Of a stretch of DNA of 64,000 nt, positions 1 to 64,000 are shown one piece after another. The translations under genes were made by a program, and so were the position numbers. The number at the start of each line of letters is the position of its first letter. Positions within the stretch are counted from its first letter, which is position 1. Source of the DNA: Streptomyces sp. ICC1 (lineage in GTDB: Bacteria; Actinomycetota; Actinomycetes; Streptomycetales; Streptomycetaceae); contig NZ_CP030287.1 of the NCBI RefSeq assembly GCF_003287935.1, forward strand, positions 2,198,267 to 2,262,266. The letters run 5' to 3'. Below the pieces are notes generated by a model. It ran no database searches. It saw nothing but the letters and a program-made list of their open reading frames with translations, and was not told the origin of the DNA.

Positions 1-129
1 TGGGCGGGCGGGATCGCGGCCGCGCTGAAGGCGGTGTTGCGCCAGGCCCAGGGAGACCAGGGCGCATGCGCCCTGGTCCAGTCGAATGTACGCCGCAGCG
101 CTCCGGAACTTGCCATGCACGTACGGTAA
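1..129 (+). CDS. C-terminal end of an unidentified protein (partial)
   Basis: An open frame runs from the first base to a TAA stop at 127-129 and gives about 42 residues ending in ELAMHVR. The start lies outside the window. No family is recognised. The frame contains a 24-bp perfect palindrome. It may be the tail of a real gene or chance coding in GC-rich DNA; nothing here decides between the two. Confidence 0.3.
   Translation, partial: WAGGIAAALKAVLRQAQGDQGACALVQSNVRRSAPELAMHVR
55..78. repeat. 24-bp perfect palindrome
   Basis: The two 12-base arms, each GACCAGGGCGCA, are exact reverse complements of each other with no spacer. The site lies inside the partial frame at the window start. It could be a protein-binding site or a recombination relic; a zero-loop hairpin is not a typical terminator. 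Confidence 0.6.
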
Positions 130-289
130 TCGCGCCGGCCAGGGCGGATCCACCACGTTGGTGCCCGGTCTGGGGTGTAGCTGGCACCACCCCCGGTTCG
201 GACATTGGGGCTACTGATTTCGGGGGCCCGCGCGAGGAATCTTGTGGTGTGCCCGGCGGACGGACCGGCGGGCGGAAGGAGACTCCGCC

Positions 290-727
290 ATGGCCCTCGC
301 AGCCCCGCAGTACCGACCCCGTACGTCGCCCCGCCCGGCCGCCCGGAAAACCGGTCGGTCCGTCGGGCGGACTCCTCCGAAGATGGCTTCGGTGCTGACC
401 GGCGCCGGGCTGGCGCTGGTGCCGTGGATGCTGGTGCTGGCCAAGACGCTGCCGCAGCGCACCGAAGTGTCGAACTGGGCGACGGCGTGGATAGGCCTGG
501 ACGTGATGCTGGCGGCGGGGCTCACGGGTACGGGGCTGCTGCTGCGCCGGCAGGACCCGCGGGTGGTGCCCGTGGCTGCGGCGACGGCGGCGCTGCTGGT
601 GGCCGATGCCTGGTTCGATGTCACGACCTCGGCAGGCGGGGAGCGGGCGCTGGCGCTGCTCTTGGCGGCCGGTGCGGAGCTGCCGCTGGCGCTGGCCTGC
701 GCGGCGGTGGCGGGGAGGCGGACGTGA
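290..727 (+). CDS. Small four-helix membrane protein, unknown function
   Basis: 145 residues. The ATG at 290 was chosen because GGAAGGAG lies just upstream. After a basic N-terminus (about residues 1-31) there are four hydrophobic segments, near 32-54, 62-85, 92-113 and 118-142, so it is probably an integral membrane protein. It stands alone and points toward the end of the whiE operon, separated from it by a strong hairpin. No catalytic motif is seen and I do not recognise the family. Confidence 0.7.
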   Translation: MALAAPQYRPRTSPRPAARKTGRSVGRTPPKMASVLTGAGLALVPWMLVLAKTLPQRTEVSNWATAWIGLDVMLAAGLTGTGLLLRRQDPRVVPVAAATAALLVADAWFDVTTSAGGERALALLLAAGAELPLALACAAVAGRRT

Positions 728-807
728 GCGGCGCATGGAGGGCGGTCCGGGGCAGTCTGCGGTGCGGCGTCGGGTTGCCGGGGAGCTTGTGGCGGGGCGA
801 CCGGTGG

Positions 808-838
808 CGGGCCCCGCACCCGGGGGGTGCGGGGCCCG
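808..838. terminator. Bidirectional terminator hairpin
   Basis: A 14-bp perfect GC stem (CGGGCCCCGCACCC and its complement) with a 3-nt loop lies between the convergent ends of the membrane-protein gene and the whiE operon. There is no T-run, which is common in Streptomyces. Confidence 0.75.
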
Positions 839-870
839 AGGCCTGCCGGTCGCGCGGGGCGCCCGTATGG

Positions 871-1212
871 TCAGGATGTACGGGAGCGGCCCGGGCTCTC
901 CCAGCGGTAGAACTCCTGGGCCATGGCGTCCTTGGGGCTGCGCCAGGTCTCCGGGTTGTGCGGGCTGATGTAGGCGGTGAGCCGGTCGCTGAGGTCCCGG
1001 AACTCCGGGTGGCCGGTCACCTCTGCGATGGCCGGGCCCGGGGGGCGGTCGGATTCGATGAGGTGCATGTACACGTCGCCGAACTGGAAGAGGCTGCGGC
1101 GGGTGACCCCGACGAGGTGCGGCAGTTCACCCGAGTCCGAGGCCGCGAAGAGCTCGGCGATGTCGGGGGCGGACTGCGGCGCCATGCGGGCGACGATGAG
1201 GGCGCGGTGCAT
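871..1212 (-). CDS. whiE-ORFVII: WhiE VII-type polyketide cyclase (TcmI-like)
   Basis: 113 residues, matching the usual size of TcmI-type cyclases (Cyclase_polyket, ferredoxin-like fold). These enzymes close later rings of aromatic polyketides. Family hallmarks are the N-terminal MHRALIVARM strand, the LFQFGDVYMHLIE segment and the C-terminal QEFYRWE. The ATG at 1212 has AAAGG upstream. It is the last gene of the minus-strand operon, 20 bp after the aromatase gene, in the order known from spore-pigment clusters. Its exact ring specificity cannot be read from sequence. Confidence 0.88.
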   Translation of the reverse strand: MHRALIVARMAPQSAPDIAELFAASDSGELPHLVGVTRRSLFQFGDVYMHLIESDRPPGPAIAEVTGHPEFRDLSDRLTAYISPHNPETWRSPKDAMAQEFYRWESPGRSRTS

Positions 1213-1232
1213 CCGAAGTGGTGCCTTTCGTC

Positions 1233-1971
<739 letters not shown>

Positions 1972-1989
1972 GAGCGGCTCCTTCTGTCT

Positions 1990-3225
1990 CTAGGCGGGGA
2001 TGCGCAGGACGAGCGCGGCGTTGGAGCCCATCAGGCCCCGGCTCAGGACGAGCGCGGTGCGCAGCTCCGCCGTGCGGGCGCTGCCGGTCACCACGTCGAG
2101 GTCGTGGCACACGTCGAAGACGTTCGGCGTGGGCGGGACGATGCCGTGCTCCAGGGCGAGGACGGCGGCGGCCGTGTCGAGGACGGGGGCCGCGCAGTAG
2201 GCCCGGCCCGTGCCGGTTTTGGGCGCCGTCACCGGCACCGTGCGGCCGTGTGCTCCGAGGGCGGAGAGGATCGCGGCCGCCTCGGCCCGGTCGGCCTGCG
2301 GGGTGCCGACCGCGTCGGCGAAGACCACGTCGACCTCCTCGGGGGCGCAGCCCGCGTCCCGCAGGGCTCCCCGGATCGCGTGGGCCAGTCCTTCGCCGGA
2401 CTTCTCGGCCGTCTCGGGGCGGTGCGGGCCGGTGAAGGTCGCGGCGTGCCCGGCCAGGACGGCCCGGACGGAGGCGCCGCGGCGCCGGGCCGCCCGCTCG
2501 TCCTCGACGAGGAACATCGCGCCGCCCTCGGCGGGTACGTAGCCGCAGGCCTTGTCGGTGAACGGCCGGTAGGCGCGCTCCGGATCGTCGTGCGTGCTCA
2601 GTGCCTCGTAGCCGAGCTGGCAGACGATGGAGTAGGGGGCCAGGGGCGCCTCGGTCGCTCCGACGAGCATGGCCCGGCTGCCCTGGCGGATGGCCCGGGC
2701 CGCGTGTGCGAAGGCGTCGAGCCCGCCGGCCTCGTCGGCGGCGACGACCCCGCACGGGCCCTTGAGACCCCGGCGGATGGAGATCTGGCCGGTGCTGGCG
2801 GCGTAGAACCAGGCGATCGACTGGTAGGGGCCGACATAGCGGGGGCCTTGCTCCCACAGGTGCTGCAGCTCGCGCTGGCCGAATTCGCCGCCGCCGGAGC
2901 CGGCCGCGGTGACCACGCCGACCGAGAAGGGGTCGTCCTCGTAGTCGGCGCGGCCGAGCCGGGCGTCCTCCAGGGCGAGGTCGGCCGCGGCGAGGGCGTG
3001 GTGGGTGTAGCGGTCGGTCTGGACGAGATAGCGTTCCTCGACCATCGAAGCCGGGTCGAAGCCCCGTACCTCGCCCGCGACGCGCAGCGGGAGGTGCTCG
3101 CAGCCCTCCCGGGTGACCCGGCCCAGGACCGAGGTGCCCGCCTGTGTCGCCTTCCAGAAGGCGTCGGCGCCGATGCCGTTGGGCGCGATGACCCCGATGC
3201 CCGTGATGACCGTACGGTCGCTCAC
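1990..3225 (-). CDS. whiE-ORFIV: KS-beta / chain length factor (WhiE IV)
   Basis: 411 residues, thiolase fold. It starts at a GTG that overlaps the KS-alpha stop (GTGA), with GGAGG upstream. The position of the catalytic Cys in KS-alpha is here a glutamate (about residue 165, in [11 protein letters not shown]), so the subunit cannot condense by itself. It pairs with KS-alpha, sets chain length and may decarboxylate malonyl-ACP. Most KS-beta proteins carry Gln at this position; from memory, Glu is typical of spore-pigment KS-beta, which fits the WhiE assignment. Confidence 0.94.
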
Positions 3226-4520
3226 GAGACCACCTCCTCCTTGGGCTGCTTGGACTTCTTGGGCTCCTTGGACCGGGTCATGACGACCGCGGACTGGAAG
3301 CCGCCGAACCCGCTGCCGACGGAGAGCACGCTGCGCAGCGTGCGTTCGCGGGCGACGCGGGGGACGTAGTCCAGGTCGCATTCGGGATCGGGGGTCTCGT
3401 AGTTGGCCGTGGGCGGTACCACCTGGTGGGTCATCGCCAGGACGCAGGCGGCCAGCTCGATCGCCCCGATCGCGCCGAGGGAGTGCCCCACCATGGATTT
3501 GATGGAGGTCATCGGCGTCTTGTACGCGTGGGCGCCCAGGACCCGCTTGACCGCGGCGGTCTCGTGGCGGTCGTTCTGCTTGGTCCCGGAGCCGTGCGCG
3601 TTCACGTAGTCGATCTCGTGGGCGCCTGTCCGGGCCTGGGCGAGGGCGGTTTCGATGGCCCGCGCCATCTCCAGACCGTCGGTGGTCAGCCCGGTCATGT
3701 GGTGGGCGTTGCCGAAGGTGGCGTAGCCGCCGATCTCGCAGTAGACGGTGGCGCCGCGGGCGCGGGCGTGTTCCAGCTCTTCCAGTACGAGGACGGCGCC
3801 GCCCTCGCCGAGGACGAAGCCGTCGCGGTCGGCGTCGAAGGGCCGGGACGCGTGGGCGGGGTCGTCGTTGTTCGGCGAGGTGGCCTTGATGGCGTCGAAG
3901 CAGGCCACGGTGATGGGCGAGACGGGTGAGTCCGAGGCCCCGGCGATGCAGATGTCCATCCGGCCTTCGGCGATGGAGTGGACGGCGTAGCCGATGGCAT
4001 CGAGTCCGGAGGTGCATCCGGTGGAGACGGTCTGGACGGGCCCGCGCGCTCCGGTCTTCTCCGCCACGGCGGAGGCCAGGGTGGCCGGGGTGAACGCCCG
4101 GTGCAGGTGGGGCCCGGCGAGCCGGTGGTCCACGTCCCACCATGCGCCCGACTGGCTGACGGCCACGTAGTCGTGCTCCAGGCGGGTGGTGCCGCCCACG
4201 GCGGTGCCGAGGGAGACTCCGGTGCGCCAGGCCTCGTCGGTGGTGAGGTCGAGGCCCGCGTCGCGGACGGCCTCTCCCGCGGCGACCAGGGCGAACTGGA
4301 TGTACCGGTCCGCGCGGGCCGCCTCCTCGGGTGAGAGTCCGTGCTCGGCGGGGTCGAAGTCGACCTCCGCGGCTATCCGGGAGCGGAAACCGGTCGGGTC
4401 GAAGAGGGTGATGCCGCGCGTCGCCGTGCGGCCGTTGGACAGCAGGTCCCAGAAGGCGGCGGTGCCGATACCGCCGGGGGCGACGACGCCGACCCCCGTG
4501 ACGGCCACCCGGCGGGTCAC
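3222..4520 (-). CDS. whiE-ORFIII: KS-alpha ketosynthase (WhiE III)
   Basis: 432 residues. It catalyses iterative Claisen condensation of malonyl units. The catalytic triad is visible: Cys169 in [12 protein letters not shown], His309 in [12 protein letters not shown] and His346 in SMVGHSLGA. The GTG start overlaps the cupin stop by four bases and the stop overlaps the KS-beta start in the same way, so translation of the three genes is coupled and the two KS subunits are probably made in equal amounts. The lysine-rich tail ([12 protein letters not shown]) is unusual-looking but in frame. Confidence 0.95.
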
Positions 4521-4882
4521 GAGACCGCTCCCGCGCGGTCCGGGGGCCGCTCCCAGGCGGAGCCCTCCGGGTGGACGGCCTCCTCCGTGTCCACGTGCCC
4601 GAGCTTCGGGTCCGGGGCGAGCGGGCCGAGGTGGAAGACCATGCGGGCCTCGGTGTCCCCGACGTTGCGGAACCGGTGGCGCACGTTCATCGGGACGAGG
4701 AGTCCCTGGTCGGTGAGGAGCGGGTGGGCCTCGCCGTCGAGGTCGACCTCCAGCGTCCCGGCGACCACGTACACGAACTCCTCGGAGTACGGGTGGTAGT
4801 GCTCCGCGATGTGTTCGCCCGGCGCCATGACGGCCAGGCCCATGAAACCGCTGGTGCAGCCCACCGAAGTCGGGGTGAGCAC
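4517..4882 (-). CDS. whiE-ORFII: Cupin protein of the spore-pigment cluster (WhiE II)
   Basis: About 121 residues, a single cupin barrel. The metal-binding motif is present ([19 protein letters not shown], then HRFRN further on), so it probably binds a divalent metal and modifies or orients the polyketide; the role of this family in spore pigment is not established. The GTG at 4882 is the first standard start. However, homologous-looking residues (TRGGDLRA) extend upstream to a CTG at 4909 that overlaps the preceding stop as CTGA, so a 130-residue product from a rare CTG start is possible. Confidence 0.85.
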
Positions 4883-4905
4883 TGCCCTGAGGTCGCCGCC
4901 GCGGG

Positions 4906-6018
4906 TCAGCGTTCGGCGGGGGCCCGGCGGTCGGTGATCAGGCTCATGGTGTGGCGGACCGCCGACGCGGCCGCCCCGTCTTCGGACGGCACCATCAGGC
5001 GGGCGAGTACGGCCGCCTTGCGCGGTCCGCGCACGCCGAAGGCGGTCTCCAGTCCTTCGCCGTACGGGCTGCGGACGTCGATGAGGCGTACGACGATGTC
5101 GTCGCGCTGGAAGATGCTGCTGCTCACCGTGGGGGCGTCGGGGCGGGGGGCCGCGGCCTCGTCCTCCCGGGCCAGGAAGCGGGCCAGCGCCGGTCCGCAA
5201 CCGGGCTTGGCCGGGTAGAACAGTGCGTGCCTGCGTACGTCCGGGCGGTCCGCGGCGCCGGCTTCGCGGGCGGCGACGTGGTGGACGGCGGGCAGTGCGG
5301 CCCGCATGAAGAACATCCGGGCGGACTCGGGGTTCCCGAGGTCGCGGTCCTGTTCCAGGTGCGGGTTGATGGCCTCTTCCACGGCCCGCACCTCGGGCTG
5401 TTCGGAGACGTGGCGCAGCGCGGACATCAGGTCGCCGCGGACCTCCACCGTACGCACGACGCGGTTGCCGTGCATGAAGAGCGTGGTGCGGCAGAGCCGG
5501 GTGTGGCCGTCCACGTCGGCGGCCGGGGAGGCGTAGCTGGAGAGGAGGGCGGCGACGTCCTTCTCGCTGCCGGGCTTGACCGTGAAGGTCAGGGCGTGGC
5601 GGACGATGTCGGCGCCGAGCCGGGGCGATGCCTGCAGCCGGGCGCCGGTGGGCCGCTGCGCATCCTGGTAGCCGCGCCCGGTCTCGCGCAGGACGGTGTA
5701 CTTCAGCGGGCGCATGGCGCGGGCGCAGGCGCCGAGGGGGCGGACCTGCTCGGCGTGGTGCTCGCTGTTGACCCAGGCGAGGTACTGCGGGGCGCTCTCC
5801 CACTCGCTGGTGATCAGCCACTGCGAGGGGTTCTCGAAGGACTGGCAGAGCTGGTCGCTGATGTGGCCGGGTTCCGAAGCGATGTCATGGCGCAGTTGCT
5901 CGTACGCCTCGAAGAACCGCTGCTGGGCTCCTTCGTGGAGGTCCATCAGCAGGACGACCCGGAGCATGGAGCCGTCGAAGGCGGACTGTGACACCCGTTC
6001 GGACAGGGTGGTCGTCAT
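4906..6018 (-). CDS. whiE-ORFI: SchA/CurD-like protein (WhiE I)
   Basis: 370 residues. The ATG at 6018 was chosen for the AAGGAG six bases upstream; the open frame runs further but without a better site. The protein contains two ferredoxin-like (antibiotic-monooxygenase-like dimeric alpha-beta barrel) repeats, roughly residues 15-125 and 140-250, then a third weaker one. This is the family first named in the sch and cur spore-pigment clusters; function is unknown, perhaps oxidation or cyclisation. It is the first gene of the operon and is divergent from the hydroxylase gene, with 284 bp between their starts. Confidence 0.88.
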
Positions 6019-6302
6019 CTGCTCACTCCTTGGTGAGGGCCCTGTGTGAGGGCGTGGAGTTCCATCGCGTACGGACCCTGGTCCGTCATCGGCGGTGGCC
6101 GCCCGGCCCGGCGGCCGTCTCGGTGAAACGCGGGCCGGGGCGTCTTCGGGGGAACCGCTGTCGCTCATCGTCATCCGGGCGGGGAGGTACCGCTACATCT
6201 CCGGATCAAGCGGGTGACAACCGGCGAATCTCCTGGGCTTGGCGGTCGATCGGGGGCATAAAGAGTCCACTCCCCCCCACAGAAATCAGGAGCTCGCAGC
6301 TG
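6019..6302. promoter_or_regulatory. Divergent whiE promoter region
   Basis: It separates the WhiE I and WhiE VIII starts and must hold both promoters. It contains a palindrome at 6071-6086 (ACGGACC, CT, GGTCCGT) and an A/T-rich patch (CATAAAGAG) near 6257 that could be the -10 region for the hydroxylase gene. In S. coelicolor the corresponding promoters are developmentally controlled; no specific sigma or WhiA/WhiB site is claimed here. Confidence 0.6.
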
Positions 6303-7937
6303 ATGGAAGACACCGCAGATGTTCGCGTACCGGTTCTCGTCGTGGGCGGCTCCCTCGTGGGTCTGTCCACCTCCCTGTTCCTGAGCCGCCACGGCATCAG
6401 GCACCTGGTCGTCGAGAAGCACTCCGGCACCTCCGACCACCCGCGCGGGCGGGGCATCAACGCACGGACCATGGAGCTGTTCCGGGTGGCGCGGGCCGAG
6501 GGCGCGATCCGGCAGGCGGCTTCCGTGCTGGAGAACAACATGGGCATCCTGCAGACGGAGTCGCTGCTGGGCGGCGACCACAAGTGGCTGGTCAAGGCCA
6601 TCGACCCGTCCGGCGCCCTGAGCAAGTTCAGCCCGACGGGCTGGTGCGTGTGCAGCCAGAACAACATCGAGCCGATCCTCGCCGCGCAGAGTCGCGCACA
6701 GGGTGCCGACGTGCGCTTCTCCACCGAGCTGATGAGCTTCGACCAGGACGCAACCGGGGTGAACGCCCTGGTCAAGGACCGGAAGACCGGTGAGCACATC
6801 ACCGTGCGCGCGGACTTCCTGATCGCGGCGGACGGTCCGCGCAGCCCCGTGCGCGAGCAGTTGCGCATCCCCCAGACGGGCAGCGGCGAGCTGTTCCACA
6901 ACGTCAGCGTCACCTTCCGCTCGCGGCGGCTCGTCGAGGTGCTGGGCGACCTGCGCTTCATCGTCTGCTACCTGATGAAGCCGGGCGCGGACGGGGCCCT
7001 GCTGCCGGTGGACAACGACACGCAGTGGGTCTTCCACCTTCCGTGGCACCCGGACCGGGGCGAGACCCTGGAGGACTTCACCGAGGAGCGCTGCGTCGAG
7101 CAGATCCGGGCCGCGATCGGCGTACCGGACCTGGACGTGGAGGTCGGCGGGAAGGCTCCCTGGCACGCGGCCGAACGGGTGGCGGAGCGGTACTCGTCCG
7201 GGCGGGTGTTCCTGGCCGGGGACGCCGCCCACGAGATGTCCCCCACCGGGGCCTTCGGCTCCAACACCGGCATCCAGGACGCGCACAACCTGGCCTGGAA
7301 GATCGCGGCGGTCCTCGACGGGTCGGCCGGCCCGGGGCTGCTCGACACCTACGAGGCCGAGCGACTGCCGGTGGCCCGGGCGACCGCCGAGCGCGCCTCG
7401 GCCCGCTCGGCGGAGCACAGCCACCCGGGGTACGCGCCGCCGCCGACCATGGGCGGCGGACCGGGCAGCGGGGTCCTGACGACGGCGATGGCGTACGCGT
7501 ATCCGCGCGGCGCGGTCGTCGGCGCCGACCCGGACCGGCCGGTCATCCCCGAGGGCCTGCGGATGAAGGGTGATGTCGGCACGCGCGCCCCGCACATGTG
7601 GCTGACCCGGTCCGACGGCGAACGCGTCTCCACGCTGGATCTGTACGAGCGCTCGTTCGTGCTGCTCAGCGGTGCGGGCACGCCCTGGAGCGCGGCGGCC
7701 GAGCGGGTGGCCGAGCGGCTGCCGGCGAAGTTGGACGCCTATGCGATCGGATCCGGTCCGGGGGCCGATCTGGTGCAGGAGGCGGACGTCGACTGGACCG
7801 AGGTGCACGGGCTGACGGACGCGGGCGCGGTGCTGGTGCGGCCGGACGGGTTCGTCGCGTGGCGTTCGCAGGGCACGCCGGCCGATCCGCAGGCCGCGTT
7901 GTCCGAGGCGCTGTCCCAGGTGCTGCGCCGGTCCTGA
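6303..7937 (+). CDS. whiE-ORFVIII: FAD-dependent polyketide hydroxylase (WhiE VIII)
   Basis: 544 residues, class A aromatic flavoprotein hydroxylase. It carries an N-terminal Rossmann motif (VLVVGGSLVGLS, about residues 11-22) and the FAD-binding GD motif AGDAAHEMSPTGAFG near residue 304. The C-terminal thioredoxin-like region (about 430-544) is typical of the family. It probably hydroxylates the polycyclic spore pigment using NAD(P)H and oxygen. The ATG at 6303 has AGGAG ten bases upstream. The gene is divergent from the other seven whiE genes, exactly as in the known whiE layout, and ends at a strong hairpin. Confidence 0.93.
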   Translation: MEDTADVRVPVLVVGGSLVGLSTSLFLSRHGIRHLVVEKHSGTSDHPRGRGINARTMELFRVARAEGAIRQAASVLENNMGILQTESLLGGDHKWLVKAIDPSGALSKFSPTGWCVCSQNNIEPILAAQSRAQGADVRFSTELMSFDQDATGVNALVKDRKTGEHITVRADFLIAADGPRSPVREQLRIPQTGSGELFHNVSVTFRSRRLVEVLGDLRFIVCYLMKPGADGALLPVDNDTQWVFHLPWHPDRGETLEDFTEERCVEQIRAAIGVPDLDVEVGGKAPWHAAERVAERYSSGRVFLAGDAAHEMSPTGAFGSNTGIQDAHNLAWKIAAVLDGSAGPGLLDTYEAERLPVARATAERASARSAEHSHPGYAPPPTMGGGPGSGVLTTAMAYAYPRGAVVGADPDRPVIPEGLRMKGDVGTRAPHMWLTRSDGERVSTLDLYERSFVLLSGAGTPWSAAAERVAERLPAKLDAYAIGSGPGADLVQEADVDWTEVHGLTDAGAVLVRPDGFVAWRSQGTPADPQAALSEALSQVLRRS

Positions 7938-7971
7938 CCGGCCGGACCACCGGCCTGTCCACCGGTTGGTC

Positions 7972-8009
7972 CCCCTGCCGCCGGCCCGTAAGCGGGCCGG
8001 GGGCAGGGG
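7972..8009. terminator. Terminator after the whiE hydroxylase
   Basis: A GC stem (CCCCTGCC..CGGCCCG with its complement, small internal mismatch, loop TAAG) begins 35 bp after the stop at 7937. It also lies just past the stop of the minus-strand gene at 8043, so it may serve both. Confidence 0.75.
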
Positions 8010-8042
8010 CGCTTGGGGGGATGCCCGTCGGCATCGGGTCCG

Positions 8043-8261
8043 TCAACCGCAGGCCCAGCAGCCGGACCAGCAGCCGGAGCCGTGGTGCGGGGGGCGCCGG
8101 CGGCGGGCGGTCGCGGCGGGTGCCTGCCCCGCTCCCGCGCTGTTGCGGCGGGCGAAACAGGCGACCACCACCGCGATGGCGGCGAGTTCCTCGGGGGCGG
8201 CCACGCCCTTCTCCACACGGAGCAGGCTGGCTATCGGGGCTATCGGAGCTTCCTTCAGCAT
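8043..8261 (-). CDS. Acyl-CoA carboxylase epsilon subunit-like protein
   Basis: 72 residues. The segment LLRVEKGVAAPEELAAIAVV matches the short epsilon subunit (AccE, PF13822 type) that stabilises actinobacterial acetyl/propionyl-CoA carboxylase complexes. The C-terminal tail is rich in Arg, His, Trp and Cys (SGCWSGCWACG), which is not typical. Epsilon genes usually sit beside a carboxyltransferase beta gene; here none is nearby. Placed by the whiE cluster, it may support malonyl-CoA supply for the pigment, which is inference. The start at 8261 has GAGAGG upstream. Confidence 0.7.
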   Translation of the reverse strand: MLKEAPIAPIASLLRVEKGVAAPEELAAIAVVVACFARRNSAGAGQAPAATARRRRPPHHGSGCWSGCWACG

Positions 8262-8351
8262 CGGCTCGGCCTCTCGCACAGGCGGATGGCGGGACCCCCC
8301 TCGCGGAATCACCAAGGACTCCGGACGCTGCCGACGCTAGCGGCGGGCAAC

Positions 8352-8371
8352 TTCCCCGGCATGCTGGGGAA
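8352..8371. promoter_or_regulatory. 20-bp imperfect palindrome upstream of the epsilon-like gene
   Basis: TTCCCC and GGGGAA flank an inner GCATGC, with one mismatch in the whole 20 bp. It lies about 90 bp upstream of the minus-strand start at 8261. It is a possible operator; no cognate regulator is identifiable. Confidence 0.4.
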
Positions 8372-8495
8372 TCCGCGATCCCCCAGCTCAGAGCGGCACC
8401 GTCCGGGCGGTGACGGGGCCGAGGCGACCGGTGGCCGTTGGGCCGTCCGAGTGGCGGGCCGCCGTGGATCCCGGTGCGTGACGCCTGAAGGCGGA

Positions 8496-8523
8496 GCCCC
8501 GCGCGGCGGTCCGCCCGCGGGGC
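8496..8523. terminator. Terminator hairpin after the DUF4360 gene
   Basis: The arms are GCCCCGCG-CGGCGG and CCGCC-CGCGGGGC with one bulged base. It lies 12 bp beyond the stop of the minus-strand gene at 8535. Confidence 0.65.
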
Positions 8524-8534
8524 GCCGGGCCGGT

Positions 8535-9206
8535 TCAGCGGGCCGGGCACTTCTTCCAGGAGAAGTGGTAGACGCTGTTGATGCTGCCGTCGGTGGAGTC
8601 GAGCGCCATGTAGCTGGTCTTGGCCGGGTCCGAGGCCCCGACCTCGGCGCGCAGCTCCGTGTTGATGTTGAAGTTGCGCTGCTCGCCGCAGGGGGCGAAG
8701 ACGAGGGCTTCGATGCCCGTGGTGTCGGACGCCTGCCAGTTGTCGTCGAGCTTTCCGCGGAACTTGTGGGTGCGGTACTCGGTCTGCTTCATGCCCTGGA
8801 AGTAGTAGCTGGCCTTCTGGGTGCCGATCGCGCCCTCCTGGAGGCTGCCGAATCCCCGGTAGTCGACCTGCGCCACGGCGTAGGTGTAGCCCTGCGGGAC
8901 GTGTACGAGCAGGGAGAGCAGGCAGTTCTTGCGGGCGTCGGTCGGGGCGCTGGTCCCGCCCGCCATGGCCAGGTACTCGCTGTAGGTGACGGTGAAGGCC
9001 GAGTTGTCCTCAGCCACGGCGACGGTGGCGCTGCCCGGCCGGCAGCCCGAGCCGTTGACCGTGGCGACGTCGACGGTCACCCTGTCCTCCGGCGCGGCGA
9101 AGGTGCCGGGGCCGGCGGCGGCTCCGGCGGCGGAGGCGGGCAGGAGCACGAGGAGGCTGCCCGTCACGGCGGCGGCGCCGAGCGCGGTGCGCAGTGTTTT
9201 GATCAC
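8535..9206 (-). CDS. Secreted DUF4360-family protein
   Basis: 223 residues from a GTG at 9206. The start was chosen so that the product opens with a clean signal peptide (basic start VIKTLRT, hydrophobic core, cut near the SAAGAAAGP region). An in-frame start at 9284 would put a polar extension in front; neither start has a strong ribosome site. The mature part shows the DUF4360 pattern of a beta-rich domain with four spaced cysteines (NGSGCRPG, RKNCLLSL, FAPCGEQ, KKCPAR). Function is unknown; extracellular. Confidence 0.82.
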   Translation of the reverse strand: MIKTLRTALGAAAVTGSLLVLLPASAAGAAAGPGTFAAPEDRVTVDVATVNGSGCRPGSATVAVAEDNSAFTVTYSEYLAMAGGTSAPTDARKNCLLSLLVHVPQGYTYAVAQVDYRGFGSLQEGAIGTQKASYYFQGMKQTEYRTHKFRGKLDDNWQASDTTGIEALVFAPCGEQRNFNINTELRAEVGASDPAKTSYMALDSTDGSINSVYHFSWKKCPAR

Positions 9207-9422
9207 CCGGCCATGGAAGCGGTCCGCGGGGAGCCGACCCGTGACCGGGTGCGCGGCATCACTCCGATGGCCGGTCCCATTCACCGCAGAAACGTTTCGA
9301 GCAGTGTGGACGGCACGGCCGAATGGCTCACGGGCTGGGCTCCGCCCGCGTCACACCAGGGATTCGCGCAGGTATTTCCTACTATGAGCGCCTCGCGGGA
9401 ACCGCCTGCGCCGAGGAGTCCC

Positions 9423-11243
9423 ATGCGCCGCCTGCAACGGTCCGTCGTATCGTCCGCCGCCGCGATCGTCTCCACCCTGATCCTCGCGGCCACGCCCGCC
9501 GCGGCAGCCCCCGGACACGATGCCGGGGGCGCGGGCGACAGCGCCGAGGCCGCGGTCGTCGGCGCGGACCACGCGCGGGCGCACACGGAGCTGCGCAGCG
9601 CGGCCAAGGGGGCCGGGGAGTACCCGCAGTCGCGGCGCACCGGGAGCCTGGCGTCGCTCGCCGCATCGCAGCGCCGGGCCAACTCCGGTTTCGAGGCGGC
9701 GGTCTCGGGACGGTTCACCGACTACTTCCCCTCCCCCGACTTCGGCGTGCACGTCGCCCAGCTGCCCACGGGCAAGGTGCTGCTCTTCTCCTTCTCCCGG
9801 GTGGAGACCGATCCCACCAAGGAGACCGGCCCCACGGACCGGATCGGGCCGACGAACGCGGGCCGCGCCTACCTGTGGGATCCCGCGAAGGGGACCGGCG
9901 CCGGCGCCTTCAAGAAGGTCACGCCGCCCGTCGTGCTGATGCCCGACGGTACGCACGCACCGCGCCCGGCGCCGTTCTTCTGCGCCGGGCACTCCTTCCT
10001 CCCCAACGGGATGCTGGGGGTGTTCGGCGGCAACACGGGCGGCAAGGGCGGCAGCGGAGCGAAGCTGTCCTTCGTCTTCGACCCGTGGACGGAGGGCTGG
10101 TACCGCAACCGCGACATGGCGGTGGGCCGCTGGTACCCCTCGGTGGTGACCGGCGCGGACGGCAGGCAGATCATCATGTCCGGCCAGTCCGAGCGCGGTA
10201 CGGGGACGCCCACTGCGGTGGTGGAGCGGTTCCCCGCGCTCGGGCAGCCGGTGCCCTGGCGGCCCTTCGACATCCCGCTGGACATCGCCTCGCAGCGGCT
10301 GCGGCCGGACGCGCCGTTCCGCAACGACTACCCGCACCTGCTCTCCCTGCGGGACGGCATGATCTACGGGCTGGGGCGCGACGCCGACCAGCAGTGGCTC
10401 TTCGACCCGCGCGCGCAGACCCGTACGGACCTGCCCCGACGGCCCGCCGACTTCCGGGGCTACGGCTCCGCCGTGCCGCTCCCGGCCGGATTCCGGGGCC
10501 CGGACTCGGTCCTGGTGCTCGGCGGGGACCCGCGCGACGCGAACACCTACCGGCTGTCGGGCGGGGCGGGCGGCCGCTGGACCACGGAGGAGCCGCGCGC
10601 CTTCGGGCGGACCCAGGACGACACCCTGATCCTGCCGGACGGCACGCTGCTGACGGTCAACGGGGCGCTGGACACCCGGAACTACGGATTCGGGCCGTTC
10701 AACCCGAAGGCCGACCTCAAGTACCGGCAGACCGAACTGCGCGGCGCTGACGGACGGTGGCGGCTGGGGCCGGCCCAGAGGCTGCCCCGGGGCTACCACT
10801 CCAACGCCCTGGTGCTGCCGGACGGCCGGGTCATGGTCACCGGAGACGAGCTGCAGCAGATCGCCAACGACCCGGACATCAAGGACGGCATGGACGGCTC
10901 GATCGAGATCTTCGAGCCCGCCTACCTGCACCGGGGCGCCCGGCCCGTGCTCGACCGGGTCCCGGCGGGCGAGATCGCCCACGGCGCGGAGTTCTCCGTC
11001 GAGAGCCCGACGGCCGCCGGGGTGCGGCGCGCCGTTCTGCTGGCGCCGACCACCGTCACCCACGCGGTGAACACCAGCCAGCGCCATCTGGAGCTGCGGA
11101 TGACCGGCGTCCGCGGCCGCACGATCGGACTGCGGGCGCCGGCCACCTCGGCCGACGCCCCGCCCGGCTACTACATGCTGTTCCTCCTCGACGCGAAGGG
11201 TGTCCCCGGTACGGCGAGGTGGGTCAAACTCGGCAAGCGCTGA
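9423..11243 (+). CDS. Secreted copper-radical oxidase (galactose/glyoxal oxidase family)
   Basis: 606 residues with a signal peptide (about 1-29), a seven-bladed Kelch-like propeller and a C-terminal DUF1929 early-set domain. All ligands expected for a cross-linked Tyr-Cys copper site are present: Cys187 in FFCAGHSF, Tyr238 in GRWYPS, Tyr458-His459 in GYHSNAL and His547 in TVTHAV. It should oxidise alcohols or aldehydes of sugars or glycans and release peroxide. It resembles GlxA, which acts in Streptomyces hyphal-tip glycan deposition, but lacks GlxA's usual cellulose-synthase neighbour here, so it may be a paralogue. The start at 9423 has GAGGAG upstream; 9384 is an alternative. Confidence 0.88.
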   Translation: MRRLQRSVVSSAAAIVSTLILAATPAAAAPGHDAGGAGDSAEAAVVGADHARAHTELRSAAKGAGEYPQSRRTGSLASLAASQRRANSGFEAAVSGRFTDYFPSPDFGVHVAQLPTGKVLLFSFSRVETDPTKETGPTDRIGPTNAGRAYLWDPAKGTGAGAFKKVTPPVVLMPDGTHAPRPAPFFCAGHSFLPNGMLGVFGGNTGGKGGSGAKLSFVFDPWTEGWYRNRDMAVGRWYPSVVTGADGRQIIMSGQSERGTGTPTAVVERFPALGQPVPWRPFDIPLDIASQRLRPDAPFRNDYPHLLSLRDGMIYGLGRDADQQWLFDPRAQTRTDLPRRPADFRGYGSAVPLPAGFRGPDSVLVLGGDPRDANTYRLSGGAGGRWTTEEPRAFGRTQDDTLILPDGTLLTVNGALDTRNYGFGPFNPKADLKYRQTELRGADGRWRLGPAQRLPRGYHSNALVLPDGRVMVTGDELQQIANDPDIKDGMDGSIEIFEPAYLHRGARPVLDRVPAGEIAHGAEFSVESPTAAGVRRAVLLAPTTVTHAVNTSQRHLELRMTGVRGRTIGLRAPATSADAPPGYYMLFLLDAKGVPGTARWVKLGKR

Positions 11244-11255
11244 ACCTGCCCGCGG

Positions 11256-14200
11256 TCAGCCGCCGTTGATCACGAACTGCGAGCCGGGTTCGACCAGGAC
11301 GTTCCCGTCGGCCGAGCCCGTGATGGTGACGTTCGACAGGGTGGCGCTGCCGCGCGCCCCGCCGTGGGCCCGGATTCCGGCCCCGTTGTTAGACTTCTCG
11401 ATGTGCACGTTGGTGACCTTCACGTCGGGCACGGTGCCGCCGCCCGTCTTGAACTGGATCCCGTCGTACGTCGAGTCGTGGATGTCGGTGTCGCGGATGG
11501 TGACGCCCGGGATGGGCAGGTTGGCGGCGAAGAGCGTGATCGCCCCGAACTCCTGGGCCTCGCCCCAGAAGGCGCCGCCCGTGCGGAAGAGTCCGTTGCC
11601 GGAGATCAGGGTCTGCCCGGAGAAGGGCAGCGGGTCGTGGTCGGTCGCCAGCATGATGCCGGGGTAGTTCATGGTGTCGTAGATCAGGTTGTTCTCGATG
11701 GTGTTGCCGTAACCGCCGTAGAGCGCGATGCCGTTGGCGCGCCACGGAAGCTGGATGGTGTTGTTGCGGAAGTGGTTGTCGTGGCCGATGTCGACCGACT
11801 GGTCCTTCACGTACTTGCTGGACCACACCGCGAGGGCGTCGTCACCGGTGGTGCGGAAGGACGAGTTGAAGACGGTGGAGTTGCGGGTGCCGTTGGCGAA
11901 GTTGATGCCGTCGGCGTACGTGTCGCGGATCCGCATGCCGGTGAACTCGATGCCGTCGCCGGGACCCCACAGGGCCGGGATGTTGTCGTAGTCGCGGCCG
12001 ACCCAGACACCGACGTTGGCGTGCTCGATCCAGACGTTGGTGATCTTCGTGTTCTTGCCGAAGCGACCGTTGAGGCCCACGCCGCCTTCGGCGTTGCCGT
12101 CGCCGCCGCGGATCCGGCCCGAACCGAAGATGGCGATGTCGGAGATCTGGGTGTTGTCGTCGATCTCGAAGCCGAAGTTGCCCTCGTGCGGGTGGTTGAT
12201 GCCGCCCGCGTTCTGCGGCTGGGTCAGCGTGTGGAGCTGGGAGTGCCACATGCCCGCGCCGCGGATGGAGACGTTGCTGATGCCCACCTGGTTGAACTGG
12301 CCCCGGTTCAGCGGGTCGTCGGTGAGGATCTTCTGCTCCTGGCGCCACTGGCCCTGCGGGATCCAGACGCAGGCGATCTGCCCGTTCTGGTCGGCGGTCA
12401 CGGCCCGCTGGATGGCGAGCGTGTCGTCGATGCCGTCGTTCGGGATCGCGCCGTAGTCGGTGATCGAGGTGCACTCGGCGGGCTTGGCCGCCGCCGGGGC
12501 CACCTGCTCCAGGTCGATCAGGTCGATGACGTAGTACGAGGCCGTGTCTGACGCGTCGCGCTGGAGGCGGAAGGTGGTGCCGACCGGGTAGCTCTGCGCG
12601 AGCAGGGCGTGGGATTCGTCGAAGAGCCTGCGGGCGTCTGCGCCAGGGGTGTTGGTCAGGCCTTCCGGGCTGTCCGTGCTGCCGTAGAGCCAGCTGTGCT
12701 GGGAGGAGAGGTTCAGCTTCTGGGCGAAGCTGCCGTTGATGTAGAGGCTGAGGGTGGCGTCCGCGCCACCGCCGTTCGCCGCGTCCGGGACGGAGTTGCG
12801 CACCACGATGGAGTTGGTCGGGACGGTCGAGGTGAACTGCACGTACTGGCCGGTCGAGCCCAGGCGCACCGACTCGCGGCCCGAGGACTCGGTGGCGAAG
12901 TTGGTGTGCCCGAAGGTGCGCTTGGCGTCGCTCCGCAGCAGCGTGCCGGTGTAGCTGCCGGCCTCCGCCTCGTACTCGGTGTACGGGAGCGCGGCGCCGC
13001 GGCCGACCACCACGGCACGGGAGTGGGTGTTGTTGTTCTCGTTGGTCTCGGCGACGAGGCCCGTCCCGTCGGCGGTGGCGGTGAGGGTGGCCCCGCCGCT
13101 GGTCGCCGTCCAGGTGCCGTTGATCGCCACGTTGACGGTCTCCCCGGCGGCGATCGCCGGGGTGGGGCCGTTCAGGGTGGTGGTACCCGCGGCCAGCCGG
13201 GTGACGGTGCCCGCGCCCACCCCGGTGGTGCCCCGGTTGTGTACGGCCACGGTGAAGGAGACCGGGGCGCCCACGGCCGGGTTGGCCGGGTTGCTCGTGA
13301 TGGAGAGGGCTTGCAGGTCGGGGCCGGGAGCCTGGCCGACGACGAGCTTCGCGGCGGCGGTGCGGCTGTTGTTGGTGTCGTCCTGCTCGGCGACGGTACC
13401 GGCCGGGTCGACGACGGCGGACACGGTGTAGCTGCCCATCGGGCGCTTGCCGACGGAGACGGGCACGGTCGTCGAAGCACCTGCGGCGAGGGCGCCGACC
13501 GGGGCCGTGCCCGAGACGGCACCTTCGAGGCTGACGTTGACGGACGTGGCCGGGGAGGCGACCGTACCGGCGTTGCGGACGGTGGCGTTGACGGTGACGG
13601 CCTCGCTCTCGGAGGGGGCGGCCGGGGACCAGGAGAGGTCCGGGACCGTCAGGTCCGGGTTCGGCGCGGCGGAGCCGATGACCTGGAACTCGGCGGCCTG
13701 ACCGCCGCCGGCCCCGGAGTTGCCGGAGAACTTCAGCTGCACGTCCGCGAGCCGGCCGGTGACGGGGACGGTCACGGTGTTCTGGTTGCCGCCGGGGCTG
13801 AAGGAGTAGTCGGCGCGGGCCTTCAGGGTGGTGAAGGCGGTCGCGGACTGCTCGCGGCCCAGGACCTCGAAGCCCTGGGTGCGGTGGGACCAGGCGGGGT
13901 CGGGGTTGAGCTTGAGGACGATCCCGGTGACGTCCGCGTTGGAGCCGAGCTTCACGGTCAGCGTGGACTGCTGGCCGCCCGCCTCCCAGTAGCTGGTGAC
14001 GCTGTCGTCGTTGGCGTTGGCCGCGACGAAGGACTGGGTGGTGGAGGAGGCCTCGATCGGCTTGCCCTTGGCGAGGTTCACACCGACGGGGGGCGGCGTG
14101 CCCGGATCGCCGGGGTCGCCGGGACCGCCGCTGCCGTCGGCGGAGTACACCTCGAGCTCGGATATCTGCGCGGCCTGCCAGCCCGTGTTGGCGGTGACGC

Positions 14201-14651
14201 TCACCCGCACGAAGCGCACGGTCGCGGCGGGGAAGCCGATGGTCACCGCGTTGGACTGGGACGGGTTGAACACCCGGCCCGCGGAGGCGGACAGGGTGCT
14301 GAAGGCGTTCCCGTCCGTGCTGCCCTGCACGGTCAGCGTCTCGGTGCGCGTCTCCCATCCGGCGGGCAGCTTCAGCACCACCTGGTCGACGGCGACGCCA
14401 CTGCCGAGGTCCACCTGCACCCACGTCGGGAAGGTGCCCGACGGCCCTTCCCAGTACGAGCCCTGGTTGCCGTCGTTGACTCCCGAGGCCCCGTATCCGC
14501 CGAGGGATCCGCTCGCGGTGACCGCCTTGCCGAGGGCGAGGTTGGGTCCGCCCGCGGCGGCGGCGAAGGTGACGGGCAGGAGGCCGACGGACACCAGTCC
14601 CGCGACCACCGTGCCGGCCAGCAGCAGCCGGCCGCCTTGCTTCCATCTCAT
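11256..14651 (-). CDS. Secreted multidomain GH87 alpha-1,3-glucanase (mutanase/mycodextranase type)
   Basis: 1131 residues. Order: signal peptide (about 1-32), two F5/8-type discoidin carbohydrate-binding domains (about 36-170 and 190-330), two CARDB repeats (about 338-440 and 445-550), a beta-sandwich beginning YTEYEAEAGSY (about 558-720), then a right-handed beta-helix GH87 catalytic domain (about 730-1131). Acidic catalytic candidates lie in NDGIDDTLAIQ and RTTGDDALAVWS. It should cleave alpha-1,3-glucan of fungal walls or dental-type mutan. The ATG has AGAGGA upstream. It is convergent with the copper-radical oxidase, and both act outside the cell on polysaccharide. Confidence 0.9.
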   Translation of the reverse strand: MRWKQGGRLLLAGTVVAGLVSVGLLPVTFAAAAGGPNLALGKAVTASGSLGGYGASGVNDGNQGSYWEGPSGTFPTWVQVDLGSGVAVDQVVLKLPAGWETRTETLTVQGSTDGNAFSTLSASAGRVFNPSQSNAVTIGFPAATVRFVRVSVTANTGWQAAQISELEVYSADGSGGPGDPGDPGTPPPVGVNLAKGKPIEASSTTQSFVAANANDDSVTSYWEAGGQQSTLTVKLGSNADVTGIVLKLNPDPAWSHRTQGFEVLGREQSATAFTTLKARADYSFSPGGNQNTVTVPVTGRLADVQLKFSGNSGAGGGQAAEFQVIGSAAPNPDLTVPDLSWSPAAPSESEAVTVNATVRNAGTVASPATSVNVSLEGAVSGTAPVGALAAGASTTVPVSVGKRPMGSYTVSAVVDPAGTVAEQDDTNNSRTAAAKLVVGQAPGPDLQALSITSNPANPAVGAPVSFTVAVHNRGTTGVGAGTVTRLAAGTTTLNGPTPAIAAGETVNVAINGTWTATSGGATLTATADGTGLVAETNENNNTHSRAVVVGRGAALPYTEYEAEAGSYTGTLLRSDAKRTFGHTNFATESSGRESVRLGSTGQYVQFTSTVPTNSIVVRNSVPDAANGGGADATLSLYINGSFAQKLNLSSQHSWLYGSTDSPEGLTNTPGADARRLFDESHALLAQSYPVGTTFRLQRDASDTASYYVIDLIDLEQVAPAAAKPAECTSITDYGAIPNDGIDDTLAIQRAVTADQNGQIACVWIPQGQWRQEQKILTDDPLNRGQFNQVGISNVSIRGAGMWHSQLHTLTQPQNAGGINHPHEGNFGFEIDDNTQISDIAIFGSGRIRGGDGNAEGGVGLNGRFGKNTKITNVWIEHANVGVWVGRDYDNIPALWGPGDGIEFTGMRIRDTYADGINFANGTRNSTVFNSSFRTTGDDALAVWSSKYVKDQSVDIGHDNHFRNNTIQLPWRANGIALYGGYGNTIENNLIYDTMNYPGIMLATDHDPLPFSGQTLISGNGLFRTGGAFWGEAQEFGAITLFAANLPIPGVTIRDTDIHDSTYDGIQFKTGGGTVPDVKVTNVHIEKSNNGAGIRAHGGARGSATLSNVTITGSADGNVLVEPGSQFVINGG

Positions 14652-14686
14652 GCTGTCCTCTGTTCCATGGGGGGACCCGCCCTGTG

Positions 14687-14714
14687 CCCGCCCGGTGCCG
14701 ATGCACCGGGCGGG
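14687..14714 (-). promoter_or_regulatory. 12-bp perfect hairpin in the glucanase leader
   Basis: The arms CCCGCCCGGTGC and GCACCGGGCGGG with a CGAT loop lie 36 bp upstream of the glucanase start. They are on the transcribed leader if the promoter is in the A/T-rich stretch near 14770-14800, so attenuation or mRNA stabilisation is possible. Confidence 0.5.
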
Positions 14715-14735
14715 AGGGCCGAGCGTGGGACTTCA

Positions 14736-14770
14736 GCAGGCACGCGTACACGCCTGCCGCAAACTTGCGG
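14736..14770 (-). promoter_or_regulatory. Candidate sugar-responsive operators of the glucanase gene
   Basis: Two adjacent inverted repeats: GCAGGC-N10-GCCTGC (14736-14757) and CCGCAA-AC-TTGCGG (14757-14770). The second looks like a LacI-family operator of the kind found before Streptomyces glycoside hydrolase genes. It adjoins an A/T-rich stretch that probably holds the promoter. No LacI gene is in the window. Confidence 0.45.
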
Positions 14771-14896
14771 ATCGTTCTTTAGTTTTTGAGTGATCTGATC
14801 GCAGTTATGCGGCCATCGCGGCACAGGTTTCTAGCAGATGACGACTTTGTCAACGCTCCGCACACGGACGGGCGTTGGGAAGACCCCGGACCGGAG

Positions 14897-14932
14897 CCGG
14901 ATCAGACCCCGGATCAGACCCCGGATCAGACC
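14897..14932. repeat. Three 12-bp tandem repeats
   Basis: CCGGATCAGACC is repeated three times in perfect tandem, immediately beside the stop of the TetR relic, at the edge of a decayed gene block. Confidence 0.8.
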
Positions 14933-15180
14933 CCGGGCCAGCCGCGCTCCAGGTGGTCGAAGGCGAGGTCCAGGGTCGGCGCGGGTCCCGCCGCGCGCCC
15001 GCGAGATCGGGGATCTCCAGGACGTAGCGGGCCAGGATCCGCAGCGAGAGGTCGTCGGCCGGGCACCCGACCTCCTCGGCGATCACGGCCGCCGGGGCGA
15101 GGACCCCGGCCGGCGAAGAGGGCCCGCAGGGCTCCCCGCACCGTCACCCCTTCGGCCCGCCCGCGCACCCCTTCGGCCAG
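14926..15180 (-). pseudogene. TetR-family regulator, C-terminal remnant with frameshift
   Basis: The minus strand reads a TetR C-terminal ligand-binding region split over two frames: EGVTVRGALRALFAGRG, then AVIAEEVGCPADDLSLRILA and RYVLEIPDLAGA, then TLDLAFDHLERGWPGV and a stop. The DNA-binding half is gone. It lies head to head with the MFS relic, so this was probably a repressor-efflux pair. No function is expected now. Confidence 0.75.
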
Positions 15181-16210
15181 GGAGGCCTCGCGCTCGGCGC
15201 TGCCACCGTCGGCGGCCCGATCCCCGCCGGGTTCCTCATCGACGCCGACCTCGCGGGCCTGTCCCGGCGCCCCGTCTTCCTGATCAACCTGGCCCTCGGC
15301 GTCTCGGCACCATCGCCGCCGCCCGGCTCCTCCCCCGCGACGCCGGCGACCGCTCCCTGAGCGTGGACGGACCGGGCGCGAGCCTCCTCGGTCTCACCCT
15401 GTTCGCCCTGATCTACGGCCTGACCGAGGGCTCCACCCACGGCTGGGGCGCGACCGCGCTCGGCTCGCTCGCCGCCGGCCTGCTGTTCCTCGTCCTGTAC
15501 GCACGCCGTCAGATCACCGCCGCCGAACCGCTCATCAAGCCCTCGCTCTTCCGGAACAAGGGATTCACCTCAGGCCTGTTCGTCGGCATGCTGTACTTCG
15601 CGGTCACCAGCGGCCTGCTCTACGTGACCTCCCTGTTCATGCGGCAGGCCCTGCACGCCAGCCGCGCCGGCGAGGGTGAGCAGCATGTCGGCCAGGATGA
15701 GCGTCCGGCCGAGCTCGCGGGTGGGGCCGGTCATGCCGGCCACGGCCGAGGTGATGATGCCGAGGGTCAGCGGCAGCAGTCCGAGGGCGGTGTCGCCCGG
15801 ACCGCTGGCTGCTGGCACTCGTCCTCACCCGCGGCACGGACCTCACCCGCTGGGCGATGGCCCCGGCCGTCTTCATCGCCGGCCTCGGCAGGGGCGCCTG
15901 CTTCGGCGCCATCTTCGACATCACCCTCGGCGTCATCTCCGCCGAGGCGGCCGGCAGCGCGGGCGGCTCGCTCACTGCGGTCCAGCAGATGGCCAACGGC
16001 ATCGGCTCCGCCGTCATCACCACCGTCTGCCTCCACTCCGGCGCCCCTGACCACGCCATGGCCGTCAGCCTCGTCGCCGTCGTGGCCGTCACCGCGGCCT
16101 GCCTCCCGGCCCTTCGGCTGCTGCCCCGCGGCGCCCCCGCCAAGGTGGCTGGCCACGGCGCCCGACCTCTCGCCCCGAACCCCCGAGTTCGCCGACTCCG
16201 CCGCCACTGA
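15178..16210 (+). pseudogene. MFS drug exporter remnant (DHA2/EmrB type) with internal inversion
   Basis: Recognisable exporter segments appear in several frames: GGLALGAATVGGPIPAGFLI, then after a frameshift GTIAAARLLPRD and SLLGLTLFALIYGLTEGSTH, then SGLLYVTSLFMRQALHAS. The next stretch (15657-15809) carries the following part of the protein only on the opposite strand (TALGLLPLTLGIITSAVAGM). The plus frame then resumes with RWAMAPAVFIAGLGRGACFG to the end. The first third is missing. Several independent lesions mean it is dead. Confidence 0.85.
15657..15809. other. 153-bp inverted segment inside the MFS relic
   Basis: The segment reads as exporter sequence only on the minus strand, while both flanks read on the plus strand. 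Its ends are the 6-bp inverted repeat GCCAGC (15657-15662) and GCTGGC (15804-15809). Re-inverting it would join ALHASG to PGDTALGLLPL and LTLAGAAG to WLLALVLTRG, restoring continuous protein. Confidence 0.8.
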
Positions 16211-16234
16211 CCGGCCCACCCGAGGAGCACCACC

Positions 16235-16678
16235 ATGAGCACCCACCCGCCGGCGCCGTCCACCTTCACCCCCGGCCTGCTCGTCTACGCCGCCCTGCGG
16301 ACCCAGGAGTGGACCGCCGGGGTCCGTGCCCGCGGAGGAGGCCGTCCTGAAGCGGTTCGCCGGCTGGGACGAGCGGCTGCGGGCGCTCGTGGCCCACAGC
16401 GACGACCCGCTTCGTCGGCCGCCCCGTCCACGCGCTGCCCGTCGGTGCCACCGCTCCCGGCGCGACCCTGATCGGCGACGCCGCACACCTGATGTCCCCG
16501 TTCGCCGGAGAGGGCGCCGCCCTCGCGTCCCGCTCCGGTGACCCGCGGAGTGCCGTCGCCGCCTTCGAGGAGGCGACGTTCCCCCGCTCCGAGGCCGCCG
16601 CCGCGCAGTCCGCGGACAATATCGGCCTATGCCTCGGCGCCGGCTCCTGGTGGAGCGGGTGCTCTCCTACGCCGGCTG
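16235..16678 (+). pseudogene. FAD-dependent monooxygenase remnant (TetX-like)
   Basis: Starts with an ATG after GAGGAG, but only pieces of the enzyme survive: [28 protein letters not shown], then in another frame [17 protein letters not shown] and the FAD motif [15 protein letters not shown], then [18 protein letters not shown]. The N-terminal nucleotide-binding fold and several internal blocks are deleted. With the neighbouring TetR and MFS relics it looks like a former antibiotic-resistance operon. The 3' end overlaps the opposite-strand HutD-like gene. Confidence 0.75.
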
Positions 16679-17278
16679 ACCCCTGCCCATGACCGGGTCC
16701 GGGTCCGGGACCGGGGCGAGCCGGACCACCGCCGCGCACCCGGAGCTCCGTAGCGCGAGCTCACGCGGCCCCGTCACCAAAGCCGCGTCGTACGTGCCCA
16801 GTTCGACGGATCCCCCGACCTCGGCGGATCCCTCCAGGGCCACCACCAGCAGCGTCTCGCCGGGCCCGACGGTGAGCGCGAGGGCGCCCCGTACGACGGC
16901 GGTCGCGGCCGACACGGCGCCCCGGCGGTACATCACGTTGAAGTTCACCACCGGGCCGCCCAGCAGCCGGCAGTCGGTCGGCTGGTCCCCGGGGAACTCC
17001 CGCGGCTCCAGCCGCCGGTCCACGAGGCGCCGTACGCCCGCGACTCGCAGGTCCATGCCGGCGCCCTCGGCCAGGGTGAGCGTGCGGTCGACGCCCGGGA
17101 AGACGGAGAAGGGTCCGTCGGCCGTGACCTCGGCGAGGCTGGCCCGCCACGCGAAATCGTCCATCCCGGCGCCCTCGGGCCAGGCGGCGATCTCGCGGGT
17201 GACTCCCCCGCCGTTCTTCCATCCGGCCGCCGGCCGGCCGGCCGCCCGCAGGATCCGGATCGCCGCTTCGCTGGTCAT
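16667..17278 (-). CDS. HutD/Ves family protein
   Basis: 203 residues from an ATG with AGAGG upstream. The family pattern is clear: [42 protein letters not shown], and late NFNVMYRRG. It is a bicupin-like fold of uncertain role, linked to histidine utilisation in some bacteria and to stress or cold response in others; no hut genes are nearby. The last codons overlap the FAD-monooxygenase relic on the other strand. It lies 64 bp downstream of a frameshifted ORF on the same strand. Confidence 0.85.
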
Positions 17279-17342
17279 GACACCTCTTCCAGGTCCGGGA
17301 GTCGCTTCCCGGACCCGGAGGAGCCTATCCGGCGGCCGTCCC

Positions 17343-17659
17343 CTACGCGGCGGGGACGTCCGCCGGGAGCGCGGCGACCAGCAGGTCGACGGCCCCGGCC
17401 GTGCCCTCGGCCTCCCGCAGTCGGCCGTCGGACGTCCGCACCTCGTAGCGTCCGCCCGCCAGCGCGCGGGCCGACGGCAGGCCGGCGAAGACGATCGGCG
17501 GAGTGGGCCGGCTGCTGAAGCGGAGCCAGTAGACGCTGTCCCCGGCGACAGGGCGCGCAACCGGGGTTCGGCGAAGGCGGCTTCGACCAGTTCGCGGATG
17601 CGGGACGCGTCCCGGACCTCGAGCTGCTCGCGCAGCCGCCGCCACCGCTCCTCTGACAT
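17343..17659 (-). pseudogene. Small unidentified gene with a frameshift
   Basis: The 5' part reads MSEERWRRLREQLEVRD and continues to AEPRLRALSP. The continuation, GDSVYWLRFSSRPTPPIVF through LLVAALPADVPAA, is in a different frame; the switch is near 17545-17560. Both halves show ordered protein character and one reading of about 105 residues. A one-base change would restore it, so this is a recent mutation or a base-calling error. Function unknown; no family recognised. Confidence 0.6.
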
Positions 17660-17725
17660 CCGGCCGAGTCTGCCAGGAGACATGGCCGAAGGCCATGGCC
17701 GGGTGCTCGGCCCGGCCGGTACGCG

Positions 17726-17768
17726 CGAACGCCCCCGGGCGGCTGCGGCGCAGGCTCGGGGGCGTTCG
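17726..17768. terminator. Terminator of the MFS exporter gene
   Basis: A perfect 12-bp stem (CGAACGCCCCCG and complement) around a 19-nt loop lies 40 bp past the stop at 17808 on the minus strand. Confidence 0.7.
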
Positions 17769-17807
17769 TCGGTGCGTTGCTGTGTGGTGTGGTGCGGTGC
17801 CGACGGC

Positions 17808-19358
17808 TCAGGCGTCGGGGTTCCCGGACGCCCGCGCGGGCACCTTCTCCGCGGACCCGGCGGCCTGCGCGGAGGCCGCGGGGGCCTTCGCGGCCGGGGA
17901 GCCCTGCGCGGCGGCGGCCCGCGGGCCGCCCGCTCCGCGCAGGCCGATGCCACTGATCACGGCGACCAGGCCGAAGGCCACCGCACCGATCGCGAAGGTG
18001 AGGGTGAAGCCGGATTCGGCCGGCAGCGCGGGCACTCCCGCGGGCAGGTGCTCGATCGTCTTCGAGGCCAGGATGGTGGTGACGATGGCGCTGCCGATCG
18101 CACTGCCGGTGGAGCGGGAGATGGAGTTGATGCCGTTGGCGATGCCGCTCTGGTGGTGCGGAACGCTCGCCATGATGACGGCGGGCATGGCCGCGTAGCC
18201 GAAGCTCACGGCGGCGCCGACGATGAGTCCGGCGCCGATGACCGAGGCACTGTGGCCGTGGTCGAGCGCGAGCCAGCCGAAGCCGACGGCGCCGAAGGCC
18301 GAGGCCATCGCCAGCGCGACGCGCGGACCGCGGTGGCGGACCAGCTGGCCGCCGATCGGGGAGGCCAGGAGCGAGACGATCGCGCCGGGCAGCAGGAACT
18401 CGACGGAGGCGCGCAGGATGGAGGCGTCGAAGCCGTAGCCGGTCAGGGCCTTGGGCATCTGGACGAGGTAGGAGACGCCCAGGAAGTTCGCGAACATGCC
18501 GAAGCCGACGAGGATGCCGGCCAGGTTGGCCATGAGCACCGGGCGGTGGACGAACATCTTCATGTCGACGAGGGGCTCGCGGACCTTGAGCTCGGTCAGC
18601 ACCCAGACGGCGGCCATGACGGCGGCGCCGGCGAAGCTGCCCAGGGTGCGGCCGGAGGCCCAGCCCCATTCGTGGCCCTGGGAGATCGGCAGCAGGAGCA
18701 GAAGGAGGGCGATGCCCAGGGTGAGCGCGCCGAGGAAGTCCGTGCGGCCGCCGGTCTTGTGCTTCGTCGCCGGGACCAGGAAGACCACGGCGAGCAGCGC
18801 GAGCACCGCGAAGCCGGTGGCCATCCAGAAGGCGTTGCGGTAGTCGGCGTCGGCTCCGGAGGTCAGCAGGCCGGTGGCGACGAGCGCGATGCCGCTGCCG
18901 AACGCGAGGGTGCCGCTGACCAGGGCCATCGCACCGGGGAGCTTGTGCGGGCGGACCTCTTCGCGCAGGACGGACAGGGCCAGCGGGAAGATCGCGGTGG
19001 CGGCGCCCTGCAGGACGCGACCGAGGATCAGCAGGGGCAGCGAGGACGCCAGTGCGGCGAGGACGGAGCCCGCGACCATGACGCCCAGTACGGCCACCAG
19101 GGTCGGCTTCTTGCCGTGCTGGTCGCCGAAGCGGCCGAGCAGCGGGGTGAAGACGGCGGCGGACAGCAGGGTGGCGGTGGTCACCCAGCTGACGTTGGCG
19201 GTGGTGGTGCCGAGATCGCTGCGGATCAGCCCGAGGATCGGGACGGGCAGCGTCTGCATCATCGACACGACCATGGCGGCGAGGCTCAGGGCGAAGACGA
19301 TGACCGTCTCGTTCCGGTGCCCGCCGTCCTGCGTGGTGGCGGAGGGGGTGGTGCTCAT
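17808..19358 (-). CDS. MFS drug exporter (DHA2, 14-TMS type)
   Basis: 516 residues with about 14 hydrophobic helices. The loop motif GRFGDQHGKKPTL after helix 2 and GRVLQGAATAIFPL in helix 4 are signatures of proton-driven DHA2 exporters. The C-terminal tail (about 475-516) is alanine-rich and cytoplasmic. It is divergent from a MarR gene with 143 bp between the starts, the classic repressor-efflux arrangement, so it probably exports a phenolic or drug-like ligand sensed by that MarR. Substrate cannot be read from sequence. Confidence 0.92.
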   Translation of the reverse strand: MSTTPSATTQDGGHRNETVIVFALSLAAMVVSMMQTLPVPILGLIRSDLGTTTANVSWVTTATLLSAAVFTPLLGRFGDQHGKKPTLVAVLGVMVAGSVLAALASSLPLLILGRVLQGAATAIFPLALSVLREEVRPHKLPGAMALVSGTLAFGSGIALVATGLLTSGADADYRNAFWMATGFAVLALLAVVFLVPATKHKTGGRTDFLGALTLGIALLLLLLPISQGHEWGWASGRTLGSFAGAAVMAAVWVLTELKVREPLVDMKMFVHRPVLMANLAGILVGFGMFANFLGVSYLVQMPKALTGYGFDASILRASVEFLLPGAIVSLLASPIGGQLVRHRGPRVALAMASAFGAVGFGWLALDHGHSASVIGAGLIVGAAVSFGYAAMPAVIMASVPHHQSGIANGINSISRSTGSAIGSAIVTTILASKTIEHLPAGVPALPAESGFTLTFAIGAVAFGLVAVISGIGLRGAGGPRAAAAQGSPAAKAPAASAQAAGSAEKVPARASGNPDA

Positions 19359-19501
19359 GGCAGGGAAGACCTTCTCAGTGCTTCAGATCACAGATGTTTG
19401 ACTTCATCAAGTACTTCGACTCCAGCAGACGGTAGACCTCAATAGTTAAGGTGGTCAAGTAAAAGGTTGATAATGTGAAGCACCTTGAGTACGCTCGCGG
19501 T
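19359..19501. promoter_or_regulatory. Divergent MFS/MarR promoter-operator region
   Basis: Markedly A/T-rich for this window. On the plus strand TTAAGG-N17-GATAAT (19446-19474) is a good sigma-70-type promoter for the MarR gene. On the minus strand a TTGACC box near 19452-19457 faces the exporter gene. An AAGTACTT palindrome (19409-19416) and repeated TCAAG/CTTGA half-sites are likely MarR contacts. Confidence 0.6.
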
Positions 19502-19945
19502 ATGAGCGCCACCACCCCGCACGCCGCCCCGACCAAGCTGGAGCTCCTGGAGCTGCTCGCCGCGATCGGCACGGCCCAGTGGCGCGATTTCGCGGCGGCC
19601 GCCGCCCACCACGGCCTCACCTCGACCCAGGCCAAGGTCCTCGCCCAGCTGAACGGCCCGCTGCCCATGCGCGGCCTGGCCGCCCTGCTGGTGTGCGACG
19701 CCTCGAACGTCACCGGGATCGTGGACCGGCTGGAAGCCCGTGAGCTGGTGCGCCGCGAGCCCGACCGCGCCGACCGCCGGGTCAAGAACGTGGTGGCCAC
19801 CGAGGCCGGCCGCGAGGTGATCCGCCGGGTGCGCGAGGAGATGCAGGCCACGCACGGCGCGCTGGACGCCTTGGACGACGCCGAGAGCGCGACGCTCTAC
19901 GCACTTTTGGAGCGGCTGCGACCGACCCTGGAGAAGGACGCCTGA
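19502..19945 (+). CDS. MarR-family transcriptional regulator
   Basis: 147 residues. Winged helix visible in LTSTQAKVLAQL, MRGLAALLVCDASNVTGIVD and RLEARELVRREPDRADRRVK. The ATG at 19502 is preferred because the likely -10 box ends at 19474, which would put a GTG start at 19475 in the promoter; that GTG does have AAAGG upstream, so it stays possible. It most likely represses the divergent exporter gene and is released by a small-molecule ligand. Confidence 0.9.
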   Translation: MSATTPHAAPTKLELLELLAAIGTAQWRDFAAAAAHHGLTSTQAKVLAQLNGPLPMRGLAALLVCDASNVTGIVDRLEARELVRREPDRADRRVKNVVATEAGREVIRRVREEMQATHGALDALDDAESATLYALLERLRPTLEKDA

Positions 19946-20025
19946 ACCCGCCCGGCCGGAACGCGCTGGCCAGGGGAAACGTCACCTGACAGACTGCTAC
20001 GGCTTCAGACATTCCAGGAGGACAC

Positions 20026-20220
20026 ATGGCAGAAGAAACAGACACCCCCAAGAACGAGTCGCCGGCCGAGGAAGCCAAGCGCAAGTTCAAGGAGGCCCTG
20101 GAGCGGAACGCCGCGAATGCCCAGTCTCAGCAGGCACACCAGAGCCGGGCGAAGATCCAGGGTTCCGGCGGCAACGGCCCCGGCGGCAAGAACAAGAAGG
20201 TCCGCCGCAAGACCGGCTGA
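20026..20220 (+). CDS. DUF5302 family small protein
   Basis: 64 residues, highly charged and predicted disordered. Begins MAEETDTPKNESPAEEAKRK, with a FKEALERN helix and a basic GGKNKKVRRKTG tail that suggests nucleic-acid contact. AGGAGG lies ideally upstream of the ATG. It is a common single-copy Streptomyces gene of unknown role. No operon partner. Confidence 0.88.
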   Translation: MAEETDTPKNESPAEEAKRKFKEALERNAANAQSQQAHQSRAKIQGSGGNGPGGKNKKVRRKTG

Positions 20221-20590
20221 CCGAGGCGCGGTCGCGGCGACGCGACACCGCGCCGGCCGGCCTCGACGGGGTCAGGGACCAGGATCTGGTCCGGATCCGG
20301 TCGGGGGCGGCGAGCAGGGGGTTCGCGGACCGGGCTCACAGCCGGGTCCGCGCACGCAATCGCACGCCGGGTCGCGCACGGCTTCCGCGTACGGGGTTCA
20401 GCACGGGGAGTGGGATCCGCCGACGGGCGGCTTTGGGTCAATCGGCCGACGTCGGCCGCCCCTTGCGGGGTGGACTGTTCCGCCAGTCGGGTGACGGGTG
20501 ATAACCCCTGGTGTCCACGGCAGTTGAGCAGCTCGTCCCGCCGAGGGCAGCTATCTCATGCGACAGTGCGACAGAAGAAGGATCCCCCAC
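20221..20590. other. Intergenic stretch before the rodlin gene
   Basis: 370 bp without a supportable gene. It contains short inverted repeats (near 20276-20310) but no clear terminator. The last 100 bp must hold the rodlin promoter; GAAGGA at 20575-20580 is the rodlin ribosome site. Confidence 0.5.
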
Positions 20591-21001
20591 ATGCTCAAGA
20601 AGTTCATGGCCACCGCAGCCGCCACCGCAGCCGTTCTGGGTGCCGGTGCCGCCGTAGCCTCCCCGGCGATGGCGATCGGCAACGACAACGGCGTCAACAC
20701 GGTCAACGGCAACGGTGCCGCGCAGATCTACGGCAACCAGGAGACCAGCGGCGCGATGAGCCCGCAGATGTCCGCCATCCAGGGCTCGCTCAACAAGCTC
20801 TGTGTCGGCCTGCCCGCGAAGGTCAACGCCCAGTCGATCCTGGCCCTGGTCAACGTCGGCGTCCAGGACATCAACGTCCTCGCCAACCCGCAGAACCAGC
20901 AGTGCGCCGAGAACTCCACCCAGGCCAAGGGCGACGACTCGGCCTCGCACATCCTCGACAACATCCCGGTCCTCTCCGGCAACCTCTCCGCCGGCAGCTG
21001 A
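20591..21001 (+). CDS. Rodlin (aerial hyphae/spore surface rodlet protein)
   Basis: 136 residues. Signal peptide about 1-28 (MLKKFMATAAATAAVLGAG, cut after SPAMA), then the rodlin pattern: NGNGAAQIYGN, AMSPQMSAIQGSLNKLC, VQDINVLANPQNQQCAENST, ASHILDNIPVLSGNLSA. The two cysteines typical of the family are present. Rodlins organise chaplin amyloids into paired rods on the hydrophobic spore surface. Usually two divergent rodlin genes lie with chaplins; here there is one copy and no chaplin, so partners must be elsewhere. A strong terminator follows. Confidence 0.92.
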   Translation: MLKKFMATAAATAAVLGAGAAVASPAMAIGNDNGVNTVNGNGAAQIYGNQETSGAMSPQMSAIQGSLNKLCVGLPAKVNAQSILALVNVGVQDINVLANPQNQQCAENSTQAKGDDSASHILDNIPVLSGNLSAGS

Positions 21002-21009
21002 TCCACCGC

Positions 21010-21054
21010 GAAGCGCCGGTGCCACACCCCTCCGGGGGTCGGCACCGGCGCTTC
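21010..21054 (+). terminator. Rodlin terminator
   Basis: A perfect 14-bp stem (GAAGCGCCGGTGCC and complement) is followed by GTTTTG. It begins 9 bp after the rodlin stop. Confidence 0.9.
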
Positions 21055-21058
21055 GTTT

Positions 21059-21086
21059 TGGTCTAGACCTTGACAGGTCCAGACCA
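21059..21086 (+). promoter_or_regulatory. Chitinase promoter with paired palindromic operators
   Basis: TGGTCTAGACCT (21059-21070) and AGGTCCAGACCA (21075-21086) flank and overlap a TTGACA -35 box (21070-21075). This matches the repeat pair known at Streptomyces chitinase promoters and the DasR-type site (inverted TGGTCTAGACCA), so control by N-acetylglucosamine is expected. The -10 box would lie near 21094-21099. Confidence 0.8.
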
Positions 21087-21148
21087 TCCTCGGTTCAGTG
21101 GCGGTAGTTGTCCCCCACGACAACTCCCCCCACTGAAGGAGCACTTCC

Positions 21149-22072
21149 GTGATGCGCACCCTGCGCCGCCGCGCCCTCTCCCTGGCCGCCGCCACTGCCG
21201 CCGCCCTCGGCCTCGCGATCGCCCTGCCCGCCTCCCCCGCCGCGGCGGCTCCTGCCTGCGTCGGCGCGTGGGCCCCCTCGGCCGTCTACACCAACGGGAT
21301 GAACGCCTCGTACGGCGGCCACAACTGGCTGGCCAAGTGGTGGACCCAGAACGAGACTCCGGGCACCACGGGCCAGTGGGGCGTCTGGTCCGACCAGGGC
21401 GCCTGCGGCGGCGGCCAGACCCCCGACCCGGACCCGGACACACCCAACCCCTCCGGATTCGTGGTCAGCGAGGCCCAGTTCAACCGAATGTTCCCGAACC
21501 GGAACCCCTTCTACACCTACAACGGCCTGGTCGCGGCGCTGTCGGCGTACCCCGGCTTCGCCACCACCGGTGACGACACCGTCAAGCGGCGCGAGGCGGC
21601 CGCCTTCCTGGCCAACGCCTCGCACGAGACGGGCGGACTCGTCCACATCGTCGAGCAGAACACCGCGAACTACCCGCACTACTGCGACACGAACCAGCCG
21701 TACGGCTGTCCGGCCGGGCAGGCCGCCTACTACGGGCGCGGTCCCATCCAGCTGAGCTGGAACTTCAATTACAAGGCGGCCGGGGACGCCCTCGGCATCA
21801 ACCTCCTCGCCAACCCCTACCTCGTCGAGCAGGACCTGGCGGTCGCCATGAAGACCGCGCTCTGGTACTGGAACACCCAGAACGGCCCGGGCACGATGAC
21901 GGCCCACGCGGCCATGGTCAACGGCGCGGGCTTCGGCGAGACCATCCGCTCCATCAACGGCGCCCTGGAGTGCAACGGCGGCAACCCCGCCCAAGTCCAG
22001 AGCCGGGTGAACACCTACCAGAGCTTCACCCAGCTCCTGGGCGTGACCCCGGGCAACAACCTGACCTGCTGA
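21149..22072 (+). CDS. Secreted GH19 chitinase with CBM5/12 chitin-binding domain
   Basis: 307 residues. Signal peptide (about 1-34), a small CBM5/12 domain with exposed aromatics (ACVGAWAPSAVYTNG, HNWLAKWWTQNETPG, WGVWSDQGAC), an acidic Pro/Asp linker, then the GH19 catalytic domain. Glu160 in ANASHETGG and Glu169 in HIVEQNTAN are the expected acid and base. YYGRGPIQLSWNFNY is the family signature. It hydrolyses chitin with inversion. The GTG at 21149 has GAAGGAG seven bases upstream; the ATG at 21152 is equally possible. Confidence 0.93.
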   Translation: MMRTLRRRALSLAAATAAALGLAIALPASPAAAAPACVGAWAPSAVYTNGMNASYGGHNWLAKWWTQNETPGTTGQWGVWSDQGACGGGQTPDPDPDTPNPSGFVVSEAQFNRMFPNRNPFYTYNGLVAALSAYPGFATTGDDTVKRREAAAFLANASHETGGLVHIVEQNTANYPHYCDTNQPYGCPAGQAAYYGRGPIQLSWNFNYKAAGDALGINLLANPYLVEQDLAVAMKTALWYWNTQNGPGTMTAHAAMVNGAGFGETIRSINGALECNGGNPAQVQSRVNTYQSFTQLLGVTPGNNLTC

Positions 22073-22081
22073 TCCCGGACC

Positions 22082-24853
22082 TCAGCGCGTACGCAGTGTG
22101 GTGGCCAGCTGGGCCCTGGAGCGGACGTCCAGCTTCTGGTAGATCCGGGTCAGGCGGGCCTCCACCGTCTTCACACGGACGAAGAGCTTCGCGGCGGCCT
22201 CCTGGTTGCTGGCGCCCTCGGCCACGAGCAGCGCGAGGCGGGTCTCCGCCTCCGTCAGCGCGGCCAGGGCGCGCGCGCCGTCGGGGCCGCCGCCCTCGCC
22301 GGCGGAGGGCTCGCGCGCGAGCTCGCTCCAGGGAGTGGCGCCGGCCGCCGCGAAGGCCTCGGCCGCGGCCTGGAGCGCGGCGCGGGCGGGTGCGCGTCGG
22401 CGGCGGCGGCGTTCCACGCGGGCGAGCGCGAGCAGGGTGCGGGCCCGCTCCAGCGGGAGCCCGAGGAGCGCGAAGCGCTCGGTGGTGTCCTCCAGCAGGG
22501 CCACCGCCGCCTCGGCGTCGCCGTGCGCGGACAGGCACAGGCCGCGGGCCCGGTCCAGGGCGGCGATCACGCTGGTGCGGCCGAGCGAGAGGGCCGTCGT
22601 ACGGACCCGGGCCTGCAGGTCGGCGGCCTCGTCGGGGGCGTCGGCGGCGACCAGGGCCTCGGCGAGCTCCCCGTGCCAGCGCAGGACCGAGGGGTCCACC
22701 ACCTGCTGGGCCGCCTCCAGTTCGGCGACGCGGCGCAGGGTGGCCACGGCCTTCGCGGCCTCGCCCGTGGCCAGTTCGACGAGGCCGAGCACGTACAGGC
22801 CGCGGGAGAGGAAGACCTGGTCGTGCTCCTCCTCGGATGCCTGGATGCCCCGCCGGGCGTATCCGGCGGCGCGCGGGAAGCCGCCGCCCATCGCCTCCGC
22901 GAGCGCGGCGAGGTACCAGGCGGGTCCGGGCGAGAGGCCCGCCTCCACGGTCAGTTCCAGGCCGTCGCGGGCGTGCGCGGTGGCGGCCGCGCACCTGCCC
23001 CCGCGCAGTTCCACCTCGGTGAGGCTGCGCAGCACCTCGAAGACGTCCTCGGCGGAGCCGGTGCGCCGGACGGCGGGCAGCAGGACGAGCAGCTGGCGCC
23101 GGGCGTCGGCGAGCCGGTCGTCGAAGAGGGCGTGGCGCACGGCGAGGTACTGCGGGGCGTTGCGCATGCCGAGCGGCACTTCGGGGGCGGGCAGGGCGAG
23201 CGCTTCGGCGAGGATCTCCTCGGCGTCCGGGTCCCCGAGGATGCGGCCCATCCGGGCCCGCACGGTCAGGGCCATCGCTTCGGCGACCTGGTCGCCCCCG
23301 CTGCGGGCCAGGACGCCGGCCCGGGCGGCGGTGTCCCGGGAGCGGACGGGGTCGCCGTCGCTGAGGTTGTGCTTCCAGGCGAGCCGCAGCCGGACGGCCG
23401 CCTGGAGCGCGGGATCGCCCTCGGCGTCGGCCGTGGCGTGGGCGAAGGTCTCGTCGAGGGCGGCGAGGTCCTGGCCCGCCGCGTCGATGACGGCGAGGCG
23501 GGCGCGGACCCGGTCCCCGGGCGAGGCGTCGCGGGCGAGCACGGCGCGGCTGGCGCGCCGGGCCAGGTCGGCGCGGCCGGCCCACCCGGCGTCCTCGGCG
23601 GCGGCGACCAGCCGGGCGAGCTCCTCTCCGGGCAGGTGGGAGGGGGTGCGCTCGGCGGCGAGGAGGCCGAGCTCGGCGGCGAGCGCGCGCTGGCCGCGGC
23701 GCCGGCAGGAGGCGGCGGCTTCGGTGATCTCGGCGGCGAGCCACTGGTCGGGGGTGTCCACGGCCAGCGCCCGGTGGCGTACGGCCTGGACGGGGTCGTC
23801 CACGGCGTCGGCCAGCGCGGCGTGGCCGGCGGCGCGCTCGGGCCAGCCGGCGTCGGCGGCGAGCGCGGTCGGCAGGGCGCCGGCCGTGAAGCGGACCGCG
23901 CCGTCCTCTTCCACGGTGACCAGAGCCGCGCGTTCGGCCAGGGCGAGTTCGGCCTCCGCGCCCGGGCGGCCGGCCCGGCGCAGCAGCGCGGTGGTGGGGC
24001 GCGCGGCGAGGGCGGCGAGGAGCAGGGTGCGGCGGGCCTGGGCGGGCAGGACCCCGAGGAGCCGGCGGGCCACCTCGCGGGCCTGGCCGGAGACGGGCAG
24101 CGGGTCGGCGTGGTGGGCGCTGCCGTCCCGGGCCCCGGCGGCTTCGGCGAGGGAGTGGCCGAGTGCGAGGGCCAGGCGCGGGTTGCCTCCGCTGGCCTGG
24201 TGGATGCGGCCGGCGAGGCGGGCCGGGAGGCCGCGGCGCACGAGCAGTTCGGCGATCTCGTCGGTGCCGAGCGGGGGCACCCGTACCTGCGGGGTGTCCG
24301 GTCCGCAGAGGGGTCCGGCGAGCGGGGCCCCGCCCTGGACGCATTCGGCGACCAGGACCCGTACGTGCGGCGGGGTCAGGCGCAGCGCGAACCGCAGCAG
24401 GTCGGTGCTCTCGGCGTCGAGCCACTGGGCGTTGTCGAGCGCGAGGAGGACGGGGCCGCGGGCGGCGAGGGTGCGCAGCACCTCGACGACGGCGAGCCGC
24501 AGGGCGACGTGGTCGCGGCCGGCGCGGGGCGCGTCGGTCTCTCGGCGCAGGAGGGCGATGGCGGTGCGCTGGGGTCCGGAGAGCCGTTCCAGCGCGAGGG
24601 CGGGGACGGAGGCCAGCAGGGCGGCGGCGGAGGCTTCGGGTATCCAGCGGTCGGTGGCCTCGGGGGCGAGGTGCAGCACGGTCTCGTGGCGCAGCGAGGC
24701 GGCTTCGGTGAGGGCGCGCAGCACCTCGGACTTGCCCGCGCCGGCGGGTCCGGTGAGCAGGGCGCGTCCGTGCGTGGTCAGCGCGCGGTCCACCGCCTTG
24801 ATCAGTTCTCCGTGTCCGACGGTCGTGTCAGCGTTCCCCGTAGCCGCCACCAC
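22082..24853 (-). CDS. Large ATP-binding LuxR-family (LAL) regulator
   Basis: About 924 residues from a GTG at 24853 (24850 also possible). An open frame continues upstream, but it would begin inside a terminator hairpin. N-terminal AAA/STAND ATPase: Walker A GPAGAGKS (about 35-42), Walker B VLLALDNAQWLD. The middle is a helical TPR-like array, alanine-rich. The C-terminal LuxR HTH includes ASNQEAAAKLFVRVKTVEAR. Such proteins activate pathway genes on binding ATP and an inducer. Its stop lies 9 bp from the convergent chitinase stop; its target is not apparent. Confidence 0.9.
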   Translation of the reverse strand: MVAATGNADTTVGHGELIKAVDRALTTHGRALLTGPAGAGKSEVLRALTEAASLRHETVLHLAPEATDRWIPEASAAALLASVPALALERLSGPQRTAIALLRRETDAPRAGRDHVALRLAVVEVLRTLAARGPVLLALDNAQWLDAESTDLLRFALRLTPPHVRVLVAECVQGGAPLAGPLCGPDTPQVRVPPLGTDEIAELLVRRGLPARLAGRIHQASGGNPRLALALGHSLAEAAGARDGSAHHADPLPVSGQAREVARRLLGVLPAQARRTLLLAALAARPTTALLRRAGRPGAEAELALAERAALVTVEEDGAVRFTAGALPTALAADAGWPERAAGHAALADAVDDPVQAVRHRALAVDTPDQWLAAEITEAAASCRRRGQRALAAELGLLAAERTPSHLPGEELARLVAAAEDAGWAGRADLARRASRAVLARDASPGDRVRARLAVIDAAGQDLAALDETFAHATADAEGDPALQAAVRLRLAWKHNLSDGDPVRSRDTAARAGVLARSGGDQVAEAMALTVRARMGRILGDPDAEEILAEALALPAPEVPLGMRNAPQYLAVRHALFDDRLADARRQLLVLLPAVRRTGSAEDVFEVLRSLTEVELRGGRCAAATAHARDGLELTVEAGLSPGPAWYLAALAEAMGGGFPRAAGYARRGIQASEEEHDQVFLSRGLYVLGLVELATGEAAKAVATLRRVAELEAAQQVVDPSVLRWHGELAEALVAADAPDEAADLQARVRTTALSLGRTSVIAALDRARGLCLSAHGDAEAAVALLEDTTERFALLGLPLERARTLLALARVERRRRRRAPARAALQAAAEAFAAAGATPWSELAREPSAGEGGGPDGARALAALTEAETRLALLVAEGASNQEAAAKLFVRVKTVEARLTRIYQKLDVRSRAQLATTLRTR

Positions 24854-24973
24854 GCACAGCCACCAGCCTCTCGGTTCGCCGTCCTGTGCCCTTCCTGTGA
24901 GACGCGACAATACGAGGTCGGATGCCCGGCGGGCCCGGATTGTGACGCAGAAATCAGTCACGCGGCAGGAAAA

Positions 24974-25018
24974 CCCGTCGGACCTGCCGATACGCGGTGT
25001 ATCAGCAGGTCCGACGGG
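24974..25018 (-). terminator. Protease-gene terminator (bidirectional form)
   Basis: A perfect 14-bp stem (CCCGTCGGACCTGC and complement) encloses an inner GATAC/GTATC stem. T-runs flank both sides (CTTTG on plus, TTTTCC on minus). It lies 60 bp after the subtilase stop and just upstream of the LAL gene. Confidence 0.85.
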
Positions 25019-25077
25019 CTTTGTTGGTCCGTACTATCGCCCCGTCAGTACGCGTTGGGGCGTCGCGGGGTCACGGC

Positions 25078-26874
25078 TCAGAAGCCGAGGCTCCAGGAGT
25101 CGATCTTGCCGGTGTCGCCGCCGGCGTTGTCGTTGACGCGCAGCTTCCAGGTGCCGTTCGCCACCTCGGAGGAGGCGTTGACGGTGTAGGTCTGGTTGAT
25201 GTTGTCGGTGCCGCCGCCGGCGCGGTTGTGGACCGTGTAGACGGTGCCGTCGGGGGCGACCAGGTCGACCTTGAGGTCACCGATGTAGGTGTGGGCGATG
25301 GTCACGCCGACCTTGAGGGCGGCCGGGGCGTTGCCCGCGACCCCGCTGACGGTGATCGGGCTCTCCACGGTGGTGTTGTCGCCGATGGCGAAGTCCGTGC
25401 CGTTCTCGAAGCCCGGAGTGGGGGGCGTGGAGGTCACGGCCGTGACGGTCGCGGCCGCGTCGGCGAGACCGGCGCCGCAGCCGCCGGTGCAGGTGCCGGC
25501 CAGCGGACGGGCGTTCGCCTTGATCGCCGACTCGATCTGCGCCGGGGTCAGCGAGGACTTGGCGGAGACGAGGAGCGCGGCGAGGCCCGCGATGTGCGGG
25601 GCGGCCATGCTGGTGCCCTGGTAGGGCTTGTAGCTCTCGGCGCCGGGGGTGGTGGTGCCGGTGTTCAGGGTGGAGAGGATCGCGTTCTCGGGGGTGGTGA
25701 CGGTGCCGGGCGTGTCGGTGGCGCGGCGGGTCTCACCGCCCGGGGCGGCGATGTCGATGATCGAGCCGTAGTTGGAGTAGTACGAGCGGCTTCCGGCGCG
25801 GTTGCTGGAGGCCACGTTGATCACGTTGGCGCAGCTGGCCGGGGTGAAGCCGGCGGCGTCGGCGTTGCTGTTGCCCGCCGCCACGACGACGGTCGTGCCG
25901 CGGCCGACGGCCGCGTTGATGGCGTTCTGGTAGCTGCTGGTGCAGGCGCCCGAGCCACCGAGGGACATGTTGATGACCTTGGCGGGGGTGGCGTTCGCCG
26001 GGACGCCCGGGACGGAGCCGCCGGAGGCCCAGGTGATGGCGTCGACGATGTCCGAGGTGGCGCCGCCGCACTTGCCGAGGACGCGCACGGGCTGGATCTT
26101 CGCGTTGTACGCGATGCCCGCGACGCCCTTGGAGTTGTTGGTGGCGGCCGCGATGGTGCCGGCCACGTGGGTGCCGTGCCAGGAGGAGCCGCTGGCCAGG
26201 GAGCCGGTGCCGCACTCGCCGGCCGCGCTCCAGTCGCCCTCGTCGGCCGGGTTGGCGTCGCGGCCGCCGCCGTCGCGGGCGGCGCTGGAGCTGGAGATGA
26301 AGTCGTAGCCCGAGACGATGTTCGGAGCCACGTCGGTGTGGGCGACGTAACCGGTGTCGATCACGGCCACGGTGACGCCGGAGCCGGTGGCCTTGTCCCA
26401 GGCGGTCTGGACGTTCATGCCGGCGGTGGACTCGAAGAGGTCCCACTGCTTGGCGTACTCGGTGTCGTTGGGGGCGACGGCCAGGGCGTACGCACGGGAG
26501 TCCGGCTCGACGTAGGCGACGTCGGGGTCGGCGCGGAACTGCGCCATGACGGCGGCCGCGTCGGCCGGGGCGGTCGCACCGCCGAGGTTGACGAGGGCGG
26601 CGCCGGTACCGAGGCGGCGCTCGAACTTCGCCTTCTTCGAGGCCTTCTTGCCCTTGGCGGCGGCGTCGGTGGCGGCCGCGGTGTTGGAACTGGCCTCGGC
26701 GGCGGAAGCCTTGTACCCGACGATGAGGTTCTCCACCGGTGCGGTCACGGTGGCGGCGGCTGCGGCCGGGGCGGGATCCGCGGCGGCCAGCGCCACCGAG
26801 GTGGTGGCCGAGCCGGCGAGCAGGGTGACGGACATCGCCACCACGGATATGAGCCTGCGTCTGGATGCGTGCAC
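25078..26874 (-). CDS. Secreted subtilisin-like serine protease (S8) with P-domain
   Basis: 598 residues from a GTG with AAAGGGA upstream. Signal peptide (about 1-31), inhibitor-I9-like propeptide (about 45-130, ending near DPDVAYVEPDSRAYAL), then the S8 domain with Asp173 (VAVIDTGY), His233 (WHGTHVAGT), oxyanion Asn335 (VAAGNS) and Ser422 (GTSMAAPH). The C-terminal proprotein-convertase P-domain spans about 480-598. It is exported as a zymogen and matures by self-cleavage. A Lys/Ala-rich insertion (KGKKASKKAK) in the propeptide is unusual. Monocistronic. Confidence 0.95.
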   Translation of the reverse strand: MHASRRRLISVVAMSVTLLAGSATTSVALAAADPAPAAAAATVTAPVENLIVGYKASAAEASSNTAAATDAAAKGKKASKKAKFERRLGTGAALVNLGGATAPADAAAVMAQFRADPDVAYVEPDSRAYALAVAPNDTEYAKQWDLFESTAGMNVQTAWDKATGSGVTVAVIDTGYVAHTDVAPNIVSGYDFISSSSAARDGGGRDANPADEGDWSAAGECGTGSLASGSSWHGTHVAGTIAAATNNSKGVAGIAYNAKIQPVRVLGKCGGATSDIVDAITWASGGSVPGVPANATPAKVINMSLGGSGACTSSYQNAINAAVGRGTTVVVAAGNSNADAAGFTPASCANVINVASSNRAGSRSYYSNYGSIIDIAAPGGETRRATDTPGTVTTPENAILSTLNTGTTTPGAESYKPYQGTSMAAPHIAGLAALLVSAKSSLTPAQIESAIKANARPLAGTCTGGCGAGLADAAATVTAVTSTPPTPGFENGTDFAIGDNTTVESPITVSGVAGNAPAALKVGVTIAHTYIGDLKVDLVAPDGTVYTVHNRAGGGTDNINQTYTVNASSEVANGTWKLRVNDNAGGDTGKIDSWSLGF

Positions 26875-27285
26875 GGTGTTCCCTTTCGCGGGCCGTCGCG
26901 GGGCGGGCCGAGGCGGCCGGTTGGTGCTGTGTGGGAGGTGAACCGGCGGCCGCGGGGCCGGGACGGGCTGGTCGAGCCCGCCCGGCCACCGCTGCTCACC
27001 ACTGTGTTGCCCGCCACGACGTCGGGGCTGGGCAACGGTGGCACCGGCGAAGAGCCGACCCTATAGCTTCACGCCATGTGGGGTGGGCGCGGGGGCTGTT
27101 CGGACGGGGAGGATCGCCGGTGGGCAGACAGTAGGCAACGGCGGGATGAACGCGATACGGGGAAAACCCTTGTCCGGCCCCTGCCGCTCCCCCGGGGCCC
27201 CTCGCCGCCGACCGCCCGCGCCTCCCGTGGCCTGCGCCGTAGTGTGGGCGGGACCGTTGGGGTCAGGGAGTGGGAAGGTCCGGAC

Positions 27286-28251
27286 ATGGGCGAGATGTAC
27301 CCGCCGATCGAGCCGTACGACGAGGGAATGCTCGACGTCGGCGACGGCAACCTCGTGCACTGGGAGGCCTGCGGCAATCCCGACGGGAAGCCCGCGCTCG
27401 TCGTCCACGGCGGTCCGGGATCCGGATGCGGCCCGCAGGCGCGCCGGTTCTTCGACCCGGAGCGCTACCGGGTCGTCCTGTTCGACCAGCGCGGCTGCGG
27501 CCGCAGCACCCCGCACGCGAGCGATCCCGCGACCGGCATGCGGCACAACACCACGGCGCACCTGATCGCCGACATGGAGCGGCTGCGCGAGCACCTCGGC
27601 GTGGGGCGCTGGCTGCTGTACGGCGGCTCGTGGGGCTCCACGCTGATCCTGGCCTACGCGCAGCGCCATCCGGAGCGGGTGTCCGAGATCGTCATCCCGA
27701 GCGTCACCACGACCCGGCGCTCGGAGATCGAGTGGCTCTACCGGGGTGTCGGCCGGTACTTCCCCGAGCAGTGGGAGCGATTCCTCGCGGGGGCCGGCGG
27801 CATCCCGCGCGACGGGGACGTCGTGGCGGCCTACGCCCGCCTCGTGGAGCACCCCGACGAGGAGGTGCGCGCGCGGGCCACGGCCGACTGGTGCGCCTGG
27901 GAGGACGCGGTGCTCTCCGGCGAGACGAAGGGCGCCTCCCGGCCGTACGCCGGCCGGCCGCCGGCCGCCCGGATCGCCCTGGTCCGCATCTGCTCGCACT
28001 ACTTCTCCCACGGCGCGTGGCTGGAGGAGGGCGAGCTGCTGCGCGGGGCGCACCGGCTGGCCGGCATCCCGGGCGTCCTGATCCACGGGCGGCTCGACAT
28101 GGGCGGGCCGCTCGACACGGCGTGGGAACTCCACCGCGCCTGGCCCGGCTCGGAGCTCACGGTGGTCGAGGAGGCGGGCCACCTGGGCGGCGCGACGACG
28201 CGCGACCACGTGCTCCGCGCCCTGGACCGGTTCGCGGCCGGGAAGCGGTAG
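27286..28251 (+). CDS. pip: Prolyl aminopeptidase (proline iminopeptidase, S33)
   Basis: 321 residues, alpha/beta hydrolase. Oxyanion motif HGGPGSG (41-47), nucleophile elbow GGSWGS with Ser115, catalytic Asp in the HGRLDMGGP region and His in EEAGHLGG. It removes N-terminal proline from peptides and is cytoplasmic (no signal peptide). The ATG at 27286 with GGAAGG upstream was chosen over an open but non-conserved N-terminal extension. Its stop codon lies in a 20-bp tandem repeat. Confidence 0.94.
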   Translation: MGEMYPPIEPYDEGMLDVGDGNLVHWEACGNPDGKPALVVHGGPGSGCGPQARRFFDPERYRVVLFDQRGCGRSTPHASDPATGMRHNTTAHLIADMERLREHLGVGRWLLYGGSWGSTLILAYAQRHPERVSEIVIPSVTTTRRSEIEWLYRGVGRYFPEQWERFLAGAGGIPRDGDVVAAYARLVEHPDEEVRARATADWCAWEDAVLSGETKGASRPYAGRPPAARIALVRICSHYFSHGAWLEEGELLRGAHRLAGIPGVLIHGRLDMGGPLDTAWELHRAWPGSELTVVEEAGHLGGATTRDHVLRALDRFAAGKR

Positions 28252-28281
28252 GCGCGGCCGGGAAGCGGTAGGCGCGGCCGG
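28234..28281. repeat. 20-bp tandem repeat across the pip stop codon
   Basis: GCGGCCGGGAAGCGGTAGGC is present as two exact copies (28234-28253, 28254-28273) plus a partial third. The stop codon of the aminopeptidase lies in the first copy, so the duplication did not change the protein. Confidence 0.85.
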
Positions 28282-28313
28282 AACCCGAGGCCCGGTCGGC
28301 GGCCCCGGGCCGG

Positions 28314-29054
28314 TCAGGCCTTCGGCGGGTGCAGCCGCCGGAAGTACGTCCAGCTCGTCTCGTTCGGCTCGGTCCACTTCTCCGGGGCGTGGGCGAACTC
28401 CGGGTGGTGGGCCTCGATGTAGGCGCGCGTGCGGTCCGGGACCTCGGCGTACGAGGCCAGCTTGCGGCCCCGGCAGTGGAAGGTGAGCCCGCCGGGGCGC
28501 TGCCCCTGCGCCATCCAGGGCAGCCAGGGGGACGTCCGGGTCCAGGACATGGTGGACGCGACGCTGGGCGCGTCGGTGGTCAGGACCGAGGCCGGTGCGA
28601 AGAACTGAAAGAGCTCCAGGGCCCGGTAGGTGTCGTCGGCCGAGTTCTCGGGGTACTGCGCGACCGGCAGCGGCGAGGGATAGGCCAGCGGGATCTCCAG
28701 GCTGAAGCACACCTGGTCGCCCAGCTCGGTCATGGGCACCGGGAAGGGCCGCCACCGCTGGTTCGCGGGGTCGTTCCAGACGTGGACCACCGGCTCGTCC
28801 TGCCAGGTCTCCAGGATCTCGCGGGTCTGCGGGTCGAGGTAGAAGGCGGCTTCGCGGGTGAGGAGTTGGTAGGTGCCCGGCGCTTCATCCCCGACCAGGC
28901 GGGCCACGTTGACGCCCTCGAAGCCGAACAGCCTCCGGTAGGGCTCGCCCGGGGCCCAGGAGTAGACGTCGCCCGTCCACCAGAAGGTGACCTCGGCGCC
29001 GTCGAGGGAGGCGCGGGTTCGGGCGAGGGCCTGGAGGAGATCTTCCGGAGTCAT
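28314..29054 (-). CDS. DUF1838 family protein
   Basis: 246 residues from an ATG at 29054. The DUF1838 pattern is visible: a lipocalin-like beta-barrel with WWTGDVYSWAPGEP, DPQTREILETWQDEPVVHVW and NDPANQRW. No signal peptide. The function of the family is unknown; some members lie near steroid or terpene catabolism. It is convergent with the aminopeptidase gene and divergent from a small monooxygenase gene. Confidence 0.78.
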   Translation of the reverse strand: MTPEDLLQALARTRASLDGAEVTFWWTGDVYSWAPGEPYRRLFGFEGVNVARLVGDEAPGTYQLLTREAAFYLDPQTREILETWQDEPVVHVWNDPANQRWRPFPVPMTELGDQVCFSLEIPLAYPSPLPVAQYPENSADDTYRALELFQFFAPASVLTTDAPSVASTMSWTRTSPWLPWMAQGQRPGGLTFHCRGRKLASYAEVPDRTRAYIEAHHPEFAHAPEKWTEPNETSWTYFRRLHPPKA

Positions 29055-29169
29055 ACCGGGTACTCTGCGCGGTCCGCCCGCCGCGGGCAAGGACCGGACC
29101 GGCCATGCGGGGAGGGCCGCACCGGAAAATCCTTTCCGCCGCCCGGAGTCGTCGATCTAGTCTCAGCGC

Positions 29170-29478
29170 ATGCCATCGACGGTTCGACTCATGATCATGA
29201 TCATGATCACCACGCTCCCGGGCCGCGGACGGGAGCAGGCCGCGGCGTACGAGCGCCTCGCGCCGGTGGTGCGGGCCGAAGACGGATGCCTGCGCTACGA
29301 CATGCACCGGGTGAGCGGCGATCCGGACCGGTTCGTGCTCCTGGAGGAGTGGGCGTCGAAGGCGGCGCTCGCCGCGCACGACGCCACCGCGCACATGGTC
29401 GAGGCCGACGCGGCCGCCCCCGCGTTCCGGGCCGGGCCCGCGCAGGTGGTCGAGCTCGACGCCGAACCGCTGGCCTGA
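29170..29478 (+). CDS. Antibiotic-biosynthesis monooxygenase (ABM) family protein, putative quinol monooxygenase
   Basis: 102 residues, a single dimeric alpha-beta barrel. Family signs: ERLAPVVRAEDGCLRYDMHR, FVLLEEWASKAALAAHDAT. Such YgiN-like enzymes oxidise quinols or quinone-type aromatics without a cofactor. The start region has a run of Met-Ile codons (ATGATC three times), so ATGs at 29191, 29197 and 29203 are alternatives; there is no clear ribosome site, so the message may be leaderless. Confidence 0.85.
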   Translation: MPSTVRLMIMIMITTLPGRGREQAAAYERLAPVVRAEDGCLRYDMHRVSGDPDRFVLLEEWASKAALAAHDATAHMVEADAAAPAFRAGPAQVVELDAEPLA

Positions 29479-29491
29479 GCGGACGCCCCGT

Positions 29492-30820
29492 TCAGCGCGG
29501 CGGGGTGCCCTGGCCCAGGAGTTCGATCTCGCGGGTGGCGCGCGGGGAGTGCACCCCCCGGTTGAGGGCCTCGGCCCGGCGCAGCTCGGCCGCGGCCTCC
29601 CGTTCGTGGCCGCCGAGCCGGTACAGGCGGGCCCGTTCCACGTGCGTGAGCATGATCGCGCGTTCCTGCTGCGCGGGGCGGGCGGCCAGCGAGGCGTCCA
29701 GCGCCTCGTGGGCCGCGCGGTGGTCGCCGAGCAGGCCGAGGACGACGGCCCGTTTGAAGTACAGGGCGGCCGGACGGTAGGTGTGGAAGGGGTCCGTGTC
29801 GCCCACGGCGCCGCCCTGCAGCCGGTCGGCGGTCTCGAGCCAGACCAGGGCCTGCTCCCGGTGACCGAGTGCGGCGTGCACGTGGGCCGCCTGGGCCGCC
29901 ACGAAGGCCCGTACGGCGGCGGGCGCGCACGGGGCGACCTCCAGTGCCCGGGTCACGTACGAGAGCGCGACGGCCGACTGGTTCTGGTCGAGGGCGTCCT
30001 GGCTGAGCATGCGCAGGGCGATGGCCTGCGTGGAGGGCTCCCCGGCCAGCTCCGCGAGGGAGGCGGCCCGGCTCAGGGTCCGGCGCGACGCGTCGAAGGA
30101 GCACTGGTCGGCGTAACTGCGGGCCAGGAGCAGGACCGTGCGCGCCGCGTGGCCGATCTCCAGCGCGGACAGGGAGCCGTCGCCCCGGGTGGTGAGCGCC
30201 GTGCGGAAGGTGCTCTGCAGGTACGCGAGGAGTACTGGCGCGGTGGCGTCCCCGCCGAGGGCGTCGATCTGGCCGGTGAAGAAGCTCTCGGCGGCCCTGC
30301 GGAGCTCGGTGTGGGAGAGGGCGGGGACCTGGCCGCCCTCCGCGTCGGCGGCGGCCGCGCCGCGCTCGTGCTTGCCGCCTTCGCCGCGTTCACCGCGTTC
30401 GCGCTGCTCGGGGACGCGGTGGGGTTCGCCTACCCCGGGTTGGCCTGCCCCGGGTTGGCCTGCCCCTGGTTCGCCCGCCCCGCCCCGGGGCCGGCGGTGG
30501 GGGTGCAGGCCGGGGACGGTGGCGAGCAGGTCCGCCGCCCGGGGCAGGCGGCCGGGGGCCGGGTCGTGGCCGGCCCGGTCCATCCCGATGTCGGCCGGGC
30601 CGACCGGCCGGTTCAGCCGGCCCGCGAGGATCTCGCAGAGCAGCCCGGGCACGGGGTCGCGCGGCGTGCTGCCGCGCAGCCAGTGGGCGACCGAGGTCCG
30701 GTCGTAGCCGGTGGTGAGGCCGGCCGCCTGCGCGCTCGCGTTGAGCCTTCGGGCCAGGGCCTCGTAGGTCCAGCCTGTTTCCCTGATCACGCGGTGCAGG
30801 AGGTGGTTGGAAGAGGGCAC
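29492..30820 (-). CDS. XRE-type regulator with TPR-like C-terminal domain
   Basis: 442 residues. N-terminal helix-turn-helix (about 1-70, with WTYEALARRLNA and DRTSVAHWLRG), a low-complexity linker of Gly-Ala-Gln-Pro repeats and charged residues (about 110-160), then an all-helical TPR-like region (about 170-442). A common Streptomyces regulator type; ligand and targets unknown. Convergent with the ABM gene, 13 bp apart. Confidence 0.85.
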   Translation of the reverse strand: MPSSNHLLHRVIRETGWTYEALARRLNASAQAAGLTTGYDRTSVAHWLRGSTPRDPVPGLLCEILAGRLNRPVGPADIGMDRAGHDPAPGRLPRAADLLATVPGLHPHRRPRGGAGEPGAGQPGAGQPGVGEPHRVPEQRERGERGEGGKHERGAAAADAEGGQVPALSHTELRRAAESFFTGQIDALGGDATAPVLLAYLQSTFRTALTTRGDGSLSALEIGHAARTVLLLARSYADQCSFDASRRTLSRAASLAELAGEPSTQAIALRMLSQDALDQNQSAVALSYVTRALEVAPCAPAAVRAFVAAQAAHVHAALGHREQALVWLETADRLQGGAVGDTDPFHTYRPAALYFKRAVVLGLLGDHRAAHEALDASLAARPAQQERAIMLTHVERARLYRLGGHEREAAAELRRAEALNRGVHSPRATREIELLGQGTPPR

Positions 30821-31041
30821 GGCGGTGGTCCTTCCTTGCGATGCGGGTCGCTCGAGAAGGTTGCTTTGGCCTGTGAACCGCCTCGCGGGGACAAAGGTTG
30901 CGGGGCCGGGCCGTGGGGTGGGGTGCGTGCAACAGCTTCAACGCGTTCCGGCCACCGCCGCGGCCGCTCCCGCCCCGGGCGGCGACCGACCTGTGGACGC
31001 CAGGTTGACGCGGGCGGTGGCGGGCGGCAACCGTGGCCCGC

Positions 31042-32037
31042 ATGGGGATCGATCGCCGACTGCTCACGCTGCTGATATGCCTGGTGCTGGGCGGCGGGCT
31101 GACCGCTGCCGTGCTGGGGGCCGCGCGGGTGGGCGCCCCGCGCCCGGCGGCGGGCGCGGGCCCCCCGCCCGGCGACTTCGTGGACCTGTCCGAGGTCCCG
31201 CCGGGTCCCGCCGCGCCCCGGCCGAGCGGACCCGACGCCTCCACGGGCCGGGTGTCCGTGGACTGCGGCCGCAATGCCGAGGGCCACTACAACGAGGACA
31301 ACCTGGTGGTCTCGCCGGGACTGCGCTCCGGCGCCCACCACACCCACGCCTACGTCGGGAACCTGTCCACGGACGCCTTCTCCACCGAAGCCTCCCTGGA
31401 CGCGGCCGCCACCAGCTGCGCGGGCGGCGACCGTTCCACGTACTACTGGCCGGTGCTGCGCCGCACCGACCGGCCGGGCAGCGGAGCGCACGAGGGCTCG
31501 GCGGGCCACGGCAACGCGGGCCGGATCCTGCCGGAGGCCTCCGTGAACGTGGAGTTCATCGGCAGCCCGGTGAGCAAGGTGGTGGCGATGCCTCGGTTCC
31601 TGAACGCGATGACCGGCGACGCGGTGGCCCTCACCGCGGGCACCGACGCGGACGTGCGGGCCCGCTGGGGCTGTTCGGGCTCTCCCGACCGGTCCACCAC
31701 CCGCTACCCCCGCTGTCCGGCGGGCGAGCGCCTCACCCGCACGCTGGCCTTCCCCAGCTGCTGGAACGGTCTGGACACCACCAGCCCCGGGCACCGGTCC
31801 CACCTGCTCTTCCCGGCCGCGAACGGGGTCTGTCCGCAGGGCACCTTCCCGGTGCCCGAGCTGCGGATCTCGCTCGCCTACGACGTGCCACCGGGGGCGC
31901 CGATCGCGCTCGACTCCTTTCCCGAGCAGCGGCACAGTCCCAGGACGGACCACGCGATGTTCGTGAACGCGATGACCGGGCAGCGGATGGCGGACGTCGT
32001 GGACTGCCTCAACCAGGGCCGCACCTGCCGTACCTGA
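31042..32037 (+). CDS. Secreted or membrane-anchored DUF1996 protein
   Basis: 331 residues. An N-terminal hydrophobic helix (LLTLLICLVLGGGLTAAVLG) serves as signal or anchor, followed by a Pro-rich stretch. The DUF1996 core begins around SVDCGRNAEGHYNEDN and includes GLRSGAHHTHAYVGN, FLNAMTGDAVAL, FPSCWNG and DHAMFVNAMTGQRM. Conserved His and Cys residues suggest metal binding. Family function is unknown. A GTG at 31033 in frame is an alternative start. Confidence 0.85.
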   Translation: MGIDRRLLTLLICLVLGGGLTAAVLGAARVGAPRPAAGAGPPPGDFVDLSEVPPGPAAPRPSGPDASTGRVSVDCGRNAEGHYNEDNLVVSPGLRSGAHHTHAYVGNLSTDAFSTEASLDAAATSCAGGDRSTYYWPVLRRTDRPGSGAHEGSAGHGNAGRILPEASVNVEFIGSPVSKVVAMPRFLNAMTGDAVALTAGTDADVRARWGCSGSPDRSTTRYPRCPAGERLTRTLAFPSCWNGLDTTSPGHRSHLLFPAANGVCPQGTFPVPELRISLAYDVPPGAPIALDSFPEQRHSPRTDHAMFVNAMTGQRMADVVDCLNQGRTCRT

Positions 32038-32051
32038 CCGGCCGGGACCCC

Positions 32052-32107
32052 GTGACGCAGGTCACGTGAACCCGGCACCCCCGTGTGGCGTGTTGTGACA
32101 GCACCAC
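32052..32107 (+). promoter_or_regulatory. Inverted repeats in the ECF sigma promoter region
   Basis: GTGAC-GCAG-GTCAC (32052-32065) and GTGTGG-N13-CCACAC (32083-32107 approximately) precede the sigma gene. The first resembles a Crp-like half-site pair but with a 4-bp rather than the usual 6-bp spacer. Confidence 0.45.
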
Positions 32108-32134
32108 ACAAGCGAGGAAGACGGAGAGGGTGAG

Positions 32135-32716
32135 ATGGCCGGACCACTGTGGCCCCGCGCTCGGCGGGGCGGAGCCGACGAAGCACTGATCAAGTCGGTG
32201 TACGAGGAGCACGGCCACGCCCTGCTCGCCTACGCCACGCGGCTGACCGGGGACCGGGCCGCGGCCGAGGACGTGGTCCAGGAGACCCTCATCAGGGCCT
32301 GGCGCCACTCGGAAGTCCTCGTCAACGGGAAGGGTTCGGTGCGCGGCTGGCTGCTCACGGTGGCCCGCAACATCATCACCGACCGGTACCGGGCCAAGGC
32401 CGCGCGGCCGCCGGAGGTATCCGGCTCGCCGGCCCATCCGCCGGTGGAGGCGGACCATGCCGACGCCGTGGTCGACACGATGGCGGTACTGGGGGCCCTC
32501 GACCGGCTGTCCCCGGAACACCGGGACGTGCTGACGGAGTTGTACTACCGCCAGCGCAGCGTCGCCGAGGCCGCGGACACCCTCGGCATCCCGGCCGGCA
32601 CGGTCAAATCGCGCTCGCACTACGCGCTCAAGGCGCTCCGAGAGGCCTTCGGGGACGACAGACGAACGGGCGGGGCGCCCCGGCGGCCCGGCGGACTTCA
32701 GGAGGTGGTGGCATGA
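32135..32716 (+). CDS. ECF RNA polymerase sigma factor
   Basis: 193 residues. Region 2 (about 25-90: LLAYATRLTGDRAAAEDVVQ, RGWLLTVARNIITDRYR) and region 4 (about 115-175: LDRLSPEHRDVLTELYYR, LGIPAGTVKSRSHYALKALR). SigL-like. It is coupled by an ATGA overlap to a zinc-type anti-sigma factor gene, so it should be held inactive until an envelope or redox signal. The first 15 residues are basic and poorly conserved. Targets cannot be read here. Confidence 0.95.
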   Translation: MAGPLWPRARRGGADEALIKSVYEEHGHALLAYATRLTGDRAAAEDVVQETLIRAWRHSEVLVNGKGSVRGWLLTVARNIITDRYRAKAARPPEVSGSPAHPPVEADHADAVVDTMAVLGALDRLSPEHRDVLTELYYRQRSVAEAADTLGIPAGTVKSRSHYALKALREAFGDDRRTGGAPRRPGGLQEVVA

Positions 32717-33444
32717 ACCGGCAGCGGCACGAGGAGGAACTGCTCGGCCCGTACGTTCTCGGCGTCCTGGACGACGCGGACGTCCGCCGGGTCGAGGAAC
32801 ACGTGGAGGGCTGCGTGCAGTGCCGGCAGGAGGTGACCGCGTTGCGCGAGATGGAGGCGGCGCTGGGCGAGGTGCCGGCGGAGGCGTTCCTCGAAGGCCC
32901 GCCGCAGGGCGGGGACCTGCTGCTCCAGCGCACCCTGCGGCAGATGCGGCAGGAGGTCGCCGGGGCCCGCCGGCGCCGGACGGTGCTCGCCGGGGTGGCC
33001 GCCGCGGCCTCGCTGGCCGCCGTGTTCTGGGCCGGGACCCAGGTGGGCGGTGCGGACGGCGGACCCATCGCGCTGCCTCCGGTTCCGACGCCCACGGTCT
33101 CGGCGCAGCCGTCGCCGCCGGTGGGCGGGACCAAGGTGGCCTCCGCGACGGACGCGGGCACGGGCGCGCGGATGACCGTACAGGTGACGCCCGCCGCGAA
33201 GTGGGTACGGGTGCACGCGGCGGTGACGGGAGTGCGGGCGGGCGAGCGGTGCCGCCTGGTGGTGGTCTCCCGGGACGGTACGCGCACCACGGCCGGCAGC
33301 TGGGTGGTCGGCTCCGCGGAGCACGGCGAGGGCAAGGGCGCGGCGCTGGACGGTTCGGCGGCCGTGGACCCGGCGGACGTCCGGGCGGTCCTGGTCGAGA
33401 ACGAGTCGGGCAAGACGTTCGTGTCGGTCCCGGTGGCCGCGTAA
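32713..33444 (+). CDS. Membrane anti-sigma factor (zinc-finger ZAS type)
   Basis: 243 residues. The ZAS motif HVEGCVQC (His30, Cys34, Cys37) follows a helix with LLGPYVLGVLDD. A single membrane helix (about 88-108, VLAGVAAAASLAAVFWAG) leads to a Pro-linked extracytoplasmic domain (about 125-243). It binds the sigma factor encoded just upstream; the start overlaps that gene's stop as ATGA, which keeps the two at equal amounts. Confidence 0.94.
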   Translation: MNRQRHEEELLGPYVLGVLDDADVRRVEEHVEGCVQCRQEVTALREMEAALGEVPAEAFLEGPPQGGDLLLQRTLRQMRQEVAGARRRRTVLAGVAAAASLAAVFWAGTQVGGADGGPIALPPVPTPTVSAQPSPPVGGTKVASATDAGTGARMTVQVTPAAKWVRVHAAVTGVRAGERCRLVVVSRDGTRTTAGSWVVGSAEHGEGKGAALDGSAAVDPADVRAVLVENESGKTFVSVPVAA

Positions 33445-33532
33445 CGGGGCCGGGGGCCGTGCGGTGGCCCGTGCGGCCCTGGGCCCTGGGCCCTGGGCTC
33501 TCGGCCCTCGGCCCTCGGTGCGGGAACGTGAC

Positions 33533-33565
33533 GGAGCCCGGGAGCATGTCCAGCTCCCGGGCTCC
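33533..33565. terminator. Strong bidirectional terminator
   Basis: A perfect 13-bp stem (GGAGCCCGGGAGC and complement) with loop ATGTCCA. It separates the plus-strand sigma/anti-sigma operon from the minus-strand transcript that carries the tRNA-like RNAs. Confidence 0.85.
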
Positions 33566-33602
33566 AGCTTGCCACCCATTTGCGCACACCGGCGGCGTTT
33601 AA

Positions 33603-33710
33603 GAGCCGCGGATCATTTTGAGATCGACGTGTTCTGCCATTGAACTACAGCGGCACGAGAGAGCCGCCGAGGGGACTTGAACCCCCATCCGCCAATGTTC
33701 GCCCGCGCTC
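33603..33710 (-). ncRNA. Circularly permuted tRNA-like RNA B (Y RNA/YrlA-like topology)
   Basis: Read 5' to 3' on the minus strand: outer-stem strand GAGCGCGG (33703-33710); loop GCGAACAT; anticodon-stem 3' strand TGGCG (33690-33694); T-arm GGGGG-TTCAAGT-CCCCT (33670-33686); acceptor 3' strand CGGCGGC (33663-33669) plus T; linker CTCTCGT; acceptor 5' strand GCCGCTG (33648-33654); TA; D-arm GTTC-AATGGCA-GAAC (33631-33645); anticodon-stem 5' strand CGTCG (33625-33629); then 13 nt and outer strand CCGCGGCTC (33603-33611). All stems pair, with a few G-U. The T-loop and D-loop are canonical (Gly-tRNA-like D-arm), but the 3' half precedes the 5' half. RNA ends are not determined. Confidence 0.72.
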
Positions 33711-33736
33711 GGTCGATCCGGTGTTCGGCGGCGAAT

Positions 33737-33870
33737 ACTGAGACTGGAGCGAGAATCTGAGTTTGACGGGGCCGCCTCTACCGGACTTGGGCCACCCCCG
33801 CACGTGTGCGGGGGGAGGGATTCGAACCCCCACCTGACACCCCTGGATCAGCTTCAACATCAGTTTCAGC
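33737..33870 (-). ncRNA. Circularly permuted tRNA-like RNA A (Y RNA/YrlA-like topology)
   Basis: Minus strand, 5' to 3': outer strand GCTGAAACTG (33861-33870); second strand GAAGCTGA (33848-33855); TCCA; anticodon-stem 3' strand GGGGT (33839-33843); 7-nt variable loop; T-arm GGGGG-TTCGAAT-CCCTC (33815-33831); acceptor 3' strand CCCCCGC plus A (33807-33814); linker CACGT; acceptor 5' strand GCGGGGG (33795-33801); TG; D-arm GCC-13 nt with GG-GGC (33774-33792); G; anticodon-stem 5' strand GCCCC (33768-33772); GTCAAAC; TCAGATTC (33753-33760, pairs with GAAGCTGA, one mismatch); CAGTCTCAGT (33737-33746, pairs with the outer strand, one mismatch and one G-U). Same topology as RNA B, 26 nt away. Confidence 0.75.
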
Positions 33871-33886
33871 TTGCGCTCATCGCGCA

Positions 33887-33907
33887 CCCCCCGCTCGCGA
33901 CGGGGGG
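33887..33907 (-). terminator. Hairpin between the upstream gene and RNA A
   Basis: A perfect 7-bp stem (CCCCCCG and complement, loop of 7) begins 12 nt past the stop of the gene at 33920. It may be a terminator or a processing site separating the coding part from the RNA part of one transcript. Confidence 0.5.
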
Positions 33908-33919
33908 CGAATGTGGGGG

Positions 33920-34651
33920 CTACCTGAAGAGGTAGCCGAAGACCGCGTCTCCGATCCGCTGATCGGTGACCTCGGTGTTGTTCGCCTCCTCGCGGGCGAA
34001 CTTGACGGCCTGCTGGAGCTTCTCGACGCGGTCGAGGAGCTCGTTGACGCGGCGGGCGGGCAGCGCGCCGGAGAACTTCACCGTGGTCCAGTAGCCGACC
34101 GGCACGTCCTCGTAGTACACCTCGACCTGCGCCGGGTGCTTCTCCGTGGCCTCGGCCTTCACGTGGTTGCGCGGAACCTTCTTCGTGCGGATGGTCCGCA
34201 CGGGCTCCGTCTTCCAGGAGTCCGTCGAGGGGTCCAGGTTCCACGACTCGGAGGCGTCGAGCACCGGGAGCTTGCGCACGAAGGTGTGCAGGTCGGTGAG
34301 CTGCTTCTCGAGGAACAGCAGGTACGGGACGGGTACTTGGGGCAGCAGGACCGTGCCGTCGACCACCACGTCGGCGACCGCGGTCCGGTTCGCCCAGTCC
34401 TTCGTCGCGGTCACGTCGAAGAGCCGCGTCAGGGTCCCGGCGGTCGCCCGCAGGGCGTCCTCGGCCTTGACCTGCACCCGCGTGGACTCGGGCGGCAGCT
34501 GCTCGCCCTCCTCGTCCTTGGGCTGGTAGGTCCGGGAGATGCCGGCCAGCAGGGCGGGCTTCTGCACGTCCTGGTGAGCCTGGGTGAGCTCCTGGAGGGC
34601 CTTGGACTTGACGCCCTTTTCGACTGCGATGATCTGATTCAGCTTCGGCAC
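33920..34651 (-). CDS. Conserved-looking protein of unknown function beside tRNA-like RNAs
   Basis: 243 residues, soluble, no signal peptide or membrane helix. Begins MPKLNQIIAVEKGVKSKALQ with a helical N-terminus; the middle (about 85-190) is mixed alpha/beta and Trp/Val-rich (VPVPYLLFLEKQLTDLHTF, QVEVYYEDVPVGYWTTVKF). The C-terminal helix (about 205-225, RVNELLDRVEKLQQAVKFAR) looks like a short coiled coil. I recognise no TROVE, HEPN, ligase or nuclease motif. It is the only gene co-directional with the two permuted tRNA-like RNAs, which start 50 bp after its stop, so a ribonucleoprotein partnership is plausible but unproven. Confidence 0.8.
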   Translation of the reverse strand: MPKLNQIIAVEKGVKSKALQELTQAHQDVQKPALLAGISRTYQPKDEEGEQLPPESTRVQVKAEDALRATAGTLTRLFDVTATKDWANRTAVADVVVDGTVLLPQVPVPYLLFLEKQLTDLHTFVRKLPVLDASESWNLDPSTDSWKTEPVRTIRTKKVPRNHVKAEATEKHPAQVEVYYEDVPVGYWTTVKFSGALPARRVNELLDRVEKLQQAVKFAREEANNTEVTDQRIGDAVFGYLFR

Positions 34652-34699
34652 ACCCCGAACCTAACAACCGCGCGCCGCACGCACATCCGATTTAACGGG

Positions 34700-34734
34700 C
34701 GCCCGCGCCCCCTCGGGCCGAGGGGGCGCGGGCG
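34700..34734. terminator. Terminator of the P450 operon
   Basis: A perfect 17-bp GC stem (CGCCCGCGCCCCCTCGG and complement), loop GC or slightly larger, is followed in the minus direction by TTAAAT. It begins 7 bp after the CYP154 stop. Confidence 0.9.
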
Positions 34735-34740
34735 TCGGGG

Positions 34741-35976
34741 TCAGGACAGGCGGACCGGGAGGTCGAAGAGGTCGTTCTGGGTGAGGATCGGCTTGTTGCG
34801 CAGGTCCTGGGGGGACACGGCCAGGGCGAGGTCCGGGAAGCGGGCGTACAGCGCCGGGAGGGCGACCAGGGCCTCCAGGCGGGACAGGGCCGCGCCGGGG
34901 CAGACGTGGGGGCCGTGGCCGAAGGAGATGTGGCGGTTCGGGGTGCGGGTGACGTCGAACTCGCCCGCCGTCTCGCCGAACTGGGCCTCGTCGCGGCCGA
35001 GGGCGCCGAAGGAGACGATCAGGCCCTCGCCCTTGGGCAGGATCCAATCGCCGACCTCCACGTCCTCGGTGGCGAAGCGGATCAGGACGTGCGAGGTGGG
35101 GCTGGACCAGCGCAGGGTCTCCTCGATGACGTTCTCCCAGGAGACGTCGCCCTTCAGCACGAGGGCGCGCTGCTCGGGGTGGCTCTCCAGGGCGACGACC
35201 GCGTTGACGATCAGGCTGATGGTGGTCTCGTGGCCGGCGGCGACGATCAGCTGGAGGGTGTTGGTGATCTCCTCCGTGGTGAGGTGGTCACCGTCCTCCG
35301 AGGCCTCGATGAGGGCGCTGGTGAGGTCGTCGCCCGGGTTCTCGCGCTTGGACTCGACGATGCGCGAGAACAGCGCGCCGAGGTCCGCCATCATCTGCGG
35401 GACTTCCTCGGGCAGCGTCTGCGTCGAGAAGAACTTCTCGAACAGGGCCTTCAGGCGCGGGTGTTCCTCGGCGTCGACGCCCATCAGGTCGCTGATGACG
35501 TTCATCGGAAGCGGGTACGCGAACTGCGCCTTGAGGTCCACCGTCTCGCCGGCCGGCAGCGCGGCGAGCTTGTCCAGCATGCCCGTGGTCAGCGCCTCGA
35601 TGCCGGCGCGCAGCTTCTCCACCCGGCGTACGGTCAGGGCCTGCGCGACCAGGGTGCGCAGCCGGCGGTGGTCCTCGCCGTCCACGGTCAGCATCGAGCG
35701 GCCGGGGTTGGCGAGGCCGATCAGCGGCCAGTCCAGCGGGATCTCGCCGCGCTGCCAGGCGCCCCAGACGTCGATGTCCTTGACGACGCGCGGGTCGGTG
35801 AGCAGCTTGCGGGCCTCGGCGTGGCGCGTGACGGCGTACACGGTGACGTCGCCGGGCAGGACCACCTGGACCAGCGGGCCGGCGGCGCGCAGGGCGGCGC
35901 TCTCGGCGGCGAGGTCCGCGACGAAGGGGTCGAGGGTGATGGCCGCGGGGCCGGTGTGGTCGATCGGGCACGTCAT
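34741..35976 (-). CDS. Cytochrome P450, CYP154-type
   Basis: 411 residues, soluble bacterial P450. I-helix AAGHETTIS, K-helix ExxR in EETLRWSSP, heme-binding FGHGPHVCPGAAL with the cysteine ligand. The ATG overlaps the stop of the upstream P450 gene (ATGA). CYP154 enzymes of Streptomyces hydroxylate steroids, macrolides or flavonoids, and the CYP157-CYP154 pair normally ends a conservon (cvnABCD) operon. No conservon genes are present here, and no ferredoxin gene is adjacent, so redox partners must come from elsewhere. The substrate is unknown. Confidence 0.92.
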   Translation of the reverse strand: MTCPIDHTGPAAITLDPFVADLAAESAALRAAGPLVQVVLPGDVTVYAVTRHAEARKLLTDPRVVKDIDVWGAWQRGEIPLDWPLIGLANPGRSMLTVDGEDHRRLRTLVAQALTVRRVEKLRAGIEALTTGMLDKLAALPAGETVDLKAQFAYPLPMNVISDLMGVDAEEHPRLKALFEKFFSTQTLPEEVPQMMADLGALFSRIVESKRENPGDDLTSALIEASEDGDHLTTEEITNTLQLIVAAGHETTISLIVNAVVALESHPEQRALVLKGDVSWENVIEETLRWSSPTSHVLIRFATEDVEVGDWILPKGEGLIVSFGALGRDEAQFGETAGEFDVTRTPNRHISFGHGPHVCPGAALSRLEALVALPALYARFPDLALAVSPQDLRNKPILTQNDLFDLPVRLS

Positions 35977-37124
35977 CGGGTGGCTCCAAGGGCGGGGGTC
36001 GGCGTGTAGGTCACGGGAAGGGCGGTGAGGCCGCGCAGCCAGGGCGAGGGGCGGCGGGCCAGGTCTGCGGCGGGCACGGCGAGGTCGACGTCGGGCAGCC
36101 GGTCGAGGAGCACCTCGATGCCGGTGCGCGCGATGACCTCGGCGACCTCCTGGGCGGGGAAGGGGCAGCGGTGTTCGCCGTGCCCGAAGGAGAAGAAGGC
36201 GTTGTTGCCGCCGGTGAGGGCGCCGGCGTCGGTGCGCACGTGGGGGTCGCCGTTGGCGGCGCCGATCCCGAGCAGGACGAGGTCGCCGCGGCCGATGCGC
36301 TGTCCGCCGAGGTTGGTGTCGCGGGAGGTCCAGCGGCCGGCCACGTTCTGGGTGGGGGTGTCCTCCCACAGCACCTCGTTCATGGCCTCGCCGACGCTGT
36401 GCCGGCCGCCCGCGAGGGAGGCGGCGAAGCGGTCGTCGGTGAGCATGAGGCGCAGGGAGTTGCCGATCCAGTCGGCGGTGGGCTGGTGGCCGGCGGCCAT
36501 CATCACCATGAGGTCCTGGGCGACCTCCTCGACGGTGAAGCCGGCCTGGTTGGCGAGCATCCGGGAGGCCACGTCGGGGCCGGGCTCGGCCAGTTTGGCG
36601 GCGAGCAGCCCGAACATCGACTCGGCGAGGTGGCGCTGGCCCTCCAGGGCGCCCGCCCGCCCGTTGATCATGTCGTTCATGGCGGTGACGAGGCCGGGGC
36701 CCTGGGCGTCGGAGAAGCCGTAGATGCGGGCGAGGACGCGCAGCGGCAGCAGCATGGCGTACTCGCCGACGATGTCGCAGGAGCCCCTGCCGCACAGGTG
36801 GTCGATCAGTTCGTCGGCGAACCGCTCGGCGTGGCCCTTGAGTTCGAAGGGGTCGACGGATTCGAGGGCTTCGGAGATGACGGCGGCGCGTTCCCGGTGG
36901 CGTTCGCCGACGGTGTAGAGGATCGAGGGCTGCTTGCGGCCGATCATGGGGAGCAGCGGCCAGTCGGCGGGGATGCGGTCCCACTGGTTCCACAGGTCGG
37001 AGTCCCGGGAGAAGAGCACCGGGTCGCTGGTGACCTGGTGCAGTTCGCGGTAGCCGAGGACCAGCCAGGCCGGGACGTCGCCGTCGAGGACGACCGGGGC
37101 GACGGCGCCGTGGTCGCGGCGCAT
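35973..37124 (-). CDS. Cytochrome P450, CYP157-type without the ExxR arginine, N-terminus damaged
   Basis: 383 residues from the first ATG. Heme motif FGHGEHRCPFPAQ and I-helix MAAGHQPTAD are intact. The K-helix reads AMNEVLWEDT, so the ExxR arginine is replaced by Trp; this substitution is a known peculiarity of CYP157 (EQSLW in CYP157C1). Coding similarity continues upstream of the ATG (SPEHQPVYLGGPRFQTDPVE, to about 37205) with no ATG, GTG or TTG in frame before a stop. The normal start region therefore seems lost by rearrangement. The stop overlaps the CYP154 start, so the genes are coupled. Confidence 0.85.
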   Translation of the reverse strand: MRRDHGAVAPVVLDGDVPAWLVLGYRELHQVTSDPVLFSRDSDLWNQWDRIPADWPLLPMIGRKQPSILYTVGERHRERAAVISEALESVDPFELKGHAERFADELIDHLCGRGSCDIVGEYAMLLPLRVLARIYGFSDAQGPGLVTAMNDMINGRAGALEGQRHLAESMFGLLAAKLAEPGPDVASRMLANQAGFTVEEVAQDLMVMMAAGHQPTADWIGNSLRLMLTDDRFAASLAGGRHSVGEAMNEVLWEDTPTQNVAGRWTSRDTNLGGQRIGRGDLVLLGIGAANGDPHVRTDAGALTGGNNAFFSFGHGEHRCPFPAQEVAEVIARTGIEVLLDRLPDVDLAVPAADLARRPSPWLRGLTALPVTYTPTPALGATR

Positions 37125-37705
37125 CTCCCGGTACAGCTCGACGGGGTCGGTCTGGAACCGGGGGCCGCCGAGGTAGACGGGCTGGTGCTCGGGACTCGCC
37201 GCCGAAACCCGCAGATTCTTCCACAGACGCCAGCGTCAACCACACATCGTCCGCGGCTACTTCGGCGGCCCGCACGTCCGCTACGTCCTGAACGAGAACC
37301 CTTTGAGTTTCTGATCAATATGAGCGTGAAGCGCCCCGCATTGGCTGCCAAACGTCTGAGAACCGGCCGGTGCTGGGCCGGCGGTAGGTCAATGGCGACG
37401 CTGGCCGCGATGGGGATAGCGGCGGCCGGGGATTGAGCGGGCGCTGGTTGCTGCCCCTCAGTCAGGGAGCGCCCGGCCGGAACGCAGAGTTCAGCAGAGT
37501 GGGGCACCTGGGGTGCTTCGCCTGTGAATTCGGCGGTCCGGTGGTGGGGTGGCGCGAGCGTCTCGCTGTGAGAGTGTCCGGCTGCCTGAGGATGGACCAC
37601 GCAGATAATGGAAGTGATCGTCACCGCGGTGAGAATGCAGACGGCCAGCGCGCTCCGCATTCGACCATTTGCAGCGCAGAGAATCTTGAGAGGGTGGAAC
37701 GGCAC
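36944..37705 (-). CDS. Small exported protein whose frame runs on into CYP157
   Basis: A GTG at 37705 with an ideal GGAGG begins a plausible product: hydrophobic helix SALAVCILTAVTITSIICVV, then a His-rich segment (HSHSETLAPPHHRTAEF), a Cys in ELCVPAG and an Ala/Pro tail to about FTLILIRNSKG (37310). Beyond this the frame continues with low-complexity Arg/Ser sequence overlapping CYP157 coding in another frame, to 36944. The natural end was probably replaced by the same rearrangement that damaged CYP157. Probably a one-helix extracytoplasmic protein; family not recognised. Confidence 0.5.
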   Translation of the reverse strand: MPFHPLKILCAANGRMRSALAVCILTAVTITSIICVVHPQAAGHSHSETLAPPHHRTAEFTGEAPQVPHSAELCVPAGRSLTEGQQPAPAQSPAAAIPIAASVAIDLPPAQHRPVLRRLAANAGRFTLILIRNSKGSRSGRSGRAGRRSSRGRCVVDAGVCGRICGFRRRVPSTSPSTSAAPGSRPTPSSCTGRCAATTAPSPRSSSTATSRPGWSSATANCTRSPATRCSSPGTPTCGTSGTASPPTGRCSP

Positions 37706-37918
37706 AGTTCCTCCGTGCGGTGCCCCTTCTCGTTAACTCCGAAGAAGGAAGCAGACAGAGATCGATCAGGTCGGGGAGGTGCCGTCGACAGTCCCGTTCA
37801 GATTTATGAACCGTATGGGTGCGGGGGGTCCGATTCCACCGGACGCACCGAAGATGGCGGCTGATTTCAGCCACAGAGTTCAACGGGGTGTCGACCAGCT
37901 TGAGGAGAGACCCAAGAC

Positions 37919-38365
37919 CTAGATCCGCAGGACCGCCGGCCCTCTTGAGGCCGCCGAGGACGGAGAGTTCGCCCGGTTGCCGGTCGCAGGGGACTGGTGC
38001 GAGACCTGACCGCAGCACATGCCATCACCGAGAACATCCGAACAGGCAATCTGCGCGGCAGCACCCTGTTGTGACTGTCCAGGCATGCACTGCTCGGCCG
38101 GATGTTCCGACGATTCTGCGGCGACTTCATTCACCACTGCAGGGGACTGGACCGCAGCCTGCGAAATCTCGACGGTATCGGCAGGTGCATGGCTGGAATT
38201 CGATACTGCCATGGACGGGCCGGTGGAGTGGTGCGGAGAATTCTCGGCGCTGACGCCGTGTGAGTACACCAGGCCGAGCATCAGCAGGGTCAGCCAAAGG
38301 GCGCGCAGCGGACCAGTGGACACCTGGGTCCGCAGAACACCGATGGGTGACCGCGCCGTAATCAT
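37919..38365 (-). CDS. DUF6153-like small membrane protein
   Basis: 148 residues from an ATG at 38365. One membrane helix near the N-terminus (LRALWLTLLMLGLVYSHGVS), then an external segment with His (SPHHSTG) and cysteines (AEQCMPGQ, IACSDVLGDGMCCG). The layout fits the DUF6153 group of Streptomyces one-helix proteins, often next to other His/Cys-rich exported proteins; metal binding is a guess. It lies 213 bp upstream of, and parallel to, the small exported protein at 37705. Confidence 0.6.
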   Translation of the reverse strand: MITARSPIGVLRTQVSTGPLRALWLTLLMLGLVYSHGVSAENSPHHSTGPSMAVSNSSHAPADTVEISQAAVQSPAVVNEVAAESSEHPAEQCMPGQSQQGAAAQIACSDVLGDGMCCGQVSHQSPATGNRANSPSSAASRGPAVLRI

Positions 38366-38685
38366 GCCGTGATCGTAGCCGATTCCGCAGCCCCGACTGC
38401 AACTGCCCTCTGAGTGGGGCGAGTCAGCGAAGGCGTGCGAGGGTGAGGCGTGACGCGAACCGGCCGAAGAGGGGCAGGATTCCGGCCGAATAGCTACCGC
38501 GAAGGGGCCGGCTACCCTCTCGGAGCCGACTTCGATCCGTGCGTTCCGTGAGAGGGCAGAAGTCTGGGTGATGGGCATGCCTGGGTCGGATGGCCTGGCG
38601 CGTGCGATTGGGGCCAACGGCCATTGAGAACATGGCAGGGGCCCGAGCCGCGCGTACGCTGCCCGGGCCGGCGGATCATCGGTGC
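38366..38685. other. Intergenic stretch, no gene seen
   Basis: 320 bp between the DUF6153-like start and the phytase stop. Short frames exist on both strands, but none has a ribosome site with protein-like composition. The promoter of the DUF6153-like gene should be at its left end. Confidence 0.4.
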
Positions 38686-39719
38686 TCAGGCGAAGTGCGC
38701 GGTGATGCGCTGGAGCGGGACGAACTTGAAGTTCTGGTTACCGCTGCTGCCCGGGGTGCCGTTGGAGCCGTCCTGGCAGATGAAGACGCCCTGGGGGAAG
38801 GCCGGGCCGAGGTTGGCGGCGGTTGCGTCGATGCCGTCGGTGTCCTCGCAGTCGTCGGCCGCGGTGCCGTTGGCGACGGAGAAGCGGCCGACGTAGGCGC
38901 GGGTGGTGCGGTCGTAGACGGTGAAGTCGTCGCTGCCCTGGGAGGAGACGTAGATGCGGTTGCCGGCGGCGGCGATGCCCTCCGCGTCGGCGGTGATGTG
39001 GCCGCCGGCCCCGGTCGAGTCGAGCTTGGTGCGCAAGGTGCCGGCGGTGGGTTCGGCGCCGTACACCCAGACGCCGACGTCCTCCTCGCCGAGGTAGAGC
39101 TTGCCGGTGGTCTCGTCGGCGTAGCAGCCCTCGACGGCGGATCCCGCGTCCCACAGGCGTACAGAGGTCGCGGTCACGGAGTCGCCGTTCACGGCCAGCT
39201 CCCACTGCTCGACGCGGCCTGAGGTGGAGTTGGGGAAGGCGTACAGCTTCCCGGAGGCCGGGGAGGTATAGAGGCAGATGCCGTGGGCGGTGACCTCGGT
39301 GGGTACGTCCTTCAGGCGCTTGAGCTGCCGGGTCGCCGGGTCGCCGGGTCGATGCGGTAGATGTGCATGGCGCCGTTGCCGCCGGCGGCCTCGTCGTCCG
39401 CGGAGACGACGATGTTGCCGCGCAGGTCGACGTTGTTGCCGTAGTCGCCGGCGATCCGCTGGATCCTGGTGCCGGACAGGTCGTAGACCTCCAGTGCGCC
39501 CTTCTTGTCCGTGGCGACGACCACGGACTTGGCGGGGTCGGTCGGGTGGACCCAGCTCGCCGGGTCGTCGGCGGCGTCCCCACTGTGCGAGACCGGCGCG
39601 GTCTCTACGCTCGCGGTGACGGAGACGGAGGCCGCGTGCGCGGGCGCGGCCGGTATGGCCAGGGCAGCCAACGCGACAGCGGGAAGGGCGGCCGTACGGA
39701 CAGAAACGGCGAAGGACAC
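38686..39719 (-). pseudogene. Secreted beta-propeller phytase, frameshifted
   Basis: A GTG at 39719 with GGAAGGGA begins a signal peptide (ALPAVALAALAIPAAPAHAA) and the phytase start (DDPASWVHPTDPAKSVVVAT, VYDLSGTRIQRI). At the repeat 39328-39351 the frame is lost after MHIYRIDPATR. The rest (QLKRLKDVPTEVTAHGICLY to NQNFKFVPLQRITAHFA) is in another frame. Removing one 8-bp repeat unit rejoins the two as RIDPATRQLKR. The full protein would be about 340 residues, the normal size for a calcium-dependent phytate-degrading propeller. Inactive as sequenced, possibly reversibly. Confidence 0.85.
39328..39351. repeat. Three 8-bp tandem repeats causing the phytase frameshift
   Basis: CCGGGTCG is repeated three times. 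Two copies would give an intact phytase frame; the third shifts it by 8 bases. This is a slipped-strand mutation. Confidence 0.9.
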
Positions 39720-39839
39720 CGGGTTTCCCTTCCATTGCGAATGCTGGACAGGGGGAGGGTAGGGAAGTGTTGCGAGCGTGGTGTGAACGGGAGTTGAACC
39801 GGCTGCGGCCGACCGCCCGGGCCGCGTGAACGCGGCCTG

Positions 39840-40415
39840 GCGAGGATTCGGTGCCGGTTCTTCCACACGGTGGCGACTGACGGGCGCGGGATGCCGCCCG
39901 GGCCGTCGGGCCAGTGGGAGGCGAGGTTCTCGGTGGTGGAGCCGTCGGCCTCGCCGGGGTGCTGGGCGGTGATGAGGATGCGGTCGCCCGTGACGATCGG
40001 GCCGCCGGTCTCGGCGGCCTTGGGGACGGTGAGGAACTGCTTGACGTGACCCCGCTCCGGGCCCTTGACCGGGACGGCGAAGAGGCCGTCGTTGGAGCCG
40101 AGGGCACCGCCGTCGGTGGCGAGCCACAGGTTGCCGTGCTCGTCGAAGGCAATGGTGTCCGGGCCGGAGATGGCGCTGACCTGGGACTTGTCGTAGCCCG
40201 CGAAGTACGCCGAGGGGCCGGCGGGGCTGCCACAGACCAGCATCAGGCGCCCGCGGAAGGTCTTGGCGGCGGCGTCAGAGCGGTGCTCGTCGAGCTCCAG
40301 GATGTGGCCGTGCTTGTTGCCCTTGCAGGGGTTGCCCTCGTCCGGGCCGGCCTTGCCGGTGGCACCGCGTCGCACTCCTCGCTGTGCTCTCCGTTGCGGC
40401 CACCTGCTTCGCCCT
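39840..40415 (-). pseudogene. PhoX-type alkaline phosphatase (DUF839), C-terminal fragment
   Basis: The minus strand reads the last quarter of a PhoX phosphatase: GKAGPDEGNPCKGNKHGHIL, SAYFAGYDKSQVSAISGPDT, AFDEHGNLWLATDGGALG, HVKQFLTVPKAAETGGPIVT, ASHWPDGPGGIPRPSVATVW. Upstream similarity (VAATESTARSA) is in another frame and stops near 40415. The calcium/iron-binding N-terminal three quarters is missing, and the frame runs past the expected stop. With the adjacent broken phytase this was a phosphate-scavenging pair. Confidence 0.8.
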
Positions 40416-42537
<2,122 letters not shown>

Positions 42538-42548
<11 letters not shown>

Positions 42549-43335
42549 CGTCCTCGTGGGCAAGTGGTTCGATCGGGTCCGGCTCGGTCATGGGCGGAAC
42601 ATCCCGCTTTTCCTCCACGTCCGGCCGCGCGAACAGGATCGGCACGGGCTGGTCGCCCGCGTCGAAGCTGACGTGCTCCGGCGCCGCGACCTGCTGTGGA
42701 ACAGCGCTGAGCCTACGCCGGGTCGGCGTCGCAGGCAGGGGCAGGGGTTCGGGTGCGACGACCCAGTCGAGACTGCCCTGATCGTCGAGGAGGGAGGCCA
42801 CGCCCCAGTACGGCTTGAGCAGGCCATGGGGGTTACAGGCGTACGGGACCAGCACCAGACGGGTGCCTTCGGGGAGGGCCGCCAGTTTGGGTCGCACCTC
42901 GACAGGGCCGTGGCCGAGATCCGCGTCGTCGAAGAGCGCGGCCTGGCGGGGCTCGGGGGCGAAGGTGAACAGCTCGCGGACGAACGGGCCAACGGAGGGC
43001 AGTTTCGCCTGGTGGACGCTGATGTCCTCGGTCGCGAAGCGGAACGGGTAGAGCAGCCCACGCTCGAGGTGGACGAGGTTGAAGGGGAAGCCGTTCGGCT
43101 TGAAGACTGTCGCCCCTTCGACGTCCTCGAACTGACGGGCCACCTGGCGGTACGAACCGGGCCAACGGGTCCAGCCGTAGGGGTGGTTGCTCTCGACATC
43201 GCCCTCGTGTTGAGCGGCGCGAGCGTTCTCCTGCATGTCGACGAGCGCTTGGCCGAGACGGTCGCGTACGAGGTCGACCCGGTCCTTGCCGAACAGGTCT
43301 ACAGTCCAAGGAGGTTGTGCGTGGTTCACGTTCAC
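42538..43335 (-). CDS. Unknown protein encoded with the XRE-ImmA protease
   Basis: 265 residues from a GTG with GGAAGG five bases upstream. Soluble. An N-terminal half with many aromatics (NHPYGWTRWPGSYRQVARQF, GLLYPFRFATEDISVHQ), a middle GTRLVLVPYACNPHG, and an acidic Pro-rich C-terminus. I recognise no domain. The stop overlaps the XRE-ImmA start, so the pair acts together, perhaps as toxin-antitoxin, phage-defence or stress-response module. It is followed upstream by a 52-codon ORF with a strong ribosome site. Confidence 0.8.
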
Positions 43336-43384
43336 CGGTCCTTCCCGATGAAGCACTTCCGAATGAAGCACAAGAACACGCTCG

Positions 43385-43543
43385 CTACTTTAGTTTGTCT
43401 CCACTATTTTGCACAACGTGATCCGCCCCTGCGGTGTCCAGGACCACCGCGGCCACGCTCAGAACGCTCAGGAGACCGCCTTGCTCGGAGGGAACCACTC
43501 TCGCTGGGCCGGGCTGGGCCCGGAACGCCTCGGACGCGACCAT
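43385..43543 (-). CDS. 52-residue peptide upstream of the XRE-ImmA operon
   Basis: ATG at 43543 preceded by AAGGAGG at ideal spacing. The product begins MVASEAFRAQPGPARVV, has a hydrophobic core GGLLSVLSVAAVVLDTAG and a polar end HVVQNSGDKLK. It is parallel to and 49 bp upstream of the next gene, whose promoter overlaps its 3' end. Possibilities are a leader or signal peptide, a small antitoxin or a RiPP-like precursor; there is no modifying enzyme nearby. Function unknown. Confidence 0.6.
   Translation of the reverse strand: MVASEAFRAQPGPARVVPSEQGGLLSVLSVAAVVLDTAGADHVVQNSGDKLK
43387..43416 (-). promoter_or_regulatory. Promoter of the unknown protein/XRE-ImmA operon
   Basis: Minus strand TTGTGC-N18-TAAAGT in an A/T-rich island. 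Related repeats (ACTTTAG-TTTG and ACTATTTTG on plus) overlap it and may be the autoregulatory site of the XRE protein. The start codon lies about 50 bp downstream. Confidence 0.6.
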
Positions 43544-43947
43544 GACCGGACCTCCTTCACCCACTGAGGCGGGACTCGGACCCGGTGCTCCAGCCCCTCA
43601 CTCGCCCGTGTCGGCGCTCCTCCCATCCTTCTCCCGCCCCGCCCGGGCGGGGCGGTGCCTCCGTCAGCGGCTGCCTGGCGGGCAGGCCCCCAGGGCTGCG
43701 GCGTGTGGGCCGCCGCCCGGCGGAGGCGGCACGTCGAGAGCGGCTGGGTTCACGGCGCGGGCTGATCTCGTGGTGCGAACAGGACCGTCCGTGTAGCGTC
43801 AGCGCCAGCTGTCATGGTTCCGAAGTACCGGTCGCCCGTGAGCGCACGTTCACGGGCGACTTTGCTGTTCACAGTCTCTGAGGACCAGGGCGATCACCTC
43901 CGGCTCCCGTACGGTGCGGGACCGATTTCGAGTCCCTTGGAGGACAC
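43544..43947. other. Intergenic stretch before the cold-shock gene
   Basis: 400 bp with no recognised gene. The last 100 bases should contain the cold-shock promoter and leader. A short CGTGAGCGCACGTTCACG inverted repeat lies near 43836-43855. Confidence 0.45.
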
Positions 43948-44151
43948 ATGGCCAGCGGAACCGTGAAGTGGTTCAACTCGGAAAAGGGCTTCGGCTTCAT
44001 CGAGCAGGAGGGCGGCGGCCCGGACGTCTTCGCCCACTACTCGAACATCGCCAGCTCCGGCTTCCGTGAACTTCAGGAAGGTCAGAAGGTGAACTTCGAC
44101 GTTACTCAGGGCCAGAAGGGCCCCCAGGCGGAGAACATCACCCCCGCCTGA
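43948..44151 (+). CDS. Cold-shock protein (CspA family)
   Basis: 67 residues, a single cold-shock OB fold. RNA-binding motifs are intact: [17 protein letters not shown] (RNP1 GFGFI) and DVFAHYSNI (RNP2-like). Binds single-stranded RNA/DNA and melts RNA structure. GGAGG lies seven bases before the ATG. Monocistronic with a terminator downstream. Confidence 0.97.
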
Positions 44152-44203
44152 GCCTTCCCTTGTCCTAACGGCGTGCTGCTGTGTCAGTGGCGTTGCCGGA
44201 TGA

Positions 44204-44240
44204 AAGCCCGGCCGGCCCGGTTTTGCGGGCCGGGCTCTTG
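44204..44240 (+). terminator. Cold-shock gene terminator
   Basis: A stem AGCCCGGCCGGCCCG / CGGGCCGGGCT with a small bulge and GTTTTG loop, followed by CTTG, 53 bp after the stop. Confidence 0.75.
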
Positions 44241-44639
44241 TAATGCACCCATGAGTCGGTTCCGGTCGCTGGACGGGAGCCTCTGGCGGGGGACGGCCGA
44301 CGTCCATCGCCGCGCAGTCACGTAACACTGCGGGGTACATCAGCGAGTGCGAGAGGCACGCCACAGGTGGCGGTTCATAGGTATCGCCAGGTCGGGGTCT
44401 CGTTCCGGGGGCGGGAACTGGTGGGACGACCACTGCCCTTCGGGGAGCGAGGGTGTGGACTGCTGATGGCTCTTCGCCGTCCCAGCGCGCTGCAGGTCGG
44501 TTCCGCCTCGTCGGCCGATGCGGGTGAGGGTTCCAGTCGCACGTGGTCGTGCGCCTTCGCTGGCAGATCGGCAGGAAGAGGTACGGCGTGATGGTGGCAC
44601 CCGACCGGATGGACATGCGTCTGCGGTCCCTGCGGCTGG
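44241..44639. other. 400-bp stretch without a supportable gene
   Basis: Short frames on both strands, none with a convincing start or family. It adjoins the M24 peptidase relic and may hold its degraded 5' part. Confidence 0.4.
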
Positions 44640-45123
44640 TGGAAGTGCAGCGGATGGCGATGGTCCGCTCCGGGCCACACACCGTGCTTTCGTCCAGCCA
44701 GGAACCGCCGGACCGCGTGATCGGCGAGGACGACATCGTCGTGGTGGATCTCGGTCCGCTCCTCGCCGGGCACGAGACGGATTTCGCTCGTACCGTCGTC
44801 CTCGGTGACGACCCGGGCAGGCATCAGCTCGTCGAAGACCTGGCCAGGGTGGGCGTGGCAGCCCGTGAGGCGTTCCTCAGGGATGACGGCATCACCGGCA
44901 GGCAGCTCCACGCCTAGGTGCGGGCCCTGGCCGCCAAGTCGAGCTGGGCGCTGGGTACTTGGTAGACCGGCCGCATGTGCGGTCAGGCCTTGGCCATCGG
45001 CTCCTCCGGTCTACAATCTGATTCCTTCGTCGGCCCAGACGCCCACTGGATTCTGGAGGTCCGGCTGGTCGACGAGTACCGCGGCTTCGGTGGTTCGTTC
45101 AAGCAGCTCCTTGACCTGGTCTG
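44640..45123 (+). pseudogene. M24 (Xaa-Pro) peptidase remnant
   Basis: Two pieces survive. 44650-44917 reads VRSGPHTVLSSSQEPPDRVI and GEDDIVVVDLGPLLAGHETD plus FARTVVLGDDPGRHQLVEDL to a premature stop. 45026-45123 reads VGPDAHWILEVRLVDEYRGF and GGSFKQLL, the C-terminal end. The two metal-binding aspartates (VVDLGP and ETDFART) remain but the His and Glu ligands between the pieces are gone. Confidence 0.75.
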
Positions 45124-45737
45124 ACCCCGCCGTCATCGCGCGACGGTGAGGGTGCGAGGCCGGGCACCTGGTACGGTGCGCAGCCCGCTGTGTGACGGCG
45201 GATGGTCAAGCGGTGTGGCGACCTCGGTTGTTGCGGTCCGGGCAGTGGAGGAGCTGCGCGATAGCCGGCCCCCAGCGCAGCTTGGTCACGGTCGACCCCG
45301 CACCGCGGGCCACGTGAGGCCGCCCCTGAGGGAGACGGCAGCCACTTGGGCGGGTCGTGGACCGCCTTGCTGCGCGCTGAGCCTACGCCGCCTTCCTTCT
45401 CCGCCGCCGGCCACATCCAGGCCCCAACTGGGTGCTGGGAGAAGTCCAACTCCCGGGCGGCGGCCCGACCTGTGGTCGATGCGCCGCGAACCGCGCCGCC
45501 CGGCCGACGCCTGAGCGACGGCCGGTCGGGGAAAGGGTCTGCCTCTTTCCTGGCCGTCGCCCACCGCAACCGCATCGAGAAGTAGGGGGAGTTCGGCCGG
45601 ACGTCGCCGGAAAGTACCCGACGCCCTCTGGCGGACGCGCGTAGACCTGCGGCAGCATCTCCCTTGCTCGATCGGCACCTCCGTTCCGCCTGCACCGCCG
45701 TCCCAACCGTCACGGTCATCAGCAGGAGGCCCTTCCG
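45124..45737. other. 614-bp stretch without a supportable gene
   Basis: Open frames are short or of shadow-like composition on both strands. The right end should carry the promoter of the M15-like gene; AGGAGG lies at 45724-45729. Confidence 0.45.
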
Positions 45738-46247
45738 ATGAAACTCCGCTCCGTCCTCACCGCCCTCGCCGTCGTCCTCGGCGCGCTCTTCGCCCCCGGA
45801 GTCGGCGTCCTGGGCGGCGCCACCGAAGCCAGTGCGGCCACCAAGGTCAGCCACGCCACCGCGACCTCCATGTTCCGCAACTCCGGTATCACCTGGTCCT
45901 CGTCCGGCGGCTGCTCGAACCGCAACAACCCGAGCTGCACGTCCTTCGAGCAGCTCAACCTCGCGACCGCGCAGGGCGCACAGACTCTCAAGGGCGCCAG
46001 CGGCTGCGGCCTGAACGTCACCGGTGGCACCGAGGTCGGGCACGCGGGCGGCACCTACTCGCACTGGAACGGCTACAAGCTGGACTTCGGCAAGACCTCC
46101 TGCCTGGGCAACTACGTCAAGAACACCTTCACCTACATCGGCGTGCGCGGCGATGGCGCCCCGCAGTGGAAGTCAGGGGCCGGCAACGTCTACGCGGACG
46201 AGGGCAACCACTGGGACGTGACCTTCTACAACTGCGGCGGCTGCTGA
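45738..46247 (+). CDS. Secreted M15-like (D-Ala-D-Ala carboxypeptidase-fold) protein
   Basis: 169 residues. Signal peptide about 1-34 (VLTALAVVLGALFAPGVGVL, cut after TEASA). The mature domain has a metal-site pattern of the M15/hedgehog type: YSHWNGYKLDF (H-x6-D) and EGNHWDVTFYN (HxD). Cys residues pair across the domain (SGGCSNRNNPSCTSF, SGCGLNV, TSCLGN, YNCGGC). It may cleave peptidoglycan cross-links; close relatives in Streptomyces are uncharacterised. AGGAGG upstream of the ATG. Its 3' end overlaps the convergent gene. Confidence 0.72.
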   Translation: MKLRSVLTALAVVLGALFAPGVGVLGGATEASAATKVSHATATSMFRNSGITWSSSGGCSNRNNPSCTSFEQLNLATAQGAQTLKGASGCGLNVTGGTEVGHAGGTYSHWNGYKLDFGKTSCLGNYVKNTFTYIGVRGDGAPQWKSGAGNVYADEGNHWDVTFYNCGGC

Positions 46248-46727
46248 AGCCGCCGCCGCGACGCCGACTGGCGCGAGGCGTGCCCTAGCTAGGCTCGGCG
46301 GTGACAGTGCGCCGAACCACACGTGGGTGACGGCGCTGACGTAGCGCGCCCCGCACCGGTCCGAGGGCACCACCAGCTGCGCGCCCGCCTCGTCGAGGTT
46401 CTCCCCGTCGAGACGGGTGGCCAGCAGGACCGGGGCGCCGCCGAAGTCGGCGTCCAGTTCGGCCCAGGACAGGACGGTGTGGTGTCCGTCCCCGCCGCTG
46501 ATCGCGAGCAGGAAGCGGCTTCGGTCCTTTCTCCGCCGGGCGTCGAACGCCGGTCCCGCGTCCGTGACCACGTCGCGCAGCAAGGGGCCCTCGAACACGT
46601 GGTGTTGGGGGCCGTTCGTCGCGCAGTCGAAGGTGACCTCGGCCCGGTGCTGTGTCCAGTCCCGCAGGTCCGCGACGCTCAGGGTCGCCGGGTGGTCCAG
46701 GTCTCCGTGCAGCATGAGTTTGGTCAT
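46173..46727 (-). CDS. Molybdopterin-dependent oxidoreductase (sulfite-oxidase-fold) single-domain protein
   Basis: 184 residues as read. The conserved part is about residues 1-140: LHGDLDHPATLSVADL, VTFDCATNGPQHHVFEGPLL, GGDGHHTVLSWAELDADFGG, LVVPSDRCGARYVSAVTHVW. This is the sulfite-oxidase Mo-binding fold with a short product; substrate unknown. The last 35 or so residues (after FGALSPPS) are low-complexity and come from reading antisense through the end of the M15-like gene, so the natural stop was probably lost. It lies 84 bp downstream of the xanthine dehydrogenase stop on the same strand. Confidence 0.75.
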   Translation of the reverse strand: MTKLMLHGDLDHPATLSVADLRDWTQHRAEVTFDCATNGPQHHVFEGPLLRDVVTDAGPAFDARRRKDRSRFLLAISGGDGHHTVLSWAELDADFGGAPVLLATRLDGENLDEAGAQLVVPSDRCGARYVSAVTHVWFGALSPPSLARARLAPVGVAAAASAAAAVVEGHVPVVALVRVDVAGP

Positions 46728-46810
46728 GCGTAGGTCATGCCCGGGGTCGTTCGTTCCGGAACCTCATCTGCAAGTTTGAGTGCTTGATGCAACCTGCAGG
46801 TGTGGCATAT

Positions 46811-49594
46811 TTATTCGTTCCTACCTTGCATCTTCTGGTGAATCTTCTGCCAGACGATGTCGCGTGTCACCGGCAACTCGGTGAAGCGGATCCCGGTCGC
46901 GTCGCGCAGGGCGTTGGCGAAGGCGGGGGCCACCGGGTTGAAGGGGCTCTCGGACATGGACTTGGCGCCGAGCGGGCCGATGGCGTCGGAGGTCTCCATG
47001 AAGTGGACCTCGGTGCGCGGGACGTCCGCGTACTGCGGGAGCCGGTAGCGGCGGAACGCGGCCGTGGTGACCTCCCCGCGCCCGTCCACCCGTACGGTCT
47101 CGAAGAGGGTGGCGCCCAGGGCCTGGGCGACCCCGCCCTCCACCTGCCCGCGGCACTGCATCGGGTTCATGACCTTGCCCGCGTCGGCCGCGTGGACGGA
47201 GCGGAGGATCTTCATCTCGCCGGTGTCCGGGTCGACGGCGATCCGGAACCACTGGGCGTTGAAGGCCACCGAGCGCGGGGAGCCGCCCCAGTGGCCGTCG
47301 GCGGCGATCTCCTCCAGCTTGCCCGTGTCGTACGCGGCCTCGTACAGCTCCTTGAGGGTGAGGACCCGGCCGGCGCAGTCGAAGGCCTCGGCCTGAAGCG
47401 TGCACAGGTGCCGGGCGATGCCCGTGTGGCGGGCCGCGAAGGTCTGGAGCCGCTCCGCGAGGGATCCCGCCGCCAGCATCACGGCCTTGCCCGCCACCAC
47501 CGTGCCGGCCGAGCCGAAGGCGCCGGTGTCGTGGCGCACGACGTCGGTGTCGGACTGGCGGACGGCGATGCGGTCGACGGTGGTGTTCAGGGCTCCGGCG
47601 GTGATCTGCTTGTGGACGGTGGTGGTGCCGTTGCCGAACTCGGCCGTGCCGACCGCGATGTCGTACGTCCCGTCGCGCAGCAGGCTGACCCGGGCGTCGG
47701 CGTAGTGGCCGCCGGGAGGTCCGGTCGCGATCATGGCGACCGCCGTGCCCGTACCGGTGAGCCAGCCCTCGGGAACGTCCTGGTGGCTGCGGTCCTCGGC
47801 GATGGCCTTGCGGACGACGTCCATGCACTGCTTCATGCCGTACGAGGCGATGAAGAGGTCCTCCTCGTGGCCGATCGGGGTCACCATCGGGTCTCCGGGG
47901 CCGATGACGTTCTTCTCGCGCAGGGCGAGCGGGTCCATGCCGAGCCGGACGGCCAGCTCGTCCATCACCGATTCGAGGGCGAAGAGGACCTGGCCCAGGC
48001 CGTAGCCGCGGAAGGCTCCCGCCGGTACGCCGTTGGTGTAGACGGAGTACGCCTCCACCTGCTTGTTCGGCGCCTTGTAGACGGCGAAGGACTCGCCGAC
48101 GCTGTGGAACATCACGGCCGGGCCGTGGTTTCCGTAGGCGCCGGTGTTGGAGACCACGCGGATGCGCAGCGCGGTGAGGGTGCCGTCGGCCTTGGCGCCG
48201 ATCTTGATGGTGATCTTGAAGGGGTGGCGGGTGGTGGCCCCGTAGAACTGCTCGGCCCGGGTGAATTCGAGTTTCACCGGGCGCCGCAGCTTCAGGGCGG
48301 CGAGGACCACGATGTCCTCGGTGAGCATCTCCTGCTTGCCGCCGAACCCGCCGCCCACGCGGCCCGCGACGACGCGGACCTCGTCCTCGTTCAGGTCGTA
48401 GAGGGCGCACAGCGCACGCCGGGTCAGGAACGGCGCCTGGGTGGAGGAGCGGACGGTGATGCGCTCGCCCGGGGAGCCGTCCTCCTTTGGCTCGAAGTAC
48501 GCGACGCTGCCGTGGGTCTCCAGGCTGGCGTGCTGCACGCGCTGGGTCTGGAAGGTCTCCTCGTAGACCACGTCCGCCTGCGCGTAGCCCTCCTCCATGT
48601 TCCCGAGGGTGTTGTGGATCTCGCCGCACACGTTGTTCTCGGCGCGGAAGATGCCCGACTCGGGTCCCTTGGGGTGGATGACGGGGGCGCCCGGCAGCAT
48701 GGCCTCCTCCGGGTCGATCACGTACGGGAGTTCCTCGTACGTGACGACCACGCGGCGGCAGCCCTCCTCAGCCGCCTGTTCGCTGTCGGCGACCACGGCC
48801 GCCACGCGCTGGCCGACGAAGCGGACCACGTCGTCCAGGACGCGGGTGTCCATCGGGTCTTCGGTGGGGTGCTCGTGACGGGCGCTCGAATACAGCCGGT
48901 CGGGGGCGTCGTGGTGGGTGAACACGGCGTGCACGCCGGGGACCTGGAGGGCGTCGGTGGTGTCGATGGAGACGATGCGGGCGTGCGGGTGCGGGGAGCG
49001 CAGCAGCTTCATGTGGAGCAGGCCGGGGACTTCGACGTCGAAGGTGTAGCGGGCGGTTCCGGTGACGACCTGCGGGCCGGCGGGGGCGCCCAGGGACTTG
49101 CCGACGGCCTGGCCCGCTTCGGGGGTTTCGGTGTGCTTCACGCCGCGTACGGCGTCCTCGATGGCGCGGTATCCCGTGCAGCGGCAGATGTTGCCCTTGA
49201 AGGCGCGGGGGAGGTCGTCCAGCTTGCCGTCGTCGTGGGCGGTGCCCTGCTCGGCCTGGAGCGCGGCCGTGGTCATCAGGAAGCCAGCGGTGCAGAAGCC
49301 GCACTGGAAGCCCTGGGCGTCGAGGAACTTCTGCTGGACGGGGTGCAGCTCGCCGCCGGGAGAGCACAGGCCCTCGACGGTGGTGACGGCGCGGCCCTCG
49401 GCCCGGACCGCAGGGTAGAGGCAGCTGTGGACCGGCTGCCCGTCCACGTGGACCGTGCAGGCGCCGCAGTCCCCCTGGTCGCAGCCCTTCTTCACGCCGA
49501 ACCAGCCGTGCTCGCGCAGGTAAGTGCGCAGGCACTGGCCGGAGCGGGGCTCGTCCTCGAAGCGCTGCTTGTTGATCTCGATCTCGTAGCTCAT
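46811..49594 (-). CDS. Xanthine dehydrogenase, fused [2Fe-2S] and molybdopterin subunits
   Basis: 927 residues. N-terminal plant-type [2Fe-2S] domain (Cys38, 43, 46, 58 in [13 protein letters not shown] and SCLYP), alpha-helical second cluster (Cys98, 101, 137, 139 in QCGFCTAG and NICRCTGY), then the Mo-binding domains from about 160. Moco contacts include [11 protein letters not shown] and [10 protein letters not shown]; Glu in [12 protein letters not shown] occupies the catalytic position. It oxidises hypoxanthine/xanthine to urate. The start overlaps the FAD-subunit stop (ATGA) with GAGGAGG upstream. The fusion of the small and large subunits in one chain is less common than separate genes. 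Confidence 0.93.
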
Positions 49595-50418
49595 CGGGAG
49601 ACCTCCTCGGCCGTGAGTTCGCGGCGGATCTCCTCCGCCAGGCGCAGCGCCATGTGCCGTCGCCAGGCGGGCAGTCCGTGGATGTCGTCGTACCACTCGT
49701 CGGGCCGGACGGTGTCGTCGATCGCCCGGCGCAGCTCGGCCGCCGTGGGCGGCAGCGCGAACCAGAAGCGGAAGGGGCGGGTGGTGGCGGCCGAGACCGT
49801 GACGGCGAGGGAGCCGTCCTGGGGGTCGTGGGCGCCGATGACGAGGGCGCCGGAGCGGCCGAGACCGTAGAGGGAGGCCTGCCGGAAGGCCGTACGGGAG
49901 TCCAGTGCGCGGGCGGGCAGCCGCACCGAGCGCAGCAGCTCGCCGTCGCGCAGGTCCTTGACGCCGGCTCCGCGGATGAAGTCGGTGACGGGCAGGCGGC
50001 GGGTGGCGCCGTCCTGGCCCTGGAGGAGGACGGTGCCGTCGAGGGCGGCGGTGAGGGAGATCACCGGGCCGGCAGGGAGGCCGTTGCAGAGATTGCCGCC
50101 GACGGTCGCCATGTTCCAGATCTTGAAGCTGGCGAGAAAGGCCCGGCAGCACTGTTCGAAGAGCGGCGCGGCCGTGGCGGGCAGGGTCCGGCCGAAGCGG
50201 GACAGCTCGGTGATCGTGCAGGTGGCGGCGATGTCCACGGAGCCGTCGGGCTGCCACGACAGGGGCGGCCAGCCCATCCGGGAGAGGTCGACGAGACGGC
50301 GGATGTGCGGCTGCGGCTCGGAGAAGAGGTACGTGCCGCCGCCGAGCCAGGCGTCACCCGGACGCCAGGGCTCCCGGCGGCGCGCGTCACGCACGTCGAG
50401 CACCGTGTTGAGATCCAA
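49591..50418 (-). CDS. Xanthine dehydrogenase FAD-binding subunit
   Basis: About 275 residues from a TTG at 50418. The alternative is a further-upstream start without good composition. FAD-binding signatures [15 protein letters not shown] and [16 protein letters not shown] (FAD PCMH type), then the CO-dehydrogenase flavoprotein C-terminal domain (about 165-275). Passes electrons from the Fe-S clusters of the downstream gene product to NAD. First gene of a two-gene purine-catabolism operon, divergent from a PucR regulator. Confidence 0.9.
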
Positions 50419-50580
50419 TTCCAGCCACCAGCCTTTCTCGTCCGACGGCGAAGAACCGCGGCTACCCGCCAGTGAAGCAACGCGACGCGGTCGAAACGAC
50501 TGGTCCCCGCCACGGAATCGCACAGCGTCGCGGCCCACGGTTCTGGACGATCAACCAAGAGGCTAACTGGCCGCTTGCGC

Positions 50581-50610
50581 TTGCATTTACGATGGCCATC
50601 CTCGTATTCA
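50581..50610 (+). promoter_or_regulatory. Candidate pucR promoter
   Basis: TTGCAT (50581-50586), 18-bp spacer, TATTCA (50605-50610), 44 bp before the PucR start in the divergent intergenic region 50419-50653. The xanthine dehydrogenase promoter should lie to the left of it. Confidence 0.45.
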
Positions 50611-50653
50611 CCTAGCGAATGTGGGGCACCGCCCACCGCAAGGAGTCCCTGCC

Positions 50654-52129
50654 ATGCACGTCCTCGACCTGCTCCAGTCCGAGAATCTCGGCCTCACCCT
50701 GCTCTGGGGAGAGGAACCACTTCTCGGCCAGGACATCAGCGGGGTCACCGCCACTGACCTGGAGGACCCGGGGCGCTTCCTGGGGCCCGGGGAACTCGTC
50801 CTCAGTGGACTGGTGTGGTGGTCGCAGGGCGATCCGGCGAAGGCGGACCGCTTCGTGGCCGCCCTCGCGGAAGCCGGGGCCACCGCCCTGCTGGCCGGCG
50901 AGGAGACCCACGGCCGGGTCCCCGACGAGCTCGTCGCCGCCTGCCGCGCCCACCGGGTGCCCATCGCGGCCGTGCCCGCGACCACCAGCTTCCGGGCCGT
51001 GACCGAGGCCGTGTACCTGCGCCAGTGGGGCGACCTCAGCCGCCGCCCCACCCGGACCTTCGCACTCCCCGAGAACGTGCGCGCCGAACTGAGCCGGCTC
51101 CTGGAGAGCGGGGCCGGCCCCGCCGAACTGCTCGACCGGGCCTGCGCCCACCTGGGCCGGGTGAGCGGCTACCTGCTCACCGCCAGCGGCCGCACGGTCG
51201 CCCGCACCCCGTCCGCCCCCGAGCTGCCCGCCGGGCGGGCGGTGTCCGCCCCCGCGCGGGGCGGGGTCTGGCTGCGGATCGAGGCCGAGAGCACTCCGTA
51301 CGATGCCTGGCACCTGCACCTCCCCGACCCGGACGCGGCCCCTCCGCGCGTGCTCCACGAGATCGCCGAGATCCTCGCCCAGTACCGCGACGGGCAGACC
51401 CGCCGAGCCGCCGCCGTCCGGGTCGCGAGCGAGGAGCTGTTCGCACTGCTGGAGGGGGAGGGCTCAATCGACCTCGGGGCGCTGGAGGAGGCCCTCGTCG
51501 CTGCCGGACTGCCGCCGGGTGGCCCGTACCGCGTCGTCGCGTCCACCTCCGGCGACGCCCTGGCCGAGGCGCTGGCGCACCTCGAAGGGATCCCGCACGC
51601 AGTGGGCGGGACGGCTGCCGTGCTGTCCGAGGCCCCGAGCGCGGAGGCGGACCCGACGGCTCAGCTCCGCTCGGTGTGGCCGCTGCTCCTAGCGTGCGGG
51701 GCCTCGGAGGCGGACCTGCGCCTGGGCGTCGGCGCGCAGGCCGCCGGAGCCGAGGAGCTGCGCGTGTCACTGAGCCAGGCCCGGTACGCGCTGAGGGCGG
51801 CGGATATGTCGGTTCCGGTGCGCGGGGTCGAGCAGCTGGACACCCTCTCGGAACTGCTGGCAGGGGTTCCGCCCGAGGTGCGAAGGGTGTTCGCGGCCCG
51901 GATCCTGGGGGCCTTGGGGGACGGGATGCTGCGCGAGACCCTGGAGGTCTTCCTGGCCAACAACTGCTCGTGGACGCGCACGGCGGAAGCCCTGCACCTG
52001 CACGTGAACACCGTCCACTACCGGATCGACAGGGTCGAGGTGCTCACGGGCCGGGACCTCACCCGCCTCGACCACAAGGTCGACCTGTACGCGGCGCTGC
52101 GCTGCGGTTACCCGTGCCGGGAACGATGA
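50654..52129 (+). CDS. PucR-family transcriptional regulator
   Basis: 491 residues from an ATG with AAGGAG upstream. PucR N-terminal sensor domain (about 1-130, MHVLDLLQSENLGLTLLWGE), a GGDEF-like central domain (about 290-400) and a C-terminal PucR-type HTH (about 430-491: TLEVFLANNCSWTRTAEALH, HVNTVHYRIDRVEVLTGRDL). It probably controls the divergent xanthine dehydrogenase operon in response to purine or nitrogen status. Its 3' end touches the truncated IS110, whose reading frame runs into it on the other strand. Confidence 0.93.
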   Translation: MHVLDLLQSENLGLTLLWGEEPLLGQDISGVTATDLEDPGRFLGPGELVLSGLVWWSQGDPAKADRFVAALAEAGATALLAGEETHGRVPDELVAACRAHRVPIAAVPATTSFRAVTEAVYLRQWGDLSRRPTRTFALPENVRAELSRLLESGAGPAELLDRACAHLGRVSGYLLTASGRTVARTPSAPELPAGRAVSAPARGGVWLRIEAESTPYDAWHLHLPDPDAAPPRVLHEIAEILAQYRDGQTRRAAAVRVASEELFALLEGEGSIDLGALEEALVAAGLPPGGPYRVVASTSGDALAEALAHLEGIPHAVGGTAAVLSEAPSAEADPTAQLRSVWPLLLACGASEADLRLGVGAQAAGAEELRVSLSQARYALRAADMSVPVRGVEQLDTLSELLAGVPPEVRRVFAARILGALGDGMLRETLEVFLANNCSWTRTAEALHLHVNTVHYRIDRVEVLTGRDLTRLDHKVDLYAALRCGYPCRER

Positions 52130-52817
52130 CGGTCTGCTCGTCGAGAGCGTCGAAGACCTCATCGATCAGCCGGACGGCCATCCGCGGCGCCTTCGGTCGG
52201 ATGAGTTCGACGAGTCTGCGGCGGCCGGCTTTCCGCAAAGCGGCCGGGGATCCGTGGCGTTCGAGGAGCCAGGTGACTGCGGGGTGGTCCAGCCGGGGCC
52301 CGAGCACGCGCTCCAGCGACGGGTGGAACTGGGTCAGCAGGCCGCGTATCCGGTTGCTGGTGCGGGTGGCCTCGGCGGCGAGGTCCAGGTCGAAACCGGT
52401 CAGCACCGTGAGCTCGGCGGTGATCTCGTCGGTCAGCTCCAGCGACCGCAGGATATGCGGCATGGTCCGGGCCGCGTCCGCGATCACCGCCGCGTCCTTC
52501 GCGTCGGTCTTCGCCTCTCCCGGGTAGAGGTCGGCGATCCGTCGCATCGCGAGTCCGGGCAGGTAGGCGACCTCGCAGCCCGCGTCGCGGGCGATGGCCA
52601 GCGGCAGAGCCCCGATCGAGGCTGGCTGGTCCACGATCACCAGCACGGTGCCGAACTTGGCCTTGAGCTTGTCGAAGACGGCCCGCAGTTTCGGTTCGCT
52701 GTTGGGCATCGGCTTGTCGAAGACCTTCTTGCCCGCCGGGGTCAGCCCATGGCCGTGGTGAGCTGTCTTGCCGACGTCCATGCCCAGGAAGACGCCCACA
52801 TTGCGGGTGTCTAACAT
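52059..52817 (-). pseudogene. IS110-family transposase, 3'-truncated
   Basis: ATG at 52817 with GAGAGG upstream. The N-terminal RuvC-like DEDD domain is intact (VFLGMDVGKTAHHGHG, VLVIVDQPASIGALPLAIAR, AKTDAKDAAVIADAAR) and the helical linker continues to FDALDEQTVIVPGT (about 52117). There the IS ends and the frame runs 19 codons antisense into pucR. The C-terminal serine-containing Transposase_20 domain, normally about 150 residues, is absent, so the recombinase is inactive. Confidence 0.9.
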
Positions 52818-53085
52818 CGCACCTCTCCAGGGTGGTTGACCGTGCCGGCCTCGGCGGTGGCACCGTGCTCGCGCATCCACGTTATGCAGACCTGCCGCCC
52901 GCGTACTGCCCGGCATTGCGCCGGACCGGACGGTGGCCGGGTCTCTCATCAGCGTCTCCGACGGCACCCCACAGGCCCGGCGACGCCACCCCCAGGTCAT
53001 CCGTGCGACAGAGGGGACACAGTCATACCGGGCCCGGAGGCCAGCGGCCCCATTGCAGGACCGCGAAAAACATAACGGGGGGGCG
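52818..53085 (-). mobile_element. IS110 left end, candidate bridge-RNA region
   Basis: About 265 bp of non-coding sequence upstream of the transposase start, up to where a host ORF is interrupted near 53085. In IS110-family elements this end encodes the bridge RNA that guides target choice. The right end is lost, so only half the element remains. The left boundary is estimated from loss of host coding and is not exact. Confidence 0.55.
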
Positions 53086-53348
53086 GTCTTCAGGGACGTG
53101 CTCAAGGTTTCATGGGTGTCGAAGACGGTGTAACCGTCGGGCAGCTCCTGGCCGCCCGAGTCCCTGGTGACCGACCATTCCGAGTCGCCGCGGTGGAAGT
53201 TGTACACCTCATCGGCGTCAAGGATGGTGACGTCGCAGCCGCATCCGAACCCGCCGTCGGTCGCCGGGTCGTAGTCGCCTTCCTCATGGTGGGTGTTCAG
53301 CGTCACCTCCCCCTCGTGCTGCTCCGCGAGCAGGGCCGCCACGGCCAC
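53086..53348 (-). pseudogene. Unidentified gene interrupted by IS110
   Basis: A GTG at 53348 overlaps the stop of the preceding gene (TAGTG). About 85 native codons follow (AALLAEQHEGEVTLNTHHEE, FGCGCDVTILDADEVYNFHR, SEWSVTRDSGGQELPDGYTV). The frame then passes into the IS and, by chance, fuses in frame with the transposase. The acidic product has an FGCGCDV motif; family unknown. Confidence 0.6.
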
Positions 53349-53866
53349 TACGGTCTGGTGGGCATCGGTCGGAACCGAGGCCGAACTCGGGACGCTTCAA
53401 GGGCGCGCACCGTGGTGGAGGCATGCCGGGCGACCGGGCCGCGGATCGTGTCGGACAGCGACTGCAGCGTCTCCAAGGCATCGCCCAGGTTCGCCGGCTG
53501 CCCGGCGCCGGCCGGGGCGACCAGGTCGGCCTCGCCGCGCTCCACGATCCGTCCGACCGACCGCCGCAGCTCCAGAAGCGCGTCGGCGCTGTGCTGGAGC
53601 TGGACGAAGAGCGCCGAGGCGACCGTCGCTGCGTCCTGCGGGGTATAGAGGGCCCACGGGCTCTCCAGGGCCTGAACCACGGCCCCAGCGGTCTCGGCCG
53701 CAGCGCAGGCCATCTCCACCGAATCCTCGGGGTCGTCCATGCCGTAGTCGACCGCGGTGCGCACCTCCGAGACGAGGTCGTTCTGTTTCTCGGCGGCCTG
53801 CTCGTACAGGCCGTTCCACGGAGTTGCGTCATCGAGGCGGGCCGCCGAGCCCTGGTTGATCAGCAT
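53348..53866 (-). CDS. Unknown helical protein
   Basis: 172 residues from an ATG with AAAGGA upstream. Almost all helical (NGLYEQAAEKQNDLVSEVRT, TVASALFVQLQHSADALLEL, LGDALETLQSLSDTIRGPVA). No membrane segment. It is translationally coupled to the IS-interrupted gene downstream. I do not recognise the family; it could be a chaperone-like or conjugation-associated accessory protein, without evidence for either. Confidence 0.7.
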   Translation of the reverse strand: MLINQGSAARLDDATPWNGLYEQAAEKQNDLVSEVRTAVDYGMDDPEDSVEMACAAAETAGAVVQALESPWALYTPQDAATVASALFVQLQHSADALLELRRSVGRIVERGEADLVAPAGAGQPANLGDALETLQSLSDTIRGPVARHASTTVRALEASRVRPRFRPMPTRP

Positions 53867-53937
53867 GCCGAGGATCCTTTCAGACCTGCCGGACCCGCGA
53901 GGGCGTCCTTCGCGGTGAGACCGACACGGCGTCCTTG

Positions 53938-54080
53938 GAACCTTCTCCTGCAGGCCCGCGCCCTGGCCGAGCTCCGTATTGCGGCACCCCCGAACCAGCT
54001 CCAACGGCTCCTGGAGATGACCGGCGCCGACACCGTCCTCCACCTCCACCTCCACCCCACCGTGCAGGCCGCGACCAGCG
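53938..54080 (+). pseudogene. STAS anti-sigma antagonist, C-terminal fragment
   Basis: About 46 codons read LLQARALAELRIAAPPNQLQ and RLLEMTGADTVLHLHLHPT, the last helix-strand of a SpoIIAA-like STAS domain. The phosphorylatable serine half is missing and no start codon is near. It is a leftover beside an intact STAS gene on the other strand 600 bp away. Confidence 0.65.
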
Positions 54081-54218
54081 CCGCGCACCCCGCCGGACCG
54101 CGAGGTCGGCTGACGGGCGAGGACTCCACCCCACGCGCCGGCCGCCGAAGGCCGAGGGACGTCACCCGTTCGGGCGCCGACGGGTGCCGCGTGCGTGGGC
54201 GGGATGGAGGCTGGGCGC

Positions 54219-54434
54219 ATGGCCGCCAAGCTGATCGTCTACCCGCCGGACGCACAGGGGTGGCGCCGGGTCCGCTACGACGGCACCGCCATCGGGGTCG
54301 CCCACCGCCCGGCCGACATCTGCGTCTTCCTCGCCGAGGCCGGCCTCGAGAACGCCGAGGACGTGGACCTCACCGACCCCGACTTCGTGGAGTGGCGGGG
54401 CGCCGGCCCCGAGGAGTGGGAACCGTCCGTGTGA
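54219..54434 (+). CDS. Small acidic protein, unknown
   Basis: 71 residues from an ATG with GGAGG upstream. Compact alpha/beta look (AAKLIVYPPDAQGWRRVRYD, VFLAEAGLENAEDVDLTDPD) and an acidic Trp-rich C-terminus (EWRGAGPEEWEPSV). Common as a short stand-alone Streptomyces ORF; no function known to me. A MITE begins 20 bp after its stop. Confidence 0.72.
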   Translation: MAAKLIVYPPDAQGWRRVRYDGTAIGVAHRPADICVFLAEAGLENAEDVDLTDPDFVEWRGAGPEEWEPSV

Positions 54435-54453
54435 GGAACAGAATCGGGCCTCG

Positions 54454-54618
54454 CTAGTGCTGTGACCGGAAAGGTCCACCGGGTCGCGGCGCCCGGCACG
54501 GCACCTCGCCGCGTTGTCGGACCACACCGGTACGGCCAGTACGAGGCGTGGTCCTCCGCCTTGCGATGCACCGCACCGGACACCGCGACCCGGCAAACCT
54601 TCCCGGCCACAGCACTAG
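54454..54618. mobile_element. 165-bp MITE with CTAG target duplication
   Basis: Both ends carry CTAG followed by near-identical inverted sequence (left AGTGCTGTGACCGGAAAGGT, right complement AGTGCTGTGGCCGGGAAGGT). The two halves remain complementary almost to the centre, so the whole element is an imperfect palindrome. CTAG fits the YTAR target of IS5-group elements. No coding capacity. Confidence 0.85.
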
Positions 54619-55019
54619 ACGCCGGACAGCCAGCCTGCACCGAAATCCGAGAGGTCGCGTGCGCGCTGCGCCCGCTCCTCGATCAGCCGGCGAAAGCCCG
54701 CCACGGCGTACCGCTCGCCGGTGGCCGAGCCGCGACCGCGAATGCCGGCGACATCGGCCATGAACTGCTGGGGCGGGGGCTGCCAGCCGACGACCAGGAC
54801 GCGCAAGCCCAGGCTCTCGGCCCGCCGATGCAGGGCCAGGAGGTGGAGCAGGCCGTCAGCGTCCATGGACATCGCGCCGTGCAGGTCGACCATGAGGTCC
54901 CGCTCGCCGGCGGTGACGTCGTCCAGCGCCCGCTGGAGCGCCGCGCCCGCGTCCTCATCCAGTGCCCCGGTGACGCTGACCAGGACCGTGCCGTAACGCT
55001 GGACGTTCGTGGTGATCAA
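54615..55019 (-). CDS. STAS-domain anti-sigma factor antagonist
   Basis: 134 residues from a TTG with AAGGAG six bases upstream. STAS fold: RYGTVLVSVTGALDEDAG, MVDLHGAMSMDADGLLHLLA (the Ser in AMSMD is the expected phosphorylation site), LGLRVLVVGWQPPPQQF. Acts in partner-switching control of a sigma factor; no kinase or sigma gene is adjacent. Its TAG stop lies in the CTAG at the edge of the MITE, so insertion probably changed the natural C-terminus. Confidence 0.85.
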   Translation of the reverse strand: MITTNVQRYGTVLVSVTGALDEDAGAALQRALDDVTAGERDLMVDLHGAMSMDADGLLHLLALHRRAESLGLRVLVVGWQPPPQQFMADVAGIRGRGSATGERYAVAGFRRLIEERAQRARDLSDFGAGWLSGV

Positions 55020-55323
55020 TGCGCTCTCCTTCCGCCCGGGACGCCGGGCCCTCGGGGCTCCTCATCCTGGCGCGGCGGTCCCCTGGACCGGTACGCGGCT
55101 CGCTGGCGCTCCCACACCGGCCTGGACAGCAGCGGCTGTGCCCTCGATCGCACCAAAGGGGCCGAATAGGAGCCAAAGTCACAAAAATGAGACGTTGATC
55201 GACGCTTGGCCAGCGAGCCCGGGAAGTTCGCAGGTGGGCGAGGTGTGTGGATTCCTAGATGGCCATGCTTTTGACTCCGGGTTGGCCAGCGGGGGTCAAG
55301 CACGCTCGGGAGGTGTGCGCCCG
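55020..55323. other. Intergenic stretch, regulatory only
   Basis: 304 bp between the STAS start and the XRE stop. It has an A/T-richer patch (near 55165-55195) that may be the STAS promoter; no gene seen. Confidence 0.45.
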
Positions 55324-56181
55324 CTACCCGGTGTGGATCTCGGTGGCGCGGGTGATGAACTGGCGGGTGCTGTCCGGGTCCAGGGCCTGGGCCTGGAGGT
55401 GTTCGTACATGCCGCTGTAGCGCTCGACGTCGGATCGTTTCTCCAGGTAGAGGTCGCTGGTGAACCGTTCCAGATACACCGTCCCCGCCCCGGGAGCGTC
55501 CGTGAAGTGGAGGAGGGAGAACTGCCCCGAGATCCCCGGGTGGGCTCCCACGCCGTGCGGGAGGACCTGCACGGTGATGTACGGCTGGGTGCTGAGGGAG
55601 CTCAGGTGTTCAAGCTGTTCGCGCATGATGGCGGGACTGCCGACCACACGGCGCAGTGCTGATTCGTCGAGCACCACCCATAAGCTCAAGGGGCGTGCCG
55701 GGTGGTGGAACCGGTGCTGACGGCGTAGCCGTACCTCAAGGCGGGTGGCGATCTGTTCGGGCGTGGCCTGCGGGATCGTTTCGGCGATGACGGCGGCCGC
55801 GTAGGCGGGTGTTTGCATGAGGCCGGGGATCACCAGGGGCTCGTAGGTTCGGATGGAGGAGGCTTCCGTCTCCAGGCCGATGAAGACGGCGTAGGGGACT
55901 TCGCCGAAGGCGACCCACCAGCCCTGCCGGTCCGATTCAGAGGCCATCCGCATCAACGAGTCGATGACCTGCTGGTCGGTCACGCCGTAGAGGCCGCACA
56001 GGTCCCGCACATCGCGGGGCTTGATGGCACGGCGGCCGTTCTCCAGGTGGCTGATCTTGGGCTGGGAGATCAGCAGTCGCTCTGCAACCTGTGTACTCGT
56101 CAGGCCACTGGCCAGGCGGAGCCGGCGCAGCTCCGCGCCCAGCCGGCGTCTTCTGACGGTGGGGTTTCCGTTCACCGCCAC
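55324..56181 (-). CDS. XRE-family regulator with DUF5753 domain
   Basis: 285 residues from a GTG with GGAGG ten bases upstream. HTH about 10-70 (LRLASGLTSTQVAERLLISQ, PKISHLENGRRAIKPRDV), then the DUF5753 ligand-type domain (about 90-280: YEPLVIPGLMQTPAYAAAVI, ITVQVLPHGVGAHPGISGQF). This is the WhiJ/AbaA-like Streptomyces regulator class. These genes are usually next to a DUF397 small protein gene; none is present here. Targets unknown. Confidence 0.93.
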   Translation of the reverse strand: MAVNGNPTVRRRRLGAELRRLRLASGLTSTQVAERLLISQPKISHLENGRRAIKPRDVRDLCGLYGVTDQQVIDSLMRMASESDRQGWWVAFGEVPYAVFIGLETEASSIRTYEPLVIPGLMQTPAYAAAVIAETIPQATPEQIATRLEVRLRRQHRFHHPARPLSLWVVLDESALRRVVGSPAIMREQLEHLSSLSTQPYITVQVLPHGVGAHPGISGQFSLLHFTDAPGAGTVYLERFTSDLYLEKRSDVERYSGMYEHLQAQALDPDSTRQFITRATEIHTG

Positions 56182-56628
56182 GGGCGCTCTACCTCCGGCT
56201 CGGGACCCTCTACCAGCCATGGGAGGCCACGGCCAAGTCCGGGCGAACGCGTTCGCCGTGCAGAAATGATCAACGAGTCTTCCTGCGCGGCGTTACCTGG
56301 CGCGAGCCGGGCTCACCCAGGTAGCCCTCGACGAGCAGCCAGCCGCGGCAGGCCCACTTCCCGGAGGGGACTGCTTCCTGCGGAGGGAAGGCAACGACTG
56401 GCCGCCTTGCGGCGTGCCGCCCGGGCTGGGGGTGTGGGGGCGTGCATTCTGGCGGCGTCTTCCCTCAGCATCCCCAGGCGCGCGTCGGCTAAGAGTGGGC
56501 TCCAGGCTGTCGTCTTCCGGGGCTCTCGGCGACGGTTGGACTCGGCCCCTCTGACGGCGTATCAAAAGTGACCCACTTGGTGATCTTCATCTGGCTCTGG
56601 CATTGGTGATCAAGGTCAGGAGGGAAGG
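56182..56628. other. 447-bp stretch without a supportable gene
   Basis: The left end holds the XRE promoter region. The middle has only shadow-like frames. The last 60 bp belong to the IS21 fragment's upstream region. Confidence 0.4.
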
Positions 56629-56890
56629 GTGATCCTCGTGGAGGACTGGGCAGAGATCCGCCGGCTGCATCGGGCCGAGCGGATGCCGATCCGGGCTATC
56701 GCCCGGCATCTGGGGATCTCGAGGAACACGGTCAAGCGGGCTCTGGCCACGGACCGGCCGCCGAAGTACGAGCGTGCGGTCAAGGGCTCGGCGGTCGACG
56801 CGGTCGAGGTCCAGATCCGGGAACTGCTGCGGGAGACCCCGACGATGCCGGCGACGTGATCGCGGAGCGGATCGGGTGGGACCGGGGATG
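56629..56890 (+). pseudogene. IS21-family istA transposase, N-terminal fragment
   Basis: The GTG at 56629 (AGGAGGGAAGG upstream) begins the istA helix-turn-helix: EDWAEIRRLHRAERMPIRAI, ARHLGISRNTVKRALATDRP. After TPTMPAT the frame is shifted (IAERIGWDRG follows in another frame) and similarity stops near 56890. The DDE catalytic domain and istB are missing. Confidence 0.85.
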
Positions 56891-57146
56891 ACGGCTGGGC
56901 TGCACGAGGCGATGGGCGCCCTCCGCCGCTCCCTGGCGCTGCACGCCGCCTGGGTCCGCGACGCCTACGCCGCCCGCGTCTGGGCGCCGCTCGGCTACAA
57001 CGACTTCCCTGTTGGATCGGCGTGTTGACGCGGATCGAGTAGGCGTGGATGCGTGCCGGGTTGGCATGCGTACTGGGTGCCGCAGGATTCACCAGGGGCG
57101 GACAGATTTCGCGCTCGCTCCCGCCGCCCCAGGCACCCGCAGGGAC

Positions 57147-57183
57147 GGCTGCGCCCCCGCCGACGATCGGCGGGGGCGCAGCC
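57147..57183. terminator. Terminator of the Vps62-like gene
   Basis: A perfect 17-bp stem (GGCTGCGCCCCCGCCGA and complement) with a 3-nt loop, 21 bp after the stop at 57204. Confidence 0.85.
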
Positions 57184-57203
57184 GTACGGGCGGTGTCAGA
57201 GCC

Positions 57204-58466
57204 TCATGAGGACGGCGCCGTGTCGGGGTACTGGTCGTAGTGGTCGGTCTCGCCCTTGAAGGTGACCGGCGGCCCGACGCGGGTGTTGTCGGCGCGGACG
57301 ACCTGGATGGTGCTGCTGCCCACCCACACGGCGGCGGCCGTGCCGGGCGGCGCGGAGAGTTCCTTGGTGACCTGCCGGGACTCGATCTCCTTCAACCCGG
57401 TCGACGTTCCGAAGCCGAGTTCCAGGCTGTAGGTGGTGGACACCTCCGCGCTGGCGAATCCGCTGCTGACGCCCGCCGTCGCGGTGAACGCGACACCCAC
57501 CGCGGCCGTGAACGATGAGACCTGTTCCTTCTCGACGCCCAGGGTCACCGCCTCGGTGACCTTCTGCACGATCTGGGTGTTGTTGTTCAGGTGGCGGACC
57601 AGCGACCACGCCGCCTTGCGTTCCAGTTTGTAGAAGGGGGAGTTCTCCAGCTTCCACGGTGTGGACTTGGCGGTGTCGGTGATGGCGGTGAACGGCACCC
57701 AGACCGCGTTGGCCGGTACCTCCGGGGTCTTGCTCGCGGGCTGGCTGTGGTCGGTCAGCTCGGGGTAAGGGCTCCGTACGGGCTCCTCAACGGGCATGGG
57801 CAGACACAGCACCCGCATCTCCGGCAACCACTGCGGCTGGTTGTACGCATTGTGCGCCGCGAACGTGTTCGGGGCGATCAGTGCCCGCGTCCGGCCGTCG
57901 GTGTTGTCGACGTAGGACGGGGGGACCACGTTCCGCCAGACGGACAGGTCTTCCTTACCGCCGGCTCCGGCGTCGCTGTAGAGCCACTTGGCGTTGGAGC
58001 CGAACGTGAGGTCCTCGCGGACGCAGACCACCGCGTCCAGCGGCGGCTTGTCGTAGGAGTCCTTGGGGGTGACGCAGCCCATCGCGACGTAGCCCTTCGG
58101 GGGGATGGGACGCCAGATCATGCCCTTGTACTTGGTTCCGGTGCCGGAGTCCTTCCACACCTTCTCGTAGTCCGTCGGCGAGGCCAGCGGCGGCTTGCCC
58201 GTGGCCGACGGGACACCCGGGGTTTCCTTCACGACCATGGCCACCACGTGGTCTTTGATCTTCTCGTTCGGGGTGCCCGGGTTGAGGTTCGCGGAGCCCC
58301 AGGCCGGAATGGCGACCGTGCCCAGAACCTTGAACCCTTCCGGCGCGACAGGCTGCCAGAAACTCACCCAGTGCTTACCGCCCGAATCCTCGTCGTCCCA
58401 GCACCACGTCAACTTGTCCGTGTACGCGAGAGTGAGTTCCCCGAAAGCCTTCGACTTCTCAGTCAT
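57204..58466 (-). CDS. Vps62-domain protein with aerolysin/insecticidal-toxin-like C-terminus
   Basis: 420 residues from an ATG with GGAAGG upstream; no signal peptide. The N-terminal region (about 1-260) has repeated Vps62/DUF946 units (WVSFWQPVAPEGFKVLGTVA, MIWRPIPPKGYVAMGCVTPK, LSVWRNVVPPSYVDN). The C-terminal region (about 275-400) has long Ser/Thr/Val-rich alternating strands (FTAAVGVAFTATAGVSSGFA, SAEVSTTYSLELGFGTSTGL), typical of beta-pore-forming toxins of the aerolysin/ETX type. The role is unknown; a cell-targeting pore former or a spore/vesicle-associated defence protein is possible. Monocistronic, with an inverted repeat in its promoter region. Confidence 0.75.
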   Translation of the reverse strand: MTEKSKAFGELTLAYTDKLTWCWDDEDSGGKHWVSFWQPVAPEGFKVLGTVAIPAWGSANLNPGTPNEKIKDHVVAMVVKETPGVPSATGKPPLASPTDYEKVWKDSGTGTKYKGMIWRPIPPKGYVAMGCVTPKDSYDKPPLDAVVCVREDLTFGSNAKWLYSDAGAGGKEDLSVWRNVVPPSYVDNTDGRTRALIAPNTFAAHNAYNQPQWLPEMRVLCLPMPVEEPVRSPYPELTDHSQPASKTPEVPANAVWVPFTAITDTAKSTPWKLENSPFYKLERKAAWSLVRHLNNNTQIVQKVTEAVTLGVEKEQVSSFTAAVGVAFTATAGVSSGFASAEVSTTYSLELGFGTSTGLKEIESRQVTKELSAPPGTAAAVWVGSSTIQVVRADNTRVGPPVTFKGETDHYDQYPDTAPSS

Positions 58467-58529
58467 TCCACGCCTTCCTGTCCCCGGTTCCGGGGATCCG
58501 CATATGTCCATCCCGAAAGACAGCTACTC

Positions 58530-58556
58530 AACGTGACGTGCTGCTCACGTGACGTT
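58530..58556 (-). promoter_or_regulatory. Inverted repeat upstream of the Vps62-like gene
   Basis: AACGTGACGTG-CTGCT-CACGTGACGTT, arms of 11 bp with one mismatch, 64 to 90 bp before the start. A good operator candidate for a dimeric repressor. Confidence 0.55.
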
Positions 58557-58663
58557 AGCGAATCAACGAACCGCTGAAGCGGGGAATTCGGACATACGCC
58601 AGATATTGGCTGAAGATCATCGGGCTGGTTTGCGCACCGCTACCGCCCCCCGTCGGTCCGTCT

Positions 58664-58897
58664 GTGGATTCCGCGCTCACCGAGCTGCGCCGCTTGGTCG
58701 ACGAACTCGCCGCCCACACCCACCAGGTCGGGGAGCTGATGCTCGAAGTCGCCCCGGCGTACCTGTCCGACACCGACGCGGCCGACGTCCTCGCCCGGTT
58801 GTGCGAGCAGATCGGGGAGACCATCGAGAACGGCCTCGCCGCCCGCCGTTACGCGATGTCCGGGGACCGCCGCGTTCTCCACCGTGCGGTCCTGTAG
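58664..58897 (+). CDS. Small helical protein, doubtful
   Basis: 77 residues from a GTG. Helical and acidic (ALTELRRLVDELAAHTHQVG, DAADVLARLCEQIGETIENG). There is no ribosome site and the start is uncertain. Protein-like composition is the only support. Confidence 0.45.
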   Translation: MDSALTELRRLVDELAAHTHQVGELMLEVAPAYLSDTDAADVLARLCEQIGETIENGLAARRYAMSGDRRVLHRAVL

Positions 58898-59269
58898 GCA
58901 AGTCACCCCGGTGCTCCTGTGTGGCACACAGCCCGTTTCCCCAGGTGGGCGCGGTGCGGTGTGAGGGTGTGAGGTGTGAGGCGAGGACTCCTGCGACGAC
59001 GGGATGCCGCTCGTGCCAGGGCCCGCGAGTGGCTGGCGTCCTGGACCGACGTGTACGGCCTCGCATCGTGATCAAGAACATGGCCCAGCGCTACCAGCTT
59101 CGATTCCCGCCCGGCGTGGGGGCCGTGGTTGCTGGGGCACGCCCACACGGGGGAAGCAGCTCGCTCCGTTGGGCGAGGCCGGTAGGCCGGACCGGACCGG
59201 GAGTGGTCGGCTGGCTCCAGTGCCGGAGCACCGGATGAGTGCTTCTCGGCCTACAAGGAGGAGCACCCG
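58898..59269. other. Intergenic stretch with a possible gene tail
   Basis: A short frame ending AREWLASWTDVYGLAS at about 59048 looks like the end of a real protein, but no body is found upstream. The rest is without genes. AAGGAGG at 59255-59261 serves the next gene. Confidence 0.4.
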
Positions 59270-60724
59270 ATGTTCTGGCAGTGGTTGCGATTCAACGGCC
59301 CGGTCACACTTCCGCGGCGGTCACAACCCGACCGGCCGGCCGGTCCTTCCCACCCTCTCCCGCAGTCGGCGGTCTTTCGTCGGAGGTGGCTCGGGCTGTG
59401 GGCACTGCTGCTGGCGGCACTCATGCCGGCCCTGTCGGCAACAGGCGCCCAGGCCGTCCCCCGTCACCCCGAGTCGGTCGCGGCCCCCCACGACGCTGCC
59501 GACCCCCCGCAGAACGGGACCGAGGACCGGCTCAGCCGTCCGACGACCACGGCCCTCGGGTCGTACGGCGGCATCCGCTACGTCCAGTACGACGGAGTGT
59601 TCGAAGGCTGGACGTCGACCGGCCGGTTCCGGGTGCCCTACCGGATCAGTGCCCCGGCCGAGCCGCACCGCTCCAACGGCACCGTGCTCGTGGAGCCTCC
59701 GCACTTCGTGGTGGGCCTCGGCACGCTCAACGTCTATCTCGGCAAGGACTTCCTGTTCCGCCGCGGATTCGTACACGTCGGCGTCGGCTGGAGCACCCTC
59801 GGTAACCGCATCCTCGACCCGTCCGTCCCCGGCACGTTCATCGAGGGAGGAATCGAGGAGGACGGAGCGAGGGTCGACGACGAGATCATCACCGACTTCG
59901 CCAAGGCGCTCTCCTCCGGTGGCCGCTCGATGGTCGGAAAGGTGTCCCGTAAGTACGTCACGGGCTTTTCCGACAGCTCGTACCCCATCCTTCGCCTCGT
60001 TCGCTCCGGTGCCGCCGCTGGCGTGTTCGACCTGGCAGTGCCGATCACCACGGAGGGCTTCGACCCGCAGGCCGACCTGGTCGCCGGCCGCTTCGACGGC
60101 AAGATCGTCATCGTGAACTCGGAAGCTGACGACTCCACGAACCTGACCGACCGAGGCGTCGCCCTGAACCGCTACCGTTTCTACGTCGTCGCGGGCAGTC
60201 CGCACATCCCGGATCCGCTGGACGCGCCGCTGGACCTGCCGTTCCCGGTGAGGCAGACGACACCGGCCTCCTTCGTACCCGCGCTGCGCGCACATTTCCT
60301 GCAGGGGCACGACTGGGTCCGCAAGGGATCTCAGCCGCCGACGAGCACGCAGCTGCGCACTCAGAACGGCACCATCGTCCGCGACGCCATCGGCAACGCA
60401 ATCACCGAGGACCGCACCGGCCGACCGGTGCCCCGGCTGCCATTCGTCGAACTCGGCGAGGCGCGCTACATCTCCGGCTTCGTCGGCAGCTACGACAACG
60501 TGCGCACCGTACAGCAACTCGGCTTCAGTACTCACGAGGCCTACGCCAAGGCATTCGCCGCCAAGGTCCGCGACTACCAGAAGGCCCGCTACATCCTGCC
60601 CGAGGACGCCGCCGACATGCGCCGGCGGGTACAGCTGTGCCCGCCGCTGACGTTCACCGAGACCTACCGCGACCACTACACCGAATTCGTTGCGATCCAG
60701 CCCTGCGCGGCCGCGGCCCGCTGA
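59270..60724 (+). CDS. Secreted alpha/beta-hydrolase domain protein
   Basis: 484 residues. A long basic N-terminus then a hydrophobic signal segment (GLWALLLAALMPALSATGAQ, about residues 46-65), a cut near AQAVP. The nucleophile elbow is KYVTGFSDSSYPILRLV (about residues 227-243), a Gly-x-Ser variant; the oxyanion area is FVVGLGTLNVYLGKDFLFRR. Matches the abhydrolase-10-like group of uncharacterised secreted esterases. AAGGAGG eight bases before the ATG. Confidence 0.8.
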   Translation: MFWQWLRFNGPVTLPRRSQPDRPAGPSHPLPQSAVFRRRWLGLWALLLAALMPALSATGAQAVPRHPESVAAPHDAADPPQNGTEDRLSRPTTTALGSYGGIRYVQYDGVFEGWTSTGRFRVPYRISAPAEPHRSNGTVLVEPPHFVVGLGTLNVYLGKDFLFRRGFVHVGVGWSTLGNRILDPSVPGTFIEGGIEEDGARVDDEIITDFAKALSSGGRSMVGKVSRKYVTGFSDSSYPILRLVRSGAAAGVFDLAVPITTEGFDPQADLVAGRFDGKIVIVNSEADDSTNLTDRGVALNRYRFYVVAGSPHIPDPLDAPLDLPFPVRQTTPASFVPALRAHFLQGHDWVRKGSQPPTSTQLRTQNGTIVRDAIGNAITEDRTGRPVPRLPFVELGEARYISGFVGSYDNVRTVQQLGFSTHEAYAKAFAAKVRDYQKARYILPEDAADMRRRVQLCPPLTFTETYRDHYTEFVAIQPCAAAAR

Positions 60725-61148
60725 GCCCCCGACCGCGTCCACCCGGACGGTGATGCATACGCTCTCCGCCCGTCCACCCACCGGCGCTCCACCGCCGGAC
60801 AGGTACAGCCGCCCTCGTCTGTCCGCCAGGACGTACGGGGGCGGCTGCCGTTTCCGTGCCGGGGAAGACGTGATTCCTCATGGTGGCCACTCCCTTGCGC
60901 GGCTCGGCCCGGAGGGGCAACCCCGCAGCGCAAAGTCAAGGTCCTCAACAAGCCGCGCGGCAAGAGCCGCCGCCGCGGTTGCATAGCTGCGGGCGGAGTT
61001 GCGGCGGTCGCCCAGCGTCTCGAAGAAGGCCGTACGGGAGTGGACGGTGGCCGCGGGCGGTCCCCATACCGGTGATTGAACCGTCGGCCCCGGTGTCGCC
61101 CTCCCCCCGTGGGACGGCACCAGGGCCGATCCGGCTTCCGGGGGCTGT
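60725..61148. other. Stretch with a possible gene fragment on the minus strand
   Basis: On the minus strand, about 60878-61050 reads VHSRTAFFETLGDRRNSARS and YATAAAALAARLVEDL, which is protein-like but has no start and no recognised family. It may be displaced DNA next to the Tn3 fragment. Confidence 0.4.
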
Positions 61149-61530
61149 CTACTCGGCGCCGTCTTCGTCGTCGTCGAGCTCAGGGGCGTCCGGGTCGTGT
61201 AGCGGGCGCAGGCCCTGGGGCGGGGTGGAGGGGGTGAAGCTGTAGCGGCCCAGGACGTTGAGGTTCTTGAACTTCAGCCGGGACAGGCGGGCGACATCCT
61301 CGTCGCTGATCTCGTGGCCCTCGCCGCGCAGCTGGGTGACCGCGGCGTCGATGTACTTTGTCGTCCACAGCACGACGGCGTTCAACACCAGTCCCAGCGA
61401 GCCGAGCTGGTCCTCCATGCCGTCCCGGTATGCCTGGTGGATGGTGCCCCGCTTGCCGTGGCAGATGTCCCGGGCGAGGGTGTGGCGGGACTCCTGGACG
61501 CTGAGCTGCTTGCCCATCTGCCCTACGGAG
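61149..61530 (-). pseudogene. Tn3-family transposase (TnpA), C-terminal fragment
   Basis: About 125 codons: QMGKQLSVQESRHTLARDIC, HGKRGTIHQAYRDGMEDQLG, LGLVLNAVVLWTTKYIDAAV, LSRLKFKNLNVLGRYSFTPS. This is the end of the DDE domain with the conserved final Glu region, plus an acidic tail. The N-terminal 850 or so residues are absent; no Tn3 inverted repeat was found. Confidence 0.88.
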
Positions 61531-61535
61531 GCGTT

Positions 61536-61781
61536 ATGTCTGACGGCATCAAGGGCCCGTTCATCGACTTCCCGGAAGAGGGCAGCGCCGGAGACGGTAC
61601 TGACGCCGGCGACAACTCCACCGAGGACGGTACCGAGAGCACAGCTGTCATCAGCGGTGCGGCGGCAGGCGGGGTAGCGGCCGTGGCGGCAGCGAGCGGC
61701 GCCGCCTACCACTACCGCAGCGGACCGGAAACCCCCACCGAGGAAGACGGTTTCGCAGAGAACGTGGAAGAGCTCTCGTAG
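61536..61781 (+). CDS. Small acidic one-helix protein, unknown
   Basis: 81 residues from an ATG with GGAGG close upstream. A very acidic N-terminus (IDFPEEGSAGDGTDAGDNST), an alanine-rich possible membrane helix (ISGAAAGGVAAVAAASGAAY) and an acidic C-terminus. It begins where the Tn3 fragment ends. Function unknown. Confidence 0.55.
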   Translation: MSDGIKGPFIDFPEEGSAGDGTDAGDNSTEDGTESTAVISGAAAGGVAAVAAASGAAYHYRSGPETPTEEDGFAENVEELS

Positions 61782-61963
61782 GCCTTCGGAGGAGATGTGG
61801 ACCAGCCATCTTCGTGCTGCTGTACCCACTGAAGGGTGATCTTGTCCCGGACTCCGATGTTCCAGACACGGCAGGCTCGTACTACCGGCACTCTGGCCGG
61901 TGAGGGGCCGCCGCAAGCCGCTGGCAGCCCAATGCGCGGATTTCATGACCAGAGGAGTTTGGC

Positions 61964-62314
61964 ATGCCCAAGGCGAACATCCGGTTCACGGCTGACGGCC
62001 TCGACGCCGACGGTTACACCCTGAAGGTCATCCCGTGGAACTTGGAACCGCTGGAGTTGAAGTCCACCGACACCGCCTCCAGGGTCCTCAGCGTGCCCGA
62101 CCTGAACCCCGCGGACGCGGAGATCGTGGCCCAGATCGCAGCACAGCAGATCAACTGGCCACACCAGTACGTCGCGAACGGCTCTCTGTACCTGCGCTGG
62201 AGCCTCGACGGCAAGAAGGTCACCTACCGCAAGACCGAGGGCTTCCCCACCAACATGGCGATCAAGCAAGAAGACGACACCTCTCTCACCCTCAGCCTCG
62301 TCAGCCTCCTGTAG
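61964..62314 (+). CDS. Unknown beta-rich protein
   Basis: 116 residues from an ATG with AGAGGAG upstream. Alternating strands (ANIRFTADGLDADGYTLKVI, YVANGSLYLRWSLDGKKVTY, DDTSLTLSLVSLL) and no signal peptide. I do not recognise the family. Ends just before a strong terminator. Confidence 0.75.
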   Translation: MPKANIRFTADGLDADGYTLKVIPWNLEPLELKSTDTASRVLSVPDLNPADAEIVAQIAAQQINWPHQYVANGSLYLRWSLDGKKVTYRKTEGFPTNMAIKQEDDTSLTLSLVSLL

Positions 62315-62332
62315 GCCTTTGGTAGAGATACG

Positions 62333-62366
62333 CCTCAAGGGCGCCCCCGTAGGGGCGCCCTTGAGG
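62333..62366. terminator. Bidirectional terminator
   Basis: A perfect 15-bp stem (CCTCAAGGGCGCCCC and complement) with a 4-nt loop between two convergent genes. Confidence 0.9.
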
Positions 62367-62367
62367 G

Positions 62368-62646
62368 TCATGACGTGATGCCTCCTGGGACGGAACAGAG
62401 CCGCGGGACATACTGCGCCTGAGGCCCTGCTCGACGTCGCATCGTATGAGGAACGATCGGGCGGCCCGGCGCGCGCCGGGCCCAGGGCCGATACCAGTAG
62501 TGCCGGCGTCCGCCGATGGCGTGTCCAACAGATCCCAGGATCCACAGGATGATGCCGATGACGACCAGGACGATCCCGATGGTCCACAGGATGGCGATGC
62601 CGGCCACGTAGCCGACGACGAGCAGGATGACTCCGAGGGCGATCAC
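62368..62646 (-). CDS. DUF6131-like small membrane protein
   Basis: 92 residues from a GTG with GGAGGACATC upstream. Two hydrophobic helices (ALGVILLVVGYVAGIAILWT, IGIVLVVIGIILWILGSVG), then the GGRRHYWYRP motif typical of the family and a longer basic tail than usual. Function unknown; very common in Streptomyces. Confidence 0.88.
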   Translation of the reverse strand: MIALGVILLVVGYVAGIAILWTIGIVLVVIGIILWILGSVGHAIGGRRHYWYRPWARRAPGRPIVPHTMRRRAGPQAQYVPRLCSVPGGITS

Positions 62647-62770
62647 GATGTCCTCCGATCGCGGACTGAGTCAGTTCCCCTTCTTTCCAGAGTGGGTCCG
62701 GCCCGTGGCGGTGGCTTCCCGGGCAGGCCAGTCCTACCGTGGAGGGAGCAGCAGATCCCTGGAGCGCGTC

Positions 62771-63196
62771 ATGTTCGTCATCCTCGGGCTCATCATCCTC
62801 ATTGCCGCACTCGTCGTCGGCGTGGCTGGTGTCTTCGCCAACGCCGGCAGCGCACACGACCTCACCGGCGGATTCTCTGTCTTCGGCTACCACGTGACCG
62901 GCTCCACCGGCACGCTCTTCCTCTACGGCATCATCGTCGGAGCCGCCGCCCTGCTCGGACTGGCCATGCTCCTTGCCGGAGCCCGCCGCACCGCCCGCCG
63001 CGGCAGCGCCGCACGCCACGGACAGAGGCAGTCACGGCGCGAGCAGGCCGTGGTCGACCGCGAACGCGAAGACCTGATCGACCAACGCGACGACGCCCGC
63101 GCGCAGGCGGCAGCACAGCAGACGGGCCACAACCCCGACCGACCGGGCGCCCACCGAGGCAGACACTGGTTCGGTCACCGATCCGCCCCCCGATGA
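62771..63196 (+). CDS. Two-helix membrane protein with basic cytoplasmic tail
   Basis: 141 residues from an ATG with TGGAG upstream. Helix 1 MFVILGLIILIAALVVGVAG, helix 2 about residues 52-73 (LFLYGIIVGAAALLGLAMLL), then a basic and acidic coiled-coil-like tail (QAVVDREREDLIDQRDDARA). A common Streptomyces membrane protein type without assigned function. Divergent from the DUF6131-like gene (125 bp). Confidence 0.85.
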   Translation: MFVILGLIILIAALVVGVAGVFANAGSAHDLTGGFSVFGYHVTGSTGTLFLYGIIVGAAALLGLAMLLAGARRTARRGSAARHGQRQSRREQAVVDREREDLIDQRDDARAQAAAQQTGHNPDRPGAHRGRHWFGHRSAPR

Positions 63197-63259
63197 GCCA
63201 CCGCTTCCCGCATCCCGCAGCCGCGCGTTCCTCGGATCAACAGCGCGGTCCTCGGCCTG

Positions 63260-63497
63260 TTAGTTCGACACCACGGCAAGTGCCGCTGACACGACGGTGA
63301 CTACGGACAAGGCCAGCATCCAGTTGCGAGCTCTTCCGGCCAGCAGGACCAACCGATCCGGGACGCCCCCCCACGCCCGGCTCGTCAAGCTGCCGCAGCT
63401 CCAGACGCCCCCCGTATTCGTCGCCGTGCACCAGCACGTCCCGCCAGTGGTCGCCATTGAGTGGTGCCTGCGCGAACAGCGTGCTTTGAGCGTCCAT
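63260..63497 (-). pseudogene. Small membrane protein with a homopolymer frameshift
   Basis: ATG at 63497 begins MDAQSTLFAQAPLNGDHWRD, continuing to YGGRLELRQLDEPGVGG. After a run of seven G (plus-strand C7 at 63366-63372) the sensible frame becomes VPDRLVLLAGRARNWMLALS and ends in a hydrophobic helix VVTVVSAALAVVSN. Removing one base of the run joins them into a product of about 78 residues. Confidence 0.65.
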
Positions 63498-63984
63498 ATC
63501 CGGACAACGGTGCAGACGGCATCGAGCCACTGGCAGGGGGCAATTCGAGATCCAACCGTTGCTGATACTGGCCGCCCTCGGACGAAGCACGGCTGCTGGA
63601 CCCGCGATCACCCGTACCCGTGAGCGCCCCGGGCTGGAAGGGTTGCGGTCCACACCGCGCGTCTTCAAAGGTGAACTCGGCACCGGCGAGGCGGTGGCGG
63701 ACGCGGTTGCCTTGGCATGTCACCGAGCGCGACCCGGCCGCCCGGCGTCGGCGCTCACCACGTGGGAGGGCTCCGACGCCGGGCGCGGAGTCGGGGCCGT
63801 GACGGCGCGTTTTCCGCCGTGGGGGCCGGCTGCGGGCCTTCCTGTCCTGCGCGAGCGATGGACACACCCCTTTCCTGGCCAGGCGGTTTGTCTGGCGCGC
63901 CTCGTACCGGCTGCCGGGAGGCAGGGGCCAGGATGAGGGCTTCTGGGGTACGGCCCCGGGGCAGTGGAAGGAAGGGAGCCCGTA
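63498..63984. other. Stretch without a supportable gene
   Basis: 487 bp with shadow-like frames only. Its right end holds GGAAGGGAG, the ribosome site of a gene leaving the window. Confidence 0.4.
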
Positions 63985-64000
63985 TTGACCACCACGGAGG
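63985..64000 (+). CDS. Start of a gene leaving the window (partial)
   Basis: TTG at 63985 followed by ACCACCACGGAG (reads MTTTE), with GGAAGGGAG upstream at good spacing. Only five codons are visible, so no function can be given. Confidence 0.35.

Follow-up and report, generated by a model that had tools for sequence, protein, structure and literature searches.

What are the two tRNA-like folds, each with its halves in reverse order, that lie close together on the minus strand of Streptomyces sp. ICC1, and to which system do they belong? We addressed this question in a window of 64,000 nucleotides, which is the whole stretch of DNA analysed here. The original prediction described two tandem, separate RNAs, each with a T-arm, pairing acceptor strands, a D-arm with GG and anticodon-stem strands, the T-half preceding the D-half. 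All of these elements are present on the minus strand, and the permuted-tRNA topology and the identical architecture of both copies are upheld. The linkers that join the acceptor strands, given as 5 or 7 nt, measure 6 and 8 nt, and the two folds, termed modules A and B, are parts of one RNA rather than RNAs of their own.

33768..33843, minus strand: module A, in the order anticodon-stem strand, T-arm, acceptor, 6-nt linker ACACGT, acceptor, D-arm, anticodon-stem strand (fixed-rule scan and coordinates; double-sided change in 7/7 acceptor pairs)
33625..33694, minus strand: module B, in the order anticodon-stem strand, T-arm, acceptor, 8-nt linker TCTCTCGT, acceptor, D-arm, anticodon-stem strand (scan and coordinates; double-sided change in 7/7 acceptor and 3/4 D-stem pairs)

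The T-stem of module A (33831-33827 with 33819-33815, minus strand, 5 bp) closes the loop TTCGAAT, its acceptor strands CCCCCGC (33814-33808) and GCGGGGG (33801-33795) form 7/7 pairs, and its D-arm has GG within the loop. In module B, the T-stem (33686-33682 with 33674-33670, minus strand, 5 bp) closes the loop TTCAAGT, the acceptor is formed by CGGCGGC (33669-33663) and GCCGCTG (33654-33648) with 7/7 pairs, one of them G-U, and the D-arm, again with GG, stands on the stem 33645-33642 with 33634-33631 (minus strand). The anticodon stems are 5/5 paired in both modules, in module A only given a 7-nt variable stretch. Single-sequence folding of four stretches was no better than that of shuffles (z-scores of -0.73, -0.57, -0.22 and +0.28), ARAGORN called neither a tRNA nor a tmRNA in the window, where Rfam likewise returned no match for the modules at its gathering scores; the Rfam YrlA model scored 24.7 bits on module A and 22.9 bits on module B, against a gathering score of 69. 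Because of the folding z-scores, the ARAGORN result and the YrlA scores below gathering, the window sequence taken alone is weak evidence, and we judge the modules to be real on account of the comparison across loci of the gene DUF7873, which lies directly upstream. The original prediction overlooked this linked gene, as it did the single scaffold and the distribution among phages.

33920..34651, minus strand: DUF7873 (PF25283) gene, 243 aa, GTG start (Pfam E 6.3e-122)

The protein scores 406.4 bits against PF25283 (cut-off 27), which places it in this Pfam family, and its stop codon lies about 45 nt before the first scaffold helix of the RNA. The family is large, with 7612 of 7998 scored candidates in one protein search, and was found in 18 viral-contig loci and in 73 phage records (Vibrio 29, Gordonia 12, Rhizobium 12, Klebsiella 7, Serratia 6, Arthrobacter 3, Pseudanabaena 2, Rhodococcus 1 and Microcoleus 1). 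Genome contigs hold at least 576 matching stretches, of which 80 were taken for analysis, all from Streptomyces, Kitasatospora, Actinacidiphila and one “Actinobacteria bacterium”. The distribution is patchy, since 6 of 296 genomes drawn across the phylum carry the gene. The AlphaFold2 model of the protein is confident (pLDDT 92.5, pTM 0.76), and a Foldseek search with it gave no PDB or BFVD match at E<=0.001. Neighbouring reading frames in the window encode a cytochrome P450 domain and a zf-HC2 zinc finger (34741-37275, 32149-33444).

How strict is the association of this gene with the RNA? In a DNA search of 61 genomes, DUF7873 lay directly upstream of the RNA in all 29 relative loci (L002-L030); the other fetched locus, L031, was a 26-nt match in another family, without DUF7873. 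We then considered 147 DUF7873 loci from Streptomyces and relatives, plasmids and phages, with redundancy retained (L002 and L055 are the same place, as are L033 and L113, and identical stretches occur in L041/L053 and L039/L040). The scan required a T-stem, a T-loop TTCRANN, at least 6/7 acceptor pairs and a D-arm with GG and a D-loop starting with A. At least one module was present within 700 nt downstream of the gene in 145 of the 147 loci (two modules in 111, one in 34, none in 2), compared with 3/147 upstream, 0/147 on the reverse strand, 2/147 in the interval 700-1400 nt downstream and 1 match in 1470 dinucleotide shuffles. Both scan-negative loci were also scored with R1, a model of the module-B domain with 161 positions. 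One of them, L045, contains a module B that violates the D-loop rule (29.5 bits); the other, L145, has no module within 700 nt, and its only R1 match (36.9 bits) lies 2 kb downstream. In L145, a Microcoleus phage, an ordinary-order tRNA-like fold appears, by eye, to follow DUF7873 (4747-5184).

Searches with R1, whose E-values are rough, located 31 copies of the RNA (E<=1e-15) in 30 of 61 genomes, and DUF7873 was found in 32 of the same 61 (33 genes). All 31 RNAs lie on the strand of DUF7873, 138-255 nt downstream of it. The DUF7873 genomes without such a match are G051, where the contig ends (L022), and G010, with a diverged module (L159, 62.2 bits). On 28 phage or viral loci, 10 of which belong to alignment A5 (22 of 25 segments used, L010 re-cut; L027, L046 and L135 removed; L044, L049 and L052 dropped earlier), R1 reached 50 bits in 21 and gave 21-44 bits in the other seven. 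From this strict linkage we infer that DUF7873 most likely binds the RNA and is its dedicated partner. Two properties of the protein count against such a ribonucleoprotein: it is near neutral (pI 6.5, and 5.5-7.8 in 70 relatives), and by sequence it has no known RNA-binding domain.

The comparison of homologous loci joins both modules into one scaffolded RNA, composed as follows.

approx. 33531..33888, minus strand: whole RNA, in which a scaffold bears both permuted tRNA-like modules (21 homologues aligned; 10 helices that covary or are conserved)
33749..33876, minus strand: scaffold stem round module A, with helices P1 (33876-33874 with 33751-33749) and P2 (33871-33866 with 33760-33754)
33587..33723, minus strand: scaffold round module B, with helices P3 (33723-33718 with 33592-33587) and P4 (33710-33702 with 33612-33603)
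33533..33565, minus strand: G+C-rich terminal hairpin with the loop TGGACAT, the probable 3' boundary, as its sequence suggests

Four of the ten consensus helices belong to the scaffold, P1 and P2 enclosing module A and P3 and P4 enclosing module B, and each module contributes three more, namely its T, acceptor and D stems. The underlying alignment (A1) was built from 24 dereplicated loci (<80% identity), of which 21 were used, 9 of them phage or viral records (L049, L023 and L027 were left out). The covariation that had been predicted in homologues was found, with double-sided changes in 41 of 56 pairs. Paired cells amount to 96.7%, vs 77.7% in shuffles and 42-51% with partners slid by 1-3 columns, and double-change cells to 214, vs 58.6 in shuffles; on each of five measures, 0 of 500 shuffles reached the observed value. 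The scaffold contributes to this signal in all four helices, with 90.5% of cells paired and double-sided change in 1/3 pairs for P1, 95.2% and 3/6 for P2, 98.4% and 5/6 for P3, and 87.7% and 8/9 for P4. Acceptor pairs show double-sided changes in 14 of 14 cases over both modules; the D-stem of module A is invariant in the alignment and thus uninformative for covariation. Outside the alignment, the anticodon stem had 5/5 pairs in 216 of 256 modules, taking the best of five variable-loop lengths, vs 0 of 256 in a control with one strand shifted by 20 nt and treated in the same way. The anticodon-stem strands run on into P2 and P4, and the place of the anticodon loop is taken by these strands entering the scaffold.

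Module A is absent in L009, L026, L028, L029 and L160, where a short hairpin or less stands in its place and the module-B domain is kept at 115-155 bits (R1); two modules are therefore not essential. In L049, an additional stretch between P2 and module A carries GGGAATCGCTGGTGAAAGTCC, which presumably recalls a cobalamin-riboswitch box. In the homologues, a strong hairpin follows the RNA, with a loop that is often TGGATA or TGGACA despite differing stems; in the window, the hairpin at 33533-33565 has no T-tract after it and is absent from the terminator scan. Taken together, the structure, i.e. one RNA with permuted tRNA bodies on a scaffold, fixed to DUF7873, is well supported by the comparison of sequences.

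The resemblance of the modules to tRNA extends to tertiary contacts. Across 170 distinct (deduplicated) modules, U8 is kept in 169. At the tertiary (Levitt) pair 15-48, 154 modules have A-U and 10 have G-C, which gives 164 of 170 that fit vs 145.9 expected from base frequencies; G-C occurs 10 times vs 0.9 expected and G-U 0 times vs 9.1 expected, the six exceptions being five A-C and one C-U. This pair joins both halves of a module and played no part in module detection. A14 (170/170) and the T-loop were required by the scan and carry no evidential weight. When the halves of one module were placed in normal order with a neutral loop, ARAGORN called a tRNA in 184 of 184 cases, compared with 82 of 184 for halves from different loci and 12 of 65 for the D-half of A with the T-half of B; since the modules were preselected for pairing, it is these controls that carry the weight.

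The gene and the RNA recur together as a block.

33520..34737, strand not applicable: gene and RNA block recurring without the window flanks in other Streptomyces (at least 14 rows, identity 89-95%)

With a 2.9-kb query against 295 genomes of the genus, these rows, at least 14 from 13 genomes with an identity of 89-95%, start within 33511-33526 and stop within 34651-34737; among the matches listed, eight other genomes keep one or both flanks. Copies reside on plasmids of 160 kb in S. flavofungini and 1.07 Mb in S. nigrescens, and in 18 of the 80 genome-contig loci 300 nt or more of the flank match the window. Genome G549 contains two equal copies of the unit in opposite orientation (C1:26557-27773 and C1:9777540-9778756) near the ends of a 9.8-Mb contig, as expected for terminal inverted repeats. 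On the phage side, 7 of 10 named phage records have a tRNA gene no more than 2 kb from DUF7873; L144 and L145 have no tRNA gene within 4 kb, and in L146 the nearest one outside the RNA is at 3.3 kb. tRNA-model matches are present in 23 of 25 phage or viral records, and 12 of them have ten or more. On the Streptomyces side, ARAGORN found no tRNA in the window or in four plasmid loci. The Streptomyces copies would represent horizontally moving or retained versions of the unit.

Could the modules be bacterial Y RNAs of the YrlA family, acting with Ro60, as the original prediction proposed? YrlA is encoded near Ro60. The topological part of the proposal stands, because the permutation point and the order of elements are shared; membership in the family is not supported, because the YrlA pair of the source genome adjoins a Ro60 gene 2 Mb away, and DUF7873 RNA occurs in genomes and phage records that gave no TROVE match.

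C1:4372369-4374396 (L001 256-2283): Ro60 gene and two YrlA-type RNAs upstream of it, separate from the window locus

The Ro60 gene (TROVE; C1:4373614) is the only TROVE match of the source genome, about 2.1 Mb from the window locus, and the two permuted modules just upstream of it score 58.4 and 39.4 bits with the YrlA model. Modules A and B match that model at the values given above, far under gathering, and are absent from the genome-wide YrlA matches at E<=0.001. In the opposite direction, R1 gives 41.8 and 40.0 bits on the YrlA RNAs of the source genome; this is no proof of kinship, because two tandem tRNA-Asn genes score as high (42.9 bits), and common descent of DUF7873 RNA and YrlA is possible. 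The tRNA-Asn genes, identical-looking and located at C1:209818-209919 (L151), mimic a permuted tRNA, reach 44.5 bits with the YrlA model and constitute a search trap. TROVE is commoner in genomes with DUF7873 (22/32) than in those without (11/29), so that the two are not strictly independent in this sample, and 4 of 25 DUF7873 phage or viral records encode both; on the other side, 10 of the 32 DUF7873 genomes and 21 of the 25 records (some of them fragments) have no TROVE match. A clear Ro60 gene is present in just one of the 147 loci, L047, and L034 has a weak 104-aa match. On L047 (IMG/VR contig 3300026078_000021, 5001-9292), Ro60 lies about 2 kb from DUF7873 and is preceded by three further permuted modules. 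All in all, we regard a YrlA identity as very improbable. That the modules are an artefact of neighbouring ordinary tRNA genes or of tRNA remnants seems to us a negligible prospect. It would draw on the tRNA-Asn pair and on the 25 of 147 loci whose first 450 downstream nucleotides, read in native order, contain a tRNA according to ARAGORN, but covariation, pair 15-48, gene-RNA linkage and the rarity of calls when the D-half of A is combined with the T-half of B all contradict it.

The acceptor ends bear on a further explanation, namely permuted tRNA or tmRNA-like genes in which RNase P and 3' processing would open the loops and yield chargeable molecules that end in CCA. Where a locus has two modules, 74 of 79 distinct A modules carry A at base 73, and the 65 distinct B modules carry T (44) or G (21) there; C stands at base 74 in 63/79 A and 64/65 B modules, and CCA occupies 74-76 in 30/79 and 4/65, respectively. 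Distant phages also have CCA, in module A of L140-L142 and L146 (scan) and L143 (by eye) and in module B of L141, L148 and L149. The D-arm of module A in L144 and L146 reads GCGG-AATTGGTAG-ACGC, with one base different in L049, and presumably resembles that of tRNA-Leu; module B with T73 resembles, we assume, tRNA-Gly. The pattern looks as if the modules had arisen from genuine tRNAs whose ends were encoded and were later lost in part. In the Klebsiella phage LPKP23 (L146, 5013-5096), a “tRNA-Stop(tta)” is annotated inside the RNA region and probably represents misread module halves. Permuted tRNA genes, which had been offered as the fallback, are nevertheless improbable here: although rejoined halves match a cloverleaf, the modules have no anticodon loop, their anticodon stems join a covarying scaffold through P2 and P4, some linkers among the homologues are only 4 nt long, CCA is lost in most B modules, and the acceptor pairs are variable with no fixed 3-70 pair. 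It is more conceivable, though still unlikely, that the RNA acts in cis as part of the DUF7873 messenger, at whose 3' end it would stabilise the mRNA or control DUF7873, its tRNA-like folds slowing exonucleases or feeding back on the protein. This would agree with the position of the RNA, always after the gene and on the same strand, and with a sigma-70 scan, in which the interval from gene to RNA showed no promoter. A barrier, however, would not need two complete tRNA bodies with 15-48 kept, and many loci have, by eye, promoter-like hexamers (TAGGAT, TAGACT, TATAAT) immediately ahead of the RNA. In many loci these hexamers, or TACAAT, come just after the DUF7873 stop and possibly form the RNA's own promoter.

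The reading that we favour, with about even confidence, is that DUF7873 and its RNA form a mobile protein-RNA unit that shows anticodon-less tRNA bodies to tRNA-handling proteins, a function that we infer from the sequences. The DUF7873 gene is followed by one structured RNA of about 300 nt presenting two tRNA-like modules, each corresponding to a tRNA permuted at the anticodon loop, with the T-half, a short loop joining the acceptor ends and the D-half. Each module would fold as a tRNA body whose anticodon stem continues into the scaffold, as the comparison supports. Proteins that recognise the tRNA elbow and acceptor stem could then read the modules, and the bodies could serve as anchors or bait; they would be unable to decode and would offer no anticodon loop for anticodon nucleases to cut. 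The complex would most likely mimic tRNA and in this way recruit or occupy factors that handle tRNA, for which modification enzymes, RNase P, EF-Tu, PNPase and tRNA nucleases are candidates. The beneficiaries would be phages and other mobile DNA, whose tRNA arrays often house the unit, and these phage arrays make a role in infection plausible. More generally, an uncharacterised gene of soil bacteria and many phages and an RNA that stay linked across great evolutionary distance suggest an unknown protein-RNA machine that engages the tRNA machinery. We give little credence to a bolder version, in which RNase P and 3' processing would open the acceptor loops and leave two CCA-ended, possibly chargeable tRNA heads on the scaffold, a new mobile ribonucleoprotein acting on the ribosome or on tRNA supply in infection; just as doubtful is its corollary that the heads would differ, one with A and the other with T or G at base 73, on an RNA in pieces.

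A precedent for the mimic reading is YrlA, whose tRNA-like domain, according to excerpts of PMC8394870, is modified by DusA and TruB and binds PNPase; excerpts of PMC7790460 report no YrlA fragments observed when tRNAs were cleaved and propose that YrlA may inhibit the nuclease. Our searches of the literature, among the matches listed, returned no paper naming DUF7873 and no description of its RNA in work on permuted tRNA, on Y RNA, Ro60 and YrlA, or on phage tRNA-array RNAs. Permuted tRNA mimicry is known, and it is the RNA, the two-module scaffold and the protein partner that were not found in the literature searched.

Several known systems invite comparison. GOLLD and ROOL are large structured phage RNAs of unknown function, often near tRNA islands, and form RNA-only cages (PMC12286853, as excerpted). 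DUF7873 RNA resembles them as a large structured phage RNA that is often near tRNA islands, and differs from such RNA-only cages, as far as the excerpted source describes them, in its link to a protein gene; neither the window nor 12 viral loci gave a gathering match to GOLLD or ROOL, and on these 12 loci Rfam returned only ordinary tRNA gathering matches. Permuted tRNA genes of algae and archaea, as described in excerpts of PMC3978253, have the 3'-half before the 5'-half, an intervening sequence of 1-74 nt at the acceptor and sometimes an encoded CCA. DUF7873 RNA shares the order of the halves, the intervening sequence at the acceptor and the occasional CCA; those genes, on the same excerpts, yield tRNAs with an anticodon, whereas the ends of the DUF7873 modules enter a conserved scaffold and there is no anticodon. 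Two-piece tmRNA, in the same excerpts (PMC3978253), likewise takes its tRNA-like end from a permuted gene and is left in two pieces. DUF7873 RNA is like it in having a tRNA-like part from a permuted gene and unlike it in having two tRNA-like modules and the DUF7873 gene upstream, and ARAGORN found in the window no tmRNA, which would combine its tRNA-like domain with a reading frame for a tag peptide.

The closest likeness is to YrlA (RF02553). As in the YrlA model consensus and in the excerpted review (PMC8394870), which also names rsr-yrl operons, the anticodon loop is the permutation point of the tRNA-like module, T-arm and acceptor hairpin precede the D-arm, the anticodon stem leads into another stem, and the whole mimics tRNA. 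Unlike YrlA, which goes with Ro60/Rsr (TROVE, PF05731), DUF7873 RNA is linked to DUF7873, unites two modules in one scaffold, scores from below a third to about a third of the YrlA gathering score, and is present without a TROVE match. DUF7873 RNA would constitute, besides the Y RNAs, a second family of permuted tRNA mimics, tied to a different protein, whose family comprises thousands of sequences and often lies within phage tRNA arrays. Through it, the role of phage tRNA islands and of their structured RNAs becomes accessible to testing; it also suggests that permuted tRNA bodies recur as an RNA module in bacteria and are not peculiar to Ro60.
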